Notes under the pieces: generated by a model | Told to the model about the DNA's origin: nothing | The model's database searches: none | Seen by the model: only the letters and a program-made list of their open reading frames with translations | In this document: positions 1-64,000 of the stretch, piece after piece | Layout: each line of letters begins with the position of its first letter | How positions within the stretch are numbered: the first letter of the stretch is position 1 | Program-made: the position numbers and the translations under genes | Source: Prorocentrum cordatum | Taxonomy: Eukaryota > Sar > Dinophyceae > Prorocentrales > Prorocentraceae | Assembly: GCA_963575745.1 (NCBI GenBank) | Contig: CAUYUJ010021040.1 | Coordinates: forward strand, 1 to 64,000 | DNA length: 64,000 nt | Direction of reading: 5' to 3'

Positions 1-32
1 TTTTTTTTGGTTGTCCAGCGAGAACTTCACGC

Positions 33-1790
33 ATGGAGAAAGCACTGCAAGCTTGCGGTGACACTATTACACAGATGATCGGACAGTTTTTAGGCGGCCA
101 GTCAAATCACAAGCACACCCAGATCACGTCAGCCCTGAGCAACCTAAAGAAGAAACTTCTGCAGCACGACCTGGCGTATGAGCTTGTCATACCAGCGAAA
201 AGCTTGAATTGTCATTTTCAAAATCGGCACGGTATCGGAGTTGACAGCGACGCAGTGCACAAGTTACTCAACATGATTCTTTCAATTGGGTTTGATATTG
301 AAAAGACTCGTGAATCTGTATGTTTCGAGGTCTCCAAAGACCCATCGAAGTTCAAGAAGCAAGTAGAGTTCAACAAAACACTTGCCACATCGAGCAGTAG
401 AGGGCTTGCAGATGTGAACCCTGCAGACTGCAAGTATTTGACCGTTGCTGGCAGCCACACGTTGCAGCTGTTGCGGTGCATCATCTTCGGCTGCACGAGC
501 GAGAACGAACACATCACTGACCAGACGGGCAAGATAGTCCAGGACGGAGGGGCGGTAACAAGCCAACAGCGCACGAGAGTCATAATTTCGACCCTTGGGT
601 TGAAACCGTGGCGCGCGTACGCTGTTGCTGGTCACCCCTCCGTCTAGGAGAAGGCGTTTGCCCTCTGCGACTCTCTCAGGAAGCCCTGCACCGAGGGGTA
701 CACGTGGTTTGTGATCAGGGCCGAGGTCGAGGAGGCGTTCCCAGAGCTGCCGACGCTGTTCGTGGAGGGCGGCAACGCGGACCACGGGACGAGCACCACC
801 CAATCGAAGATCCAAGCACTCTTGCAAGTTCACGGCATGGGCCAGAGGAATTTGCTGAGTTGCCAAAGCTACAAGTGGAAAAAGATCGAGCAGGCGATGG
901 AGAAGACAAAACCACATTTGCGCGGCCAGGTTGGCGACATGATCGAGTTTCTGACAGTGTACAGCGGTGGAGACAATGCACCGTTGCTGCAAGACGTCGC
1001 TGCATATGCGAAGTGCGTCGGGGATAAGATGCGCGACGTGCATGGGACCACGTTCAAGATGCTATCACAGGTGCCGTTCCTACAGGGACCTACCTTCATT
1101 GGCGCATGCGTGAAAGCATGCATGGTGTGCCCAGCGCAGTACGCCAAGAACGGGGTTAGCAAGCTCATCAGCAGCTCCGACTTCTCCTCGCTCAGCCAGC
1201 CCGCCAGCAAGCTGAAAGCCGACGCCCTGGAGATTTGCACCGCCACGGAGGTCGCGGAGGCATGGCTATCAAAAGTACCTGGCATCGACCCTGGAGTTTC
1301 GGCCAGGCTGATCGGGGACATGCAAGTGAGATCAATCATGACGTGCCTCAAGAAAAAATCGAAACCCACGAAGAACTACGAGACACTGAATGAGGTCCAC
1401 GCGCAGTTCATGGTGGATGCGCGGGCGGCGCAGCCGCAATGCATGGAGGTTAAGCCGACTCCGATCGAGGCCGAGGCCGAGGAGGACATCAACGAGCGCA
1501 AGGCCGCGTCCGCTGGCGTCGTCCAGTTCTCCAAGGGCGGCACGCTGAGCGACCGCGTGATGCAGAACAATGGCCTCGGTGTTGGTAAGAGGGTGTGGCA
1601 TAAGACTGACCACAAGACGGTGCGCGTCATCCAGAACCTCGAGAGCGGCAAGGCCACGCTCGTGAGCCAGGAGTGGTGGGACGAGGACATGCGTCGGCGG
1701 AAGCAGAAGACGTCCAGCACGCCTGTGGAGAAGATGGAGCTGGTCGTGTCTTTCGGCTGCGTGGTGGACGAGTGGGAGGCTGCTTTTTTG
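33..1790 (+). CDS. Hypothetical dinoflagellate protein, 5' exons
   Basis: Two open blocks lie in one frame, 33-644 and 648 to about 1790, separated only by a TAG at 645-647. The ATG at 33 is the first in frame; only 32 bases lie upstream, so the true start is uncertain. The encoded protein is soluble, mixed helical and Lys/Cys containing, with no domain I recognise. Reading quality (balanced amino acids, GC-rich third positions, no simple repeats) supports real coding until about 1790, where the frame runs into foldback DNA and a GAC microsatellite. A 93-nt phase-0 GT-AG intron at 555-647 would remove the stop. The gene probably continues with exons at 2249-2347 and 2662-3150. The first-exon donor near 1742-1790 was not resolved. 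Function unknown. Confidence 0.55.
555..647 (+). other. Candidate 93-nt phase-0 intron containing the in-frame TAG
   Basis: The interval starts GTAACA and ends CTAG, is a multiple of three, and begins and ends on codon boundaries. Removing it joins ...KIVQDGGA to EKAFALCDSL and deletes the only stop in an otherwise open frame of about 585 codons. That it is an intron is inference. The alternatives are a nonsense mutation or amber readthrough. Confidence 0.45.
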
Positions 1791-1803
1791 TTGATTGATC
1801 TCT

Positions 1804-2230
1804 CCGCCCTCATGCTGCTATCAACTGCACGTATACGTGTAGTTGATAGCCACGTGAGGGCGGCGATGGCGGTAACGTCGGCGACAATGACGACAATCTG
1901 CGCGAGGGGGGCGGATGAAGCCTCTCGGCTACTCGTTGAAAAGCCTTTTAAAAAAAAAACGGCTGTTCAACGAGTAGCCGACCTTAAGACGACGGCGGCG
2001 TTGGCGACGACGACGGCGACGACGACGGTGACGACGACGAGGACGACGCCGACGACGATCGGGGACGACGACGACGACGAGGGCGACGACGACGACGACG
2101 AGGACGACGGCGACGAGGAGGAGGAGGAGGAGGAGGACGACGACGACGATGAAGACGGTGACGACGACGAGGACGACGATCGTCGTCTTCGTCGTCGTCG
2201 TTCTCCCCGAGGAGAACGACGACTACGAAG
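1804..2230. repeat. Cluster of three foldbacks plus GAC/GAG microsatellite in a probable intron
   Basis: Three unrelated hairpins follow each other. Arms at 1804-1812 and 1855-1863 enclose a second stem at 1818-1826/1841-1849 around the palindrome ACGTATACGT. Perfect 15-bp arms at 1926-1940/1966-1980 surround an A-rich loop. Twenty-bp arms (19 matching) at 2187-2206/2211-2230 have a 4-nt loop. Between the second and third lies an imperfect GAC/GAG repeat, 1990-2185. The apparent Asp/Glu/Thr-rich protein read here is repeat translation. Confidence 0.75.
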
Positions 2231-2248
2231 AATTAAGAGCGCTCTCAG

Positions 2249-2347
2249 CTGGTCCCCGTCCCCGCCGAGATCATCACCAATGTGTCCAACGTGTTCAAGC
2301 AGGCATTGGATAACGACCAATGCGTGATCGAGGAGTTCAAGGCCCAG
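2249..2347 (+). CDS. Hypothetical protein, internal exon
   Basis: A 99-nt segment preceded by CTCTCAG and followed by GTGCGC encodes exactly 33 codons (start LVPVPAEIITNV, end EEFKAQ). Composition is normal and shares nothing with the flanking repeats. It lies between low-complexity blocks in the direction of the upstream exons and has phase 0 at both ends. Likely an exon of the same gene; no domain is recognised. Confidence 0.5.
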
Positions 2348-2661
2348 GTGCGCGTGCCTTGCCGTGCTTTGCCACTGATGATACGGATGCGGATGAGGAC
2401 GGCGAGGAGGAGGATGATAAGAGGGAGGATGATGATGATGAGGAGGAGGACTGGCTGGGCTGGGCACTCGGCGGAGACCTGGTCAACGCAATCTTGGGGT
2501 CCAACGGGCTGGACTCATTCTGGGCCCAACGGAGGGCCCTGCCCGAAGGTTCCGTGCACCCCAGTCAGGTAAACCCCACGAGGGAAGGAGGGGTGACGGA
2601 GGAGGATGAGGAGGATCCCCCATGTAGTGCTTGCCCCCCCCATGTGCGATGCGCGCTGAAG

Positions 2662-3150
2662 CACGCCTTCGTGCGCTACCGCGCCGATGTCACCGTTGTA
2701 TCTACCAAGATGTCGAAGAAGGTCGTGAGCAACACTGGTTATAAGAAGGGTGAGCTCATCTTAGTCCCCTTTACCCCATTTATCTCCCACAACACGAAAG
2801 TGCCCGCAAACGCTGTCGAGGTGCCGTCGGCGCTGGAGGATATCGATACGAAGGTGTACGTGTCCCCGAAATGTGAGGCCCCGTCCCCCCAGAGCGATGA
2901 GAGCAATACATTCGTCGTTCCGTTTTGGTGCGTGGCTTCAAACCCTGACAGTGCTGCTGTGAATATGGTTCGCTCGACAGTGTCCGTGAAGATACAGGTC
3001 ATCATTGGAGAGCGCTCCGCCCACTCTGAAGTGACGATCCCCACGCTGACGAACACTAGGAAGATTGCTGCGGGGAGCGAGCTATTCGTCAAGCCAGGTG
3101 CACCCACTAGCAAGGAGGCCGACGCTTCTAAGAAGCGCAGGACTTGCTGA
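2662..3150 (+). CDS. Hypothetical protein, 3' terminal exon
   Basis: The frame opens after a CTGAAG acceptor candidate at 2661 (start HAFVRYRADVTVV) and ends at TGA 3148-3150. With the donor at 2348 this gives a 314-nt phase-0 intron holding GAG/GAT low-complexity DNA. The product has beta-rich stretches (GYKKGELILVPFTPF, FVVPFWCVAS) and a basic C-terminal tail, SKKRRTC, that could be a nuclear signal. Function unknown. Its last ~145 nt and downstream DNA were copied at least twice elsewhere in the window, so those copies are gene fragments. Confidence 0.55.
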   Translation, partial: HAFVRYRADVTVVSTKMSKKVVSNTGYKKGELILVPFTPFISHNTKVPANAVEVPSALEDIDTKVYVSPKCEAPSPQSDESNTFVVPFWCVASNPDSAAVNMVRSTVSVKIQVIIGERSAHSEVTIPTLTNTRKIAAGSELFVKPGAPTSKEADASKKRRTC

Positions 3151-4643
3151 GTCCACAGCCTGGAGGCGCAGAGTTTTGCATCGCATTGCGCAGCACGAGG
3201 ATGTTTTTTTCAGGGGCACTGCGTGCTGCAGGCTCGCGGTTCGGGCGTTAGTCGGGGAGGGGTGGCGGGAGGGAAGGATGGGAACTCAAGGGGTGGAGGC
3301 GGCTTCCGCTCTGAACCATGATGGGCGCAGCAAGTAGGAGGGTGGAGTTTGCCGCCCACGCGGATCGGTTCGCTTGACCCGCCTCTCAATGTCGCTGCAT
3401 CGATGCATTTGTTTGAGACAGCGGCTCTGACGAGAGGTGGCCGCATCCGACAACTGCGGATCACCGCGACGCAAGTGCAGAGCTGCGGTGCCTTCAATGT
3501 AGGCGCGATGATAAATGTAAAGAAGGCCCCAGACCCCCCAAAAGAGCCCCAAGAGGGCCCCACGACGCTCCAAAAGAGCACCAAGAAGCCCCAAGAAGGC
3601 CCTAAGAGGACCTCAGGAGAGCCCCACGAAAGAGCCGCATGAGGCCCCAAGATGGGCCCAACCGAATCCCAAGAGGGCCCCAAGATGCCTCCAAGTTTCG
3701 GAACGCACGCGAGTTTAAGATACAAATCAGTGCAACAGCCATTACGAGTCATCGAAATACCCCTCACCTCTCATCGAAGCACCATCGAAATTTGCACCCA
3801 TTTCAATCTTAAGCTTCAATGCGGGAGAGCGCTCCGCCCACTCTGAAGTGACGATCCCCACGCTGACGAACGCTAGGAAGATTGCTGCGGGGAGCGAGCT
3901 ATTCGTCAAGCCAGGTGCACCCACTAGCAAGGAGGCCGACGCTTCTAAGAAGCGCAGGACTTGCTGAGTCCACAGCCTGGAGGCGCAGAGTTTTGCATCG
4001 CATTGCGCAGCACGAGGATGTTTTTTTTCAGGAGCACTGCGTGCTGCAGGCTCGCGGTTCGGGCGTTAGTCGGGGAGGGGTGGCGGGAGGGAAGGATGGG
4101 AACTCAAGGGGTGGAGGCGGCTTCCGCTCTGAACCATGATGGGCGCAGCAAGTAGGAGGGTGGAGTTTGCCGCCCACGCGGATCGGTTCGCTTGACCCGC
4201 CTCTCAATGTCGCTGCATCGATGCATTTTTTTCGAGACAGCGGCTCTGACGAGAGGTGGCCGCATCCGACAACTGCGGATCACCGCGACGCAAGTGCAGA
4301 GCTGCGGTGCCTTCAATGACAAGGCTAGGCGCGATGATAAATGCAAAGAAGGCCCCAGACCCCCCAAAAGAGCCCCTTAAGGGGGCCCCACGACGCTCCA
4401 AAAGAGCACCAAGAAGCCCCAATAAGGCCCTAAGAGGACCTCAGGAGAGCCCCAAGAAAGAGCCCCAGGAGGCCCCAAGAGGGACCCAAAAGAATCCCAC
4501 GAGGGCCCCAAGATGCCTCCAAGTTTCGGAACGCACGCGAGTTTAAGATAAATCAGTGCAACAGCCATTACGAGTCATCGAAATACCCCTCACCTCCCAT
4601 CGAAGCATTATCGCAACTTGCGCAGATGTTCACCTTAAATTTT
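3007..4643. repeat. Tandem duplication, about 817-bp unit, starting inside the last exon
   Basis: Unit 1 is about 3007-3823 and unit 2 about 3824-4643. Both begin GGAGAGCGCTCCGCCCACTC, contain the 3' end of the hypothetical gene, its stop, a G-rich stretch, a CCAAGAGGGCC-type minisatellite and an identical tail. They differ by scattered substitutions and small indels, so the duplication is recent. The coding part in unit 2 (about 3826-3967) is a gene fragment. A third copy is at 13934-14757. Confidence 0.9.
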
Positions 4644-4923
4644 AATGCAGGAAGCTATGTGTGATGCTTGTGCTCTCGAAGACGGCTGCGCGACTGCATG
4701 CGTTCTGGATGGGCTGGTGGGGATACGCAAAGCATCAAGACTAGTTTGGTTTTTGTTGTCAGCATTTTTCAAATTCCAGGTTCGTGGAGTTCGTGGGTAT
4801 GGGGGGGAGTGGCAGGGCGCGTGGGATTCCACTGTCATGTCTGCGTGCGGTTATCATCGCGCCTACCCTGAGCATACCGCCTGCCCGTATCATCGCGCCT
4901 GTCCTTATCATCGCGCCGCAAGC

Positions 4924-4926
<3 letters not shown>
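4644..4926. repeat. Dispersed repeat adjoining the duplicated unit
   Basis: The stretch beginning GGAAGCTATGTGTGATGCTT is found again after the third copy at 14756 and, in diverged form, at 59808-59925 (shared core GATGGGCTGG..CGCAAAGC.TCAAGA). No coding potential is convincing. It runs into three short ATCATCGCGCC direct repeats at 4854-4916, just before the poly-T tract. Confidence 0.6.
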
Positions 4927-4981
<55 letters not shown>

Positions 4982-5046
4982 TCTTATCTTTTTTTTTTTT
5001 TTTTTTTGTTTTTTTTTTTTTTTTTTTCTTTTTTTTTTTATCTTTT

Positions 5047-5079
<33 letters not shown>

Positions 5080-5124
5080 TTTTTTTTTTATTTTTTTTTT
5101 TTTTTTCTTTCTTTTTCTTTTTTT

Positions 5125-5158
<34 letters not shown>

Positions 5159-5212
5159 TTTTTTTTTTTTTTGTTTTTTTTTTTTCTTTGTTTTTTTTTT
5201 TCTGTTTTTTCT
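4927..5212. repeat. Poly-T tract, about 285 bp, with sparse C, A and G
   Basis: Almost uninterrupted T with single C/A/G bases roughly every 10-30 nt. The Phe-rich and Lys-rich ORFs read through it are artefacts. It could be a reverse-strand poly-A end of an old retrocopy that expanded, but no gene body adjoins it. Confidence 0.9.
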
Positions 5213-5840
5213 ATCTGGGGCTCCTGGGAGTGATCTGGGAGGCCTCTTGGGGCCGTCGTAGACCGCATTGATCAAAAAGATAGGGGGGGGGCAATTCTTG
5301 CCCCCCCTCGGAGGCTCAACACTGCCGTCTTGGGACCCTCTTGGCCCGCTCTTGGAGCGCTCTTGGGCGCTTTCGGGGCCGTCTTGGGGCTCTCGTGGGC
5401 CCCTCTTGGGGCTGGCTCGGGCCATCTTGGGGCCATCTTGATGCCTCAAGAGCCCTTCGCATGCGAAAAAGCGAGAATGCAACAACCATTGATTTCCCTT
5501 ATGTGTTTGAAGGATGTTGGCCTCTTGGGGGGGTCCTTGGAGGCATCGGGAGGCACTTGAAACCGTCTTGGGGCAGTCTTGAGGCCTCTTGGACGCGTGT
5601 CGGATGCTATCTTGACCCGTATACCGCTACCTTGGGCCATCTTGGAAGCCATCTTGCGCTCTCGGAGGCCCTCTTGGAGCCATCTTGGGCCATCTTGGAC
5701 GCTGCTTTGGGCCCGTTCCCCCCCCCCGTCCAATTGCAGGGAGGGGGGGGGGGAGGTGCACCTCCCGAGCAGGGGAAGGCAGGAGGTTGGAAAGGGAAAC
5801 GTCCTAGACCACCTGCGCCCAGAGGGCTGGTGGGATTACC
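5213..5840. repeat. Degenerate 12-13-bp minisatellite block, inverted copy of 12995-13560
   Basis: Repeats of the form GGGGCCNTCTTGG fill 5215-5720 and are followed by a G-tract and the segment ending CCAGAGGGCTGGTGGGATT. The same material in reverse complement lies at 12995-13560. Translation gives WGPSWGHL-like peptides in several frames, which is repeat translation and not a gene. Confidence 0.8.
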
Positions 5841-5979
5841 GACCTGGCACCCTGGTCGCGGCGCTAATCGTAGATGTCGAGATGGGGCCCGAGGGGGGAC
5901 AAGACCTGTGATATAGTGCGCGTGTAATAGGAGACGCGCGCCTCTGCACGGCACAAAGGATGTGAATTCCGGGGCCCTC

Positions 5980-6109
5980 CGAAGACACAGAGGGGGAGGT
6001 GGGGGCGGGGGGAGGGACGGAGAGGGGAGGGATGGAGGGAGGGAGGGAGGCACATATGTATATATATATATATACATAAATATAAAAAATATACGTACAC
6101 AGATATAAC

Positions 6110-6167
<58 letters not shown>

Positions 6168-6305
6168 CAAACACAAGCAAACGGGTGGGAGAGGGAGGGA
6201 GAACGATATAAAGAGAGATAGAGAGATATAGAGAGAGACGGAGGGAAAGGGAGATGTATAGGGAGACGGGAGAGGGAGAGAGAGAACGAGAGAGAGAGGG
6301 GTATG
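5980..6305. repeat. Compound microsatellite: G-rich, TA and GA tracts
   Basis: A G/GGA-rich run (about 5988-6050), a TA tract (6057-6118) and a GA tract (6119-6165) are followed by imperfect GAGA repeats to about 6300. No gene is seen. Ser/Leu-rich ORFs here are artefacts. Confidence 0.9.
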
Positions 6306-6474
6306 GCATTTGGGTTACATTTTTGGGCATTGCTGTAAAGCGGCAACCAATCATCCCCGCTCCAACCACCCGTCCTCCTCAATCCTCTCACGCGCCCAAT
6401 GCTGCCTCCGCTGCGTAGCTCATTGAGGCACCAGATTTCCACGTCTGTGACGGGCAGTACGAATCGTACCACTC

Positions 6475-7158
6475 ATGGTGTCCATCGATGGCGGCTATGT
6501 GCTCGTCGCTGCGCCTGGCACTGTCCCGAACCCTGGCCCGTCTTGGTGTGTGAAGCCTTCAGTTGTTGATGGCATCTCGTTCGTGCAGTGCGACAAGGGC
6601 GATGCCAGGTTCAAGCGCTTCCTGTCGCAGAAGCTGGACATGGTGGATGCGCTCTCCAGGGCGCGCAATAACATGGTGGACGAATTGATGGATGAGGCCA
6701 ACAGGAATCGCGTCGCAAATGACGAGATCATGACCATTGACGTCCAGGGTCCAGTGTCCAAGAGGCCCAGGAAAGATGCGTTCGATGACATCGCCGACTG
6801 GGTCGAGGTCACCGTGAAGCTCGTTGGTGGGGGGACTCGGTCGTGCAAAGTACGGACTAGTGCCAACCACAGGGACAAGCTGCACGTGGAGTGCAGCGCC
6901 GACGCGATGGACCTGCTGACGAAGGACCCAGCCCCCCCTGACCAAGACGTGGCCGACCCCGTCATTACACACCCGCACGTGAAATGGATGAGGTACAGGC
7001 ACTCGCTGGTCACCTACTACTTCAATACGGACACACAGAAAATGGCGAGCAGGAGCATGAAGGTCGAGACGGGGACGCCCGAATTCGTGCAAAGCAAGAT
7101 CGACATGTACGGCCAAATACTGGAGGATTTCTACCAGATGCGCCACAACAAGTCGTGA
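6475..7158 (+). CDS. Hypothetical protein, 227 aa, intronless
   Basis: The ORF starts MVSIDGGYVLVAAPG and ends NKS at TGA 7156-7158. It has balanced composition and GC-rich codons, unlike the neighbouring repeats. A short basic cluster, SKRPRKDAF (about residues 84-92), could be a nuclear localisation signal. The C-terminal half has alternating beta/alpha character with no family I recognise. It is the first of several intronless ORFs on this strand up to 12.9 kb. A spliced-leader-like sequence was looked for upstream; the best candidate, about 6311-6331, is too weak to count. Function unknown. Confidence 0.65.
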   Translation: MVSIDGGYVLVAAPGTVPNPGPSWCVKPSVVDGISFVQCDKGDARFKRFLSQKLDMVDALSRARNNMVDELMDEANRNRVANDEIMTIDVQGPVSKRPRKDAFDDIADWVEVTVKLVGGGTRSCKVRTSANHRDKLHVECSADAMDLLTKDPAPPDQDVADPVITHPHVKWMRYRHSLVTYYFNTDTQKMASRSMKVETGTPEFVQSKIDMYGQILEDFYQMRHNKS

Positions 7159-7550
7159 GTGTTGAGACTGGGTGTCTGATGTCAGGCTGGTTGGCGTGCA
7201 CACGCAGGGGTAGCGGCGCGCTGTGCCTGTATGCACTATGGAAGGAATTTGCACTGGCGTGGCTCTGTGTCGGGCTGGTTGGCGAGCAGGGGGCAACTGT
7301 AGTTTGGTGCGCGGCTGCACGTCGCCCTCGCTCAACCGCGCTAGGCGGTGATATCATGTAGCGGTATGCTATGCTCGCATGCGGTTGCAGTCCGCAGTAT
7401 CATTCAAGTTGGGCTCGTGATGAAATGACCAATCGGAGCCCGTGTCGATCGCACAACCTATGTCGAAATGTGCCCGCGACCCCCTCGATCAGCGCGGCTA
7501 GACTGTCAGGGCACGCAGGGGCCGACCACCGACGTATGATATCTTCGCAT

Positions 7551-7693
7551 TGCGCGAACCTCTGCTCAGAGGTTCGGTATCCGCCAACTCATCTTCATAA
7601 GATAACTTAAAGTTATCGTACGTTGGCGGATGCGCGAACCTCTGAGCAGAGGTTCGCGCAATTGAGCGAACCTCTGAGCACAGGTTCGCGCAT
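7551..7693. repeat. Nested foldback element, GCGAACCTCTG hairpins
   Basis: The palindrome CGAACCTCTGCTCAGAGGTTCG (7554-7575) is followed by ATCCGCCAAC. The reverse complement of the whole arm lies at 7622-7660, and a third hairpin copy at 7664-7693. The central spacer carries another palindrome, ATAACTTAAAGTTAT (7602-7616). The structure can fold as one long cruciform or as four small ones. Confidence 0.85.
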
Positions 7694-7798
7694 CAGAGAG
7701 ATGCCACTGCTTGTTCTCATGTGTTGCGTGCGATGTGGCTTTCCACCCTCGCCCCACGCACTCCCTCCCCATCATCTCTCTCCATATCCCCCTCCACT

Positions 7799-7820
7799 GG
7801 CGTAGCTGTTTTGGCTCACA
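7799..7820 (+). other. Diverged dinoflagellate spliced-leader relic
   Basis: GCGTAGCTGTTTTGGCTCA matches the dinoflagellate leader CCGTAGCCATTTTGGCTCAA with three substitutions, plus one more just 3'. It lies 45 nt upstream of the ATG at 7865 with no intervening ATG, where a leader would sit if a trans-spliced mRNA had been copied back into the genome. Confidence 0.5.
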
Positions 7821-7864
7821 ACGGCCTGTTTACCATTGGTTCGCCACGCGCCTCGTGCCGCAGC

Positions 7865-8875
7865 ATGGGCGACGCCGACCCCGTCGCCACCCGCCTCATC
7901 GGCATGATCAACGAGCGGGTCAGGTTCATTGGGGCTCAGGCTTCAGCAGGGCTGAACATGGATGCGGCCAAGCAATCGCAGGTTCGCGCCCTGGTGCAGA
8001 CGATCTCCACGACGAACGACGTGACGTACGCCGTGGCAACCGCCGTCACGGTGGCCATTGTTGGAGGGCCATGGACCCCTGAGCAGGTCACCACGCTTGC
8101 GACGGCGCTGAGCGACAGGGCAGCGTCGCTCGAGGGAGAGGCCACTTCCACGACCCAAGCGCGGCCTCAGCAGAAGGCCAAATACATCCAGAACTTCTTC
8201 ACTCGCACGGACTACGAGACCTTCTTGAACGCGCACCTCAGCGTCCAGGCCAAGACGGAGGTCATGGCCGCTCGCATGCACAAGGTGGGCGTGTCATGCC
8301 CGTCGGAAGACTTGCAGATGAGGGGGGTGAGCATCCTCATTGCATGCAGCACGGAGCTATCGTCTAGCAACCTGACGGGCAATAGTAAGAAGCTCATGTG
8401 CAAGCAGCTCCAGTCGGAGATTAAGAAGCTCGACAAGACGAAGAGGTACCCGTACAGCCATGAGAAGGAGCTCAAGGCCCACCCTCAGTTGATGGGCCAA
8501 GGGAGGTGGGATTACGCGTACACCGCCGACGACCCGCCAGTCCAGCCTAACGCGGGACAGGTCGAGATGATCGAGGCCGTGTTCCAGGGCATGTGCTGCA
8601 GGAAGTCCAGCAACCAGGTGGGGGACAAGCGCGCTGATCACCAGACGCAGCCTGGACCCCTGGCAGTGGCTCAGCCTTCAGCCTTCGGCCCGAGCGGCCA
8701 GCCACAGGGTACCGACTTCATGCAGATGCTGATGATGACCATGCAGACCATTTGCCAATCTATCAACGGTTCTGGTCAGCGAACCATCGCCGACGGCAGC
8801 GGGGCGGGCTCATCGGGCCTGCACGCGCTCAAGCCCCAGCTGGGGAGCCCCCCCCAGCCAATGCAAAGGTGCTGA
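7865..8875 (+). CDS. Hypothetical protein, intronless; probable retrocopy
   Basis: I choose the ATG at 7865 (MGDADPVATRLIG) over 7721 because it follows the spliced-leader relic at 7799 and the earlier residues are Ser/Pro noise. About 336 aa are read to TGA 8873-8875. The protein is mostly helical with a repeated-helix look (residues 30-260), then a Gln/Pro/Gly-rich linker. No domain is recognised. At a run of eight Cs (8848-8855) the other reading frame continues as a plausible C-terminus (8878-9339), so the original protein was probably about 490 aa. A one-base homopolymer change, real or a sequencing error, would split it. Confidence 0.6.
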   Translation: MGDADPVATRLIGMINERVRFIGAQASAGLNMDAAKQSQVRALVQTISTTNDVTYAVATAVTVAIVGGPWTPEQVTTLATALSDRAASLEGEATSTTQARPQQKAKYIQNFFTRTDYETFLNAHLSVQAKTEVMAARMHKVGVSCPSEDLQMRGVSILIACSTELSSSNLTGNSKKLMCKQLQSEIKKLDKTKRYPYSHEKELKAHPQLMGQGRWDYAYTADDPPVQPNAGQVEMIEAVFQGMCCRKSSNQVGDKRADHQTQPGPLAVAQPSAFGPSGQPQGTDFMQMLMMTMQTICQSINGSGQRTIADGSGAGSSGLHALKPQLGSPPQPMQRC

Positions 8876-9339
8876 GCATGGATGCGACTCCGCCCATTGG
8901 CGGCGGCGGCGTGTCCAACGGTGACCCAACCTCCGCCTGGGGTGCGAGCTCGGCGGGCGACTCTCCTGCAGCGACGGACCAGGCTCCCTCAGGGGCGGCT
9001 GCGGCAGCCGACGACGAGGCCGCCGCCTTGGAGGAGTCGATGAGGCGCGCTTCCCACGAGGCGAAGAGGAGGAGGAAGGCTGCGAAGGACGGTGCCGACG
9101 AGGCCCAGAGCGCGGCCACGAACACGGACAAGGGCTGCACGGGCAAGGCCAAGGCCAAGGGGAAGCCCAAGGCGAAGGCCAAGGGCAAGCCCAAGTCCAA
9201 GGCCGCGCCGTCCAACGGCGGGGAGGGGGTTGGGCGGCAGGCACTATGCGACGTAATGTGTATAGCGCGCGTGCTCCCCCCAAGCGTCCGCCCGCTCAAC
9301 GGGACCCCGAGAAGGCTCCATGAGGGGCACGAGGGGTGA
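8857..9339 (+). CDS. Frame-shifted C-terminal part of the 7865 protein, Lys/Ala-rich tail
   Basis: This frame runs through MDATPPIGGGG (ATG 8878, three nt past the upstream stop) to TGA 9337-9339. It has an acidic Ala/Ser-rich segment, a helix with EESMRRASHEAKRRRKAA, and a basic tail of alternating KAKGKPK units. Such Lys/Ala/Pro tails resemble histone-H1-like or nucleic-acid-binding tails, but that is only composition. It could be a separate small gene beginning at 8878. The seamless continuation across the C8 run favours one gene with a frameshift. Confidence 0.45.
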   Translation, partial: ANAKVLSMDATPPIGGGGVSNGDPTSAWGASSAGDSPAATDQAPSGAAAAADDEAAALEESMRRASHEAKRRRKAAKDGADEAQSAATNTDKGCTGKAKAKGKPKAKAKGKPKSKAAPSNGGEGVGRQALCDVMCIARVLPPSVRPLNGTPRRLHEGHEG

Positions 9340-9607
9340 TGAATCGGAGTCGGAGTCGCAACAGATGCCAGATTATACGACTGAACCCTGTCATTTGCAT
9401 TCGTCTATGCACATGCTATACCATATGAATGCAGGCAGGCAGAGAAGGAGGGGGGGAGAAAGAGGAGTTGGGTGTGGATGAGGAGGATGAGGACGAGGAG
9501 CAGGTTTACAGGGGGCCCTCCAGGGCCTTGCGCGAGCATGGTAGGAGGGAGCGGATGAGTAGGCATGAGGGGGGGAGGGGGTGGATGGGGCGGTCGCTCC
9601 TCGGGCC

Positions 9608-9838
9608 ATGGGTTGGGCAGGTGCCGATGCGAAACCGCTCAAGCACAGCGTCGACTACAAGGCCTACCTGAGGCCGACCGATTGCAAAGGGAGGACCATC
9701 GGTGCATACACGTCTCGCGCATACACCTCAGCCATCACTCTTGCGAAGCACGCGGGTCACACTGTTGAGGATCAGAAGCGCATCGGCAGGGAGGCTTATC
9801 AGAAGGCCGTCCTTGTGTTTAAGAAGCATGGGGCGTGA
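9608..9838 (+). CDS. Small hypothetical protein, 76 aa
   Basis: From the ATG at 9608 (MGWAGADAKPLKHSV) the frame reads to TGA 9836-9838. It is basic and helical, with a Tyr/Lys-rich core (YKAYLRPTDCKGRTIGAY) and C-terminal VFKKHGA, and looks coding relative to its GGA-rich upstream flank. It could be the last exon of a longer gene, because the frame stays open upstream to 9581. Function unknown. Confidence 0.45.
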   Translation: MGWAGADAKPLKHSVDYKAYLRPTDCKGRTIGAYTSRAYTSAITLAKHAGHTVEDQKRIGREAYQKAVLVFKKHGA

Positions 9839-10311
9839 TTGTGCACACCTCTCACTCTCCTACTCCGTCCTGCTGAACACCTCCCTATCTCTCTACCTCC
9901 CCTCGCTCCCTAATGACACCCTCGCGAAGCATGTGGGGTGCATGGCATAGTTAGCGTTCACGGTACACGCGGGCTCAGCATGAGGGGCGCTTGCCAGGCT
10001 CGCTGCACGTACCGTCTGCCATGCGAAGAATTCGTGGTTGATCTAAGCTCAACAATTCGTGAAAATATGTTTGGGCACGCACGGGCAACCCTCGGGGTTG
10101 CGGTCGGCTCCTCTGGGAACCTGCTCAAGGGGAGGTGGTCGTCCATCTCGGGACGTCATTCGGTGCTCGGGACCCAAGAGGACCCCGAACGGGGTCTCGC
10201 AACATACGTGAAACTCTCCAAGCCCTTGAGGGCTTCCCGTGTTTCTCGTGGCCCCTGAAACGGCACCGATGCGAACCAGAGCCCACCTCCCCCAACCTCC
10301 ATCCCTATACC

Positions 10312-10460
10312 CCCTGCCCTTAACCCTAAACCATACCCCCTAACCCCATATACCCCTAACCACTAACCTTATCCCCAACCAACGCCTTAAACTTAAGTTT
10401 AATCCCTACCCCACGCGGCCCCCCTTATGTTTAATCATCACCCTAACCCCTACCCTAACG
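10312..10460. repeat. Degenerate telomere-like CCCTAAA repeats, interstitial
   Basis: About 150 bp are built from CCCTAA, CCCTAAACC, CCCCTAACC and similar words, repeatedly interrupted. The pattern is the C-strand of a TTTAGGG-type telomere. It is internal and decayed, so a fossil end or repair patch, not a working telomere. Confidence 0.6.
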
Positions 10461-10610
10461 ACGAAGCGGCCAACATTTCAGGCATCGGATGATCCTCTGC
10501 AGCCAGAGCCCGATGGGCCAATGGAATCAACATAGACGAAGCTGCCAACGTTTTAGGTATCGGATGACCCTCTCAGCCAGAGCCCAATGGGCCATTGGAA
10601 TCAACATATG
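10461..10610. repeat. Two tandem 75-bp repeats
   Basis: Copy 1 (10461-10535) and copy 2 (10536-10609) both start ACGAAGC.GCCAAC and end GGAATCAACATA, about 88% alike. No ORF uses them. They join the telomere-like stretch to the retrocopy start. Confidence 0.8.
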
Positions 10611-10767
10611 GCGGGATACTGGAGTCAAGGCGCGACGAACGTGACCTTGCAGGGGGGCCTGTATCCGAGTCCTACCCTGACCCACTGGGCGGCGAGAGGG
10701 GACATGGCCAAGTAATGAAGAGGATGTGGGGAATTGGTCTTTGGAATGGGGGGGGGGGGTTGGAGGG

Positions 10768-10788
10768 TCCGTAGCCATTGTGGCTCAG
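10768..10788 (+). other. Dinoflagellate spliced-leader relic upstream of transposase-like ORF
   Basis: TCCGTAGCCATTGTGGCTCA then G matches the leader (D)CCGTAGCCATTTTGGCTCAAG with one substitution and one deleted A. It precedes the first ATG of the long ORF by 38 nt, so the ORF appears to be a retro-inserted copy of a mature trans-spliced mRNA. Confidence 0.75.
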
Positions 10789-10826
10789 CCATTCTAGATC
10801 GTGTTGTTCTGTCGACCACTCAGACA

Positions 10827-12926
10827 ATGCAACAGTTCGTATACGCTGTTCTTGGTGCATGTTGCATCTCTGCAGCGTCGTCCATATCAATGACTTCCCT
10901 TCCACCTGCGCCGAAACGGTGCAAAGTGATAGAGCTGGGCAGGAAAAGCCACGTCACTGCGAGCGCACTCTGCAACTTACTCAAGGAGTTGAAAGACCAG
11001 CCATTGCCAGCCTTCTCCAGCCGAACCACCCAGCGGCGACAGCGAGAGCAGATCAGCAACGAGAAAACATCGTTTGGGCCTTTGCTTCAAGAGATGAATG
11101 TTAGCGGTGGAGGTGGACATGCTGATGATGTTGTTTTAGATTTTCAGCACCCTCTTGCATGGTTGGAAGTTGCGTGTAAAAAAAGTGAGTCGTACCGCGA
11201 TATGGTGACAACAGCTTTGGATAAGTCTGGAAACAAGATGTCCATACTACTTTACTCAGACGAAGTAACACCAGGGCAAGCATTAACGTCCCACAATACA
11301 CGCAAAATACAAGCCATGTACTGGTCATTTTTGGAGCTGGAGTTTCCGACGCTCTCAAATGAACTAGCGTGGGCCACCCTCGCGGCCCCGCGGACCGATA
11401 CGGTCCAGCTGCTCCCAGGGAAGATGTCAGATATGTTCAAATATGGGCTTGGGTTGTTCTTTGGTGACACTTATGATTTACGGGCGGGTGTTCACGTTCA
11501 GATTGCAGGGGAACTTCGCCCCAGACTCATTCATGGTTCCCTTGCTCTGGTGATTCAAGATGAAAGGGCGCACAAAGCCGCCAGTGCCGTCATGGGAGCG
11601 ACGGGCCATAAATTATGCCCCCTATGTAAGAACGTAGTGGGGCACAAGAGTTCGCTGTTGCCAGATCCTGGCCGATATTTAATTCCCGCCACGGAAATAG
11701 ACGTAAGTAAGTTCGATCTTCACAGCGACGAGTCTGTGAAGGCTGTGCAAAGACGGCTGGCGCAGATGGCAGCTTCGGGCACTCAGGCTGAATTGGAGGA
11801 GCTGGAAACTCTTTTTGGATTCCATTTCGTGCCAACGGGCATGATGCAATGTCCGAGGCTAGACGTGAACTTAGTGTCGACGTGGGGGTGGGATTGGCTC
11901 CATTGTTACGTGGTGGGTGGGGTTTTCAATAACGAGGTCGAGGAGTTGGAAAGCAGGCTATCGCAACACGGTTTGGGTGGGAAACAGATTGGTAAATATC
12001 TTCAGCGGTTTAAGTGGCCGAGCGGTTACGCCAACGCCAAACAAGTATGCAGGTCAAGGGCTGACAATTCCCCGAAAGGTTTAGCGAGTGAGATGCTGTC
12101 ATTTGCACCCGTCCTGCGGAAGTTCCTAGTGGACGTAGTGATACCGACGAAGTTTCTCGAGGACGAAGTGCAGAGCGCTTTGGCGCTCATCGATGTGCTT
12201 GAACTTTTGAACATTGCAAATTCGGGTGAGGTGACCCCAGCCGAGCTGGGGGTAGCGATATGTACCCACTTCGCTTTGCATCAGGTTGCGTACGGTGATC
12301 TTCTGTGGGTTCCCAAAGCCCACTATTGCCTCCACCTCCCTAGGCAAATGTTGCAGCACAAATTTATTTTGTCGTGCTTCATGCACGAGCGTAAGCATCG
12401 GGTATTGAAAAGAATGGCGGAGCATCGGCACAGCCTCCAGAGCTATAACAAGGGCCTCTTGCAAGAATGTACAGTCCAACATCTGTTTGACATCGACGGC
12501 CCGATCGAAGCCACAAGCTTGATTGAGCCAAGACCCGCAAATAAAAATATGATCAAGGTTTTGGATTCAATGTTCAGCTTGCCTCGCGGGTGCGAGATCT
12601 TGACTGCCAGGTCTCTGATTGCAAACAGTCGCAAAATTGTGATGCAAGATTGTGTAGCGTATGTTTTAGCAGATGGCCGAGTTCGTTTCGGCTGCGTTTG
12701 GTTTCACTTCAGCATTGGAGGAGCGTGCTACAGCTGCATAAGCCAATGGGAGATGTTGGAGGTGACAGACACTGCAGTGAAGTGTCGAACCTCAGATTCC
12801 CCAGATGTGTTTTTGAGTAGCTGCATTTTCGAGCCTTGCACGTTCATGCCTTCAGACGTCGGCAAGATATGCACAATCATTTTACCCCCGAAGCTCAACC
12901 AACGGGTGAGGCGCAGCAGAGCGTGA
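10827..12926 (+). CDS. Transposase-like protein of a dinoflagellate dispersed family, intronless
   Basis: The ORF is open from 10734. I use the ATG at 10827, first after the spliced-leader relic (about 699 aa); ATG 10890 (MTSLPPAPKRCK) is an alternative. Seen features (10827 numbering): LLYSDEVTPG with D145, VIQDERAHK with D245, a CPLCKN pair of cysteines (264, 267), a WDWLHCYVVGG block with D356, and CLHLPRQ...CFMHERKHRVLKR with E521. This order (Asp, Asp, CxxC, late Glu after a His-Leu-Pro helix) recalls Tnp2/CACTA-type DDE transposases, but similarity is distant and the triad D145/D245/E521 is inference. The frame is intact to TGA 12924-12926. No terminal inverted repeats were found around it. 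Confidence 0.5.
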   Translation: MQQFVYAVLGACCISAASSISMTSLPPAPKRCKVIELGRKSHVTASALCNLLKELKDQPLPAFSSRTTQRRQREQISNEKTSFGPLLQEMNVSGGGGHADDVVLDFQHPLAWLEVACKKSESYRDMVTTALDKSGNKMSILLYSDEVTPGQALTSHNTRKIQAMYWSFLELEFPTLSNELAWATLAAPRTDTVQLLPGKMSDMFKYGLGLFFGDTYDLRAGVHVQIAGELRPRLIHGSLALVIQDERAHKAASAVMGATGHKLCPLCKNVVGHKSSLLPDPGRYLIPATEIDVSKFDLHSDESVKAVQRRLAQMAASGTQAELEELETLFGFHFVPTGMMQCPRLDVNLVSTWGWDWLHCYVVGGVFNNEVEELESRLSQHGLGGKQIGKYLQRFKWPSGYANAKQVCRSRADNSPKGLASEMLSFAPVLRKFLVDVVIPTKFLEDEVQSALALIDVLELLNIANSGEVTPAELGVAICTHFALHQVAYGDLLWVPKAHYCLHLPRQMLQHKFILSCFMHERKHRVLKRMAEHRHSLQSYNKGLLQECTVQHLFDIDGPIEATSLIEPRPANKNMIKVLDSMFSLPRGCEILTARSLIANSRKIVMQDCVAYVLADGRVRFGCVWFHFSIGGACYSCISQWEMLEVTDTAVKCRTSDSPDVFLSSCIFEPCTFMPSDVGKICTIILPPKLNQRVRRSRA

Positions 12927-12994
12927 AGTCACGCGCGTGGGTTCGCAGAGTGCCCCCAGAAACGCAAAATCGACCCCGTCCATTCCTACTTGTT

Positions 12995-13933
12995 TTAATC
13001 CCACCAGCCCTCTGGGCGCAGGAGGTCTATAGGGCTCTTCCCTCTCCAACCTCCTGCCTTTCCCTACTCGAGAGGTTTACCTCCCCCCCCGTCCCTGCGT
13101 TTGGACGGGGGGGGACGGGCCCATATCAGCGTCCAAGATGGCCCAAGATGGCTCCAAGAGGGCCTCCGAGAGCGCAAGATGGCCCCCAAGATGGCCCAAG
13201 ATAGCGGTAGACGGGTCAAGATAGCCTCCGACACGCGTCCAAGAGGTCTCAAGACGGCCCCAAGACGGTTTCAAATGCCCTCCGAGGCCTCCAAGGACCC
13301 CCCAAGAGGCCAAAACCCTTCAACAACCTAAGGAAAACCAGGTTGTTTGCCTTATCGCGTTTTCGCCTCCGAAGGGCTCTTGAGGCCTCAAGATGGCCCC
13401 AAGAGGGCCCAAGACAGCCCCAAGAGGGGCCCAAGAGAGTCCCAAGGCGGCCCCAAGAGCGCCCAAGAGCGCTCTAAGAGCGGGCCAAGAGGGTCCCAAG
13501 ACGGCATTTTTGAGCCTCCGAGGGGGGGGGGGGGCAAGAATTGCTCCCCTCCCCCTCCCCCCCTTCTTTAGCCATAAAGACCAAGGCGCCCCCGAGAGGC
13601 CTCCCAGAACTCCCCCAAAGAGCCCCGAGAGGGCTCCAAGACCCTCCAAAAGAGACCCAAGAGGGCTCCAAGAAGGCCCCAAGAGGACCCCAAGGGCGCC
13701 CCAAGAAGACCCTAAGAGGACCTCAGGAGAGCCCCAAGAAAGAGCCGCATGAGGCCCCAAGAGGGGCCCAACAGAATCCCAAGAGGGCCCCAAGATGCCT
13801 CCAAGTTTCGGAACGCACGCGAGTTTAAGATACAAATCAGTGCAACAGCCATTACGAGTCATCGAAATACCCCTCACCTCTCATCGAAGCACCATCGAAA
13901 TTTGCACCCATTTCAATATTAAACTTCAATGCG
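12995..13933. repeat. CCAAGAGGCCC minisatellite block; inverted to 5.2-5.8 kb, then partial copy of the 3.5-3.8 kb repeat
   Basis: From 12995 to about 13560 the sequence is the reverse complement of 5215-5840, including the G/C tracts and the AAGAGCCCTT and GGACCCCCC landmarks. From about 13600 it switches to direct similarity with 3530-3823. Gly-Pro-Ser-Trp type translations on either strand are repeat artefacts. Confidence 0.8.
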
Positions 13934-14757
13934 GGAGAGCGCTCCGCCCACTCTGAAGTGACGATCCCCACGCTGACGAACACTAGGAAGATTGCTGCGG
14001 GGAGCGAGCTATTCGTCAAGCCAGGTGCACCCACTAGCAAGGAGGCCGACGCTTCTAAGAAGCGCAGGACTTGCTGAGTCCACAGCCTGGAGGCGCAGAG
14101 TTTTGTATCGCATTGCGCAGCACGAGGATGTTTTTTTCAGGAGCACTGCGTGCTGCAGGCTCGCGGTTCGGGCGTTAGTCGGGGAGGGGTGGCGGGAGGG
14201 AAGGATGGGAACTCAAGGGGTGGAGGCGGCTTCCGCTCTGAACCATGATGGGCGCAGCAAGTAGGAGGGTGGAGTTTGCCGCCCACGCGGATCGGTTCGC
14301 TTGACCCGCCTCTCAATGTCGCTGCATCGATGCATTTTTTTGAGACAGCGGCTCTGACGAGAGGTGGCCGCATCCGACAACTGCGGATCACCGCGACGCA
14401 AGTGCAGAGCTGCGGTGCCTTCAATGACAAGGCTAGGCGCGATGATAAATGCAAAGAAGGCCCCAGACCCTCCAAAAGAGCCCCAAGAGGGCCCCACGAC
14501 GCTCCAAAAGAGCACCAAGAAGCCCCAAGAAGGCCCTAAGAGGACCTCAGGAGAGCCCCAAGAAAGAGCCCCAGGAGGCCCCAAGAGGGACCCAAAAGAA
14601 TCCCACGAGGGCCCCAAGATGCCTCCAAGTTTCGGAACGCACGCGAGTTTAAGATACAAATCAGTGCAACAGCCATTACGAGTCATCGAAATACCCCTCA
14701 CCTCTCATCGAAGCACCATCGAAATTTGCACCCATTTCAATATTAAACTTCAATGCG
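13934..14757. repeat. Third copy of the duplicated unit carrying a gene 3' end
   Basis: It begins GGAGAGCGCTCCGCCCACTC and runs through the copied terminal exon piece (TGA 14075-14077), the G-rich stretch and the minisatellite to CAATGCGGG. It matches 3007-3823 and 3824-4643 almost base for base, so it moved or was duplicated over about 10 kb recently. Confidence 0.85.
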
Positions 14758-14839
14758 GGAAGCTATGTGATGCTTGCGTTCTCGAAGACGGCTGCGCGAC
14801 TGCATGCGTTCTGCCGCCCCTGATTCACTCACTCCCCTG

Positions 14840-15320
14840 CTGATCGTTTCTGGATGGTGGGGACACGCGAAGCGTCAAGAATTCCCCCCCCTCTTCGTCC
14901 TCCCCCTTCTCCTCCGAGGGGGGTGGGGCAAATTTGGGGGACCCCCCCCCCCCCCGACCAACCAGCAAAGGAGAATGCACTTGGACCCCGACAGCAAGCA
15001 GCAGAGGCAGCAAGTGGAAACGGTGGCAGCAAAACACTGCCACCCTCCTCCCCCTCCCCTTCCTCCCCCTCCCCGCCGCTCCCGTGCACCTGGCCCGCCC
15101 CCTCTCTGCTCCTGCCTCTCCTCCTCTCTTTTGCTTGTGGGCAAGAGAGAAACATGTCGGATGGTATCCGAGTTGGCCCACTTAGGGTAACCACTCGGTC
15201 CCACTTAGCCTGGTTAGCTTAACCACTTACCAACCGACATCCAAGGACAACCCACAACATACGAAACGGGATCCGTTGATATCCCCATAAACAGCTTACC
15301 CCATATAAGATAGGAGAATC
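14840..15320. other. Intergenic, C/T-rich then unique sequence
   Basis: C-rich and TCC-rich stretches (14880-15120) are followed by unique DNA containing an imperfect hairpin whose ends are ATGTCGGATGG (15153) and CCAACCGACAT (15229). No convincing exon is seen on either strand. Confidence 0.5.
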
Positions 15321-15529
15321 ACATGCACATGCATGTAGCCCAACCGCTTAGCAAGCGCAGCGGCCATCGCAGTGGGAAGGCCCGCCACTTCTCGCTTCCC
15401 CCCTCGCTCGCCGCCGACCCTCTTGGAGGGCGGATGAATGCGCATCCGTAGTGAGGACCCGTGAACACCCAAACCCCCTCGCGCCGTGAGAAAACCGCGG
15501 AGGGAGGTCTTTCGCAACTTTCGGCCTCT

Positions 15530-15665
15530 GGGGGCCCTCGCGGGGCCTCGGGACCGTCAACAAAACGACTCCGGACGAAACACCGGTCCCGGGGAAGGGG
15601 TCCAGACAGACCTCCGGGGGTCGACGTCGTGAAAAAGTCACGGCGTCGGGGGTCTGGGCACGAGG
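15530..15665. repeat. Dispersed repeat shared with 57320-57450
   Basis: Both copies contain CCTCGGGACCGTCAA, ACGACTC.GGACGAAA and GGGGAAGGGGTCCAGAC, then a GTCGACGT..GTGA segment and GGGGTCTGGG. A shorter piece (CCGGGGAAGGGGTCCAGA) recurs at 28520. The minus-strand ORF across 15319-15690 therefore reads repeat, not gene. Confidence 0.7.
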
Positions 15666-15739
15666 CGCCCACAGACGGCATCGACCGAGACACGAGGGCG
15701 CTCGGTGAACGCAGGGGTGGGGGGCTCCTCGGCAGGCAC

Positions 15740-16560
15740 GCACGCAGGGTCGGGGGTCGGGGCGGGTCTTGCCCAGTGGACCTCTGGCCCCGCGGGCGGC
15801 CCGCGAAGGTCTCCGCCTTCGCGCTGGCCGACGGCACGAGCTGGTGGATCCGCAAGGCGTCCTCGATGGGCCTGTCCGCGTCGGAGCCGGACCCCTCCGC
15901 GTCCGAAAACGGCGCGCAGGCGTCCTCGCCGTCTCTGTGAGGCTTTCTGGCAAGGGCCGGGCTGAAGTCGCGCATCTGCCTGGCCGCGAGGCCGCCGCCC
16001 GCGGCGCCGCCCTGCCCCGGGTGCACGTAGGCGCGGCGCCCAGGGTGGACCCCGAGCTCCACCTCGTCCGACGAACGCAGCAGCGCTTGCACCATTCGCC
16101 CAGCGAGGCGGTCCCAGCGCCTCTGCAGCTGCTGGAGCGCGACGCCAGAGCTGCGCTTGAGGGCCTCGGAAGAAAGACCGCGTCCGAACAGCAGGTCCCG
16201 GAACTCCTGATCCTGGTCGGGCAGCCTCGACTCCATCAGCATGCACGCGCCCTCCAGCAGCTTCTCGAGCTCGCCGCGCTTGAGGGACTCCACCATGGCA
16301 ACCAGCTCGTCGAGGCGGGCGCTGCGGTGCCGGATGCCCTGAAGCAGTCGCACGAACGCGACGCGCTCGCACATGCCGCTGCCGTAGCCGACGGGGGGCG
16401 GGAGCTGCCCGCGGATGTACTGCAGCGTGCGGTCCCAGCTGCCGCGCGCGCAGGCCACCATGTCGTCCAGCTCGCCCGCGACGGCCTCGAGCTCCTCGGG
16501 GGGCGGCGCCCGCACGCCGAAGCTGGGGACGTGGAGGCCGGCCGCCGCCGGCGGCGAGGG
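15740..16560 (-). CDS. Hypothetical protein exon, helical, Leu/Arg-rich
   Basis: On the minus strand the frame containing EELEAVAGELDDMVACARG, ERVAFVRLLQGIRHRSARLDE, VESLKRGELEKLLEGACMLM and LQRRWDRLAGRMVQALLRSS is clearly helical and coding-like, followed by a Gly/Ser/Asp-rich tail. No family is recognised. The reading is open further in both directions, but there it enters a foldback element (16577-16748) and a dispersed repeat (below 15690), so this is an exon of about 0.8 kb with undefined borders. It may belong with the Ser/Ala repeat exon at 16840-17010. Confidence 0.55.
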
Positions 16561-16576
16561 CAGAAGAAGCAAAAAC

Positions 16577-16748
16577 CCCATGAACAGAAACTCTTGGCGC
16601 TCCGCGCGGGGTGCTTGGATCTGCGCCGGCACCCTGCCTCCCCGGCGCGCGGAGCGCGCCAGGGGCGGCGCGGAGGCGCCGCCCGCGGGGGCCCCCGGCG
16701 CGGAGCCCAGAAACCCGCGCGGAACGCCAAAACTTTCTGCCTACGGCG
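16577..16748. mobile_element. GC-rich foldback element (family B), copy 1
   Basis: Ends pair as inverted repeats: AACTCTTGGCGCTCCGCGCGG on the left, CCGCGCGGAACGCCAAAACTT on the right. The core is the GC palindrome GGCGCGCGGAGCGCGCC beside GGCGGCGC..GGCGCCGCC. It is non-coding, and separates two coding-like stretches on the minus strand, so probably lies in an intron. Confidence 0.75.
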
Positions 16749-16839
16749 CCTTGTCCTCCTTCGGGAGGGGGCCCCGGGGCTGTCGCCGCGGCTGCCGGGG
16801 CCCGGGGGCGTCGAGGCGGCTCGGGGCTGCCCGTGCAAC

Positions 16840-17010
16840 TCGCCGGAGGGCTCGAGCGCGGCCGAACCGCGGGAGGGCGCGGCCGAGCCGCGGGAGGGCG
16901 CGGCCGAGCCGCGGGAGGGCGCGGCGGCCTCGATGGAGGAGCCGCGCGAGGCGTGCGTCGCGGCCTGCTCGAGGCCGGGGCCGCGGTCGCGGCCCAGAAC
17001 GTAGGAGAGG
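16840..17010 (-). CDS. Probable exon with three 24-bp repeats (Ser-Arg-Gly-Ala motif)
   Basis: In the minus-strand frame reading SLSYVLGRDRGPGLEQAATHAS, the segment 16858-16925 holds three identical 24-bp units encoding SRGSAAP. The frame is open and balanced outside the repeats. Downstream on the coding strand is the family B foldback, then the 15.7-16.6 kb exon. The upstream boundary is near a GTTTT repeat (17030-17055). Weakly supported. Confidence 0.35.
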
Positions 17011-17514
17011 CTGGCCTCGATGGAGGATTTGTTTTGTTTTGTTTTGTTTTGTCTTGTTGTTGTACTCTCATTTCTGAAACAAAATATTGTTGATCCCCCC
17101 CGTCCGGTGCACATTGATTTTTTCAATTGAAGTGCCCTCCCGGGGCTCGTACTCTGTTTTTTATCTGGGAAAGTCTTGAAGGTCAAACTGTGTCGTTGGC
17201 CCCCGGTTTACAACAACAACGGCTCCCGCCTGAGACTTCCTTTCAATTTAGCCAGGACCCCCGCTCCCGCCCGGAACTTCCTCGAGTTTTATTCAGGAAT
17301 CGCGCTCTCGCTTGGTACTTCCTTAGAATGTATTATCCCGGCGCTCTGGAGTCGCGCTCTCGCTGGAGACTTGCTTGCAATTTACTGAAGAGTAGCGCCT
17401 TGCGTTGGAGCTTCCTGCAATTTACTCAAGCGCCGCGCTCCCGACACCCAGGCACCCAGGAGTCGCGCTCACTCTTAGGACTCCCTCACAGATTACATAG
17501 GAATCGGGATCTCG

Positions 17515-17860
17515 CTGCCCTTCGTGGCCCCGATGCAGCCCTTCGTGGCCCCCTCGTTTTGTTTCGTGGCCCCGTTGCAGCCCTTCGTGGCCCCGTCGCT
17601 GCCCTTCGTGGCCCCATCTATGTATGCCCTTCGTGGCCCCCGCTCGTTCGCGCCCGTGGTGGCCCCATATGCATGTCCTGCGTGGCCCAGTTGCTACCCT
17701 CAGTGGCCCCATCGTTGCCTTCTGTGGCCCCGCATTATCTGCCCTTCATGGCCCCCGCCGTTGCCCTTCGTAGCCTACGCATTCGTGGCCCCATATGTAT
17801 TCCCTTCGTGTCCCCGCCGTTGCCCTTCGTAGCCTACTTCGTGTCCTTGTGGCCCTGCTG
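17515..17860. repeat. Minisatellite, CCCTTCGTGGCCCCG units
   Basis: About 14 imperfect copies of an 18-27-bp unit containing CTTCGTGGCCCC. They read as Pro/Phe/Val-rich or Gly/His-rich repeats in several frames, with no preferred frame. Confidence 0.85.
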
Positions 17861-17869
17861 TCGTTTTCT

Positions 17870-17965
17870 TTCGCTCTCGCTTTCGCTCGTCGCCGTCAGC
17901 GTCGACGTCGTCGCCGTCGCCGTCGTCGTCGACGTCGTCGTCGTCGTCGTCGTGGTCGGTCCCCT
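17870..17965. repeat. GTC/CGT triplet microsatellite
   Basis: Imperfect CGTCGT repeats with interspersed CGC, like those at 1990-2185 and 21275-21420. The Arg-rich, Val-rich and Asp-rich ORFs across it are artefacts. Confidence 0.85.
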
Positions 17966-18267
17966 GTCCGTCCCTCCTGGGGTCGGGTCGACGATCCGCG
18001 GCCGCCCCGCCGATCAGCGCTGCCGCTGGCCAGGCCGACGGTCCGCGGCCGCCCCGCCGCTTGCCGGGGCCCAGCCTGCAGGGAAGAAAGGCATACCCCC
18101 CAAAAGGGTATCGATCGAAGACGAAGAGGGCGGGCATCGAGGGTTTGGGAAATAGGCGTTATTGGACACTCGAGCAGATAAGGGCGAACAATCTAAAAAT
18201 TATTGTTGTTGTTGTTGATGATGGTGTCTTTCTTCTTCGTCCACAACGCGAGTTCACGCTGGCTTGA

Positions 18268-18447
18268 TAGAGGAAGAAAAACGCCATAAACATAAACTTG
18301 TGGCGCTTTGGGATCTGCTCTGGACCCCCTCCCTGGCGCGTGGAGCGCGCCAGGGGCGGCGCCGGAGGCGCCGCCAGGGGGGTCCCAACGCAGATCCAAG
18401 AAATCCGCGCGGACCGCCAAACATTTATGTAGATGCCGATGTTTGTT
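18268..18447. mobile_element. GC-rich foldback element (family B), copy 2
   Basis: The left arm GAGGAAGAAAAACGCCATAA and the reverse complement of the right end (TCGAGGAACAAACATCGGCA) extend the inverted ends beyond the GC core, giving arms of at least 60 bp. Core GGCGCGTGGAGCGCGCCAGG. It lies 3' of the minus-strand gene ending at 18559. Confidence 0.8.
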
Positions 18448-18558
18448 CCTCGATGTTGCTTCCTTCACGACACCGGCCCACGCTGGCGTTGTCATGTTGA
18501 GCGTGGAAGGTGGTCGGGGCACGTGCCCGGAGCAGCGAGCTGTCGGCGGACGCGAGCT

Positions 18559-18700
18559 TCACGCCCGCACGGCCTCGATGGAGGAGATGGCGGCGGCCGC
18601 CTCCTCCTCCGTCGCCCCCGCGGTGGCGGCCCTGTCGAGCCGCCCGCGGATCCCGGCCGCCTCCGTCGGGCCCCCGCAGAAGGACTTGCTCGCCTGCGGC
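18559..18700 (-). CDS. Terminal exon of membrane-anchored coiled-coil protein
   Basis: Minus-strand frame after the acceptor candidate CGGCCGCAG (18694): ASKSFCGGPTEAAGIRGRLD, then AATAGATEEEAAAAISSIEA, ending VRA at TGA 18559-18561. Helical and Glu/Ala-rich, matching the C-terminal style of the large upstream exon. The phases of this acceptor and the GTAAGG donor at 18977 do not match directly, so an extra small exon or another splice site must be involved. Confidence 0.5.
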
Positions 18701-18785
18701 CGACGAGGAGGGCAGGCAGGGAGGCCCCAACGGATCTCCCGCCCTCCTCCCTCGCCTCATCCCATCCCTGTAGGGGGACGAACCA

Positions 18786-18915
18786 TGGCACGAACACCAA
18801 AGCTCGAAGGTCCGCGCGGAGCGCGCCAGGGGCGGCGCCAGAAGCGCCGCCAGGGGGGTCCAGCGTCGATCCGAGAAACCCGCGCGGACCTCAGAGTTTT
18901 TATGTTTATGTCATT
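18786..18915. mobile_element. GC-rich foldback element (family B), copy 3, inside an intron
   Basis: GGTCCGCGCGGAGCGCGCCA ... GGCGCCAGAAGCGCCGCC ... ACCCGCGCGGACCTCAGAG, then TTTTATGTTTATGTC. The left end is shortened. It sits between the two coding segments of the minus-strand gene at 18.5-20.5 kb. Confidence 0.7.
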
Positions 18916-18977
18916 GCCCGTTTCCCTAATCCCATCCCTACCTCCCTCCCTGCCCTAGCCTTCGGGGCCCCCCTTAC

Positions 18978-20532
18978 CGTTTCGACGTGCACGTTCTCCG
19001 AAAGCCCTCCCCCCCGTGGCCTGGCGGCCCGTCGCGTAGAACGCTCCCGCGAAGTTAGCCAGGCGCGCCATTCCGACCATCGCAGCCCGCACGTCGTCGG
19101 GGCTTCGATGGCAGACCTTCGGCGAAGTGACCTCTGCCGCGAGCCTCGAAGACTCCTCGAGCAGGCCCCGCAGCTCGTAGACCTCCAGCTCCATTTCGTT
19201 CAGCTGCTCCGAACGCTGACCCAGGGCGTGTATGAGGGATTCCGTGACACGGTCGATGTCCTCCTGGAGGGCATCCTCTGCGAGTGCCCGCTCGGTGCTC
19301 GACCCGTGGTCGGGCGCCCCCGCGGGCTCTCCGCTGTTGACGGAAGCGGCGGCCGCTGGCCCCAGCATCGCAGTGGTCGCCTGGGCCCCAGGCGGCAGGC
19401 TGGCGGCAACCACTGCCAGGCCGCCCAGCGCACCCGAGGGGAGCTCGGGGCCGGCACCTCCGCGGGCGCTCCCTCGGATGGGTGCGCCGCGCGCGCTCGC
19501 CGCGTCGGCAGCGGGCGCTTGCACCCCAGCGCTGCGCAGCGCGGCCTGGCTGCTGCTGCGCACCTCCAGGAGGGCTGCGCCGTGGCCACCGCCGTCGCCG
19601 CCCTCGCCAGGAGCGCCGAACGAGGGGGCATGGCCACCGCCTTGCGACACTGGAGACTGGCCCTGCGCTCTTGCGCTTCTGGCAGCCCGTTGGACTGCAT
19701 CAGCGTTGTCGCCAGGGCTACTGGACCAGATGGCCTGGCCGCCGCTGGACGACGCTGGAAGCGGGCCCCCCACGCTCATCGCGGCATCAGCCGCTCGATC
19801 CCCGCTTCTGCGCTCGCCAGGGTCGCTGGGAAAGGTGGCGTGGCCACCAGTGCCGCCCATGCCATGGGCGGATGCCGGAACGCCGTGGCTCTGGGTGCTC
19901 CCCCCGCCGCGGCCATCGCCCAGGTCGTAGGCGGCGTCTGCCACTGGCACGAGGCCGCGGCCACGGGCGCTTAGCTCCCCGAAACTCCCGTCGTCCCCCT
20001 CTCTGAGGACGGCTGCCGCGGCGAGGCGGAAGCCGCTGCCGCCGCCCCCGCTGGGAGAGGCAGGCGCGGCGCGGGCTGAGGCGCCCCCGCCGGGGGAGCC
20101 GGGCGCGGCGAGGCGGGACATGCCCCAGCGGTTCCCTCCGGGCGACCCTGGCGGGGAGCCCGGCAGAGGGGGCTTCGCAAAAGTCTTCGGAGACGTGCCC
20201 CGCCTGCTGCTGGGCGGATCAACACTGCCGCCGTGCGCCGCCGCAGCCGTGACGGGCCAGGTCGTGTTGCCTTCGGCGCCGTCGCCCTGCGCTGCGGAGT
20301 CCCCCATCCGCAGCTTCTGCTGGCCAAGTCCCAGGAGGGGCAGCCGCGCGGGGAGCTTCGACTGCACGTCCGCTTCGAGCACCTGCTTCAGGCCGTCGCC
20401 CGCGACCTCCTGACTGCTGGTCCCTTCTGCTCTGCGCTGCTGGCGCAGCTCCAGCTCCTTCCCGGCTACAGAGGCACGGAACGAGAGCGGGAGCACGACG
20501 ACAGCGACGACGGCGACAGACACGACGACCAT
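18978..20532 (-). CDS. Large exon: signal-anchor, Gly/Ala/Ser-rich, coiled-coil protein
   Basis: I choose the ATG at 20532 because it begins MVVVSVAVVAVVVLPLSF, a typical N-terminal signal anchor; upstream codons read the 20.7-kb repeat. Next come a short Gln/Arg-rich helix, a long low-complexity Gly/Ala/Ser/Pro domain (residues about 100-400), and a helical region near the end (ALAEDALQEDIDRVTESLIH, LNEMELEVYELRGLLEESSR) likely to form a coiled coil. A canonical donor, GTAAGG, follows at 18977. No enzymatic motif. Probably a membrane-attached structural or surface-linked protein; function inferred only from layout. Confidence 0.6.
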
Positions 20533-20689
20533 TTGACGAAGCGTTTTTTTTTGTTGCCGAGGGAGCTGCGACCCGTCCCTCCCGCACTCGACACGCCGTA
20601 CCTCGGTGTGTTGGCCCTCCCTTGCTGGAGGGAGTCTTATCCGGAGCGGGGCGAGGAGGCTTTCTGGAGGCCTCCCCAGTGGGGTCCGA

Positions 20690-20836
20690 GCACATGGGGT
20701 CGGATGACCGCACCGGATCGCGAATGCATCGGCGATGCATCGGCGATGCATCGGCGATGCATCACCGACGTCGGCGACTCATCGGCGACGTCGGCGTGGA
20801 GAAAATCGGGTTCCGCATCGAGCCGCATCGCCGATG
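20690..20836. mobile_element. GATGCATCGGC foldback element (family C), copy 1
   Basis: Contains GGGGTCGGATGACCGC, runs of GATGCATCGGC, GACGTCGGCG and CGGGTTCCGCATCGAGCCGC. The left end resembles the other copies (28062, 37445, 54732); the right inverted end is missing, so the copy is truncated. It lies just upstream of the 20532 start codon. Confidence 0.65.
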
Positions 20837-20880
20837 AATTAAACGTATGAATTAAACTTCGGCAAAATGACGCACGGAAT

Positions 20881-21120
20881 TTAATGGTCCATTGCGTCGC
20901 GCCAGGTCTGCTTCCACGCTGCGCATGGCGTTGCGAACCCTTCCGCTCCGAGCTTCGATGCTGGCGGAAAACTGTCCAGGTGCTCTTGCCCGCAGCTCTG
21001 TGAATGTATTCCCTTGTTATTGCATGTCCTTTGCGGCGTCGTTGTTGAGGGCGCCTTCGCCGTCGGAAGAAAGCGCTCGTGCCGGGCCAGGCTTTCCGCG
21101 CCAACGTCGCTGGCAAGCGT
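20881..21120 (-). CDS. Possible terminal exon, unknown protein
   Basis: Minus-strand frame: LASDVGAESLARHERFLPTA ... HSQSCGQEHLDSFPPASKLG, ending AMDH at TAA 20881-20883. Non-repetitive and coding-like for about 80 codons, but upstream it enters the GTC microsatellite. No family is recognised. Confidence 0.3.
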   Translation of the reverse strand, partial: TLASDVGAESLARHERFLPTAKAPSTTTPQRTCNNKGIHSQSCGQEHLDSFPPASKLGAEGFATPCAAWKQTWRDAMDH

Positions 21121-21274
21121 CAGGGGGGATATATGGTCAAAGGCCTGGGCCGCCCCCCTCATGCTGATGCCATCGGGCCCCCCCGCCCCCCGCGTGATAG
21201 TCCCTCCCCCTGTGGTTGTGGTGTGGTGCTGTGGGTGCGGGCGTGTGTGGCGTGGTGCTCCAGGACAGCTCCAA

Positions 21275-21370
21275 AGGTTGTCGTCGTCGTCGTCGTCGTC
21301 GCGGTCGTCGTCGTCGTCGTCACCGCCGTCGCGGTCGCCGTCGCCGTCGTCGTCGCCATCGTCGCCGTCG

Positions 21371-21402
<32 letters not shown>

Positions 21403-21420
21403 TTCGTCGTCGTTGTCCCC
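21275..21420. repeat. GTC/CGTCGC triplet microsatellite
   Basis: Nearly pure GTC with some GCC; read as Val-, Ser-, Arg- or Asp-rich peptides in different frames. Confidence 0.95.
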
Positions 21421-21429
21421 CCCCATCTC

Positions 21430-22615
21430 ATCATGGGAGGGGAGCCCGTGGAGCCATGGGACCCATCTCATCCTAGGGGGGGAGGGGGGGGGCCGTGGGC
21501 CCAGAGCCCAGGACCAGAAACATGTCCTTGTTCGGCACCTCTTGTCCAACGCCCCAGCGAGCGCACTTATCGATCGCATGGGACATAGCGTGCTCCTGCG
21601 TAGACCATAGCATGAACGCCTGCTTCCTCGCTTAATTGGCCCAGGGGGCTCACCGACGGAAGCGTTCGATATCCCCGACAGGTGTCGCGTGCACCCTTGC
21701 TCATATTTAGATGGGGGTCGTCCACGCCCGCCGAAAATATCAGCATCATCTTCGGCGCCTTGGCACGACGCTATCGCAGGCGAAACCTGTGTGGCTCTTT
21801 CTCGACCACTGCAGAAGCATAACTGCGTAAGTTGTTGCAAACTGTGCTGAACATTGAATCTGGTCCAATCGGGCAGTCGTGTAGAGCCCGTACCATTATT
21901 GGCACGACTCCGGCGCATTCGAGATGGGTTCTTTGGATCGGGTGGAAAGGATCTGTTGTTGGTGGAGATCGTTGGAGTCTGACACGTCGTTCTGCGACCT
22001 GCGTGGCGCCACGCGGTTGCATGTCTACACGCTCGGCAGGTGGTGCTGCCAGTGTCTTCTGCCGAAAAAGGTCGTAGCCACTCGCGTAAGCTGTGGAGTC
22101 AACGCTTGCGCGTGGACGTGAAGGTTTTGGATGTGCGTCTTGGCGTCTGGGCTCAAGGGCCGCCAGAAGTTCTGAGGCTTGGACCGCTGGCGGTCTCGGG
22201 TCATGACCAGGTGGCAGCGCCCATGCTTCAGCACATCTGCATTCGCCTGCTCTCCAAGTGTGTCCATTCAGTGTAGGTTTCGTTACAGACTAAGCAAAAC
22301 AAGTACATCATATAATCGTGGTCGGGTCGGATCAGCGATCATGTTCGGGACTGCCCTGTCACCGGCCATCAAAACATGCAGCGCGCCCCCATCCACCTGG
22401 TGGTACACGATGTATCGTGAATAATGCCGTGTTGAGCGCTGGTGGGTCACCAAAACAAGCCGCTGCTTTTGGGGAAGCTTGCACGTATCCGTGTTGCGTG
22501 TCTCCACTCGACTTTCGCCTTGATAGCCAAGGCAGCTTCAACACTGGCCGACTGCATCTTGTGTGTGCACTGCGGCTGTGTTACCCTTATTGGAGCTCTC
22601 TGGGAACACTCCAGC
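21430..22615. other. Mostly unique DNA with a weak minus-strand coding fragment at 22025-22267
   Basis: The minus-strand frame at 22025-22267 (MDTLGEQANADVLKHGRCHL ... ending HLPSV) is non-repetitive and could be an exon or a decayed retroelement piece. Flanking frames carry several stops. Nothing else convincing is seen in this 1.2 kb. Confidence 0.3.
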
Positions 22616-23070
22616 GCTGCGCTGGAGGGTCCCAGCAGGGTCTCGAAGGGGCCTCAGGAAGGCCCCTTCTGGAATCCCAAGAACTCAGGAAACCTCGCGT
22701 TTGTGAGATGGCTGACCGTGTCGATGCCGGCCCTCGAAAACGAATCGTGCAAACGATTTCAGTATTGCCAGCTCGTTTGCCAAGATCTCTGATGGCCTCT
22801 TGATGCATTCGCCGCAATTGTCCTTTAAGCCAGTGGCGCATTGGTCCATGGTAAGCGTATTCCAATGAGGTCACTTAGTTGACCAAGACGGCTCTGCAGA
22901 GCCCAAGGAGAGACCCACGACTGACCAGAAAGGGCCCCATGACGACGTCCGTAGGCCGAGAAGTCCTCCCAAGAGGCCTCCAGAAGCACCCAAGAGGCCC
23001 GTACGAGGACCCCGAGAGGCTCCCAGGAAACCCAGAGGAGACCCGAAGAGTGCCTCAAGAGACATATTTG
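22616..23070. repeat. Diverged CCAAGAGGCCC minisatellite
   Basis: Words such as CCCAAGAACTC, CCAAGAGGCC and CCCAGAGGAGACC recur irregularly, a degraded relative of the 3.5, 13.2 and 59.4 kb blocks. No gene is seen. Confidence 0.6.
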
Positions 23071-23504
23071 TCTTCCTTCATCCTCCTCGTCCCTTTTCTG
23101 TTCCCTTTCCTCGTGCTTTCTCGTCCTCTCCCAAGTGTTCCGCCAATGGGTTCCGCACCGGCTGGGCGAACACATAGCCCACCAGCTTGGCCAGACTTCG
23201 GCCCAATGTTTGGCCGCGTAGGAGTTTCCGAACTGTAGGGGGCGGTGGTGACTCGCCGTAGGCATCTTCGATACGATGCGGAGCAAACGAATTGATCTTA
23301 CATTTCAATGTTCACGGGGCCAATATCAAATAAGGCCATGCGGGCCTAACGCGCGTGCACATGTCGAATTTCTTCCAAAACGAGTGTTTGCCCAACGTCC
23401 TCGGAACAGCAGCTGTCAACAAGCATTGTCTTGTCAACTGGACTGTGCCAGGCTTCAGTGCGCGCGATCTCGCTGACATTGCGCACAGAAATATGTGTCT
23501 GTGC

Positions 23505-23745
23505 AATTTCGGTGGCAACTCATGAGAGCATCCCATACCACCTGGTCGGCTCATGCGAGTCGACGCTAGATCGACGCTAATCGACACTGCATCGACGCAA
23601 ACATCGACGCTGACCGACGCTAAGTCGGCACTATCTCATCCGCTCCCAGACGCTAATCGACGCAAGTCGACGCTGGAGACGGACTTAACAGGGTACGCCA
23701 GGCTCCCATGATTTGTTACCGAGGGGATGTGCACACAGACTTCGG
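23505..23745. repeat. Dispersed element with CGACGCTAAT short repeats, copy 1
   Basis: It starts TTCGGTGGCAACTCATGAG, has about ten CGACGCTA(A/G)T-like words, and ends GGGTACGCCAGGCTCCCATG then ATTTGTTACCGA. A second copy in the same orientation is at 30010-30215. Confidence 0.8.
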
Positions 23746-23750
23746 CCTGG

Positions 23751-23890
23751 CCTTAGGTCGGGCATAGCCTCCGACAGGCGGATTTTGAGCGAAAAATGAG
23801 AGCAGTCAAATAACTATTCGAAACATTGTCCCCAGACTATTCCTTATTATTTTTGCATATTCCTCCTGTAGAGGGTACAGAAGGCTCCCA
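23751..23890. mobile_element. MITE family A, diverged copy with altered right end
   Basis: Left end TTAGGTCGGGCATAGCCTCC, interior GCGGATTTTGAGCGAAAAAT and TTGTCCCCAGACTATT, right end TTCCTCCTGTAGAGGGTACA continuing into GGCTCCCATGA, which belongs to the neighbouring 23.5-kb repeat. Confidence 0.65.
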
Positions 23891-24149
23891 TGAATTGCTG
23901 CCGACTGCAATTCTGCCGAACGAGGCAATGCGGGCCTCACGCGCGCACGTCGAACGCACATGCAACACAAGCATCGCTCATCCGTCTGCCAACGAATGCA
24001 CTCCGGAGCAACAGCGCGCGCGTTGCCGCGCGCGTGCCGACGCTATTGTATAAACCACTGGTTTCACCGCTGTGTCAAGATGTGCTCAAACACGCGTGGA
24101 GCCAAAAAGGTTCCAGGCAGACATGTGGATGTCTGCAGCCGCACCTCCA

Positions 24150-24221
24150 CATCATCCTCACCATCACCATCACCATTACCAGCATCAGCATAGTCATACT
24201 CATCGTCAGCAGTATCGCAAT

Positions 24222-24263
<42 letters not shown>

Positions 24264-24590
24264 AATCAGAATCAGCATCACTATCATCATCAGCATCATC
24301 ATCGTCATCATCATCAGCAACATCATCGTCATCATCATCAGCAACATCATCGTCATCATCATCCTCTTCATCATTATCGGCGACATTATTGCTTTCATCA
24401 ATGTCACTATCATTATCAACACCACCATCATCTTCACCACCACCACCACCGTCGTCGTAATTACCACTGTCATCAGCATGACCACCATCAACATCATTGT
24501 CGTCATCGTGATTATCGAGGTTCTCGTCATCATCGCCACCACCAACTCTACCATGATTACCATCGTCGACGATGTCGTCGTCACCACCAC
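24150..24590. repeat. CAT/ATC triplet microsatellite, about 440 bp
   Basis: Imperfect CATCAT repeats with CAC, CAG and ATT variants. Ile-, His-, Met- and Asp-rich ORFs on both strands are artefacts of the repeat. Confidence 0.95.
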
Positions 24591-24939
24591 CTGGGCGGCC
24601 GAGCCATGGATGTGCATGACAAGGGTCCTCGCATCTCTGCGTCAGTTGAGTTTTGCCAATGCTTTGCTTGTGGTCGGGTGAGATTTCTGCTCGAACATTG
24701 GAGTTGACAATTCCACATTCTTCCGAAACGAATAGCGCCACGTACTTTTCTTCCCAAACGTAGCAGCACGTAGCTTGCAACACATTTCTGGCAGCACGTA
24801 TATTGTAAGAAACTGCTGCGCAACATGGATTGCTCACCATAGGATCATGTACTGCAACATGCAGACTTGACCTCATGGAGAGAAAACAAGCCTTGCCTTC
24901 CCAGCTTAACTGGAAATAGGTGTCAAGGGACTGGCCGCA

Positions 24940-25178
24940 AGACCCGCCCAGCTCTGAGGCCGCCCATGCCTAAATGCGGCGGTGCTGGTGGTGGCTGGAC
25001 GTGCTGGGTCCAGCAGGTCCGCCGGCCCACGACGCCCAACCTCCGCTCGAACCTTGGTTCTCATGCTGACACCATGGAGCTCGTGGAGAAAAAGGCGCGG
25101 GACGCTGGTGGGCCGGGCGAGTGGGTTCCCGACGCGTCTCTGCCTCCTCACCGCCAGCCACCGCGCGAACTGGTCTGA
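24940..25178 (+). CDS. Possible terminal exon, unknown
   Basis: Plus-strand frame CGGAGGGWTCWVQQVRRPTT ... MELVEKKARDAGGPGEW, stop TGA 25176-25178. Balanced composition for about 70 codons, unlike the flanks; splice sites not resolved. Confidence 0.3.
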
Positions 25179-25440
25179 CACAGGGGAGCGAAAAGAGAGA
25201 CCCGGGGAGGCGGCTCGGAGAGCCAGAGGGGGAAGGCCACAGGGCTGGGACCCCGTTAGGCATCGAGAGTCCGACATGGGGGGCGCACTTTCCTCGAGCG
25301 GGCACGCGCGGAACGCATTTTTTTCTATCCAGACTGCTATTTTGCCTGTTCTGTGTCGCGCGGAAATTCGCCAACCTCCCTCAGGCACGCCACGGCGACG
25401 ACGACGACGACGACTCGTGGGGGGTCAGCTACACGCAGGA

Positions 25441-25605
25441 GTGACCCTGGGCAAGAGTGACCTTTGGTGCACGGCTTTTGGAGGGCCGCGGGGGGGGGGG
25501 GGGGCAAACACAAGCGAGGAAGACGCTACTGCCGCACCGCACGCGACGATCGGAGGGCCCCATTGGGCCGCGCACCAAAGGTCACTCCAGCGAAGGGTCA
25601 CTCAA
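25441..25605. mobile_element. Foldback element with GAGTGACC ends (family E)
   Basis: The left end GAGTGACCCTGGGCAAGAGT, then GACCTTTGGTGC, pairs with GCACCAAAGGTCACTCCAGC and GAAGGGTCACTC on the right (arms about 40 bp). The interior is a G-tract and an Arg/His-like GC stretch with no ORF. A partial relative, GGGTCACTCTGGCGAAGGG, is at 28000-28018. Confidence 0.7.
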
Positions 25606-25783
25606 TTCGTGCAGTCGAGGGGGGGGGCGCCGGGCCCTGGGGCACGCCAGCGCCGGCGCGGATTTCAGTGCGCGCCCTGGCCTTCTGCACCAGCTGCTCC
25701 AGGCCGTCTCGGCCCACCTGCGCCGTCTGCCCCCGGCCGCCGGCGGCGTGCGCCGCCTCCGGGCCGTCCCCCGCCGCCTGGGT

Positions 25784-25944
25784 TCGGTCGGGCGTGCCCT
25801 CCTGCAGGCGGATTTTGGACGGAAGCTAAAAACATGTAGTAGACTTTCGTTCATGCCTTAAAAGAACACCGTCGACAGATCGCCCCATACACTATTCTGC
25901 CTGACTGACTGAATTCCTCCCGTAGCGGGACGGGCCCGACCGAA
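25784..25944. mobile_element. MITE family A with 8/9-bp target duplication
   Basis: Ends TCGGTCGGGCGTGCCCTCCT and GTAGCGGGACGGGCCCGACC. Flanks CGCCTGGGT (25775-25783) and CGCCTGGGC (25945-25953) match at 8 of 9 bases. The A/T-rich interior has no ORF. Confidence 0.8.
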
Positions 25945-26269
25945 CGCCTGGGCCGCCTGCTCCCGGCGGTCCTCGGCCGCCGGCGTGCGCCTCGGGGCGG
26001 CGTGGCCCCGCGGGCTGGGGCTGCTGGTGGAGCTCGAGGAGCCCCCGCAGGAGGCCTCCGGGATGCCGGGGGTCGCGCTGCTGGAAGCGGCCCCGCCTCG
26101 GAGGCCCGCCGTCACGGCCACAGGTCTGATCCGCCCTCCGCTCCGCCTCTCGCCCTCCCAGCCCCTCACTCGTCCCTCCACCGGGGAGGAAGGGGGGGAC
26201 GGGGGGGAATGATCGGACCGGTGGTTTCCACGAGGGTAGTTACTGTATAGGGGGTAGCGTGGGTGCGTG

Positions 26270-26489
26270 GGTCCTGATACGCTCATGTGAATATATGTGT
26301 ACACACATCTATATGTACATGGCATGTGCGTGCCCAGGCTCGTTGTATGTTGTGTATGTGGGTTGTGTGTTGTACGTGCTATGTGTGAGGGATGTGTGGG
26401 TTATGTGTATTCTGCGTGAGATGTTTGGGTGTATATAGAGTGTGCGCTTTGTGTGTTGCTTGAGATGGATGTGTTGAATGTGATGCGTT

Positions 26490-26525
<36 letters not shown>

Positions 26526-26645
26526 CACTCTCTCTGTGTTGTAGCTGTCGTGTGTTGTGCTTTCTGTGTGCTGTGTGTTGTGTGTTTTGTGTGGTGTGTG
26601 GGCGTTCTGTGTATTCTGTGCGCGTGTTGTACGTTGAGGCTCGGC
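26270..26645. repeat. TG-rich microsatellite and TGTGT-rich stretch
   Basis: Irregular GTGTGT, TGTTGTG and TATGTG words, densest at 26487-26525. The Cys/Val-rich ORFs here are artefacts. Confidence 0.9.
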
Positions 26646-27019
26646 TTTGGGAGGATGTCTCAGGCGAGTCTGCCTTCTTCTAAGAATCGCGTTGAAAACG
26701 GGTCCGATGTTTGGAGATGTGTCTCAGGTGAAACTGCAATTTTCTGAGAATCAGGATCACCAACATTGAATTCCACGTGTGTTGAACATGTTTGTAATGT
26801 TGGACAACCACTTTGAGTTTGGACCGTGATGTCACGATCTGCGTGAGGGTTGCGTTCGGTTTTCAGAGTGTTGGAGATGCCCCGAGCGAAACGGCCAGAA
26901 ACATGAACGCGGCTTCACACGTAATCGCCTCTGAGCTCTGCTCCTTCGGAGAGGTGCGTAGAGTTAATATGTACGTATACACATACACATCTGTCTATGG
27001 ATTCTCTTCTATATTTATA

Positions 27020-27190
27020 TAGAACCTCCAGCGCTGTCGTTGGCTCTGGCGCGCAGCAGGCTGATGAGCTTGCCCTGGCCCAAGATCTTTTGCACCTGCT
27101 GCTTGAACCTGACACCCTCCCCTTTCCTGAGGCTCTCTCTGGTCTTCAAGCGCTCCGTCTCCTCATGATGGAGGAACACCAAACAGATTG
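27020..27190 (-). CDS. Exon of a basic coiled-coil protein
   Basis: Minus strand: VFLHHEETERLKTRESLRKG, then EGVRFKQQVQKILGQGKLIS, LLRARANDSAGG. A clean amphipathic helix. It is adjacent to GGA-type microsatellite DNA on its upstream side, and a similar small helical exon lies at 27613-27703. Together they look like two exons with a microsatellite-filled intron. No domain name can be given. Confidence 0.45.
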
Positions 27191-27354
27191 GCGGGAGAGG
27201 GAGGGATGGAGGCAGGGAGGGAGAGGGAGGGAGAGGGAGGGAGGGAGAGGGAGGGAGAGGGAGGGAGGGATGCAGCTCGGGCGAGCAGACCCGAAGACGC
27301 CTCGCAAAGCACCAACAGCTGAAGCCGAAACCACGGCTGAAGTGCACGGAATGA

Positions 27355-27620
27355 ACATCCTCCTTCTCCTCCTCCTCCACCTCCTCCTCTTCCTTCTCTC
27401 TTCTCCTCCTCCTCCTCCTCCTCCTCCCTCCTCCTCCTCCTCTTCCCCCTCCCTCCTCCCCCTCCTCCTCCTCCTCCTCCTCCTCCTCCTCCTCCTCCTC
27501 TTTCTCCTCCTCATCTTTCTCCTCCTCCTCCTCCCCCTCCTCCTCCTCCTCCTCTTCCTCCTCCGCCTCCTCCTCCTCCTTCTGCTGATCCTCTTCCTCC
27601 GCCTCGTCCTCGTCCCTGCA
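27355..27620. repeat. CTC/TCC microsatellite within a probable intron
   Basis: Imperfect CTCCTC with CTT and CCC interruptions. Leu-, Ser-, Pro-, Glu- and Arg-rich ORFs are artefacts. Confidence 0.95.
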
Positions 27621-27703
27621 GGCGTTCGAGGGAGAAGGATACCCGCTCCTGCTGCTGCATCGCCGAGTGTGCTTGCTGGAGCCTCGCCAGGGTCGACATG
27701 CGC
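27613..27703 (-). CDS. Small helical exon
   Basis: Minus strand: MSTLARLQQAHSAMQQQERV, then SFSLERLQ, followed by a CAG that could precede a donor. Heptad-like Leu spacing suggests a coiled coil. It could be the start codon exon of the gene continuing at 27190; the tie is by position and style only. Confidence 0.35.
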
Positions 27704-27837
27704 CTCGGGGGAGTCGCGAGCGGACGACTGCGCCAAGAGCGTGAAGCTTGGACTGTGAGGGCAGCGTGTCGAGGCGCGTGGACGGGAGGAGCGAGGAGAG
27801 GGAGAGAGCGGAGGGGGGGGCGGTCTGCACGCAAGCG

Positions 27838-27930
27838 GCTCCTCCTCCTCCTCCTCCTCCTCCTCCTCCTCCTCCTCCTCCTCATCCTCCCTCTGTTCCT
27901 CCTCCTCCTCCTCCTCCTCCTCCTTTAGTG
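27838..27930. repeat. CTC microsatellite
   Basis: About thirty CTC units with two interruptions. Confidence 0.95.
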
Positions 27931-28061
27931 CGCTGGCTTCCTGCTGGGCGCCGGTGGCCAACCAACAGCGCGCAGGCCGCCGGTGGGCCCGCACTGCGAG
28001 GGTCACTCTGGCGAAGGGCCAACGCCACGTGAAATCGAGAGGAGCAGGGGGAGCTCGTATA

Positions 28062-28283
28062 GAGGCCTCCTAGATGGGGTCGGCGTAGATAGGGTCGGAG
28101 GATCGCGCGCATCGGCGATGCATCGGGGATGCACCAGCGACACATCGTCGACGTCGGCGATGCATCGGCGACGTCGACGTGAAGCAAATCGGGCTCCGCA
28201 ACGAGCCGCATCGTCGATGCATCGGCGATGCGGCGCGATCCTCCGACCCCATCTGCTCCGACCCCATCTAAGAGGCCCAGATT
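28062..28283. mobile_element. Family C element, complete copy with 45-bp inverted ends
   Basis: Left GGCCTCCTAGATGGGGTCGG then CGTAGATAGGGTCGGAGGATC; right GATCCTCCGACCCCATCTGC then TCCGACCCCATCTAAGAGGCC. Each end itself holds two GATNGGGTCGG subrepeats. The interior carries GATGCATCGGC and GACGTCG words and a GGGCTCCGCAACGAGCC hairpin. Confidence 0.85.
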
Positions 28284-28555
28284 GTAACGCACCCGGGCCT
28301 GTATGCCTGCTCAGGGGGCGGCGCCTCCATCGAGGACACCGCCGAGAGCCTCGGCTCCGTCGTCGCCTCAGCTTGCCCCCAGGCTCCCTTTTCCTCTCTC
28401 CCCCTCCTCCCAGACATCCTCGCGTCGTGTAGAAGTCACGAGAGGACATGCCCGGCGACGTTCGGTCTCGGGGGGGGGCCCTCTGTGTCCTGGCCAGCGG
28501 CTCCCGATGGAAACCGGGCCCCGGGGAAGGGGTCCAGATCTCCACGGGCCAGTGT

Positions 28556-28715
28556 TTAAGTGGGGCCTGTCCCCCTACAGGGAGATTGTCGACGAAAAAT
28601 AAAACATATCCCACAAATGCTCCAAAATGGGGAAAAAATGCTAAAACAATAATCCCCAGGCTATTTCTAGACTATTTTTGAATATTCCCCCTGTAGAGGG
28701 ACAGGCCCGACTTAA
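28556..28715. mobile_element. MITE family A, intact, perfect 9-bp target duplication
   Basis: Begins TTAAGTGGGGCCTGTCCCCC and ends GGACAGGCCCGACTTAA (inverted ends about 27 bp). Flanked by GGCCAGTGT on both sides (28547-28555, 28716-28724). The A/T-rich interior has no ORF. Confidence 0.9.
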
Positions 28716-28819
28716 GGCCAGTGTTGCGAAGCAGTCAAGAGATCGGATCTCTCAGCTGCGTCCCCCTGCCCTTCCCCTTCCCCCCACCGGTCTCGGAGGT
28801 TTCCATGCCATCGAACATG

Positions 28820-28930
28820 CCTCCTCCTCCTCCTCCTCCCCCTTCTCCTCCTTCCTCCTTCCTCCTCCTCCTCCTTCTTCTCCTCCTTCTTCTCCTCCTC
28901 CTCCTCCTCCTCCTCCTCCTCCTCCTGGTC
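28820..28930. repeat. CTC/TTC microsatellite
   Basis: Pyrimidine-only tract of CTC with TTC interruptions. Confidence 0.95.
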
Positions 28931-29395
28931 CTCAACCAAAAGTGCCCCCGGCTCTTCGCGACACGTTGAAGCCCCCACGGGGACCTCGGGCCCTCGTGGG
29001 GCGGGGCTCTGCAGGCCAAGGCTTGGGTCGTCGTGGGCCACTGCCACCTCTCGAAACACCCCACGATCTGTGAGCACATCCCGATCCCGACGCCAGTCCC
29101 GGCCAGCCGATCCTGCTCGCCTCGATCCGCTGCCCGTCTCTGGAGGTCCCCCTGGAAGCCTCCATACGCCTGGCCGGAAGGACGGAGAAGCCCCCCAGAG
29201 GCCCAGAGACGGGGCCCCGGCCCGACCCGCCACCCGTCTCCGAGAGGTCCCATGGAGGTCTCCTGATGACTGACCAGAGCCAGGGTCGTCCAATCCAGCC
29301 TCGATCGTCGAGGAGCGGAACTTGGTCGGCGATCGCTCGCTCCGAATTTTGGGCTCTACTGACCCGGGTCAATCCAAGCCCTGGTCAGTCGGGCT

Positions 29396-29475
29396 TTGCA
29401 GGATCCTGCAAGATCCTGCAGGATCCTGCACGCGAGCCAGGGTCAATGCAGCCCTGGCCCTGCCTGCAGGATCCT
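29396..29475. repeat. Short tandem array of GCAGGATCCT palindromes
   Basis: CAGGATCCTGCA recurs four times in about 75 bp. No ORF is favoured. Confidence 0.7.
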
Positions 29476-30009
29476 TCAGAATCTGGCGCCTTGTCTGATC
29501 TCCGCTTGCATCGATCCCCCATCTCTTCAGCCCCGACGAATTCATCGGATAATGATCTCGGCAGATCGGGGCTCTCCGAGCTCGGGGCGCGCTCCATCGC
29601 CCGCTCCTGGGGCGCGCTGGGCGGGAGAACGACGACGGGGACCACGACGACGACGACGGCCATAGGCTGGACGGAGGAGAAGGGAGGATATGAAGGTCCT
29701 ACCTATGGTAGCGGTGGTAAGAAATCGGCCCATCAGCTTGCCATTGTTCGGACGTCCATTCCCCGTGCATGTTTCGGTTTCGTGCGTGTTTCGTTTGGCA
29801 AGATGATCCAGGATGCTCCTCGGTGGTCGTCGCCGAGAAAAAAAAGGCACACGTCCGGGCGGTGCCGAGTCAGGGCGGGCGGGGTGTGCGAGAGCGGCCC
29901 CAAGTGGCCCTCTGGACCGCACCGGGCCGCCACACAGCGGTCTCGGAAGCGGTGGACACGTGCACATCCTGGCCCCTGTCGATTGCCCCCCCACGCCTCC
30001 CGAAGAGTT

Positions 30010-30215
30010 CGGTGGCAACTCACGGGGGCCCCCCCGTACCATCTTGTCGGCTCTTGCTGATCGACGCTAGTCGACGCTACATCGACGCTAATCGACGCTA
30101 GCCGACGCTACATCGGCGCTATCTGATCGACTCCCGAACGCTAATCGACGCTAGTCGAGGCTAGAGACAGACTTGAAAGGGTACGCCAAGCTCCCATGAT
30201 TTGTTACCGAAGAAA
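30010..30215. repeat. Dispersed element with CGACGCTAAT short repeats, copy 2
   Basis: Matches 23505-23745 from TCGGTGGCAACTCA through the CGACGCTA-rich core to AGGGTACGCCAAGCTCCCAT and ATTTGTTACCGAAG. Confidence 0.8.
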
Positions 30216-30349
30216 AAAATCGGGGGAAGGAAACACCCGTGCGAACGGAAAACTGACTCGGCTGAGCTGACCCGATGGCGCCTCGAAAACCATCACAGCC
30301 GAAGCCGGAACGAAGCTGACGTGCGGAGAAAACAAGAGGTCCCACACTG

Positions 30350-30580
30350 CAGGCACGAGGCGTTTGATAAAAGGAGGAGGAAGACGAACCGGAGGAGGAG
30401 GAGAAGGAGGAGGGGGACGAGGGGAAGGAGGAGGAATTTGAGAGAGGGAGAGGGAGCGAACGGGGAAGGAGTGAGGAAGAGAAAGAGGAAGAGGACGAGG
30501 AGGGGAGAAACGAGGAGTAGGAGGCAAACGTCTAAAGGCGACGGCGCGGAGAGTAAGAGGGGGAACGGGGGAGGGCTTTT
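30350..30580. repeat. Purine-rich GGA/GAA tract
   Basis: Imperfect AGGAGG, GAGAGG and GAAGAGG words. Arg/Lys-rich ORFs are artefacts. Confidence 0.85.
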
Positions 30581-30689
30581 GAAGCGTTCATGAGGTTGCC
30601 GCCGTGGGAGGCCCACCGCGTCCTGCGAAACGTTTGGCCCGAGCCGAAAGACACCGCAGATGTTGCACTCGTCTTTGCGCGCCTGGCCC

Positions 30690-32325
30690 TGGGGGTCATC
30701 TTCAAGATGTGGCTCTCGCCGTACCGCCGCGCACATTCGTTGTAAAATTGGCGCAAAGGCTTCACGGATTGAGGGCGGTTGGTTTTCGCCATGTGGCTCT
30801 CGCCGTAACCCCGCGCAGATTCGTTTTAACATTGGCAAGTGTTACACAGATTGAGGGCGGGTGGTTTTCACAATGTGGCTGTCGCCGTAGCGCCGCGAAC
30901 ATCCATTTTAAAATTGGTAAAACGGTTTCACGGATGGATGGTGGGTGGTTTTCAAAATGTGGTTCTCGCTGTATCGCCGTGGACATTCGTTTCGCAATTG
31001 GCCGCGGCTTCGCAGATTGAGGGCGGGTGGTTTTCACAATGGGGCTCTCGCCGTAGCGCCGCGCACATTCGTTACAACATTGGCGCGAGGGTTTCACATA
31101 TTCAGGGCGGGTGGTTTTCACAATGTGGCTCTTGCCTTCGCGCCGCGCACTTTCGTTTAAAAATTGGCAAGGGTTTCGCGGATTGAGGGTGGGTGGTTTT
31201 CACAATGTGGCTTTCGTCGTGGCGCCGCGCACATTCGTTTCAAAATTGGCAAGGGTTTCGCGGATTGAGGGCGGTTGGTTCTCACAATGTGGCTCTCGCC
31301 GTAACGCCGCGCGCACTCGTTCCAAACATTGGCGAGGGCTTCGCGGATGGAGTGCAGGGGGTTTTCACAGTGTGGCTCTCGCCGTAACGTCGCGCCTATT
31401 TGTTTTAGAATTGGCAAAAGGTTTCGCGGATTGTGGGCGGGTCGTTTTCGCAATGGGGCTCTCGCCGTACCGTCGTGCACATTCGTTTCAAAATTGGCGC
31501 AAGAGTTTCACGGACTGAAGGCGGGTGGTTTTCACAATGTGGCTCTCGCCGTGACGCCGCACACATTCATTTTAAACATTTGCAAGAGTTTCACCAACTG
31601 AAAGCGGGTAATTTTCTAAATGCGGTTTTGGCCTTGGCGCCGCGCACAGTCGTTTAAAACATGAAAAAACTGCACGGGTTGAGGGCGGCTCGTTTTCAAA
31701 ATGTGGCTCTTGTCTTCGCGCAGCGCACATTTGTTTCAAACTGCGCAACGGCTTCGCGGATTGAGGGCGGGTGGTTTTCACAATGTGGCTCTCGCCGTAC
31801 CGCCGCGCACATTCGCTGTAAAATTGGCAGGGCTTCGCGGATTGAGGGCGGGTGATTCTCACCATGTGGTTCTCATTGTAATGCCGCGCGCACACGTTCG
31901 TTTTGCATTTGGCAGCGGCTTCGCGGATTAAAGACGGGTGGTTTTCACAATGTGGCTGTCGCCGCTAAGCCGCGCACATTCGTTTTGCAACTGGCAAGGG
32001 CTTCGCGAATTGAGGGCGGGTGGTTTTCACAGGGTGACTCTCGCCGACACGCCGCGCGCACTCGTTCCAAACATTGGCGATGGGGTTCACGGATTGAGGG
32101 TGGGTGGTTTTTACAATGTGGTTCTCGCCGTAACGCCGCGCACATTCGTTTTAAACATTTGCAAGAGTTTCACCAACTGAAGGCGGGTAGTTTTCAAAAT
32201 GTGGTTCTGGCCTTGGCGCCGCGCACAGTCGTTTAAAACATGAAAAAACTTCACGGGTTCAGGGCGGCTCCTTTTCAAAATGTGGCTCTTGTCTTCGCGC
32301 CGCGCACATTCGTTTCAAATCCGCC
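30690..32325. repeat. Satellite array, about 20 copies of an ~80-bp unit
   Basis: The unit contains GGCGGGTGGTTTTCACAATG, TGGCTCTCGCCGTAACGCCG, CGCACATTCGTTT.AAA.ATTGGC and GGGTTTCGCGGATTGAG. Copies differ by 5-20% and by small indels, so all frames are open for long stretches on both strands and give ladder peptides such as GGWFSQCGSRR. No evidence of a gene. Confidence 0.95.
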
Positions 32326-32559
32326 GACCCTGTGTCGGCGCGTGTGAGGGGCTTGTCGCAAGTTGTCCGTTCCCGTCGTTCGTTCGTCGTCGTCTCCGCC
32401 GTCTCCTGTCCCCGCGCCCACCACTTCCCTGGCGCAATCGTCTCCTGTCCCTGCGCTCCCCCTTCCCCTGGCTGGGCCCGTCACCTGTCCTCCCCTTTCC
32501 CCCTCTTCCCCGGGCCCGTCGCCGCTCCCCCCCCCGCTTTTCCAAGGCTCCCCCTTAAA

Positions 32560-32940
32560 ACCTCCCCTGCCGGGGGGGGGTCCCGGGGGGGGATCCCGGC
32601 CGGGGGGGAATCCTGGGGTGGGTCCCAGGTCAGATATGCCATCCCATGCATGCAATCCAGCCCCACCCCTGGCTCCGCTTCCAGCCCCGGCCTCGGCCTC
32701 GGCCGGTCCCGGCCCCGGCCCCGACCCGAGTCCCAGCCCCGGCCCGGCCCCGGCTCCCGCCCCGCCGGCCCCGGCCCCAGACCCAGTCCCGGCCTCGGCC
32801 CCGGCCCTGGCCCCGGCCCGGCCGGCCCCTGCCCGGCCTTGGCCCCAGTCCCACCCGCCGCCCCGGCCCCGGCCCCGGCTCTGGCCATGCATGGCTCCCA
32901 GCCCGCTCCGGCCCCGGCCCTGGCCCACGTCCCGACCCCG
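32560..32940. repeat. GGCCCC-rich minisatellite
   Basis: GGCCCCGGCCCCG and CCCAGCCCCGGCC words follow a G-tract. Pro/Ala- and Gly/Ala/Arg-rich ORFs in every frame are artefacts. Confidence 0.9.
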
Positions 32941-33657
32941 GCGCCCTCCAAATCTAAGTACACCTCCGTGGCCTCCCAGATGCCCAAGATGCCGAACTTA
33001 GCTTCACAGCGAACGAAGCCTGGACGTCACCCCAAGAGGGTTCCAAGACGCCCCGAATGGTCCTGAGAGGCAACCGGCATCGTCGTCAACATCGTCAACA
33101 TCCTCGCCATTATCTCCCCCCTTTTCCTCCACGCTCTACTCGCCCCTGCCCTTCAGTCGTGCCCCCCCCCCCCCGCGACCCTGCTCGCCTCACTCTCCTC
33201 CTATTCATTCCCCCCTTGTGCTCCTACTCCTCCTCATCCACCTTTTCCTCCTGTCCCCCTCCTCTTTCCTCCCCATGCTCCGCGCCCTCTTCCCGAACCT
33301 GAGGGTCGGCGGCACCGACCGTAAGGTCTTCGCAACATTTGCAAAATGTTCACGGATTCTCCCCACCATCAACGTGATTCACGAGTATGAGGGTGCAACA
33401 TTTATGTTGTCCCGCGGTGTTGAAAGACCACAAATGGCTATCTGGGACGGTTCAGGATCGTCAAGACGAAGACGTCAAGTAAATCCGTGGCGTTGGCATC
33501 CCGAAAACAATGCTTTGGCATGCTGAAGGTCTTCAAACGGTTGTCTTCCAACGAAGCAGTTTCCTCAGTAAAAAAAAAACCGCTGTAGGGGCCTACGAAG
33601 AGGGAGCTTGGAGGGAGGGTACACTCCAACATCGGTTGATGACTCTTGGGCTTGCAC

Positions 33658-33742
33658 TGGTCCTCCTCCTCCTTCTCCTCCTCCTCCTCCTGTTCCCTCT
33701 CCTCCTCCTGTTCCCTCTCCTCCTCCTGTTCCCTCTCCTCCT

Positions 33743-33773
<31 letters not shown>

Positions 33774-34213
33774 TCCTCCTCCTCTACCTCCTCCTCCTCC
33801 TTTTCCGTTTCCTCTTCCTCTTCCTCTTCCTCTTCCTCCTCCTCCTCCTCCTGTAGAGGAAGCATCACGTACTCCAGAAGCTGCGGAAGTCTGGGCACCA
33901 CCCGCCCGGAATCCATCCGCGGACCCCGCCCAGGAGCCCAGCCCCCGGGGGTTCGGGAGCGTAGCCCGCCGTGGCGACGCGCCCCAGGGCCTCGGAACGT
34001 CCAACGGTCTGATGTCCTTGAGCACCGAGCTTCGGGGTTGGCGGAAGAGGAGGCGGTGGAGGAGGAGGAGGAGGAGGAGGAGGAGGAGAGGAGGAGGACA
34101 GGAGGGAGGAGGAGGAGGAGGAGGAGGAGGAGGAGGAGGAGGAGGGAGGAGGAGGAGGAGGAAAAGGAGGAGGAGAGGAGGAGGAAGAGGAGGAGGAAGG
34201 AGGAGGAGGAGGC
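33658..34213. repeat. Opposed CTC and GGA tracts flanking a 190-bp unique segment
   Basis: CTC repeats at 33658-33855 and GGA repeats at 34053-34213 are complementary, so the DNA can fold into a very long imperfect hairpin with the segment 33856-34045 as loop. That segment might hold a minus-strand exon (SSVLKDIRPLDVPRPWGASP or a second frame), but no frame is clearly favoured. Confidence 0.85.
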
Positions 34214-34219
34214 TCTGGA

Positions 34220-34740
34220 GACTCTGGATGACGACGAGATGTACCGAGAACGATGCACCAGGTCAACAACAACAATAATAATTATAGTGAGGGCCGAACG
34301 ATCAACGTTCGGCTTTCGCGAAATTTGGCAGAGGTTTCTAGAACACCGTTTTCATCAATCTTCTCACCTGAAGGACCCCGCCCCCGGATGAGGTACCTAC
34401 GTTTAAAATGCCTCGCGGTCCCCAGGGGCGGTCTCCCTAAACATGGTTTGGACATCAAAAACGCTCTAGACACACATCTCGCAGCGCATCCAAAACACCA
34501 AACCATTGGGCCAGTGCGCCATCACCGATGGGACGGATGGGCTTCTCGCACTCCTTTCGGGTTCCCAAGGCACGGACAACCCGCCAGATCACCCCGTCGA
34601 GCGCGACGATCTCCACGCCTACCGCACACCCATCGTCCCCGAAACCTCTGGATTAAATGACCCCGTCTTCACTTAAGATGATGCTGGGCCCGCGCGCGGG
34701 CCTGCCTTCACTCACCTGCTGCGCGTCCTTCCAGCCTCCA
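34220..34740. other. Probable 3' untranslated part of the decayed LINE
   Basis: It lies between the RNase H remnants and the GGA tract at 34213. No convincing ORF. Contains an ACAACAACAATAATAATTAT stretch near 34265. Confidence 0.4.
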
Positions 34741-36400
34741 TTTTGACACAGCCGCAGGACGCGCAGCACACACCGCAAGGTCATCGGCGCCACCGGCTCT
34801 CTCATAGTCCTCAGGTTCTCGTTGGATCTCTGCCTCGGATGTTGGCCGGCGCCCAGCCTTGTATAATCTGCAGACTTGTTACCCGTCCAGTATGGAAAAC
34901 TGATGTCTTGATCAACGTCATCCTTGACATACGCGAAAGAATCCAGACGAACTCAATCCCTGACGTGCCAATGTCTTGAACAACCCGCCAGACTTGTTCC
35001 CATACCTCTCTGTATTGAAGCTTCACCTGGCACCCGTAAGGATAACCCTGAGACCGCACATATTTCAAATCCTCGTAGTCCGTGACGATGGTGATGTGCC
35101 CTGCAGACTTGTGCTGCAGAAGCTTTGATCACAGCCCACATCTCACCAGCTCTAGATCGAACTTCATAGTGAGGAGCATACAGCTGCCGTCCGTGCATAC
35201 AACTCCACTGATCAGACCGCTAACTGTACACATGCGCCAATTTATGATATCCTCAGTCGTGGGGAGCGGCGCATCGAAGGTCGGATCCGGCATCAGGCCT
35301 TTGCAAGTCATCATCGTGATGGAGTGGTTCCGCCCGTGCTCTTGTCGACACCAGATTAGCAAACTTCTGTCCTCCCCGGTCCAGCTGTGCCGCTCCAGTG
35401 CATGCCAGTCAGATATGAAAACTCGGTGTGCATCTGCCCCAACTTTCACGCCACACATAGCACACAGCGGGCTCTGTACCGCTCTGACCTGATGAAGTCG
35501 TTATTGGCAACAGAAGTCAACCTCCAGCCAGCCATGTACGCACAAGACCTGCTCCTCTGAAGTCTCATTGTTTCCTCAGTTCGCTGATGATGTTCTTCGC
35601 GGGTTGCAGCAGAGGCGGCCCGGTGAGCCCTTCCATTCCACGACAGTGAGGCAGCTCCTGAAACAGTCGTCGCTGTGTGGCTTGGCTTATGATTTTCTTC
35701 AAGGGCGCCATGCCTCGATTGTGCATCCCATGTGACTCCTTTCTCTCTGCGACCCATCTGTCCCGTGGAATTGGTATCCATCTCAATCTTTCTAGTGTCA
35801 ATGCCACCATACCTGCTGGCCCACGAACTCCCCGCCATGTCTTCAATAGATTTTGTGCATCCATACGCGCTAATGCCATTACCCTTGGTCTCACCAATTG
35901 TCCGTGTAATGTCTTGATCCAGTCTACAAGTGGACATTCATCAGCAATGAAGGTGGGATCTGCTTGTGGACAATGTGAAGGTTAAAACTCCATGGTCCTG
36001 CATCGCCCTCTTGCCGAGCCAAACACCGCATGCCCAGCAATCGCGCGCACCTGCTTCAGCTGCGAGTCAGTGATGCCCTTCACCTTGACCGTGTCTGCAA
36101 TCGAAGCCAGCCCTCCACCGTGACAGAGACGCCCCATCTGTCGTCCACCTGTGGCCAGCCTGCGAAATCGCGTAATCCTCCTCGTCGTGCTCGCCATTCT
36201 TACCCGCCGTGTTTCGCCACCGGCTGCTCCTTGGCGTAATGTTCTGTCGTGTCCAAGTTGCCTGACCGTGCGATGCCGCTTGAACTTATACTGGTTGAGC
36301 GCTATCTTTACGTCCTTCTCGAGTTGTGACGTAGTGGCTATGACATGCCCTTTGTTCGGACTGAGCTCCAAACCAAGATCTACCAACTTCCTGCACAACG
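34740..36400 (-). pseudogene. Decayed, 5'-truncated LINE-type retrotransposon (RT end, zinc finger, RNase H)
   Basis: Read on the minus strand from 36400: the end of a reverse transcriptase (LCRKLVDLGLELSPNKGHVI ... VRQLGHD), a linker with KVKGITDSQLKQVRAIAGHA, then a CVLCGVKVGADAH zinc-finger-like segment, then RNase H pieces: VCTDGS with the first Asp, SRAGEMWAVIKA with the Glu, ITIVTDYEDLKYV with the next Asp. At least three frameshifts and several stops separate these. The 5' side is cut exactly where a GGA tract begins (36404). It has the same order of domains as the 40-46.7 kb LINE, though the sequences are clearly diverged. Non-functional. Confidence 0.7.
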
Positions 36401-36403
36401 GAG

Positions 36404-36582
36404 GAGGAGGAGGAAGAATAAGGGGGTAGGAGGAGGAGAAGGAGGAGGAGGAGGAGGAGGAGGAGGGGGGTAGGAGGAGGAGGGGGGTAGGAGGAGGAGG
36501 AGGAGGAGGAGGAGGAGGAGGAGGAGAAGGAGAAGGAGAAAGAGGAGGAGGAGGAGGAGGAGGAGGAGGAGGAGGACCGTCC
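36404..36582. repeat. GGA microsatellite at the 5' boundary of the decayed LINE
   Basis: Imperfect GGA with AGA and GGGGTAGG interruptions. The Ser-, Leu- and Pro-rich ORFs here are artefacts. Confidence 0.95.
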
Positions 36583-36740
36583 GCCCCGATCCTCCGCGTG
36601 GTCCGCGCGGGCCCTCTCCCGCTCCTGCGCGAGTTTGGCCATGGCGAGGTCCCGGCGGGTGGCCTGTGCCGGCGGGGCGGCGCAGCGCCGAGCCACAGCG
36701 CTCGGCCAGCCGCTGTGGCGCCTCTCTCTTTCCCTCCCTT
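36583..36740 (-). CDS. Small exon of a coiled-coil protein
   Basis: Minus strand: AAPPAQATRRDLAMAKLAQE then RERARADHAEDRGGR. Helical and charged, directly beside the GGA tract, in the same style as the other minus-strand exons. Borders and function unknown. Confidence 0.35.
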
Positions 36741-36964
36741 CTCGCACTCCCCTGCCCCCTCCCCCCGTCCCTACTCCTGCTCTTCTTCTTATCATTCGCA
36801 TGTTTCTTCTTCTTTCTTATTATTCCTTAGTGGTTTTCCTTCTTTTCATTATTATTATTTGTTCCCGATGTGCTGCTGAAGCCCCGATGTGAAGGCCTCC
36901 TTCTCCTCCTCCTCCTCCTCCTCCTCCTCCTCCTCCTCCCCTCGCCTCCTCCCGCTCACCCTTC

Positions 36965-37370
36965 TCCTCGCCCATCGAGTGTGGAAAGTTGAGGCCTTTG
37001 CGCGTTCTTGACCTCGCCTGTGCCTCTGGCGGAGCCTCCAGAGGCCGCTGGGGGAGAACCTCTTTGGAGACCTCCGCGGCTTCCTCCTTCACCCGTCTTC
37101 CGACGCTGCGTGTTTGATTGTGGTTTGCGGCGCGCGAAGCGCGCCAGGTGCGCCCTGACCTCCGAACGACCATCCTGCTGTGACTCTGTGGCAAAGAAAA
37201 CCCTGCCATCACTCGGGCCTCCACTCCGTGGGCAGTTTTCGGCTTCGTGCGTGCCTCTCTGGCCACGGGCGGCGAGCGCTGTGCTGCCGCGACTCCTCCG
37301 CCCGTCCTCCTGCTGCTCCTCCTCCGACTCCAGCGACGGCGTCGACATCGCCGCCGCCGCAAGTGCTTCC
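36965..37370 (-). CDS. Possible exon, Glu/Arg/Ser-rich
   Basis: Minus strand frame with MSTPSLESEEEQQEDGRRSR and RVFFATESQQDGRSEVRAHL, open for about 130 codons between a family C element and a CTC tract. Composition is hydrophilic and could be coding or GC-driven. Weak. Confidence 0.3.
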
Positions 37371-37444
37371 TACTGCAGAGGTGTGTGGCGCCCCCCGGGC
37401 CCGAAGCGGACCCCCCGAAACCGAAACCCAACCACAAACTTAGT

Positions 37445-37618
37445 GGCCTCGTAGATGGGGTCGGAATAGATGGGGTCGGAGGATCGGCGATGCATCGGCG
37501 ATGCACTGGCGATGCATCGGCAACGCCCGCGTGAAGAAACTCGGGCTCCGCATCGAGCCGCATCGGCGAGGCATCGACGATGCAGCGCGATCCTCTGACC
37601 CCGTCTGCTCCGACCCCA
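37445..37618. mobile_element. Family C element, copy 3
   Basis: Left GGCCTCGTAGATGGGGTCGG, right CGATCCTCTGACCCCGTCTG then CTCCGACCCCACC, which merges directly into a CTC microsatellite that replaces the last bases of the inverted end. Confidence 0.8.
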
Positions 37619-37745
37619 CCTCCTCCTCCTCCTCCTCCTCCTCCTCCTCCTCCTCCTCCTCTTCATTCTCCTCCTCCTCCTCCTCTTCCTCCTCCTTTTC
37701 CTCCTCCTTTTCCTCCTCTTCCTCCTCCACCTTCCTCCTCCTCCC
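37618..37745. repeat. CTC microsatellite
   Basis: CTC with CTT and TTC interruptions, directly joined to the family C right end. Confidence 0.95.
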
Positions 37746-37784
37746 TCCGCCGACCTGTGGTAGTGATGGTGATGTAAGCCATGG

Positions 37785-37985
37785 AAAACTGCAGCGCGCT
37801 GCCTCGCCCGAGGCCCCCGAGATGGTCCTCTGAGCTCGAGGGCCGCCGCGCCTCCCCAGTCGCACGGCGCTGCCCCCCCCCCAGGCCTCGAACATTTTCG
37901 CGGGTGGCGAGGAGCTTTCGCCGCTCCTCCCAGGTCTTCGGGGTCCTCCTGCTCCTCCTAGGCTGCTCCCCCTGGCGGCGAGCGA
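37785..37985 (-). CDS. Possible exon, basic helical
   Basis: Minus strand: RRSRRTPKTWEERRKLLATR then ENVRGLGGGQRRATGEARRP. Non-repetitive and helical. Splice sites not resolved. Confidence 0.35.
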
Positions 37986-38037
37986 GGGGGGAACAGTGAG
38001 AAGGAAAAGCGAGGGGCAACGACAAGGAGGGATAGGG

Positions 38038-38230
38038 ATAGGGGGGGGGACACGTCGACCTGGAATCGGCGATACATCGCCGATAGATCAGCGGTGGGCC
38101 TCCGATAGTGAATCCGCACGTTCTTGAGCAGGCTGGGGCCATCGGGCCACTATCGGCGATCAACGGGCGATTGGGGGTGGACGCATTCCCCCCATATGCC
38201 CATCCCCCCCTACCGTTGCCCCTGAAGAAG
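38038..38230. mobile_element. Foldback family D (ATCGGCGAT), minus orientation
   Basis: The reverse complement matches 61060-61272 over about 190 bp, sharing GGGGCAAC..TAGGGGGGG, CCCCCAATCGCC, GAACGTGCGGATTCACTATC and CTATCGGCGATGTATCG. The ends pair imperfectly. Confidence 0.75.
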
Positions 38231-38431
38231 GCCTTCTCAGAAGGCGGCGGGACTTCTCAGAAGCCCTCGCGCCCTGCAGGAAGTTGTTTTTGTTTGTTTT
38301 CGGGGAAGGCTTAAACAAAACATGTCCCAGAGGGCCCAGGGACTTCCGAGACTTCTGAGAAGGTCCGCCCCTTCTCACTTCCCCCCCCTCGCTCGCCGCC
38401 GATCCCCCTCCTGACTCCAGCGACGACGTCA

Positions 38432-38545
38432 GCATTGACGCCGCCGCCGACTGGCCGCCCCAGAGGCCTCAAGCTCGCTGGCGAGGGCGCGCCGCTCCTC
38501 CTCGGCCGCCTCGGCCATCCAGTCCCGGCCCTGCAGGGGCACTGT
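38432..38545 (-). CDS. Terminal exon of a coiled-coil protein
   Basis: Minus strand, after CTGCAG: GRDWMAEAAEEERRALASEL then EASGAASRRRRQC, stop TGA at about 38433. Charged helix with a basic C-terminus. The acceptor CCCTGCAG is plausible. Partner exons lie upstream (higher coordinates) or were not found. Confidence 0.4.
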
Positions 38546-38891
38546 TGCCCCCCGCAGAGGGCAGAGTCCGCAGAGGAGGAGCAGCAGGTCGAGAAAGGGA
38601 TCGACTACGGCATCGATTTACCCCAAAATTGATCTCCGCCGACCACACGACAAATATGCAGAATGCTCAACTTTTCTACAACAAGTTGTAAGCATGTTCC
38701 ATAGGTTCGACGGAATTAAAAAATGGTTAATACCCAATTTCTGTAGTCCCCTGCTCGAATTAGGAGGAGCGGGGGGGTTCAGACGTCTGGCGGCGAGGAC
38801 AAATCGAGACTGCACCCTCCCCCCAAACTCTACAGTCTTGGGCACAGGTTGTGAATTAAGTGCAGAGCGCAGCTGCTCCTTTAGGGGGACG

Positions 38892-39072
38892 AGACAAGAC
38901 ATAAACGTAAACACTCGGAGGTCTGCGCGGATTTCTCGGATCCGCGCTGGACCACCCTCCCTGGCGCACGGAGCGCGCCAGGGGCGGCGCCGGAGGCGCC
39001 GCCATGGGGCCCCAACGCCGACCCGAGAAATCAGCGCGGACCTCAGAATTCGTGTTAATGCCATTCTTCGTT
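38892..39072. mobile_element. GC-rich foldback element (family B), copy 4
   Basis: Left GACATAAACGTAAACACTCG then GAGGTCTGCGCGGATTTCTC; right GAGAAATCAGCGCGGACCTC. Core GGCGCACGGAGCGCGCCAGG and GGCGGCGCCGGAGGCGCCGCC. Confidence 0.85.
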
Positions 39073-39249
39073 CCCCGACCCTCTCTGCTCACGCCCCAGG
39101 CCTTCCTCCTCGCTTCCCTGGCTCCTTTGCCTCGCCCCGCCCGGCTCCTCGTGGTGCTGGCAGGCGCGCAACTCTCGCCACCTCGTTGGCACCCCGTGGG
39201 AGTCCGTCCAGCGGAGCCGGGGGCCCGCGAAGACCCGGCTAGACTTCGG

Positions 39250-39602
39250 TCGGGCATGTCCTCCCGAAGGCGAAGTTCGGAAGAAAGATGAAGCATAATC
39301 AAAACACATGCAAACAGAACCCAAAAATACCTCTCCATCCCCCCCCATTCCCTGAACCTCTGCCTCCACCTCCTCCTCTCTATTCTCCTTACTCTCCTCC
39401 TCCTCAATGCGGCTCCTCGCCCTGCTCGTCCTACTTCTCCTCCCTCTACCTCGTCGTGGTCAGCGTCCTCATCTTCAGGGTCGGCGGCACGAGCTGTAAG
39501 GCCTTCGCAATGCAACACACATGCAAACATAATCCAGAAAGAATGCTCAGACTTTTGGTTCAGACTATTCTTGGTTTTTCCGCCTGCACAAGGACGGGAC
39601 AA
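39250..39602. mobile_element. MITE family A copy interrupted by about 190 bp
   Basis: The left end GGTCGGGCATGTCCTCCCGA at 39250 and the right end CGCCTGCACAAGGACGGGAC then AAGCCCGACTTGA at 39581-39602 are family A, but the span is 350 bp instead of 160, with CCTCC-rich DNA between. Confidence 0.5.
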
Positions 39603-39934
39603 GCCCGACTTGAGACTGGGCCTCGCCCTCCCTGGGTGCTGCCGAGGACGCAGCTGTCGCCCCTCTGGCGCACCCCCCAGGAGGGCCAGCGGAGCCGAGG
39701 CCCGCGCACCGGCCTTGCAGGGACGCTCCGCCTTCCCTGGGTGCGGCCGGCCGTGCAGCTGTCCGCGCGCCTCTGCTCTCCGCGGGGGTCCAGCGGAAGG
39801 GCGGGGCCCGCTGAGATCACGCCCTCTCCGGGCGCTGCCGGGCGCGCAGTGACGGGAAGTACTCGGCCATTCTCGGCCTCTGCGGGCCCTCCTTGGGCCC
39901 GAGGCCGCCGAGGAAGGCCTCGCCTCCACCCTTC

Positions 39935-40030
39935 GGGCAGAGGAGGAGGAGGAGAAAGGAGGAAGGAGGAGGAGGAGGAGGAAGGAGGAAGGAGGAAGGA
40001 GGAGGAGGAGGAGGAGGAGGAGGAGGAGCA
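39935..40030. repeat. GGA microsatellite at the 3' boundary of the LINE
   Basis: AGGAGG with AAGGAGG interruptions on the plus strand (TCC on the element's sense strand). The LINE 3' UTR ends at this tract. Confidence 0.95.
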
Positions 40031-40105
40031 CGCAGTTGACCATTGGTCAGTCTAAAAAGGGGGTAGCCTGCCCTTCGATTAAGGGAGGCAGAAAAGGCAG
40101 GGAAG

Positions 40106-40963
40106 CTAAACTTCCCCTCTCGTAAATTTGGCAAGATAGGCCGACCCTGTCGACGTGGCCTTCTTGCATTCTTTGAAGAGATTCTGACCCGCTCTTGTAG
40201 CGTGTGAGCCGCAGGTCAGGCATATGTAGGTACCCTTGGCAGACATGACCATATCATGAGACGGGTCAACATACCTGGCACCGATGTACACATTCTGGAG
40301 AGACTTCGCTCCCTCATATCCTGTACGGGGTTTCGCAGGAATGCACGGGGAGGCCAGAAACTCCTGGGACGGAATATTGCCGTGCGAGTTAACAGAAATG
40401 ACCGAACAGCAACTATTACAATAGAGCCTAGAGTCAGGACCTTCTCCTACAGGAATCATATTGTGCGCCGATTCCCTAAGCTGCTTGGCTAATTTGGGGC
40501 GAGGGTTGAAGGCTCGAGGAGGAGGAGGAGGAACGGCTGGTTTCGGCTTGGCTTTGGCTTTCTTACGAGCTCTAGGGGCCTGGGGATTGTCTCCAGAGGC
40601 CTCCGAAAATCTCGAGAGGAAAACTTCACAAGCTCGAATTCTCACAGCACGCGTCAGGGCCTCAGAAATCTGGACCGCCTCCACCTCCCCCGCCTGCAGC
40701 TGTATGTTCTTGGCCGTGTGCTCGGCCAACTCATCAGCTGCCTTATTCCCAACCCAAGCAAAGACAAGCTCCTTTTTCTCTGCAGCCTGCTCGGGAGTCA
40801 TGTGCGACTCGATCTTGATGATAACGGTCGGCTTCTCTCGAAGAAGCCGCTGAATTCGACGCCACTCGTTCCTAAATCCAGCAGGGAAGAAATCCAAGAG
40901 GACCTTATTGACGTTTTTCTGGACATATGACGAGTCCGTGACGAAGACAAGCAGTCGGCCCAC
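40106..40963 (-). CDS. LINE ORF2, C-terminal part: end of RNase H and CxxC segment
   Basis: In frame with the upstream 979-codon block and separated only by TAG 40970-40972. It begins APVGRLLVFVTDSSYVQ, where the Asp of VTD is the third RNase H acidic residue, and continues to WVGNKAADELAEHTA, the usual end of RNase H. Then come a Lys/Pro-rich linker (KKAKAKPKPAVPPPPP) and a C-terminal region with YCNSCCS and YICLTCGSHATRAGQ, a possible zinc-binding tail. Terminates TAG 40106-40108. Because the amber codon cuts the RNase H fold in two, this part is useful only if it is read through. Confidence 0.8.
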   Translation of the reverse strand: MGRLLVFVTDSSYVQKNVNKVLLDFFPAGFRNEWRRIQRLLREKPTVIIKIESHMTPEQAAEKKELVFAWVGNKAADELAEHTAKNIQLQAGEVEAVQISEALTRAVRIRACEVFLSRFSEASGDNPQAPRARKKAKAKPKPAVPPPPPRAFNPRPKLAKQLRESAHNMIPVGEGPDSRLYCNSCCSVISVNSHGNIPSQEFLASPCIPAKPRTGYEGAKSLQNVYIGARYVDPSHDMVMSAKGTYICLTCGSHATRAGQNLFKECKKATSTGSAYLAKFTRGEV

Positions 40964-40969
40964 AGGGGC

Positions 40970-43909
40970 CTACTCCAGGAACCTCAAGAGCGCTATCATC
41001 TCGCCGTGGTTGATAGTCTGGGGCCCCCATGTGGCTCCCGAGGAAGCCCTTGACAAGGCCAGAGACGGAGCTGGGTTTCCTAAATCGAACTCCTCGAAGA
41101 CGACATAAGCCCAAGACACTCTCCTGAATCTGGCCTGATCCGAGTATTTACCCCCCGAGGCATCACCTGCACCGATGATCAGGCATGTGCCGTCGGGAAA
41201 GAAGCCGTGGCTGTGCACAAAAATGTCCGCCTCGTCGGGCGGTAGCGAAACTTGTGTCCACGAAGAAGGAGTGAGGCCTCGAAGCCACACTGAAGGCTGT
41301 GAATCCACCTGGGTGCGAGCACGGTGCACATATGCCTCGACGCTGGTGGTCGAGGGCAAGGCGTCGTTCGCGGAACATTCCCATATTCGGTGAAAGGTAG
41401 ACTCTGGTCGTCCACAATCACAGCGATCACAAACAACAGAAAAATCAGGCGGGTTGATGATGCTTTGAACTCTCTCTCTAGCCCACTGACCACCACAGCA
41501 CACGTTGACTAAAGCTCCTGCCCACTTAAGCTGGCCTTTATCTCTAGCTCGTCGTAGCTGCTGTCGTACATCAGTTAGGTCTACTCCGTTAGCAACATCT
41601 GCGCTCTCATAATGCTTTGCTGCTCGCTTCCAAAGAACCCGACGAACTGAATCGGCTAGGTCTTGACGGATATCATCTAGATCTAGTGGACCTGCTTCAA
41701 GGACCTCTGGAGTAGCCTGATAGACGTTCCCAAGATCAGAAACCCAATGCCAAGGTCCAATGGGGTCCCAGTTGATGTCCAAAAGGGTGCTCACTACAGC
41801 TCTGGTGGGGCCTATGATTCTGCGCCAACGATGCTTAGGAATCTCTCTAGCCTTAGCCACGTGCTGCGACCAGTCCCGTGCTGCAAACGCTCGTGCTTCA
41901 GCTCCTGACGCAAGAATGGCCATCCAGCTGTCGAGCATCTTAAAAACCTGCGAGATTGCTGGATCTTGATCTCCAAGCTCCAGCTGCAAAAGAGTGTCGA
42001 GGCACCGGCCACGGACCGACATCGTGAACGTGCCTCCTATAGCTCTGCGCCAAGCCTGCACTGCAGAAGGGCTCATACCATACACAGCTGCATCATACTG
42101 CACCTTTGCATAACATCCACGATGTATCACGCGACGTGCTGCTGCTCTGCCTGTTCTGCCAGCTCCAATAAGCTTCCGAGCTCGGCCTACTTGCTTCCAT
42201 GCTGCTTTGCGACGTGCTGCTGCTTTAGGTCGTGCTCGCATGTTCGTGCCTCTGTCGGTGCCTAGATCGACTGCTTTCTGTGCCACCGTGATCTTAATAT
42301 TGTGCTGTGCCAACTTGCGCGCAATGTCCTTTGCTAAGCCAGGGTCCCCCGCGATGATCTTGCTCTTGCTTGCGATGCTCAAGTGCGCCTTGTTGCAGAG
42401 CCTGCCCAAGAGAACCCCACCCTTGGTGAGCGCCTGGGAGAGGAACCTGACGGACCCGTACGCATACTGAGTGATATCATCTACCCAAGACGACGTATTG
42501 ACCGACGGTGAGTACTTGTTGTACACAGCTTCAAGGATACTGTAGAGATAAAATCTTCCAAAATCGACCCCTCTACGAGCTCCTGCAATGATGGACTTGT
42601 TGGCCTGGACTGGTGGCGAATAGCACCCTGCTTCCCGAAAAACTCTAACTATAAGATGAGCCAGCCCTTCCATCAGCAACAGCAAAGGCGGAAAATCCAG
42701 GGCCAAGCCCTGCTCGAACAGACGCTCGTACTCTAACGAGTCGTAGAAGCTGTCGATGTCCCACAGTAGGCTAGCCGAGACGGTGTGCTTGGGGCCCATG
42801 CTGACGGCTTCGTCAGTGAAGGCTCGTAAAAGTCCTACACGCAAGCAAGAAGAACCTCTGATCGCATTGTCCCACTTGCCAGCCATCTGCTCGACCCATT
42901 CAGAAGGAAAAATCTGTCTTGCTGAACTCCACAAGCGTATCAAATCTGGGATCAGACCAATTGAACGATCAGAGTCAGCGCCTTTCCTCAACAGAGCAAC
43001 AATGGCAGTCTGAATCTGCCAAGGCCAGCCTCCTCGCCGTTCGCATTCATTCAAAAACCCAGTCAAGTGTGCAATGCCAGCTGGAGGTAAATACTTGAGG
43101 GTACCGCCCAACTGCTCGATGCCTGCCGCCTTGCTGGAGTTGATCTGCTCGACGGTGATGGCGATCTGCTCAGGCTCCAGAGCTGGCCAAGGTTGCGCTG
43201 CTGCCTTAGCGTGAGCCCGTCGAAGGAGTTGAAAGAGCTTTTGCACTGACAAAATTTTGGATGCCCACTTGCGTTGCCACAGCTGACTCTTCTGGACCAA
43301 AATCTCCTTGAGGCTCGTGGAACTTCCTTTCAGGTCGCGGTACTCTGTCTCAACGCGCGTCTTGGGCTTCACGCACCGATGCAACTTCCCACAGCCTTGC
43401 GCAAAAGAATCTCGAATCCAAGATTGAAAAGCGCTGTAACTCTCCTTGGCCGCCTTGCGCTCCAGAGCTGCAGCGATCTTACCCGCTGATGCGCCCATCA
43501 TAATGAGAGCTGCTCTTGGTAGATTGTGAATGTTAAGAAGTGTACTGGCCCAGTCCTGCCGATCTCTACCTACTACCTGGCCGAAACCTGAAAGTGGCAG
43601 GTCTGCAGGAGCCTGTGCCAACCTATGCACCAAGAAGTCTGTTCTCGATGTTTTCCTGACTTGTTTTTTTTCGAAACTGGGCTGAGCAAAACGAGGGGAG
43701 GAGGGGAGGAGTCGCCACCTGCTGCAGTAGAGAACTCCTCGACGTGCTGCTCGGTCCCACTGGCAGAGACTCGAATAAGCTCCTGAATCCAACCAGAAAC
43801 CTGCAGCCACCACTTGATTGACATATCTGAATGCGCTCTGGTTGGCGCGGGCGTCGAAATCGGCAAAGTTTTGAATTCCCTCGCAGCTCCACGACCTTTG
43901 TAATGCCAA
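40970..43909 (-). CDS. LINE ORF2, reverse transcriptase and start of RNase H
   Basis: 979 codons. RT motifs, numbered in this block: LLWDIDSFYDSLEYERL (motif A, D384/D386), SIIAGARRGVDFGRF (motif B, about 439-453), SSWVDDITQYAYGS (motif C, D477/D478), then a thumb-like stretch and LGTDRGTN. A Cys/His cluster follows, C827-C830-C832-H840-C845. RNase H starts with IIGAGDASGGKYSD (D916) and INHGEMIALL (E970), and is cut by TAG 40970. The first ~75 residues are out of frame with the true protein, which arrives from the 44808 frame across the A8 run. Role: copies the element RNA and removes it from the hybrid. Confidence 0.9.
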   Translation of the reverse strand: MALQRSWSCEGIQNFADFDARANQSAFRYVNQVVAAGFWLDSGAYSSLCQWDRAARRGVLYCSRWRLLPSSPRFAQPSFEKKQVRKTSRTDFLVHRLAQAPADLPLSGFGQVVGRDRQDWASTLLNIHNLPRAALIMMGASAGKIAAALERKAAKESYSAFQSWIRDSFAQGCGKLHRCVKPKTRVETEYRDLKGSSTSLKEILVQKSQLWQRKWASKILSVQKLFQLLRRAHAKAAAQPWPALEPEQIAITVEQINSSKAAGIEQLGGTLKYLPPAGIAHLTGFLNECERRGGWPWQIQTAIVALLRKGADSDRSIGLIPDLIRLWSSARQIFPSEWVEQMAGKWDNAIRGSSCLRVGLLRAFTDEAVSMGPKHTVSASLLWDIDSFYDSLEYERLFEQGLALDFPPLLLLMEGLAHLIVRVFREAGCYSPPVQANKSIIAGARRGVDFGRFYLYSILEAVYNKYSPSVNTSSWVDDITQYAYGSVRFLSQALTKGGVLLGRLCNKAHLSIASKSKIIAGDPGLAKDIARKLAQHNIKITVAQKAVDLGTDRGTNMRARPKAAARRKAAWKQVGRARKLIGAGRTGRAAARRVIHRGCYAKVQYDAAVYGMSPSAVQAWRRAIGGTFTMSVRGRCLDTLLQLELGDQDPAISQVFKMLDSWMAILASGAEARAFAARDWSQHVAKAREIPKHRWRRIIGPTRAVVSTLLDINWDPIGPWHWVSDLGNVYQATPEVLEAGPLDLDDIRQDLADSVRRVLWKRAAKHYESADVANGVDLTDVRQQLRRARDKGQLKWAGALVNVCCGGQWARERVQSIINPPDFSVVCDRCDCGRPESTFHRIWECSANDALPSTTSVEAYVHRARTQVDSQPSVWLRGLTPSSWTQVSLPPDEADIFVHSHGFFPDGTCLIIGAGDASGGKYSDQARFRRVSWAYVVFEEFDLGNPAPSLALSRASSGATWGPQTINHGEMIALLRFLE

Positions 43910-44600
43910 GCTCGATCTTGTGGTACCTCAAGTACACGACATAGAAAATTCTCAAAAACTGACGTAAATCTTCCGTAGTCGGATCCTAGCTCGATGGCAG
44001 TCTGGGAATCGTACTTATACGAGAGACTGTCTTGTATCCAATCTGGCGGCAGGGTCCACTCACGGTGCTGGAGAGTGTTGTTGTCAATGGTGGTCCAAAG
44101 CTTATCCAGATCTTCAACCGCCCATTCTAAGTACTTGGCTGGGTGGCAGTCCTGCGCTTCAGGCTTGACCTCGGAAGCCTTATGGTCATAAATGTGCGAC
44201 TGCCACATCTGCTGAAGCGCCTCGGAGTCGAAGTCGAAAAAACCTCGATGCAAAAACTTGCGCGCCTCCTCTGGGCATTTCGTGCATGTGCTGGCCTGCT
44301 GAGGTTGCGCCAAGAACTCCTCGTCTTCAGGCTCGGGTTCAGGAGGTTCTTGATCAAGATCCTCCGGGTGGTCCAGAACTCGCTGCTGCCGTCGCTGCTC
44401 CAGCTCCAGCTTCTTCCTCGACCGTTTGCTGTTGGGGTCAGCCTTTAGCTTGGTGGGCAGCGGCGGCAAGAACATCTTCGGTAAGTCCAAGATTCGACGC
44501 GCAGACTGTTGTGCCGAAACATTCAACTCCAAGATCATGCCGTAGTGGTCACCACCCTCAGCATCCAACTGAATCGCATCATGAAAAAGTGTAGAAAAAA
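43672..44600 (-). CDS. LINE ORF2, end of endonuclease and linker before RT
   Basis: In a third frame, between the two homopolymer shifts: FHDAIQLDAEGGDHYGMILE contains the GDH that closes an AP-endonuclease active site. It is followed by KLKADPNSKRSRKKLELEQR, an acidic Pro/Glu stretch, CTKCPEEARKF and WLQVSGWIQELIRVSASGTE. At T8 on the plus strand (43664-43671) the frame passes to the RT block. The linker is long (about 270 aa) and not recognisable as a domain. Confidence 0.75.
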
Positions 44601-45250
44601 TCCTGAGAGGCCACAGCATAGTCGATAATTCGCTGCCCCTTGCCCCTCGTGGACGTGTGGGTGATGCCAGGAGGGTGGTAAAAATGTCCATTCCACTTAC
44701 GAATCCAAGTAGCCATCTCCAGGGGAGTAGCGTTGAAATCCCCCATGATGATCCAAGGCCCAGCATGATTGTCCAACAGCGCCGATATGGTGAGAAGCTT
44801 TGCGACATTGATGGGTGCCTCCAGCCCCACTGAGACAGTCAAATACGCGCCGATCACCAGCAGCGGGGCTCTGGCGATCTTCCACTCGACCGCCACCACA
44901 TCTTTGAAGGACAAGGGCCCCGATAGCTTCTGTTTGCTGCTGACGTCAACTAAGCCGATCGCGTTGTCAGGGTCGTCCGACAAGTGGCGATAAGAAGACC
45001 AACAGAGATGCTGACGGATACCCAGAACAATGCCACCTGCCTTCTACACGTAGGTCGTGGGGTAAGCTGGAGAAACAATACCTTGCCATTTGTGCTGCTT
45101 CAGCGTGCTCAAAATATCCTGAGTGTCGCATGCTAGCACGTGCGTCTCGGGCATGATGATGGTATCAACATCACTCTCTGCGAAAAGCTTGGTGGCCTTG
45201 TGCCCCCACATGGAAAGATTATGCAGTGGCAATCGCCGAACCTCTGGTGC
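44579..45250 (-). CDS. LINE ORF2, AP-like endonuclease
   Basis: Starts about NLSMWGHKATKLFAESDVDT, with IIMPETH (metal-binding Glu), then TAG 45044-45046, then KAGGIVLGIRQHLCWSS in the same frame. Downstream are WIIMGDFNATPLEM (D and N of the active site, near 44740) and RIIDYAVAS (D near 44624). The final GDH lies in the next frame after the A6 run (44595-44600). The motif order E, GDFN, DY, GDH is that of exonuclease-endonuclease-phosphatase enzymes used by LINEs to nick target DNA. Stop and frameshift make this copy inactive as written. Confidence 0.85.
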
Positions 45251-45293
45251 CGCATTTTGAGATTGTCTCGGCTTCGGGCACAGACGGATCGTG

Positions 45294-46556
45294 CTACCCG
45301 CATTTTTGTGGAGCCACAGCAGCGTCAGCGAAGGTCTCCGACGAGGGCGGGTTGCCCCTGGCGGCTGCCAGAAGCCGCTGCACTGACTCCTGGGACGCCT
45401 TCGCCTTCGGGGGAGACTCATCTGCCGCTGCCTCCTGGGGCTGCGAGGGGGGCGCTGCTGCAGCAGCGGCGGCAGGGGCTGCTGCCGAGGCCGCGGCGCG
45501 CTGCCCTGCAGAAGGCGCTGCCTGGCCGTCGCCTGCGGCAGGGGCAGCAGGCTGGTGTCCACCTGCAGGCTGCTCCTCACCACGATCTTTACCTTCAGCA
45601 GCTGCCTCGCCTTGAGCTCCCACGCGTCGACGCTTGGAGGCCATGCGAGCCTTGAACTCCTTGAACTGCTGTCTGCGAGCGCCCAGCTGAGCAGCCGCTG
45701 GGCCAATCGCAGCACTGATCGCCTGCTTGATCTCCTGTGCCAAAGAGATCTTGTGCTTCTGCCATGCCTCGATGTCCTCCTTGGCCAGGTCAAGATCGGC
45801 GAAGTCGAAAGCCTCGCCGTCCTCGAACTCGAACAATTGCCCGAGCTCGTCGCCCTCGTCGAGAAAGCTGGACAAGTTGAGCTTGGGCTTGGGGACGGCG
45901 GCAGCGGCAGCAGGTGCAGCACCTTCTCGACACTTGAGGCGCTGGAGGTCCTGCTCCAATTGCTGCTCATGGGCCAGCCTGGCATCCGCGGCATCTTGCG
46001 CAGCCTGCTGCACAGCATCCTGAGCCCGTGCCAGCCAGTCGGTGCACTCCTGCTCGTGAGCGGTCGCCTTCGCAAGGGACTCATCAGCCTTGCGCGCAGC
46101 CACTGCCAGCCGCTGTGCCTCTCGCTCGCGCTCAAGGCTGGGCTTGACAGGGGCGGCGGCAGCTGGCGGCGGAGCGACCTCGAACTCCTTCTTGAGCGCT
46201 GCCAGGCGCTCGCCATGCTGTGGGGCGCGGCGCAGCAGGGCCTCGAACAGCTGGTCGGTCGAAGGAGCGAAAGGGTTGGCACTGCCGTCGCCGAGGGTGG
46301 CCGCCGCTGGTGGAGCCCACTGCCCAAGGGGCGGCCGTACGAAGGGGCTTGGTGGGTGTCCTGGCTGCACTGGACCAGGTAGCGCGGGCGGTCCTCGGCT
46401 CCACGACCCTGCATCACGTGGTGGAGGCTGGCCACCGACAGGACGTAGAAGGCCTCCGCACTGCCAGCATGCCGTGTGCCGCTTCCAATTCCACTTGTAG
46501 CGACAGCCGTCATGAGGACAAAACACAAAGCCACGTGCCGCCGCAGGCTTCCCCAT
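45294..46556 (-). CDS. LINE ORF1: N-terminal zinc finger, coiled-coil and Ala-rich protein
   Basis: 420 aa from ATG 46554-46556, the first ATG after the spliced leader. Residues 13-33, CPHDGCRYKWNWKRHTACWQC, form a C4 zinc-ribbon-like motif. A Pro-rich stretch follows, then a long helix (residues about 130-210, KPSLEREREAQRLAVAARKA ... RLAHEQQLEQDLQRLK), an acidic patch (SFLDEGDELGQLFEFEDGEA), and a basic then Ala/Pro-rich tail. It ends TAG 45294-45296, and ORF2 reads in another frame across the junction. By position it should be the RNA-binding ORF1 protein, but no RRM or CCHC knuckle is seen. Intact. Confidence 0.75.
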   Translation of the reverse strand: MGKPAAARGFVFCPHDGCRYKWNWKRHTACWQCGGLLRPVGGQPPPRDAGSWSRGPPALPGPVQPGHPPSPFVRPPLGQWAPPAAATLGDGSANPFAPSTDQLFEALLRRAPQHGERLAALKKEFEVAPPPAAAAPVKPSLEREREAQRLAVAARKADESLAKATAHEQECTDWLARAQDAVQQAAQDAADARLAHEQQLEQDLQRLKCREGAAPAAAAAVPKPKLNLSSFLDEGDELGQLFEFEDGEAFDFADLDLAKEDIEAWQKHKISLAQEIKQAISAAIGPAAAQLGARRQQFKEFKARMASKRRRVGAQGEAAAEGKDRGEEQPAGGHQPAAPAAGDGQAAPSAGQRAAASAAAPAAAAAAAPPSQPQEAAADESPPKAKASQESVQRLLAAARGNPPSSETFADAAVAPQKCG

Positions 46557-46695
46557 GGCGTCAGGCGGGACGGGATGGAGGCTAGCGAACCCCTCAGCCG
46601 CTTCGACCGAGGGACCTCCGTAAACTCAGTGATCTGCCGCGGACTAGCGGTATCCGTTTTAGCCAATGCGGGCACAGCCCGCCAAAGCATCAGTC

Positions 46696-46717
46696 TTGAG
46701 CCAAAATGGCTACGGAG
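46696..46717 (-). other. Perfect dinoflagellate spliced-leader sequence at the LINE 5' end
   Basis: On the minus strand, T followed by CCGTAGCCATTTTGGCTCAA and G: 22 of 22 bases of the conserved leader (D = T). It is directly preceded by TCC repeats and followed by ACTGATGCTTTGG, with no GT donor, so it is not a spliced-leader RNA gene. It is the mark of a trans-spliced transcript copied into DNA. Confidence 0.95.
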
Positions 46718-47075
46718 GAGGAGGAGGAGGAAGGAGGAAGGAGGAAGGAGGAAGGAGGAAGGAGGAAGGAGGGAGGAGGAGGAGGATGAGGAGGAGGAGG
46801 AGGAGGAGGAGGAGGAGGACGGAAGAGGAGGAGGAGGAGGAGGAGGAGGAGGAGGAGGAGAGGAGAGGGAGGGAGGAGGAGAAGGAGGAGGGAGGGGAGG
46901 AGGAGGAGGAGGAGGAGGAGGAGGAGGAGGAGGAGGGAGGAGGAGGAGGAGGAGGAGGAGGAGGAGGAGGAGGAGGAGGAGGAGGAGGAGGAGGAGGAGG
47001 AGGAGCGAGGAGGAGGAGGAGGAGGAGGAGGAGGAGGGAGAAGGGAGGAGGGAGGAGGGAGGAGGCGGGGGCAGA
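46718..47075. repeat. GGA microsatellite, about 360 bp, at the LINE 5' boundary
   Basis: GGA with AAGGAGG and GGGAGGA variants, extending from the spliced leader. Long Gly/Arg/Glu- and Ser/Leu/Pro-rich ORFs are artefacts. Confidence 0.95.
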
Positions 47076-47424
47076 ATCCGCCAGAGTACGCCGAGCCCTG
47101 TTCCCATAACGAGGGCGGCCGCCTCTCTCGCTGCCTTGCTGCGCCGCCGCTCCTGGGTCTCCCGCGGGCCCGGAGGGGGCCTCGGCCTGCCTGGTCTCCT
47201 GGCAGCGGCGCGCGGCGGTGGCGACGCGGTGCTGCGCCCCCTCGGAGGTCCAGCGGCGGCCTCGTTGGCGCAGGCCCGTGGGACCCCACCTCCACCTTGT
47301 GAACGTTTTCTGGCTCGGCGTTCCGGCAGTGGGCGGAAGGGCAGGACGGGGGGGGAGGGGAGCTAGACGGAACGACAGAGAGGGCAGCCCACTCAGAGAC
47401 CCACCCATCTCGGTTCCCCACTCA

Positions 47425-47745
47425 GCGCTTGCACTGGAGGGGTCCCAGCGGAGATTCCTCAGTCAGTGCTTGCACTGAAGGGGTCTTAGCGGAAATTGAA
47501 AGATTGGGCGATAATTTCCCGCCGATGTTGGTGGCCAGCTGGGTTCCCGGGTTCCCCGTTCTGGGTTTCCGGGTTCCTGGTTCCGGGTTCCCAGGTTCCT
47601 GATTGGGTTTTTTCTCTGGCGTAATTGGACGACTTGGCAACATAAGTTCCTGCCGATTTTGGTAGCCGGCTGCCGGGTGGGTTTCCGGGTTCCCGGGTTC
47701 CTGGTTATTGGCTTACCGGGTTCCCAGGTTCCTAGTCGATCTCCT
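47425..47745. repeat. Two 40-bp repeats and a GGGTTCC(C/T) minisatellite
   Basis: GCGCTTGCACTGGAGGGGTC recurs 42 bp on as GTGCTTGCACTGAAGGGGTC. Then 47535-47735 is built of GGGTTCCCGGGTTCCTGG-like words, interrupted by a TTTTTTCTCTGGCGTAATTGG segment that recurs in altered form at 47790. Confidence 0.8.
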
Positions 47746-47842
47746 TATCGATCTCTTCATCGATCCTATTTCAAACCATCCTCTGATTGGGGCTTTTCTC
47801 TGGTGTAATGTTAGTGCCATCGTACCCCCGAACAGACGGGGA

Positions 47843-49050
47843 TCATAAGCCAAGAAGCCGCGGCGAAAGGGCAATCAGACAACCACCCGCAGCGGCGGTA
47901 GAGGCACAGCGCGGAGCAGCAGCACGAGAGGGACACGCAGGGAGAGGACGCACAGCAACAGCACCAGCGACGACAGCAGAGACAGCAGGGGGGCACACGA
48001 GGGAACACGGGACGGCAACCACAAAAAAACGCAGAGCCAACACAAACACAGCGGAACGCTCGAACTTGTCAGGATGTCGCGGGCACCAGGGCAGCTGCGC
48101 CAGGTTTCGAGCAAACGGGCGGTCCTTCACCTGCGATCACACTCGAACCGCCTGGGATACCGGCATTAGCCAAGTGGGTCCAGGTGGGTTACGGACGAAC
48201 TGCGTAGCCACACGGGTCTGTGGGCGGCGCTGCATTGACAAACGCAAGCGGCCCTCGAAGACTTGCTGGGGATTCGCATCAGCCTGAGCCTGGAGACAGA
48301 AGTGCGAATGAGCCTGCACAAAGCATTTGGCCAGCGTGCGCAAAACCACATCACCTGTAGTCTCAGGAGGGCGTCCGTCGACACAAGAGAGGGCGGGAAA
48401 CGGGGCAGCGGCGCCAAGCGGGAAGAGCGGACGAACCCAGGAGGAAAAAAAACCCTACCATGGGGCAGTGCAAGTAGTGCGACTGATCAACACGACCGTC
48501 CCTGTATGCGAGCAGACATCGTCTCACATGGGCATGAAAACGAACGGTCGTCTAAACTTTCCTACAGAGCCCGGAGGACGGCAGCCACCAAAATCATCGA
48601 AACACAACTGCTGACTGTTTGTCATCCGCAGCTTAAAAACAGGAGACCAAACATCAGGCGGCAGAGGGAGATGCAACCACCGCAGAACAAGACGAGGGAC
48701 TTTATCAGACATGACACCGGAGCGAGCATCATTCCGAATAGCTTTAGTAATCTGTGCCCGAGTCACAGTGCGGAGATCCTGAGGACATATCGCACGAACA
48801 CGAAAGGCAAGGGCAGCCTAGACCTCACCCATTTTGCTTAGGAAGGAGCATACATACCACCCACGCTGCAATCGATAAGGAATAATATCCCACGACTGTT
48901 CAGACAAAGCCGACAAGCTGTTGTGGAACTCCCGCCATGTACTCGAGTGATTGGCCGCTCGAAACACCAAAGCCTGGGTGACACGCTCGATGGACAGACA
49001 CTGAACGTTGCACCCTGAGTCGATATGGTCTCGCATCACGGGACCACTGG
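47843..49050 (-). pseudogene. Unrecognised pseudogene with four in-frame stops and no frameshift
   Basis: One minus-strand frame stays protein-like for about 400 codons: VIERVTQALVFRAANHSSTW-type text, then WREFHNSLSALSEQSWDIIP, VTRAQITKAIRNDARSGVMS, RLVLRWLHLPLPPDVWSPVF, VLRTLAKCFVQAHSHFCLQA, DRPFARNLAQLPWCPRHPDK. It is interrupted by TAG 48818-48820, TGA 48524-48526, TAG 48455-48457 and TGA 48137-48139. The frame is never shifted, so it is either a young pseudogene or a gene with recoded stops; the two TGAs argue for decay. The 5' side ends in a GAT microsatellite. No family is recognised, though retroelement origin is possible. (First phrase reads from about 48975.). Confidence 0.5.
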
Positions 49051-49349
49051 GGTGGACGATCATAATAGCGACAACAGTCATCATGGTGCTGATGATGATG
49101 GTGTTGATCATTATGGTGGTTATGCTGATGCTGGTGATGATGATGCTGATGCTGATGCTGATGATGAGGATGAGGATGATGAGATGATGATAATGATAAT
49201 GATTGCGATTATGATGCTGGTGCTGATGCTGATGATGATACTGCTGATGATGGCGATGATTGATGGTAATGAAGATGAGGATTATGATGATGCAGATGAT
49301 GATGATGATGGTGATGATGATGACGATGATGATGCTGATGATGATGATT

Positions 49350-49385
<36 letters not shown>

Positions 49386-49485
49386 CTAATGACGATGATG
49401 GGGAGGAGGAGGAGGAGGAGGAGGAGGAGGAGGAAGAGGAGGAGGAGGAGGAGGAGGAGGAGGAGGAATAGGAGGAGGAGACCGG
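49050..49485. repeat. GAT triplet microsatellite followed by a GGA tract
   Basis: GATGAT with TTA, GCT and AAT variants to about 49397, then GGA to 49485. Asp-, Met- and Ser-rich ORFs are artefacts. Confidence 0.95.
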
Positions 49486-49574
49486 AAGGGATAAAGGGTG
49501 CGGGGAAATGCGGACTTCGATCATCGGGATCTGGGGAGGCGGGGAACGCGGGGAGGGATGCGGGGATGGGGAGA

Positions 49575-49716
49575 GGTCCTCCTGACCCGCGTCAAGGCGA
49601 AGCTTCTCCTCGAGGCGCTCCTCTGTCTCAGCCTGCAGCCTCTCGGCGTCATCCTTCTGAGAACTCATCTGGGTGAGCGCCTGTCTCATCTTCTCCACCT
49701 GCTGGCGCAGGTCGGG
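49575..49716 (-). CDS. Coiled-coil exon
   Basis: Minus strand, after acceptor candidate CACAG: GVPDLRQQVEKMRQALTQMS then SQKDDAERLQAETEERLEEK, LRLDAG, followed by GGTCAGG, a GT donor candidate. Strong heptad pattern. Similar in style to the 61.8-63.1 kb gene. Other exons of this gene were not found. Confidence 0.5.
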
Positions 49717-50239
49717 CACTCCCTGTGCCCTCCCCCATCATTGCTCCTCGCTGATGAGCACACACCCTCCCCCAAACTCGGCTGGCCGCCTACCCGGGAC
49801 CATGCTCATTGCTAAGCACATGTGGCGCACATGCCAGATAGCATGCCCCCTGCTGGCACTGGCAAATGATGCAAGATGCACGTGGCCCTTATCCTGTTCA
49901 ATTCTAGATCACGCGCACCTGACGATATGTAAGACCCCACACTTCCTGCCACACCTGACGCACCTGCCGTGCGTGAGGCACCTGGCGAACCTGGCACCTA
50001 CGCTTGATATCCACAACTTTTAGCGCCATCGGCACAACTGGTGCACCTGGCAGGCCAGCGGCTGCCAATTGAAGGCGATCGCTTCCAATGAACAGTCGCG
50101 GGGAAATTGGTTTTGGCCTCCCCTCCCGCTGCCTCCGACATCCTCCCCTCCTGTAACCCCCCGTACTGACATCCTGCCAGCCTGCTGTGCATCCTGTTCC
50201 TTGGCCTGCAAAGGCGGGGGCTTACATGTGCTCCCTTCT

Positions 50240-50345
50240 CCTTCTCATGATCCTCTTCTTCCTGAATCGTGGGCCCCTCGGACCCCGATAACCACCCAAA
50301 CCCCCCAAAGCTATCCTGCTGCTCCTCCGTTTCCATTGTGACTCA
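50240..50345 (-). CDS. Possible short acidic exon
   Basis: Minus strand: METEEQQDSFGGFGWLSGSE then GPTIQEEEDHEKEKGAH. Non-repetitive and acidic, about 40 codons; borders uncertain. Confidence 0.25.
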
Positions 50346-50664
50346 AGCCACTGTGGCTCAAATCCGAAGCAGAATGCTCAGCACAACAAGAGCACCGATT
50401 GGCGGATAATGTAGCGATGACCTGTCAAAGTAATCTTCGATAGTCTAGCGCGACTTCATCCTGCATGCCATTTGCAAGCCACTACTCCAGACGTACCATG
50501 GCGCCGCCTGCTGGGCAGAAGTCGGCGAGATCTCCCAGGACCGATAAATCTATATAACTTGTATATACAAAAATTCCAGGATGGGGATACAGCAGGTGAG
50601 GGGCAGCGCAGAACTGGGCCTCCTCTGGTCTGACAGTGCTGATGACTGAAATCTGGCCTCCCAT

Positions 50665-50833
50665 TCCCTCCCTCTCCTCCTCGTCTTCCTGCTCCTCCTC
50701 CTCCTCCTCCTCCTCCTCCTCTTCCTCCTCCTCCTCCTCCTCCTCCTCCTCCTCCTCCTCCTTCTCCTCCCCCTCCCCCTCCTCCTCCTCCTCCGCCTCC
50801 TCCGCCTCCTCCGCCTCCTCCTCCTCCGCCTAA
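50665..50833. repeat. CTC/CCGCCTCC microsatellite
   Basis: CTC repeats ending in CCGCCTCCTCCG units; Gly- and Ser-rich ORFs are artefacts. Confidence 0.95.
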
Positions 50834-51033
50834 GCTGCATGGGAGGAGGAAAGGGGAAGGGCAACCAGATGAAGGCGCTATGAGTATGGGTGCGAGCTGT
50901 CGGTCCCCGAGGGAATCTCCCGTTCGACCGGAGACTCCCATCCGACAACACACGCCCATTGCCACCCCCCAAGACCACCCCCCAGAATTCCACCCCGAGA
51001 AACCTGGGGGTTGCATAGGTATGGGTGCTAGTT

Positions 51034-51193
51034 TTAGGTCGGGCATGTCCTCCTACAGGCGGATTTTGGAAGACAAATGAAGAACAGTCAAAACATAGTC
51101 CCCCAACATCGAAAATAATGAACGAATCGTGTCCAGACTAGTTTTGTTACTGTTCTGGCGTATCCTTCCTGTAAAGGGACATGCCCGACTGAA
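51034..51193. mobile_element. MITE family A with probable target duplication
   Basis: Left TAGGTCGGGCATGTCCTCCT, right CCTGTAAAGGGACATGCCCG then ACTGAA. Flanks TGCTAGTTT and GGCTAGTTG match at 7 of 9 bases. Confidence 0.75.
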
Positions 51194-51589
51194 GGCTAGT
51201 TGTCAGCTCATGAAGTGTGGCAATCCAGCACCTCCGCGGTCCCCACAAAAGGGCTGCCTCTTGGAAGGCTCGAGGTCTCCACTCGTGGGCTGGCAGACAG
51301 CAGCGGCGAGGCCAGGCCAACAACGAGGTCGTGACCGCAGGGATGGCGACGCAGCGAACGCCAAGTTTCAGAGGATGGAGTCTCGGGTGGAAGAGTTTTC
51401 GCAGGCTGTCCAATCTTTTTTGCGTCGGCGGCTAGGCAGAGGGTGACTGCGCTGGCGATGATGAAAGGCATAAACGGGGGTTCCGTTGGAGCGAATTGTG
51501 CCACCATGCAAGAGGAGGAGGGAGGAGGGACGCGGCCGAAGGAAAATAAGGACGGGGCGGGCGCAGGCTGTCCAAACATTACCAATGCA

Positions 51590-51768
51590 GATATAGTCAA
51601 CCCGTATCACAAGGACGCACGAGAAGGGTGCAGGGGCTTCGAGAGGCCATGCCGACACTCTCCGAGCGGGGCGCGGCCAGCGAAAGCGGCCAAGGATGGA
51701 CCGAGGAGGCAAGGATGCAAGGGTACCCTTGGGAAGGTTGCCCATCGTTATCATGCGGGTTGACTAGA
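51590..51768. mobile_element. Short element with TAGTCAACCCG ends
   Basis: Left end TAGTCAACCCGTATCA, right end TGATGCGGGTTGACTA-like (TCATGCGGGTTGACTA): inverted ends of about 16 bp. The interior (GGATGCAAGG.TA.CCTTGGGAAGGTT.CCCAT) is homologous to 60905-61060, so this is a dispersed repeat. Confidence 0.55.
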
Positions 51769-52128
51769 AGCACTGGTCCTGGCAACGGTACCACCGCTGT
51801 CAACGGTACGGGCGCCCAGGCGCCACGGCTACGTCCGCAGTGGGACAAGCCCAACGAGTCGGATGCGCCCATCGCTCGCTGTTGACGAAGAAGAGTCCGA
51901 AGAAAGCAGATCTGGCAGAGACTAACGAGCTCGAGGACGTTGAGAGGCGCCTCAGGCACACCGGCGATGCACTGTGCAGCCCATCGAGAAGAGAGTCGCC
52001 GAGCTACGGACTGAACGCCACAATTGTGGTACCCGGCGACGACCCACCGTCGGGCAGCAGAGGACCTGGCATGAATGGAAGCGAGTCTGGGCAAGATGCG
52101 CGATTGTGACAGGGAGACGCAAGCAGTT

Positions 52129-52289
52129 TTAAGTCGGGCGTGTCCCCCTACAGGGAGATTTTGGGCGAAAAATAGAATATATTCCAAAATTACACCAAAA
52201 CTGTCAAACAAATACTTAAAAAATCGTCCCCGAATTATTGTTTGACTATGTTTGAAGATTCCCCCTGTAAAGGGACAGGCCCGACTTAA
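52129..52289. mobile_element. MITE family A, complete copy
   Basis: Begins TTAAGTCGGGCGTGTCCCCC and ends GGGACAGGCCCGACTTAA, the cleanest inverted ends in the window. Flanks AAGCAGTT and AAGCAGCT match at 7 of 8. The A/T-rich interior has no ORF. Confidence 0.9.
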
Positions 52290-52409
52290 AAGCAGCTGCG
52301 GGGCCTCGCAGAGTTGATCGCCACCGCGGTGCAGGGATCGCTTCGGAGACGAGCGAGGTCGCGCACCTGGAGGTGGGGCATGCAGAGACCAACGACTAGG
52401 GGTCGCCCC

Positions 52410-52578
52410 AGATAGGGGCAAGAGGACTGTGCACATGCACCGATTCTGGCCAGGCCCATCCTGAGCCCAGGATCGGTGCATACGCCCTCCTGCCTTGGCC
52501 AGGAAGGCACATGCACAGATCCTGGGTCAAGGATGGGCCTTGCCAGGATCGGTGCATGTGCATAGTTCTCTTCGCCCG
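52410..52578. mobile_element. Foldback element with ~60-bp arms (family F)
   Basis: Left GGGCAAGAGGACTGTGCACA then TGCACCGATTCTGGCCAGGC; right pairs through GCCTTGCCAGGATCGGTGCA and TGTGCATAGTTCTCTTCGCC. The loop holds another partial palindrome. No ORF. Confidence 0.75.
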
Positions 52579-52917
52579 ACCAGAGACTTCTTCGCAAGAT
52601 CGAGTTCCAGATCTCAGCTCATCGATCGACCCTCATGGCGAAGAAGTCCCGGCGGGCGATGCCAACATTCCCAGAAGCGAAGAGAGGCTACAGCATCAAT
52701 GCCACAGAATATGCACGTGGATGAGTCTATCAGCTCGCCCGCGCCTGCCTTCTGCAGCTACCGGTGGCAACTACGATGCTGACGCAACTGCAGGTGGCGC
52801 CAAGAGAAGCACTCGATGACGAACCCGAGAAGCCGTTCACGCTTGCAGGAGACCAGGCAACACTCAAAAAACAAATGGCTGAGGTCCACAACAAGAAGCG
52901 AATCGCTGCTATAGAAG

Positions 52918-53175
52918 AGAAGAGAAAACGGCATACACATGTTGAACTTTTGGCGCTCAGCGCGGACTTCTTGGATGCGCGCTGGGCCCCCCTGGCGGCG
53001 CCTTCGGCGCCGCCCCTGGCGCGCTCCGCGCGCCAGGGAGGGGAAGAGCATGCTACGCATGGAATGGATTCAATGAAAACCAATTGCAGTGGATCTGCGA
53101 GTGGATCAATCTAGATCGATGAGGCTATGCTGCTTCTTTTGATTTTGAGCCGGCGCGCCAAAAGTTTCTGCCTGT
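52918..53175. mobile_element. GC-rich foldback element (family B), copy 5, disrupted
   Basis: Left GAACTTTTGGCGCTCAGCGC then GGACTTCTTGGATGCGCGCT; the core is inverted relative to other copies (GGCGGCGCCTTCGGCGCCGC, TGGCGCGCTCCGCGCGCCAG). The right end (GGCGCGCCAAAAGTTTCTGC) is displaced to 53150 by about 110 bp. Confidence 0.7.
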
Positions 53176-53774
53176 GCCCTTTGTTGCTTCTTCGGTCCTC
53201 CTTCGATGGACCTGCTCTCTGGCTGGACGGCGCACGGATGAGCGCGCCGACTTCGTGCCTACCCAGCGCCGCCGCGGCCTCGCGGTCGGGGCGCCTGCAC
53301 GCGGCGGGCTCGGCGCTGTCTCGTGGAGCGGGGTCTCGAATCCGTCCCTCTGTGCATCGCGGCCAGCAGTGCAGAGTGCTGCTGGAGGTATGGTGTTCCC
53401 AGCGTACGTCAGTGCCACATCCCAGAACTAATTTCGATCACCCAGAACCGTATCGAAACGGTGTCTAACGAGTATCGCCCCCCAGGGCCCGACACCTGAC
53501 AACCCTCCAGTTTCGGGACTTCCTTGGTGCTCGATTTTTTTTTCGGGTGGCCAAGGCCAAAGTAGGTCGGAACATCATAGTGCTGGAAGTTCGGACCAAA
53601 CAGAGTATGACGCTCCAAGGAGAGCAGGCTTCCGGTGCACGCGCCGTGGCGATGCCCCCGATGCAGACGAGGCCTTCGAGCAGGGCCCCCGCGGGAGGAA
53701 GGCAGCACGTGCGAACGGTGGCCAGAGAACGGCCAATCAACGTTTCGGGGCGCAATTTTAAACGCAAGTTTAGA

Positions 53775-53920
53775 AGAAGGAAGCACGGTATATAAACACA
53801 ATGGATTGGCGCTCCCAGCGGATTTCTTGGACCTGCGCTGGACCCCCCTCCCTGGCGCGCGGAGCCCAACGCGGATCCAAGAGATCCGCGCGGAGCGCTA
53901 AAAGTTTATGTTCATGCCTG
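53775..53920. mobile_element. GC-rich foldback element (family B), copy 6
   Basis: Left GGTATATAAACACAATGGAT then TGGCGCTCCCAGCGGATTTC; right GATCCGCGCGGAGCGCTAAA then AGTTTATGTTCATGCC. The central GC palindrome is shortened. Confidence 0.8.
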
Positions 53921-54329
53921 TCGTCCTCGACGGTTATCCTCGTGCACAAGATCGGCCACGTGGAGTCGGACCCAGAGGCGCTAGTCTCTTGGTGCGCGGC
54001 TCGCTGGTTGCAGATGCGGGCGGTGGCCGCGGCGGCCACTGCCGGCTATAATGCCACTGAGCGTGTCTGGCGATCTTCACGAGGACAAATACACTGGATG
54101 GGGTATTTACCAAGGGGGAGTGATTGACCTCCCGACTGAGTTTGCCCAATCCCGCCCCCTCCGTCCTCCTCCCCCTCCTCATCCACATCCCCTTCCTCCA
54201 ACACCCCTTCCACCCATGCCGACAGCACGTGCCCAACGCCCCGAGCGGGTTCAAAAGGGGGGGGCGATTATTGTCCCATCCAGGGTCTCGGAATGCGACC
54301 GCCCTTGCAAGGCCGAGAGGAGCTCTGCG

Positions 54330-54560
54330 TCCGCCGGTTGCAGCGAGTGCAACATCGATCTACTGGGGCGGCCTGTGCTCGCAGTCTTCAACGCGTGCCT
54401 GAACCCCAGCGTCGGCACTGGAGGCGCCGCATCAAGGCAGCTGTTGGCCTGGCGTCAGCAGCTGGAGACTGGAACATGGGCCCACGGACCCTCGAGGCGT
54501 CGGAGTTCCCCCTCCTCGCCAGCTCGCATGCGATGGCGCCTGCGGCGCCTACTTGAAGAG
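54330..54560 (+). pseudogene. Possible endonuclease-domain remnant of a third LINE
   Basis: One plus-strand frame contains AAVGLASAAGDWNMGPRTLE, where GDWNM resembles the GD(F/W)N motif of AP-like endonucleases, ending MAPAAPT at TGA. No other endonuclease motif survives. A family C element and a GGA tract follow, then more LINE-like sequence at 55530-56060 on the same strand. Weak. Confidence 0.3.
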
Positions 54561-54731
54561 GGGGCGGGGGCGACGGCTTTGAGCAAGATCGTTCTACCGG
54601 AATCAGATACTCATGCGAGGCTTCAAACATTGAACAGCCCATCTACGCTGGGCGACTGGACCCCACAGGCCCATCCGCCTTGGGTTCGAACTGAGGCATC
54701 TTGTTCATTCCATGACCAGTGCTGCCCATAG

Positions 54732-54954
54732 AGGCCTCCTAGATGGAGTCGGAGTGGATAGGGTCGGAGGATCGCGAGGCATCGCCGAGACATCGGCGAT
54801 GCACTGGCGATGTATCCGAGACGTCGGCGATGTATCGGCGACGTCTGCGTGAAGAACATCGGGCTCCGCAGGGAGCCGCATCGGCGATGCACCGCCGATG
54901 CGGCGCGATCCTCCGACCCCACCTGCTCCGACCTCATCTAGGAGGCCTCGAGGC
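54732..54954. mobile_element. Family C element, complete copy 4
   Basis: Left GAGGCCTCCTAGATGGAGTC, right CCGACCTCATCTAGGAGGCC, arms about 45 bp with paired GGGTCGG subrepeats; interior GATGCACTGGC and GACGTCGGC words. Confidence 0.85.
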
Positions 54955-55529
54955 ACGGCAAGGCGAAGGAGGAGGAGGTGGAGGAGGAGGAGGAGGGGAG
55001 GAGGAGGTGGAGGAGGAGGAGGAGGAGGAAGGGCCTAGAGCCCAGCGAGTTCCTGGTGTCCCCGATCGCCCCAGCCCCAGTCGGCGAGGCGCCTCGCCGA
55101 GGATGCATGCGTGCACGGCCGCCTGTGATCCGTCCGTCCCAGCGAGCAGCGGCCCGGGCAGCGCACTCGAACTCCTGGGGGCGCCTCGCCACCGCAGCCG
55201 CGCGGTGCGCAGGACAGAGAGCAAGCAAAGCAATCAAGAGCCCACGATCTTCCGTGCGAGGTTTTGTACGGTGCGTCGGAGTGTGCTGCGAGGCCAAGGG
55301 CTGTCGCCGATGGCTGGAAGTGGCTTCAAAACGCTGTTGGTCAGGTCGTGGTCTTCTCCAGGGTGGCTATTTTGGCCGAGAGTCGCATGAACTTGCGCGC
55401 GACGTGTCCGGCTTCCTAGTTGGCATGTGCCTAGGTCTAGGGCTGAGTTCGCGTCTAAACAGATCGTGCCATATCGCTTGCAATGTTGTTGGAGCCGACG
55501 AGATCAATCCCGAATCATTGGCTCAATTT

Positions 55530-56060
55530 GCAACTGGCATCGAGCCAGATGCCGAATTCGCTGCCACGGCGAGACTCGGAAACATCACGAGTCTTGGAAC
55601 GAGTGGCGCGCTGCTGGCATGGCCGCAGGTGCTACGTGTTTTCGCAAGATCACTGCTGCCAGCCGGGTTAGAGCGGCCACAATCATTCGGGGGCCAAGTG
55701 ACCATGCCGCGGACGCGACTAACCTTGTAGTGCAAGAGGCAGTGGTATATAGGGAGCTCGGGTGCGATTCGTCCGAGGCCCCCATGACCTGGGTTCCCGA
55801 TCGGCCTTATCCGGAGAGAGCTTCGGTGACAAACGTGCGGGAAGTAGCGTGCAGTTGTTCACGCAATACGACCAGCAGCTGAAATCGACTCCACACGATG
55901 CTTGTGCTTGCGATCGATTGCCAATCAGCCGAGATTTTATGTGCCATGTGGAAGGCCTCCGAGGCCATGGGGATGCTACCACGCCACGTCGGTTGCAGTG
56001 GGCGATGCAACATGGCCCCCCCAAACCTAGAAGCAACAACATCTGATGGTCCTGCACGCA
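55530..56060 (+). pseudogene. LINE remnant: region just before a reverse transcriptase
   Basis: Plus-strand text such as HHESWNEWRAAGMAAGATCF, NLVVQEAVVYRELGCDSSEA, then, after a stop, CQSAEILCAMWKASEAMGML and PRHVGC..NMAPP, ending KPRSNN. The last part resembles the segment leading into LINE RT motifs (a helix, PRH, then PK). The remnant is cut by the foldback at 56062. Stops and frame changes make it non-functional. Confidence 0.4.
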
Positions 56061-56061
56061 A

Positions 56062-56230
56062 TCATTTACCAGCCTCGAACGTATCCCTATCCCTAAGATT
56101 GACACGCCAAAAGGCGATGACAATCTTAGGGGTTCGCCCTCAAAAAATGAGGGAACCCCTAAGATTGGCGTCGTGATGAGGAGGTGTCCAGCATAGAGAT
56201 AGGGATATGTTCCAGGCTGGTAGATAATGA
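56062..56230. repeat. Nested cruciform element
   Basis: Outer arms TCATTTACCAGCCTCGAACG + TATCCCTATC (56062-56091) and GATAGGGATATGTTCCAGGC + TGGTAGATAATGA (56198-56230). Inside, CCTAAGATTG occurs at 56092 and 56158 with its complement CAATCTTAGG at 56121, plus GGTTCGCCCTCA/TGAGGGAACC arms around an A6 loop. Three inner stems can compete for pairing. Confidence 0.85.
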
Positions 56231-56702
56231 CTTGAATCTGGCAGACATTGCGCAGACCGCAACTTTCCGAAGTCAGTCATCACGTCGACTGTCGTTAGCG
56301 TCTCAAGGTCGGGCCCCCCCTCGATCTGGGGAAATTTTCAAAAGGTACCGATATCGCAGCTCCCCGTACCTCTCCTGGGGTGCGTTCTGACCAGGATTGC
56401 GAGGCGAGTCCAGCGGTGGCAACGAGGGCCTCCCAGGAGGCCCAGAAAGGGGAAAACAAGGGAAGGCTAGTGGTATGGGTACCCTTTCCTGCTCTGATGG
56501 GCTCCCCCTCGATCGTGCTGTTCCGTTTTCGCAAGCTGAATCGCTGGCGGTGCCCAGTGCCGGGACCCGTCAGGCCAGCATCGCGCCTGCCAAGTTCTCG
56601 CAGGGACCCCTCGGGCGCGGCCTAACCGACACCTAACAAACCATCCCCTTCCGTGACGTCATCCTCGCCTTTCGAGCTCCCCTCCGGCCGCATACATACG
56701 GC

Positions 56703-56867
56703 CTGGGTTGGGTCGGGCATGTCCTCCTACAGGCAGATTTTAAAAGAAAAATGTAAACCAGTCAAAACATCAGCAACAATAGCCAAACATAGTAGAAACA
56801 TCGCCCCCAGACTATTTTTGCCCATTCTTGAATCTTCCTCCTGCAGAAGGATCGGCCCGACGTAAGT
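56703..56867. mobile_element. MITE family A
   Basis: Left GGTCGGGCATGTCCTCCTAC, right CCTGCAGAAGGATCGGCCCG then ACGTAA. Target duplication not clear. Confidence 0.75.
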
Positions 56868-57016
56868 CTTGGGGCGAGGCCCGGGGGACGTCACGGAAGG
56901 GGATGGTCTGCTGGGGGCCGGTCAGGCCGCCCCTGACCGGCCCCCCCGCACGAGGCACGCACGGCGCCCCTCCTCGAGGAGGTATCGGGGCCATGGAGGC
57001 CAAGGCAGGCCAGCCC

Positions 57017-57179
57017 CAGTTCGGGCGTGTCCTCCTACAGGCGGATTTTGGACGAAAAACAAAAAAGAGTCGAAACATATGGGAAGCAATCAAAAGGAAT
57101 AGTAGAATCGTCCCCGACTATCTTTTTTTTTGTTGCTATTTTCGATTATTCCTTCTGTAGAGGGACAGGCCCGACTTAA
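57017..57179. mobile_element. MITE family A with perfect 9-bp target duplication
   Basis: Left CAGTTCGGGCGTGTCCTCCT, right TGTAGAGGGACAGGCCCGAC then TTAA. GGCCAGCCC on both sides (57008-57016, 57180-57188). Confidence 0.9.
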
Positions 57180-57319
57180 GGCCAGCCCCGCCCTGCCAGC
57201 GGCAGGCGCTGGCGGCGTCGGCGCGCGCAACAAGTTTTGGCACCGCATCGATATCGTTCAGCCCAGATCTCCTCGCGTTGGACAAAAAAATCACGACGGG
57301 TGGTTTTTGCCTGATTTTC

Positions 57320-57555
57320 AGCCTCCAGGGGCCCTTCCCAAGCCTCGGGACCGTCAAAAACGACTCAGGACGAAAAACCGCTCTGGGGAAGGGGTCCAGA
57401 CCTCTGGGTGTCGACGTTGTGACAAAAATCTCGACGTCGGGGGTCTGGGAACCGATCGCGACCCCGATCGTTCAAGGTGGAATTCCGTCAGGTCCAGTGG
57501 CGTTACCGTGTCCATCGGTGCTTCGGCGTCCCAGAATTCAACCTTGAACGCCTTT
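57320..57555. repeat. Second copy of the 15.5-kb dispersed repeat plus a 17-bp-arm hairpin
   Basis: 57320-57450 matches 15530-15660. At 57470-57550, CGTTCAAGGTGGAATTC pairs with GAATTCAACCTTGAACG around a 50-nt loop. Confidence 0.7.
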
Positions 57556-57931
57556 GCCGACGTCGACAGCGCGCCAGCGCCGCACGAAGCTACTGCAATT
57601 GGCTCGTGATTTGTCTTAGTCTGCCGTGGTTCGGCAACCGTCCGACCGTCCGACCTCTCGGGGGCGCCGTCGATAGATCGGTCCTTCTCCTCTTCCTCTC
57701 CCGGAGACCTTCAGATTCCCTGGAGGCGCAAGGAGGTCCAAACACGTCAACAAAAACTTGATTGTCGAAATTCGAACCTCGGTCATGGCTCATCGGACAA
57801 CGATGACGACTACAACGACGTCCACGACGACGACGATAACGACGACGACGCTCTCGGTTCTTCGATTCCATGATTTCCAATCCGCGAGCCCCAGAACCTC
57901 CCGACGCCTTCCCCTGGGACTGATTTTCTAC

Positions 57932-58165
57932 CATGCCTTCGCTGTCGGCCCAAACTCGGGAGAACATCGCCACTGGACCAATCGCAACGTCGGACGTCTG
58001 GGCCGACGACGAGAACTGGGTCTCGGACAGACCCGCGGACTTGCCCCGGGAGGTGCCGTGCCCACTGCTTCGAGCTGCGCCCAGCCGTGAGCACACGAGA
58101 GGAGCCGGCCCAGCCGTGACCGCGTCGGGGATCCCGCAGGCCAGGAGGGCCCACGGGCTCAAGAG
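57932..58165 (+). CDS. Possible exon, plus strand
   Basis: MPSLSAQTRENIATGPIATS then DVWADDENWVSDRPADLPRE is non-repetitive and coding-like for about 75 codons, before the family B element. Minus-strand readings are also open, so orientation is uncertain. Confidence 0.3.
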
Positions 58166-58194
58166 TCCAAGTGCAGCACGAGCCTCGGCAGAAG

Positions 58195-58383
58195 AAGAAC
58201 AGAAACGCCATAAACAGAAGCTTTTGGCGCTCCGCGCGGGCTTCTTGGATCTGCGCTGGACCCCCCTCCCTGGCGCGCGGAGCGCGTCGGGGGCGGCGCC
58301 GGAGGCGCAGCCTGGGGGGCCCAGGCGCCGATCCAAGATGCCCGCGCGGAGCGCCAGAAGCTTCTGTTTGTGGCGTTTTCCGT
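58195..58383. mobile_element. GC-rich foldback element (family B), most complete copy
   Basis: Left AACGCCATAAACAGAAGCTT then TTGGCGCTCCGCGCGGGCTT; right AAGCTTCTGTTTGTGGCGTT. The arms pair for about 80 bp around a short centre (GGCGCGCGGAGCGCG). Defines the family ends best. Confidence 0.9.
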
Positions 58384-58444
58384 CGCTGTTGCTCTTCGAC
58401 CCGATGTGCTCCTCCCCCCCATCGCCCCTCGCTCCTCCTCGCCC

Positions 58445-58830
58445 CCCCTGTGCGGGGCGCCCGCCTGCTTCCACGCCGCCGCGCTCTGCGCCCGCGCCTC
58501 CGCCAGCTCCTCCCCCAGGCCGCCGCCCTCGCTGCCCTCGCCGCCGGCCTCGGCCCCGGGCACGAGGCCCTGGGCCCTGGCCCACTGGAGCAGCTCCTTC
58601 GGGAGGAGGAGGAGGAGGAGGAGGAGGAGGAGGAGGAGGAGGAGGAGGAAGTGGAGGAGGAGGAAGTGGAGGAGGAGGAGGAGGAGGAGGAAGTGGAGGA
58701 GGCGGAGGAGGAGGAGGAGGAGGAGGAGGAGGAGGACGCGTCGACCCTGGGCCCTGGCCGACTGGAGCAGCTCCTTCCGGGAGGGCTCGCGTCGCCACGG
58801 GCGGAGGTTCGCGCATCGAGACTGCGCAGC
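58445..58830 (-). CDS. Probable exon pair interrupted by a GGA microsatellite
   Basis: Minus strand: SGCAAQSRCANLRPWRREPS then RKELLQSARAQGRR, a GGA/TCC tract (58605-58735), then PKELLQWARAQGLVPGAEAG and EELAEARAQSAAAWKQAGAP. KELLQ(S/W)ARAQG is present on both sides of the tract, matching the ~40-bp DNA direct repeat GCCCTGGCC.ACTGGAGCAG. Coding status is likely for the helical part; it is unclear whether the tract is translated (Leu-rich) or spliced out. Confidence 0.35.
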
Positions 58831-59389
58831 GCATCCGGAAGGCGTCGTTTCCGCCTCGGCCTCGGAGGGCCCGGCCCCCGTGGCCGCCCGAGGTCGACCC
58901 GGAACGCTAGCCGCTGGCCAGGCACGGCACCCGGGAGGGTGCTGGCTGGGAGGAGCTTGTTTCTCACGGTCGACAGAACAATTTCCGCGATCAGCATCAG
59001 ATGTGCTTTTCAATTACGGCAGTGTGCTCCTGTACGCTCGAGCGCTTTCCTGGCTCCGATGATCGTCGGACCTCGAGCTCACTCGACAGTCCTGTTGTCC
59101 CCTTACCTCGCGCATCGTGTGTCTCGTTGGCTCTTAGTTCTGCGTGCTTTCCTTCACTTGGACAGATATTTCGCTACCGCACCAAAGACACTTGCACACA
59201 GTGCGTCAGCATCGCCGACGTCAGAGCACACTCGTATATGGCTGGCATCCCCGTCAAGGAGGTTTGCAGACCCTCGCGGGGAGAGCTGATCAGCCTCGAG
59301 CGCAAAGTCCGCCACACGAGATGACCTTTGATGCCTTCCCGCCGCTTCGCTTCTGGTTGACTTCTGCGGCCTCCATATGGCTCCAAGAT

Positions 59390-59705
59390 GGTTCAAGAGA
59401 GCCCCCAGAGAGGCCAAGAGGCCCCCAAGACGGCCCCAAGGCCCGAGAGTGCCCAAATGTGCGCTTATGAGCGCTCCTGAAGGGGAATGCCAAATCGAGG
59501 ACCCCCCTCTGTTGAACAAGGTGGCCCCAAGACGCCCTCCAGTGCTCAAGGGCTCCCAATAGGCCGCTGGGAGGGCCCCAGGACACATCAAAATAGCCCC
59601 ATTAGGACCCCATGACTTTCCACAAGGGCCTCAAGAAGGTCACAAGAGGATCTAAAGAACACCTCAAGAGGACCCCAAGAAAACTCCAACCTGCCTCCAA
59701 GAGTT
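59390..59705. repeat. Diverged CCAAGAGGCCC minisatellite
   Basis: Words CCCAAGAGG, CCCCAAGA and CTCCAAGA recur, as at 3.5, 13.2 and 22.7 kb. Followed by a copy of the 4.65-kb dispersed repeat at 59808-59925. Confidence 0.7.
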
Positions 59706-59959
59706 CTCGTCATCGTTGGCATCTTCCTCCTTGTCTTTGTTTTCCTCGTCGTCGTCATCGTCGCTGTCTTCGTCCTTCACGTCGTCCTCCTCCTTTGAAA
59801 TATATACGAAGCTATGTGGTGCGCTCCTGCACTGCATGCTGCTACATTTCTCTTATCGAGCAACTCGCCTGGGCATTGCTTCTGGATGGGCTGGCGGGCC
59901 GACGCAAAGCGTCAAGATGTTGCAGCAACCTGCAGCACAGTGTGTAGTTAGCAGACTCC

Positions 59960-60060
59960 GCCGCAGAATGTGCAGCAGCCCGCGAAGCAGCGTCTGCAGC
60001 CAACTTCGCAACCAAGCCCGCGGCAGGTTCTTCAGCCACACTGGGCGCCGGCGCGACGAG
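59960..60060 (-). CDS. Possible Ala-rich helical exon
   Basis: Minus strand: APSVAEEPAAGLVAKLAADA then ASRAAAHSAAESANY. Open and helical, next to the GGA tract (60065-60215). Weak. Confidence 0.3.
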
Positions 60061-60064
60061 CGGC

Positions 60065-60215
60065 GCAGGCAGGAGGAAGAGGAGGAGGAGGAGGAGGAGG
60101 GGGGAGGAGAAGGAGGAGGAGGAGGGGGAGGAGGAGGAGGAGGAGGAGGAGGAGGAGGAGAGGGAGGAGGAGGAGGAGGAGGAGGAGGAGGAGGAGGGAG
60201 GAGGAGGAGGGCAGC
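60065..60215. repeat. GGA microsatellite
   Basis: GGA with AGA and GGG variants; ORFs across it are artefacts. Confidence 0.95.
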
Positions 60216-61059
60216 GGAGGGGTGGGAACAGCGACTCTCTGTCAACCGGGTCTGGGGGACGGCCGCCCACGCCCCTGCGGGCGAGGGGCGTGCGAGGAGC
60301 ACTGTTCGCTGCGCTGGGTCGGCACCCGCTGGAGACCCCCACTCGTGTCCCCCAGTGCTGACACAGTCGGGGCTGATTGGACAGGACACGCGAGAGGACA
60401 CGAGACCCTTCCGAGGGCCACGTTGCCACAGGAATGTGAGAAGGCATGGGTCGCGAAGCACTGGACACGAGGGTACCTTTGATTTGGCAGGGTCGATCTA
60501 CTTATCAGGCTCGACTGTGCGAGAGATGGGCTCTGTTTCGGTACTCGTGCCCGCCAGGGAGCGGTGCAACTTGTCGTATTCCTTCTCTCTCCTCTCTTGG
60601 GCCTACGCTCTGCCTTCTTAGGCTTGCGCCTGTTTTTTCTTAGTCGCTGGTATAAGCTGCTGGTTGGGCCGCAAGGGTCTCCGCACAGAGTCCCTGCTCC
60701 TCCTCCTCCTGCTCCTGCTCCCGCTTCATCTCTTTCCTCGTGTGCCAGCTGGTCTTCCAACGCAGTCCACCTCCGTGATTCGATCACCGTAGGCACGGAA
60801 CTCTTCTATGGCTGCCTGTGTCCGGGGTGGTGCGAGTGGAGAACGAATCCAGGCCCCCTTCCATGTTGGTTCGGGCTCGTCTGGCCCACCCCCTCTACAG
60901 TCAAAACTGATAGTACAGATGCGCGACGATGATACAAGCCCCTTGGACGCCCGTGCTGAATCTTTTTCGAGCGCAGCGGGCCATCGAAAGTAGTCAAGGA
61001 CGGGCTCAAGAGGCACGGATGCAAGGCTAGCCTTGGGAAGGTTACCCATCCTTATCTGA

Positions 61060-61272
61060 GGGGCAACGATAGGGGGGGGATATGCGGCATAGGAGGGTAC
61101 GCATCGACCCCCAATCGCCGATTGATCGCCGATATGGGCCCGATAGCCCAAACCTGCCCAGGAACGTGCGGATTCACTATCGGGGGCCTATCGCCGATCT
61201 ATCGGCGATGTATCGCCCATTCGAGGTCGATGCGTCCCTCCCTATGCCTATCCCCCCCCTTTTGGTGCCCCC
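61060..61272. mobile_element. Foldback family D, complete copy
   Basis: Inverted ends of about 60 bp: GGGGGGGATATGCGGCATAG and GTACGCATCGACC on the left against GGTCGATGCGTCCCTCCCTA and TGCCTATCCCCCC on the right. Interior AATCGCCGATTGATCGCCGA and GAACGTGCGGATTCACTATC. Confidence 0.8.
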
Positions 61273-61494
61273 GATTATCACCGATTTCGACGGTACGTTC
61301 TCTCCCCCGGCGCCGTGGCGGGCTCCGTGGGCGCGCCGGATCCTCTGCTGGGCCTCCAGGAGCAGGGCCTCCACGGGGCCCCGCGGTGTCTCGAGCGCGA
61401 TGGGGCTCCCCGGACTTCCCCCTGAATCCAAAAACGCTGTCATCTCTTGGGGGCGAATCCTTTACTTCCGCCGGCGCAGGCGGTCTCTCGTTCT

Positions 61495-61550
61495 CCTCCT
61501 CCTCCTCCTCCTCCTCCTCCTCCTCCTCCTCCTCCTCCTCCTCCTCTGGA
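61495..61550. repeat. CTC microsatellite
   Basis: Eighteen CTC units, uninterrupted. Confidence 0.95.
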
Positions 61551-61829
61551 ACGCCTCGTGTGTGGTGCCGTCTGCGTGGTGCAAACTGTCCAATCGGGAG
61601 GCGCCCGCCACTGCACCTGGCGGCCGCGAAGAGGCGGCCACGAGCGACCCCCGCGGGCGAAGACCCGTCGTGGCGCGGAACGCTCCACCGAGCGCCACTG
61701 AAGCAGCCTCTGAGGTGGGGGGAGGGAGGAGCGGTGGCCGATGTCTCGAGAGTTCTTGGGGGGGGTCCCTCCAGTGAGGGGGGAGGAGGAGCGAGACAGT
61801 GGCAGGGCGAGGACGCGACGGAGGAGGAC

Positions 61830-63085
61830 GGCGCTGACCCGCTGCGCCTTCTTGCACATGTCGTTCCCCATGGTGTCGACGATCCTCTTCCAGCCGTGCT
61901 TCGAATATAGGGCCCGCAGCACCCGCTCCATGTCGTCGGACTCCATCGGCTTGAAGCGCCCGCCTGCCGACTCGAGCTGCAGCTCCAGGGCACTGTTGCG
62001 AAGCGTCAGCTCATTCAGTCTTGTCTGGTAAGCTCTAACGCTTTGCTTGATTCTCTCGTTGAGAGACCCCCGCAGCTCCTCCTCCAGGTACTCTGTGGGA
62101 TCGAAGAAGTAGGCGAGAGTAGCCTCAAAGTTCTCTGCCTCTTTCTCCTTGAAATACACCTGGTTGCGCAAATGCGTGATCTCCTGCCAGTAAGCGAACC
62201 GGCAGTTCGAGAGCTGCTTGGACCTTTCTCCTCCTGGTCCTCCTCAACATCATCTCTCCTCCATCCTCCTCCTTGTTCGCCTCCCTCTCCTCCTCGTCCT
62301 CGTGCTTCTCCTCCAGCTACTCACTAGATGGAGGCGCATAAGTTGGAGGAGCATATTGGACCTCTCCTGCAGGCAACTCTCCAATATCTCCATGCGAGCG
62401 CGGAGGTCATCGTTGAAGCGCCGCAGGGCTTTGGCCTGGCCCTCGTTCTCGAGCCGAACGTTGCTCCAGACAATGCCCAGGATGGACGCAACGAAGTCGC
62501 GGAGGGCCTTTTCGTTACGGTCGGGAACTTTGGCTTAGCGTGTCGCGGTGGCGGCCCTGGCGACACGCTTTGCCCTGCAAGCGGATAGCGTGTGGCTTCG
62601 CTCCGCGGGGCGGGAGGCTGGGAAAGGCTCAGGACGTTGACATTCGGAGAAGAGGACCTGGTTAGCGTGCCGAGCCAAAGCGAGGTTTGCCATAGCCAGG
62701 CCGCGACACGCTGGGCCAATGTTCCTGACCGCATCCCCGAGGTACTCGGGACACAGGAGGATGCAGCGGAGGCGACAGGAGACGAACGAGGATCATGAGA
62801 GAGAGGGTGGTGGAGGGGGAAGGTCGCGCAAAGCCTTGTCGACCTCGTCGGCGTGCAAGTCCACCGTGAAGTCGTGGTTCGCCAGCGCCTCGAGGTCTTC
62901 GAAATCGAAGGGGTTGACGGCAGGGAAGTGCGCCTCGCTGGAGGAGCGGGAGGAGGGGAGGGCGAGGAGGACCTGGAGGGGGGCGAGCCTTCGTGCAGGG
63001 CAGCTCTCCGTGCTCGAGCTGCTCGTTGACCCTGTCCAGGCACCCCTGGAGGACCTCAGGGTGGAGAACTCAAATTCTTTACGCT
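61830..63085 (-). CDS. Multi-exon coiled-coil protein, unknown function
   Basis: At least five minus-strand coding segments in different frames read as one protein style: about 63050-62990 (VLQGCLDRVNEQLEHGELPC), 62945-62820 (EAHFPAVNPFDFEDLEALAN, FTVDLHADEVDKALRDL), 62790-62640 (CPEYLGDAVRNIGPACRGLA, ANLALARHANQVLFSECQ), 62545-62330 (NEKALRDFVASILGIVWSNV, LRARMEILESCLQERSNMLL) and 62225-61830 (YFKEKEAENFEATLAYFFDP, RIKQSVRAYQTRLNELTLRN, ERVLRALYSKHGWKRIVDTM). Introns are short (50-110 nt) with AG acceptors, e.g. CTCCTCCAG before 62945. Mostly helical, with coiled coils in the last two exons. Both ends are open. Likely a structural or cytoskeletal protein; that is inference. Confidence 0.6.
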
Positions 63086-63134
63086 AGCTCATCCCGATCT
63101 CCCTGCCCCCCCCTCGTTTCTCCGCGCCTCGCTC

Positions 63135-63465
<331 letters not shown>

Positions 63466-63469
63466 CCCC

Positions 63470-64000
63470 CCATCCCTCCTCCAAAGTCTGTGTTTCGCTC
63501 GGGCGTGCTCTGGCTAGCATCGTGGGCAGCTCTTCCGGATCAGGTCGTCTCTGCCTGCCTCGCACATCTGTCAGACTTCCGAGGTGGGTGTTCTCGCTCG
63601 CTCGTCCTTATCCAGCCAAATCATCATCCTCCTACTCCGCATTCCTCCTCGTACCCTACTTCGCCCCGCCGTATGGGAACCCCTCGCCTCGCGAACCTCC
63701 GCGTGCTCACCTCTTTATCTTGCTACTCGTCTCCTGGCCATCTCTCCTGGCCATCTCCTTTATCGTGATCCTCTCCTGGCCATCTCTCCTCTGATACTAC
63801 AGCCGTCTACATGCGCTTCTTCACACCTTCTCCGTCCCCACGCTCCCCTGCAACCCTCCTCACTGATGGTCTGCACGTTCCTCCCCCCCCCACCACCCCA
63901 CCTCTCCGCTCCTCCGCGGCAGGCGGGCGGGGCAGCTGCACATCTTACCCTCAGCGTGACGACGGGGAAGACGGGCAGCAACGAGAGGCGAAGGGAGCAC
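63470..64000. other. No gene seen; C/T-rich DNA
   Basis: Includes three CTCCTGGCCAT repeats (63733-63787) and a C-tract at 63870. Short open frames on both strands have no convincing protein character. Confidence 0.4.

What the first reader, a model, noticed from the sequence alone, without database searches (positions are those of the whole stretch)
46696..46717. A full LINE begins exactly with a perfect 22-nt dinoflagellate spliced leader
The sequence shows 22/22 identity to the conserved leader at the 5' end of a 6.7-kb LINE, 140 nt before ORF1. Known biology: dinoflagellate mRNAs receive this leader by trans-splicing, and leader relics mark mRNAs copied back into the genome. Inference: the LINE transcript is itself trans-spliced and then reverse-transcribed to its very 5' end, so the host leader becomes part of the element. 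A LINE that borrows its 5' end, and perhaps its cap and translation signals, from host trans-splicing would be an unusual life cycle.
Basis: partly seen in the sequence, partly recalled or inferred. Interest (0 to 1): 0.92.

Follow-up and report, generated by a model that had tools for sequence, protein, structure and literature searches.

The report
LINE copy carrying host spliced leader
A dinoflagellate jumping gene of the LINE type starts with a perfect copy of the short leader that the host splices onto its messenger RNAs, so this copy was probably made from a trans-spliced transcript; whether the whole LINE family lives this way could not be tested.

Summary
A 22/22 dinoflagellate spliced leader (DinoSL) lies on the minus strand at 46716-46695, one base off the given coordinates. 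It is flush with the 5' end of a 6,688-bp LINE (46716-40029) with ORF1, an AP-type endonuclease and a reverse transcriptase. The first three leader bases, TCC, also fit the (TCC)n array upstream, so 19 bases are unambiguous. The LINE sits inside a (CTC)n array. A 36-39-bp repeat ending at the leader recurs 25 nt past the LINE's 3' end and fits a target-site duplication, though such arrays often share long matches. AC follows the leader, not the GT/GC of SL-RNA genes. There is no poly(A) tail.

Best reading: this copy was reverse-transcribed from a trans-spliced LINE RNA to its last base. That the family depends on the leader is unproven. No other copy could be seen: the own-genome search failed 19 times. 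No second leader relic follows the first, which repeated cycles would often leave. Two other leader relics in the window suggest that leader-tagged copies are ordinary here. Leader-bearing retrotransposons were already suggested in Schistosoma (PMC5832876, passages).

The parts
46695..46716 (-). Complete DinoSL, 22/22; the first three bases (46716-46714, TCC) are ambiguous with the (TCC)n array
46557..46694 (-). 138-nt 5' untranslated stretch between leader and ORF1; starts AC (no GT/GC donor), no second leader relic directly after the leader
45294..46556 (-). ORF1, 420 aa, open; 50% identical over 57% of its length to a protein of Prorocentrum cordatum whose downstream part is endonuclease-like
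44582..45165 (-). AP-type endonuclease region (GDFN-type stretch aligned to P0001 and P0002 at 44896-44606), interrupted by an in-frame TAG at 45046-45044; after it the open frame changes
43576..44838 (-). open frame (421 codons) between endonuclease and reverse transcriptase in another frame; that it continues ORF2 is inferred
40973..43927 (-). Reverse transcriptase region with a VDD motif; the 979-aa ORF is 23% identical over 82% of its length to P0001, which has a precomputed RVT_1 domain
40109..40969 (-). C-terminal part of ORF2 after an in-frame TAG (40972-40970); RNase H-like by eye only
40029..40108 (-). 3' untranslated end without poly(A), ending ...GGTCAACTGCGTG and abutting (CTC)n
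46714..46752 (-). 5' copy of the candidate target-site duplication (39 bp; 36 bp if TCC is given to the leader)
39965..40003 (-). 3' copy of the candidate target-site duplication
40004..40028 (-). 25 nt of pure (CTC)n between element end and 3' duplication: tail of the RNA, or slippage at priming (inferred)
46714..47064 (-). pyrimidine-rich (TCC/TTCC)n array directly upstream of the leader

Best explanation
This is one insertion of an AP-endonuclease LINE of a dinoflagellate (most likely Prorocentrum cordatum or a near relative). Its RNA template had been trans-spliced: the host leader was joined to an acceptor directly before ACTGATGC in the LINE's 5' region. Target-primed reverse transcription began at the element's own 3' end, on a (GAG)n strand of a (CTC)n microsatellite and not on a poly(A) tail, and ran to the last base of the leader, which was joined to the target perhaps through TCC microhomology. 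Shown: leader, its flush position, the arrays on both sides, missing poly(A), no GT/GC donor after the leader. Inferred: trans-splicing of the RNA, the target-site duplication, priming on the microsatellite. Whether this was a single accident or the family's habit is left to the first two rivals, which both build on this reading.
For: Exact leader, none expected by chance. It lies at the outermost base of a 6,688-bp LINE-like unit with an open ORF1. The array sequence ending at the leader (36-39 bp, with TTCCTCC interruptions) recurs 25 nt beyond the LINE's 3' end; suffixes of 24 bp and more occur only at these two places in the window. AC follows the leader, whereas the SL genes of Fugacium kawagutii continue with GU or GC (PMC6616646, passages). 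DinoSL at the 5' end of genomic copies is the accepted mark of retroposed mRNA (PMC6050394, part 1 of 3 read). Lack of poly(A) agrees with SymbioLINE elements, described as lacking poly-A tails (PMC5890265, passages).
Against: Only one copy was seen. The 39-bp repeat is less striking than it looks: other CTC regions of the window share matches of up to 64 bp with fewer interruptions. Reverse transcriptase and endonuclease were recognised through two distant relatives, not by Pfam directly. A missing donor does not by itself exclude a decayed SL gene: the same paper describes SL-like loci without donors (PMC6616646). No transcript data were available.
Confidence: 0.82

Rival explanations
1. Family-wide leader dependence: LINE copies land in pyrimidine arrays, are transcribed by read-through, and use the array as polypyrimidine tract plus an AG in or at the end of the leader as acceptor, so that host trans-splicing rebuilds their 5' end in every cycle.
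For: The leader sits behind a roughly 350-nt pyrimidine array on the sense strand, an apt acceptor context. A leader-terminal AG acceptor would rebuild the element unchanged. Relics in transcripts are truncated after nt 7 of the leader, which fits use of the internal AG (PMC3229502, passages).
Against: No tandem relic follows the leader (4 of 15), although the internal AG would be met first. One copy only, and its ORF2 carries two in-frame stops and, by inference from the open frames, two frame changes.
Confidence: 0.25
2. One-off processed copy (also builds on the best explanation): the LINE's true 5' end, perhaps with its promoter, lies upstream of ACTGATGC. A transcript was accidentally trans-spliced, lost that end, and the copy is a dead-on-arrival LINE with a host leader.
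For: A single leader without relics. Leader-tagged retrogenes are common in dinoflagellates: 22.3% and 23.2% of genes in two Symbiodinium genomes (PMC6050394). Two other relics in the same window. SymbioLINE elements have conserved 5' UTRs (PMC5890265, passages). This copy looks decayed.
Against: ORF1 with its first in-frame ATG is complete; nothing shows that upstream LINE sequence exists.
Confidence: 0.55
3. The leader was there before: the LINE inserted next to an SL-RNA gene, a decayed SL-like locus or an older retrocopy, as SL-gene-specific LINEs do.
For: LINEs that target spliced-leader genes are known in trypanosomes and nematodes (recalled). SL-like loci without donors exist in Fugacium (PMC6616646, passages).
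Against: No GU/GC donor after the leader, no leader or SL gene at the 3' flank, which is (CTC)n. The only exact leader of the window is this one. The candidate duplication lies outside the leader.
Confidence: 0.05
4. Assembly chimera at the low-complexity array that joined a leader-tagged transcript end to a LINE.
For: Long (CTC)n arrays are hard to assemble (general knowledge); the authors of PMC5832876 raise chimeric assembly for their cases (passages).
Against: The leader is on the LINE side of the array and directly contiguous with the ORF1 5' region; the array on the other side shares its interruption pattern.
Confidence: 0.06

Closest known systems
DinoSL-tagged retrogenes of dinoflagellates (PMC6050394, part 1 of 3 read; PMC12014239 and PMC7245778, passages)
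   Same: A complete or relic leader marks the 5' end of DNA copied back from a trans-spliced RNA
   Different: Here the copied RNA is the transcript of a LINE that itself encodes a reverse transcriptase, and no poly(A) is left at the 3' end
SL exon sequences merged to transposable elements in Schistosoma mansoni (PMC5832876, passages)
   Same: Genome-encoded leader joined to (retro)transposons; the authors suggest trans-spliced, retro-transcribed elements
   Different: Six cases, no boundaries described in the passages seen, and a stated doubt about assembly; here the leader is at the exact end of one LINE copy with a candidate target-site duplication
DinoSL on a dinoflagellate RNA virus and near its endogenous copies (PMC10235124, passages)
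   Same: A non-host RNA of dinoflagellates that bears the host leader; 6 of 26 endogenous RdRp ORFs have a leader within 500 bp
   Different: A non-retroviral RNA virus, without a reverse transcriptase of its own
SymbioLINE-Dnmt (PMC5890265, passages)
   Same: Dinoflagellate LINE with endonuclease and reverse transcriptase, target-site duplications, no poly(A)
   Different: A DNA methyltransferase is encoded upstream of the RT; conserved 5' UTR; the terms spliced leader and splice leader do not occur in its main text
Trypanosomatid L1Tc/ingi LINEs (PMC8190864, start of abstract in a listing only)
   Same: LINEs in a host with leader trans-splicing
   Different: They share a 5' promoter (Pr77) that generates unspliced transcripts

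Membership tests
DinoSL-tagged retrocopy | Complete or relic DinoSL at the 5' boundary of the copied sequence | tested here: met
   22/22 at the outermost base
DinoSL-tagged retrocopy | Poly(A) remnant at the 3' end (expected of a copied mRNA; not part of the DinoSL criterion in the papers seen) | tested here: not met
   Element ends ...GCGTG followed by (CTC)n
DinoSL-tagged retrocopy | Parental copy without the leader elsewhere in the genome | not testable with these tools
   The genome search did not answer in 19 of 19 tries (calls listed in Tried and rejected)
AP-endonuclease LINE (non-LTR retrotransposon) | Reverse transcriptase | tested here: met
   E 2.5e-25 to P0001, which has PF00078 precomputed; no direct Pfam match
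AP-endonuclease LINE (non-LTR retrotransposon) | AP-type endonuclease upstream of the RT | tested here: met
   tblastn of P0001 (1.3e-4) and P0002 (2.4e-4) at 44896-44606; the two relatives match Exo_endo_phos only below the curated cut-off
AP-endonuclease LINE (non-LTR retrotransposon) | No long terminal repeats | tested here: met
   BLASTN (E up to 1e-3, low complexity masked) of 40031-46717 against the window finds only itself
AP-endonuclease LINE (non-LTR retrotransposon) | Target-site duplication | tested here: inconclusive
   36-39 bp repeat at both ends but within simple-sequence arrays that often share long matches
SL-gene-specific LINEs (SLACS, CRE1, CZAR, NeSL; names recalled) | Insertion inside an SL-RNA gene, so that SL-gene sequence flanks both ends | tested here: not met
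   No GT/GC donor after the leader; 3' flank is (CTC)n
Microsatellite-targeted LINEs | Same simple repeat on both sides of this insertion | tested here: met
   (CTC)n-type regions at 47064-46714 and 40028-39940
Microsatellite-targeted LINEs | Many independent copies in the same repeat | not testable with these tools
   No second copy available; only one in the window

The most novel reading that the evidence does not exclude
A dinoflagellate LINE family has given up its own 5' promoter and cap. It inserts into sense-strand (CTC)n arrays that serve as ready-made polypyrimidine tracts, is transcribed by read-through, and has its 5' end rebuilt in each cycle by host leader trans-splicing at an AG in or just after the genomic leader.
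Probability: 0.2. Interest if true: 0.85.

Novelty: new member of a known kind. Interest (0 to 1): 0.52.

Why it matters
Dinoflagellate genomes hold many leader-tagged retrogenes, and the reverse transcriptase behind them is only presumed to come from retrotransposons (PMC12014239, passages). A LINE whose own copy carries a complete leader shows, if read correctly, that a reverse transcriptase of this lineage, most simply the LINE's own, can copy a trans-spliced RNA to its last base: the activity needed to make the retrogenes. If the leader proved to be a family trait, it would be a retrotransposon that outsources its 5' end to the host splicing machinery. Either way the question is directly testable by aligning copies in published genomes.

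Tried and rejected
Own-genome copies: the genome search (own, leader pattern) was asked 19 times, with waits between the later ones, and never answered. Relatives elsewhere: RT in viral contigs, no pattern match; ORF1 in genome contigs, 112 stretches matched a pattern and none was confirmed; ORF1 in viral contigs, 3 matched and none was confirmed; megablast of the LINE to plasmids, none. These collections say that records of the window's own genome may be left out. Three protein searches gave only P0001 and P0002, each search scoring only about 8,000 candidates that share most words.

Chance: rejected. SL-RNA gene or SL-gene-targeted LINE: disfavoured (no donor after the leader, (CTC)n at the 3' side). 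A leader/5'-UTR hairpin: in folding, leader nt 1-10 pair with UTR sequence, matched by 2 of 300 shuffles, but by duplex energy 73 of 500 shuffles do as well, so I make nothing of it. Rfam: one match in 39500-47700 at E 0.9, 24.6 bits against a gathering score of 54.5, not credible. RNA folds: z -1.33 for the 3' end, -1.58 for the 5' stretch. Structure of the RT: AlphaFold on a two-sequence alignment gave mean pLDDT 31.4, useless, so no fold search was made. PDB by sequence: five ribosomal-protein matches at E 1.6 or worse, no meaning. Strength of the duplication: compared with 420 ordered pairs of 21 CTC regions and found weaker than its length suggests. A viral-contig match to an 18-base leader core in L002 lies in unrelated sequence and looks like chance.

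Full report
What is there. The leader TCCGTAGCCATTTTGGCTCAAG lies on the minus strand at 46716-46695, exact; the given coordinates are one off. Sixty shuffles of the window never exceed 16 of 22 matches. On the sense strand the order is: a pyrimidine array of about 350 nt, the leader, 138 nt, ORF1 (420 aa), endonuclease region, reverse transcriptase region, a C-terminal part, a short 3' UTR ending ...GGTCAACTGCGTG at 40029, and again (CTC)n. The array ends in ...CCTCC, so the leader's TCC is shared with it: 19 bases are leader beyond doubt and three are ambiguous.

Is it a LINE? ORF1 is 50% identical over 57% of its length to a protein of Prorocentrum cordatum (P0002) that continues into an endonuclease-like part. 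The RT ORF is 23% identical over 82% to a metagenome protein with a precomputed RVT_1 domain (P0001), and both relatives align to the endonuclease stretch within 44896-44606. Pfam does not recognise the window's own ORFs as LINE proteins, so the assignment rests on two distant relatives plus order of domains, the VDD and GDFN-type motifs (motifs recalled), and absence of long terminal repeats. Window G+C is 59.4%; P. cordatum is reported at 59.7% (PMC10666404, passages). The host is therefore probably P. cordatum or close; this is inference.

State of the copy. ORF1 is open. ORF2 has in-frame stops at 45046-45044 and 40972-40970 and, judged from the stop-to-stop frames, two changes of frame, so this copy is probably dead, unless these are sequencing errors.

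Boundary. The array suffix ending at the leader recurs at 40003-39965, 25 nt past the LINE end: 36 bp without and 39 bp with the ambiguous TCC. Suffixes of 24 bp and more occur only at these two places in the window. That is what a target-site duplication in a microsatellite would look like. Against it: CTC regions of this window share up to 64 bp by common periodicity, with fewer interruptions (two against three; 21 regions, 420 ordered pairs). I call it consistent and modest in weight.

Mechanism. Three facts need one account: a complete leader at the outermost base, no poly(A), and the same simple repeat on both sides. A LINE RNA trans-spliced by the host and used in target-primed reverse transcription, primed in the microsatellite and run to the template's end, accounts for all three. 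An SL-RNA gene is unlikely: those of Fugacium kawagutii continue with GU or GC after AAG, here it is AC. The same paper does describe SL-like loci without donors (PMC6616646, passages), so the argument also leans on the flush position and the (CTC)n at the 3' side.

One copy or a life cycle? Relics in transcripts are truncated after nt 7 of the leader, at its internal AG (PMC3229502, passages; PMC6616646, offers tandem-SL genes as another source). A LINE that had gone through trans-splicing before should therefore often show leader + 15-nt relic. Here the next 15 nt match the relic unit at 4 of 15 positions. Either the parent had no leader, or splicing used an AG at the junction to ACTGATGC, which would leave no trace. 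Only other copies can tell, and none could be obtained: the own-genome search did not answer in 19 of 19 tries, and three scans for relatives confirmed none.

How ordinary is a leader here? Two other relics lie in the window: 10768-10789 (+), 19 of 22, within the first 60 nt of a mechanically listed 730-aa ORF (10734-12926); and 50326-50362 (+), 30 of 37 to leader + relic, a tandem (shuffle maxima 16 of 22 and 24 of 37). Three leader traces in 64 kb agree with the literature, where 22.3% and 23.2% of genes in two Symbiodinium genomes are leader-tagged retrogenes (PMC6050394, part 1 of 3 read). This lowers the surprise of a tagged LINE copy.

What is in print. In the papers listed by the ten searches, of which I read passages or parts only, I saw no dinoflagellate LINE described as starting with DinoSL; most subscription papers are not in that library. 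[quoted passage not shown] A dinoflagellate RNA virus is cited as carrying the leader, and 6 of 26 endogenous RdRp ORFs have one within 500 bp (PMC10235124, passages). So the idea is not new; a base-exact case at a LINE boundary is a new member.

Verdict.

Noticed in passing
L001 (IMGVR_UViG_3300045993_001077) 2913-2893 and 2766-2746, minus strand: An AT-rich virus-like contig (7-28% G+C in 250-base windows outside the island) holds two exact DinoSL copies. The second begins a roughly 1-kb island of 44-50% G+C with a 254-aa ORF of no clear family; a similar AT-rich stretch of about 120 nt lies directly before the second leader and about 40 nt before the first. Either a dinoflagellate mRNA retrocopy inside a giant-virus-like genome, or viral use of the host leader.
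   Followed up: partly
50326-50362, plus strand: Decayed tandem leader relic (22 + 15 nt, 30 of 37 matches; shuffle maximum 24), suggesting two rounds of retroposition; no ORF of 150 aa or more is listed on that strand between it and 54051.
   Followed up: partly
10768-10789, plus strand, inside ORF 10734-12926: Leader relic (19 of 22) near the 5' end of a long uninterrupted ORF with no Pfam match at E up to 0.001: a likely retrogene or another mobile element.
   Followed up: partly
whole window: 21 merged (CTC)n-type regions, 11 on the plus and 10 on the minus strand, the longest about 350 nt.
   Followed up: partly
3210-3767, 13320-13877, 14213-14701 (minus strand): Three ORFs share the same start (MRGISMTRNGCCTDLYLKLACVPKLGGILGPSWDS), a repeated family with GPSWG-type repeats.
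   Followed up: no
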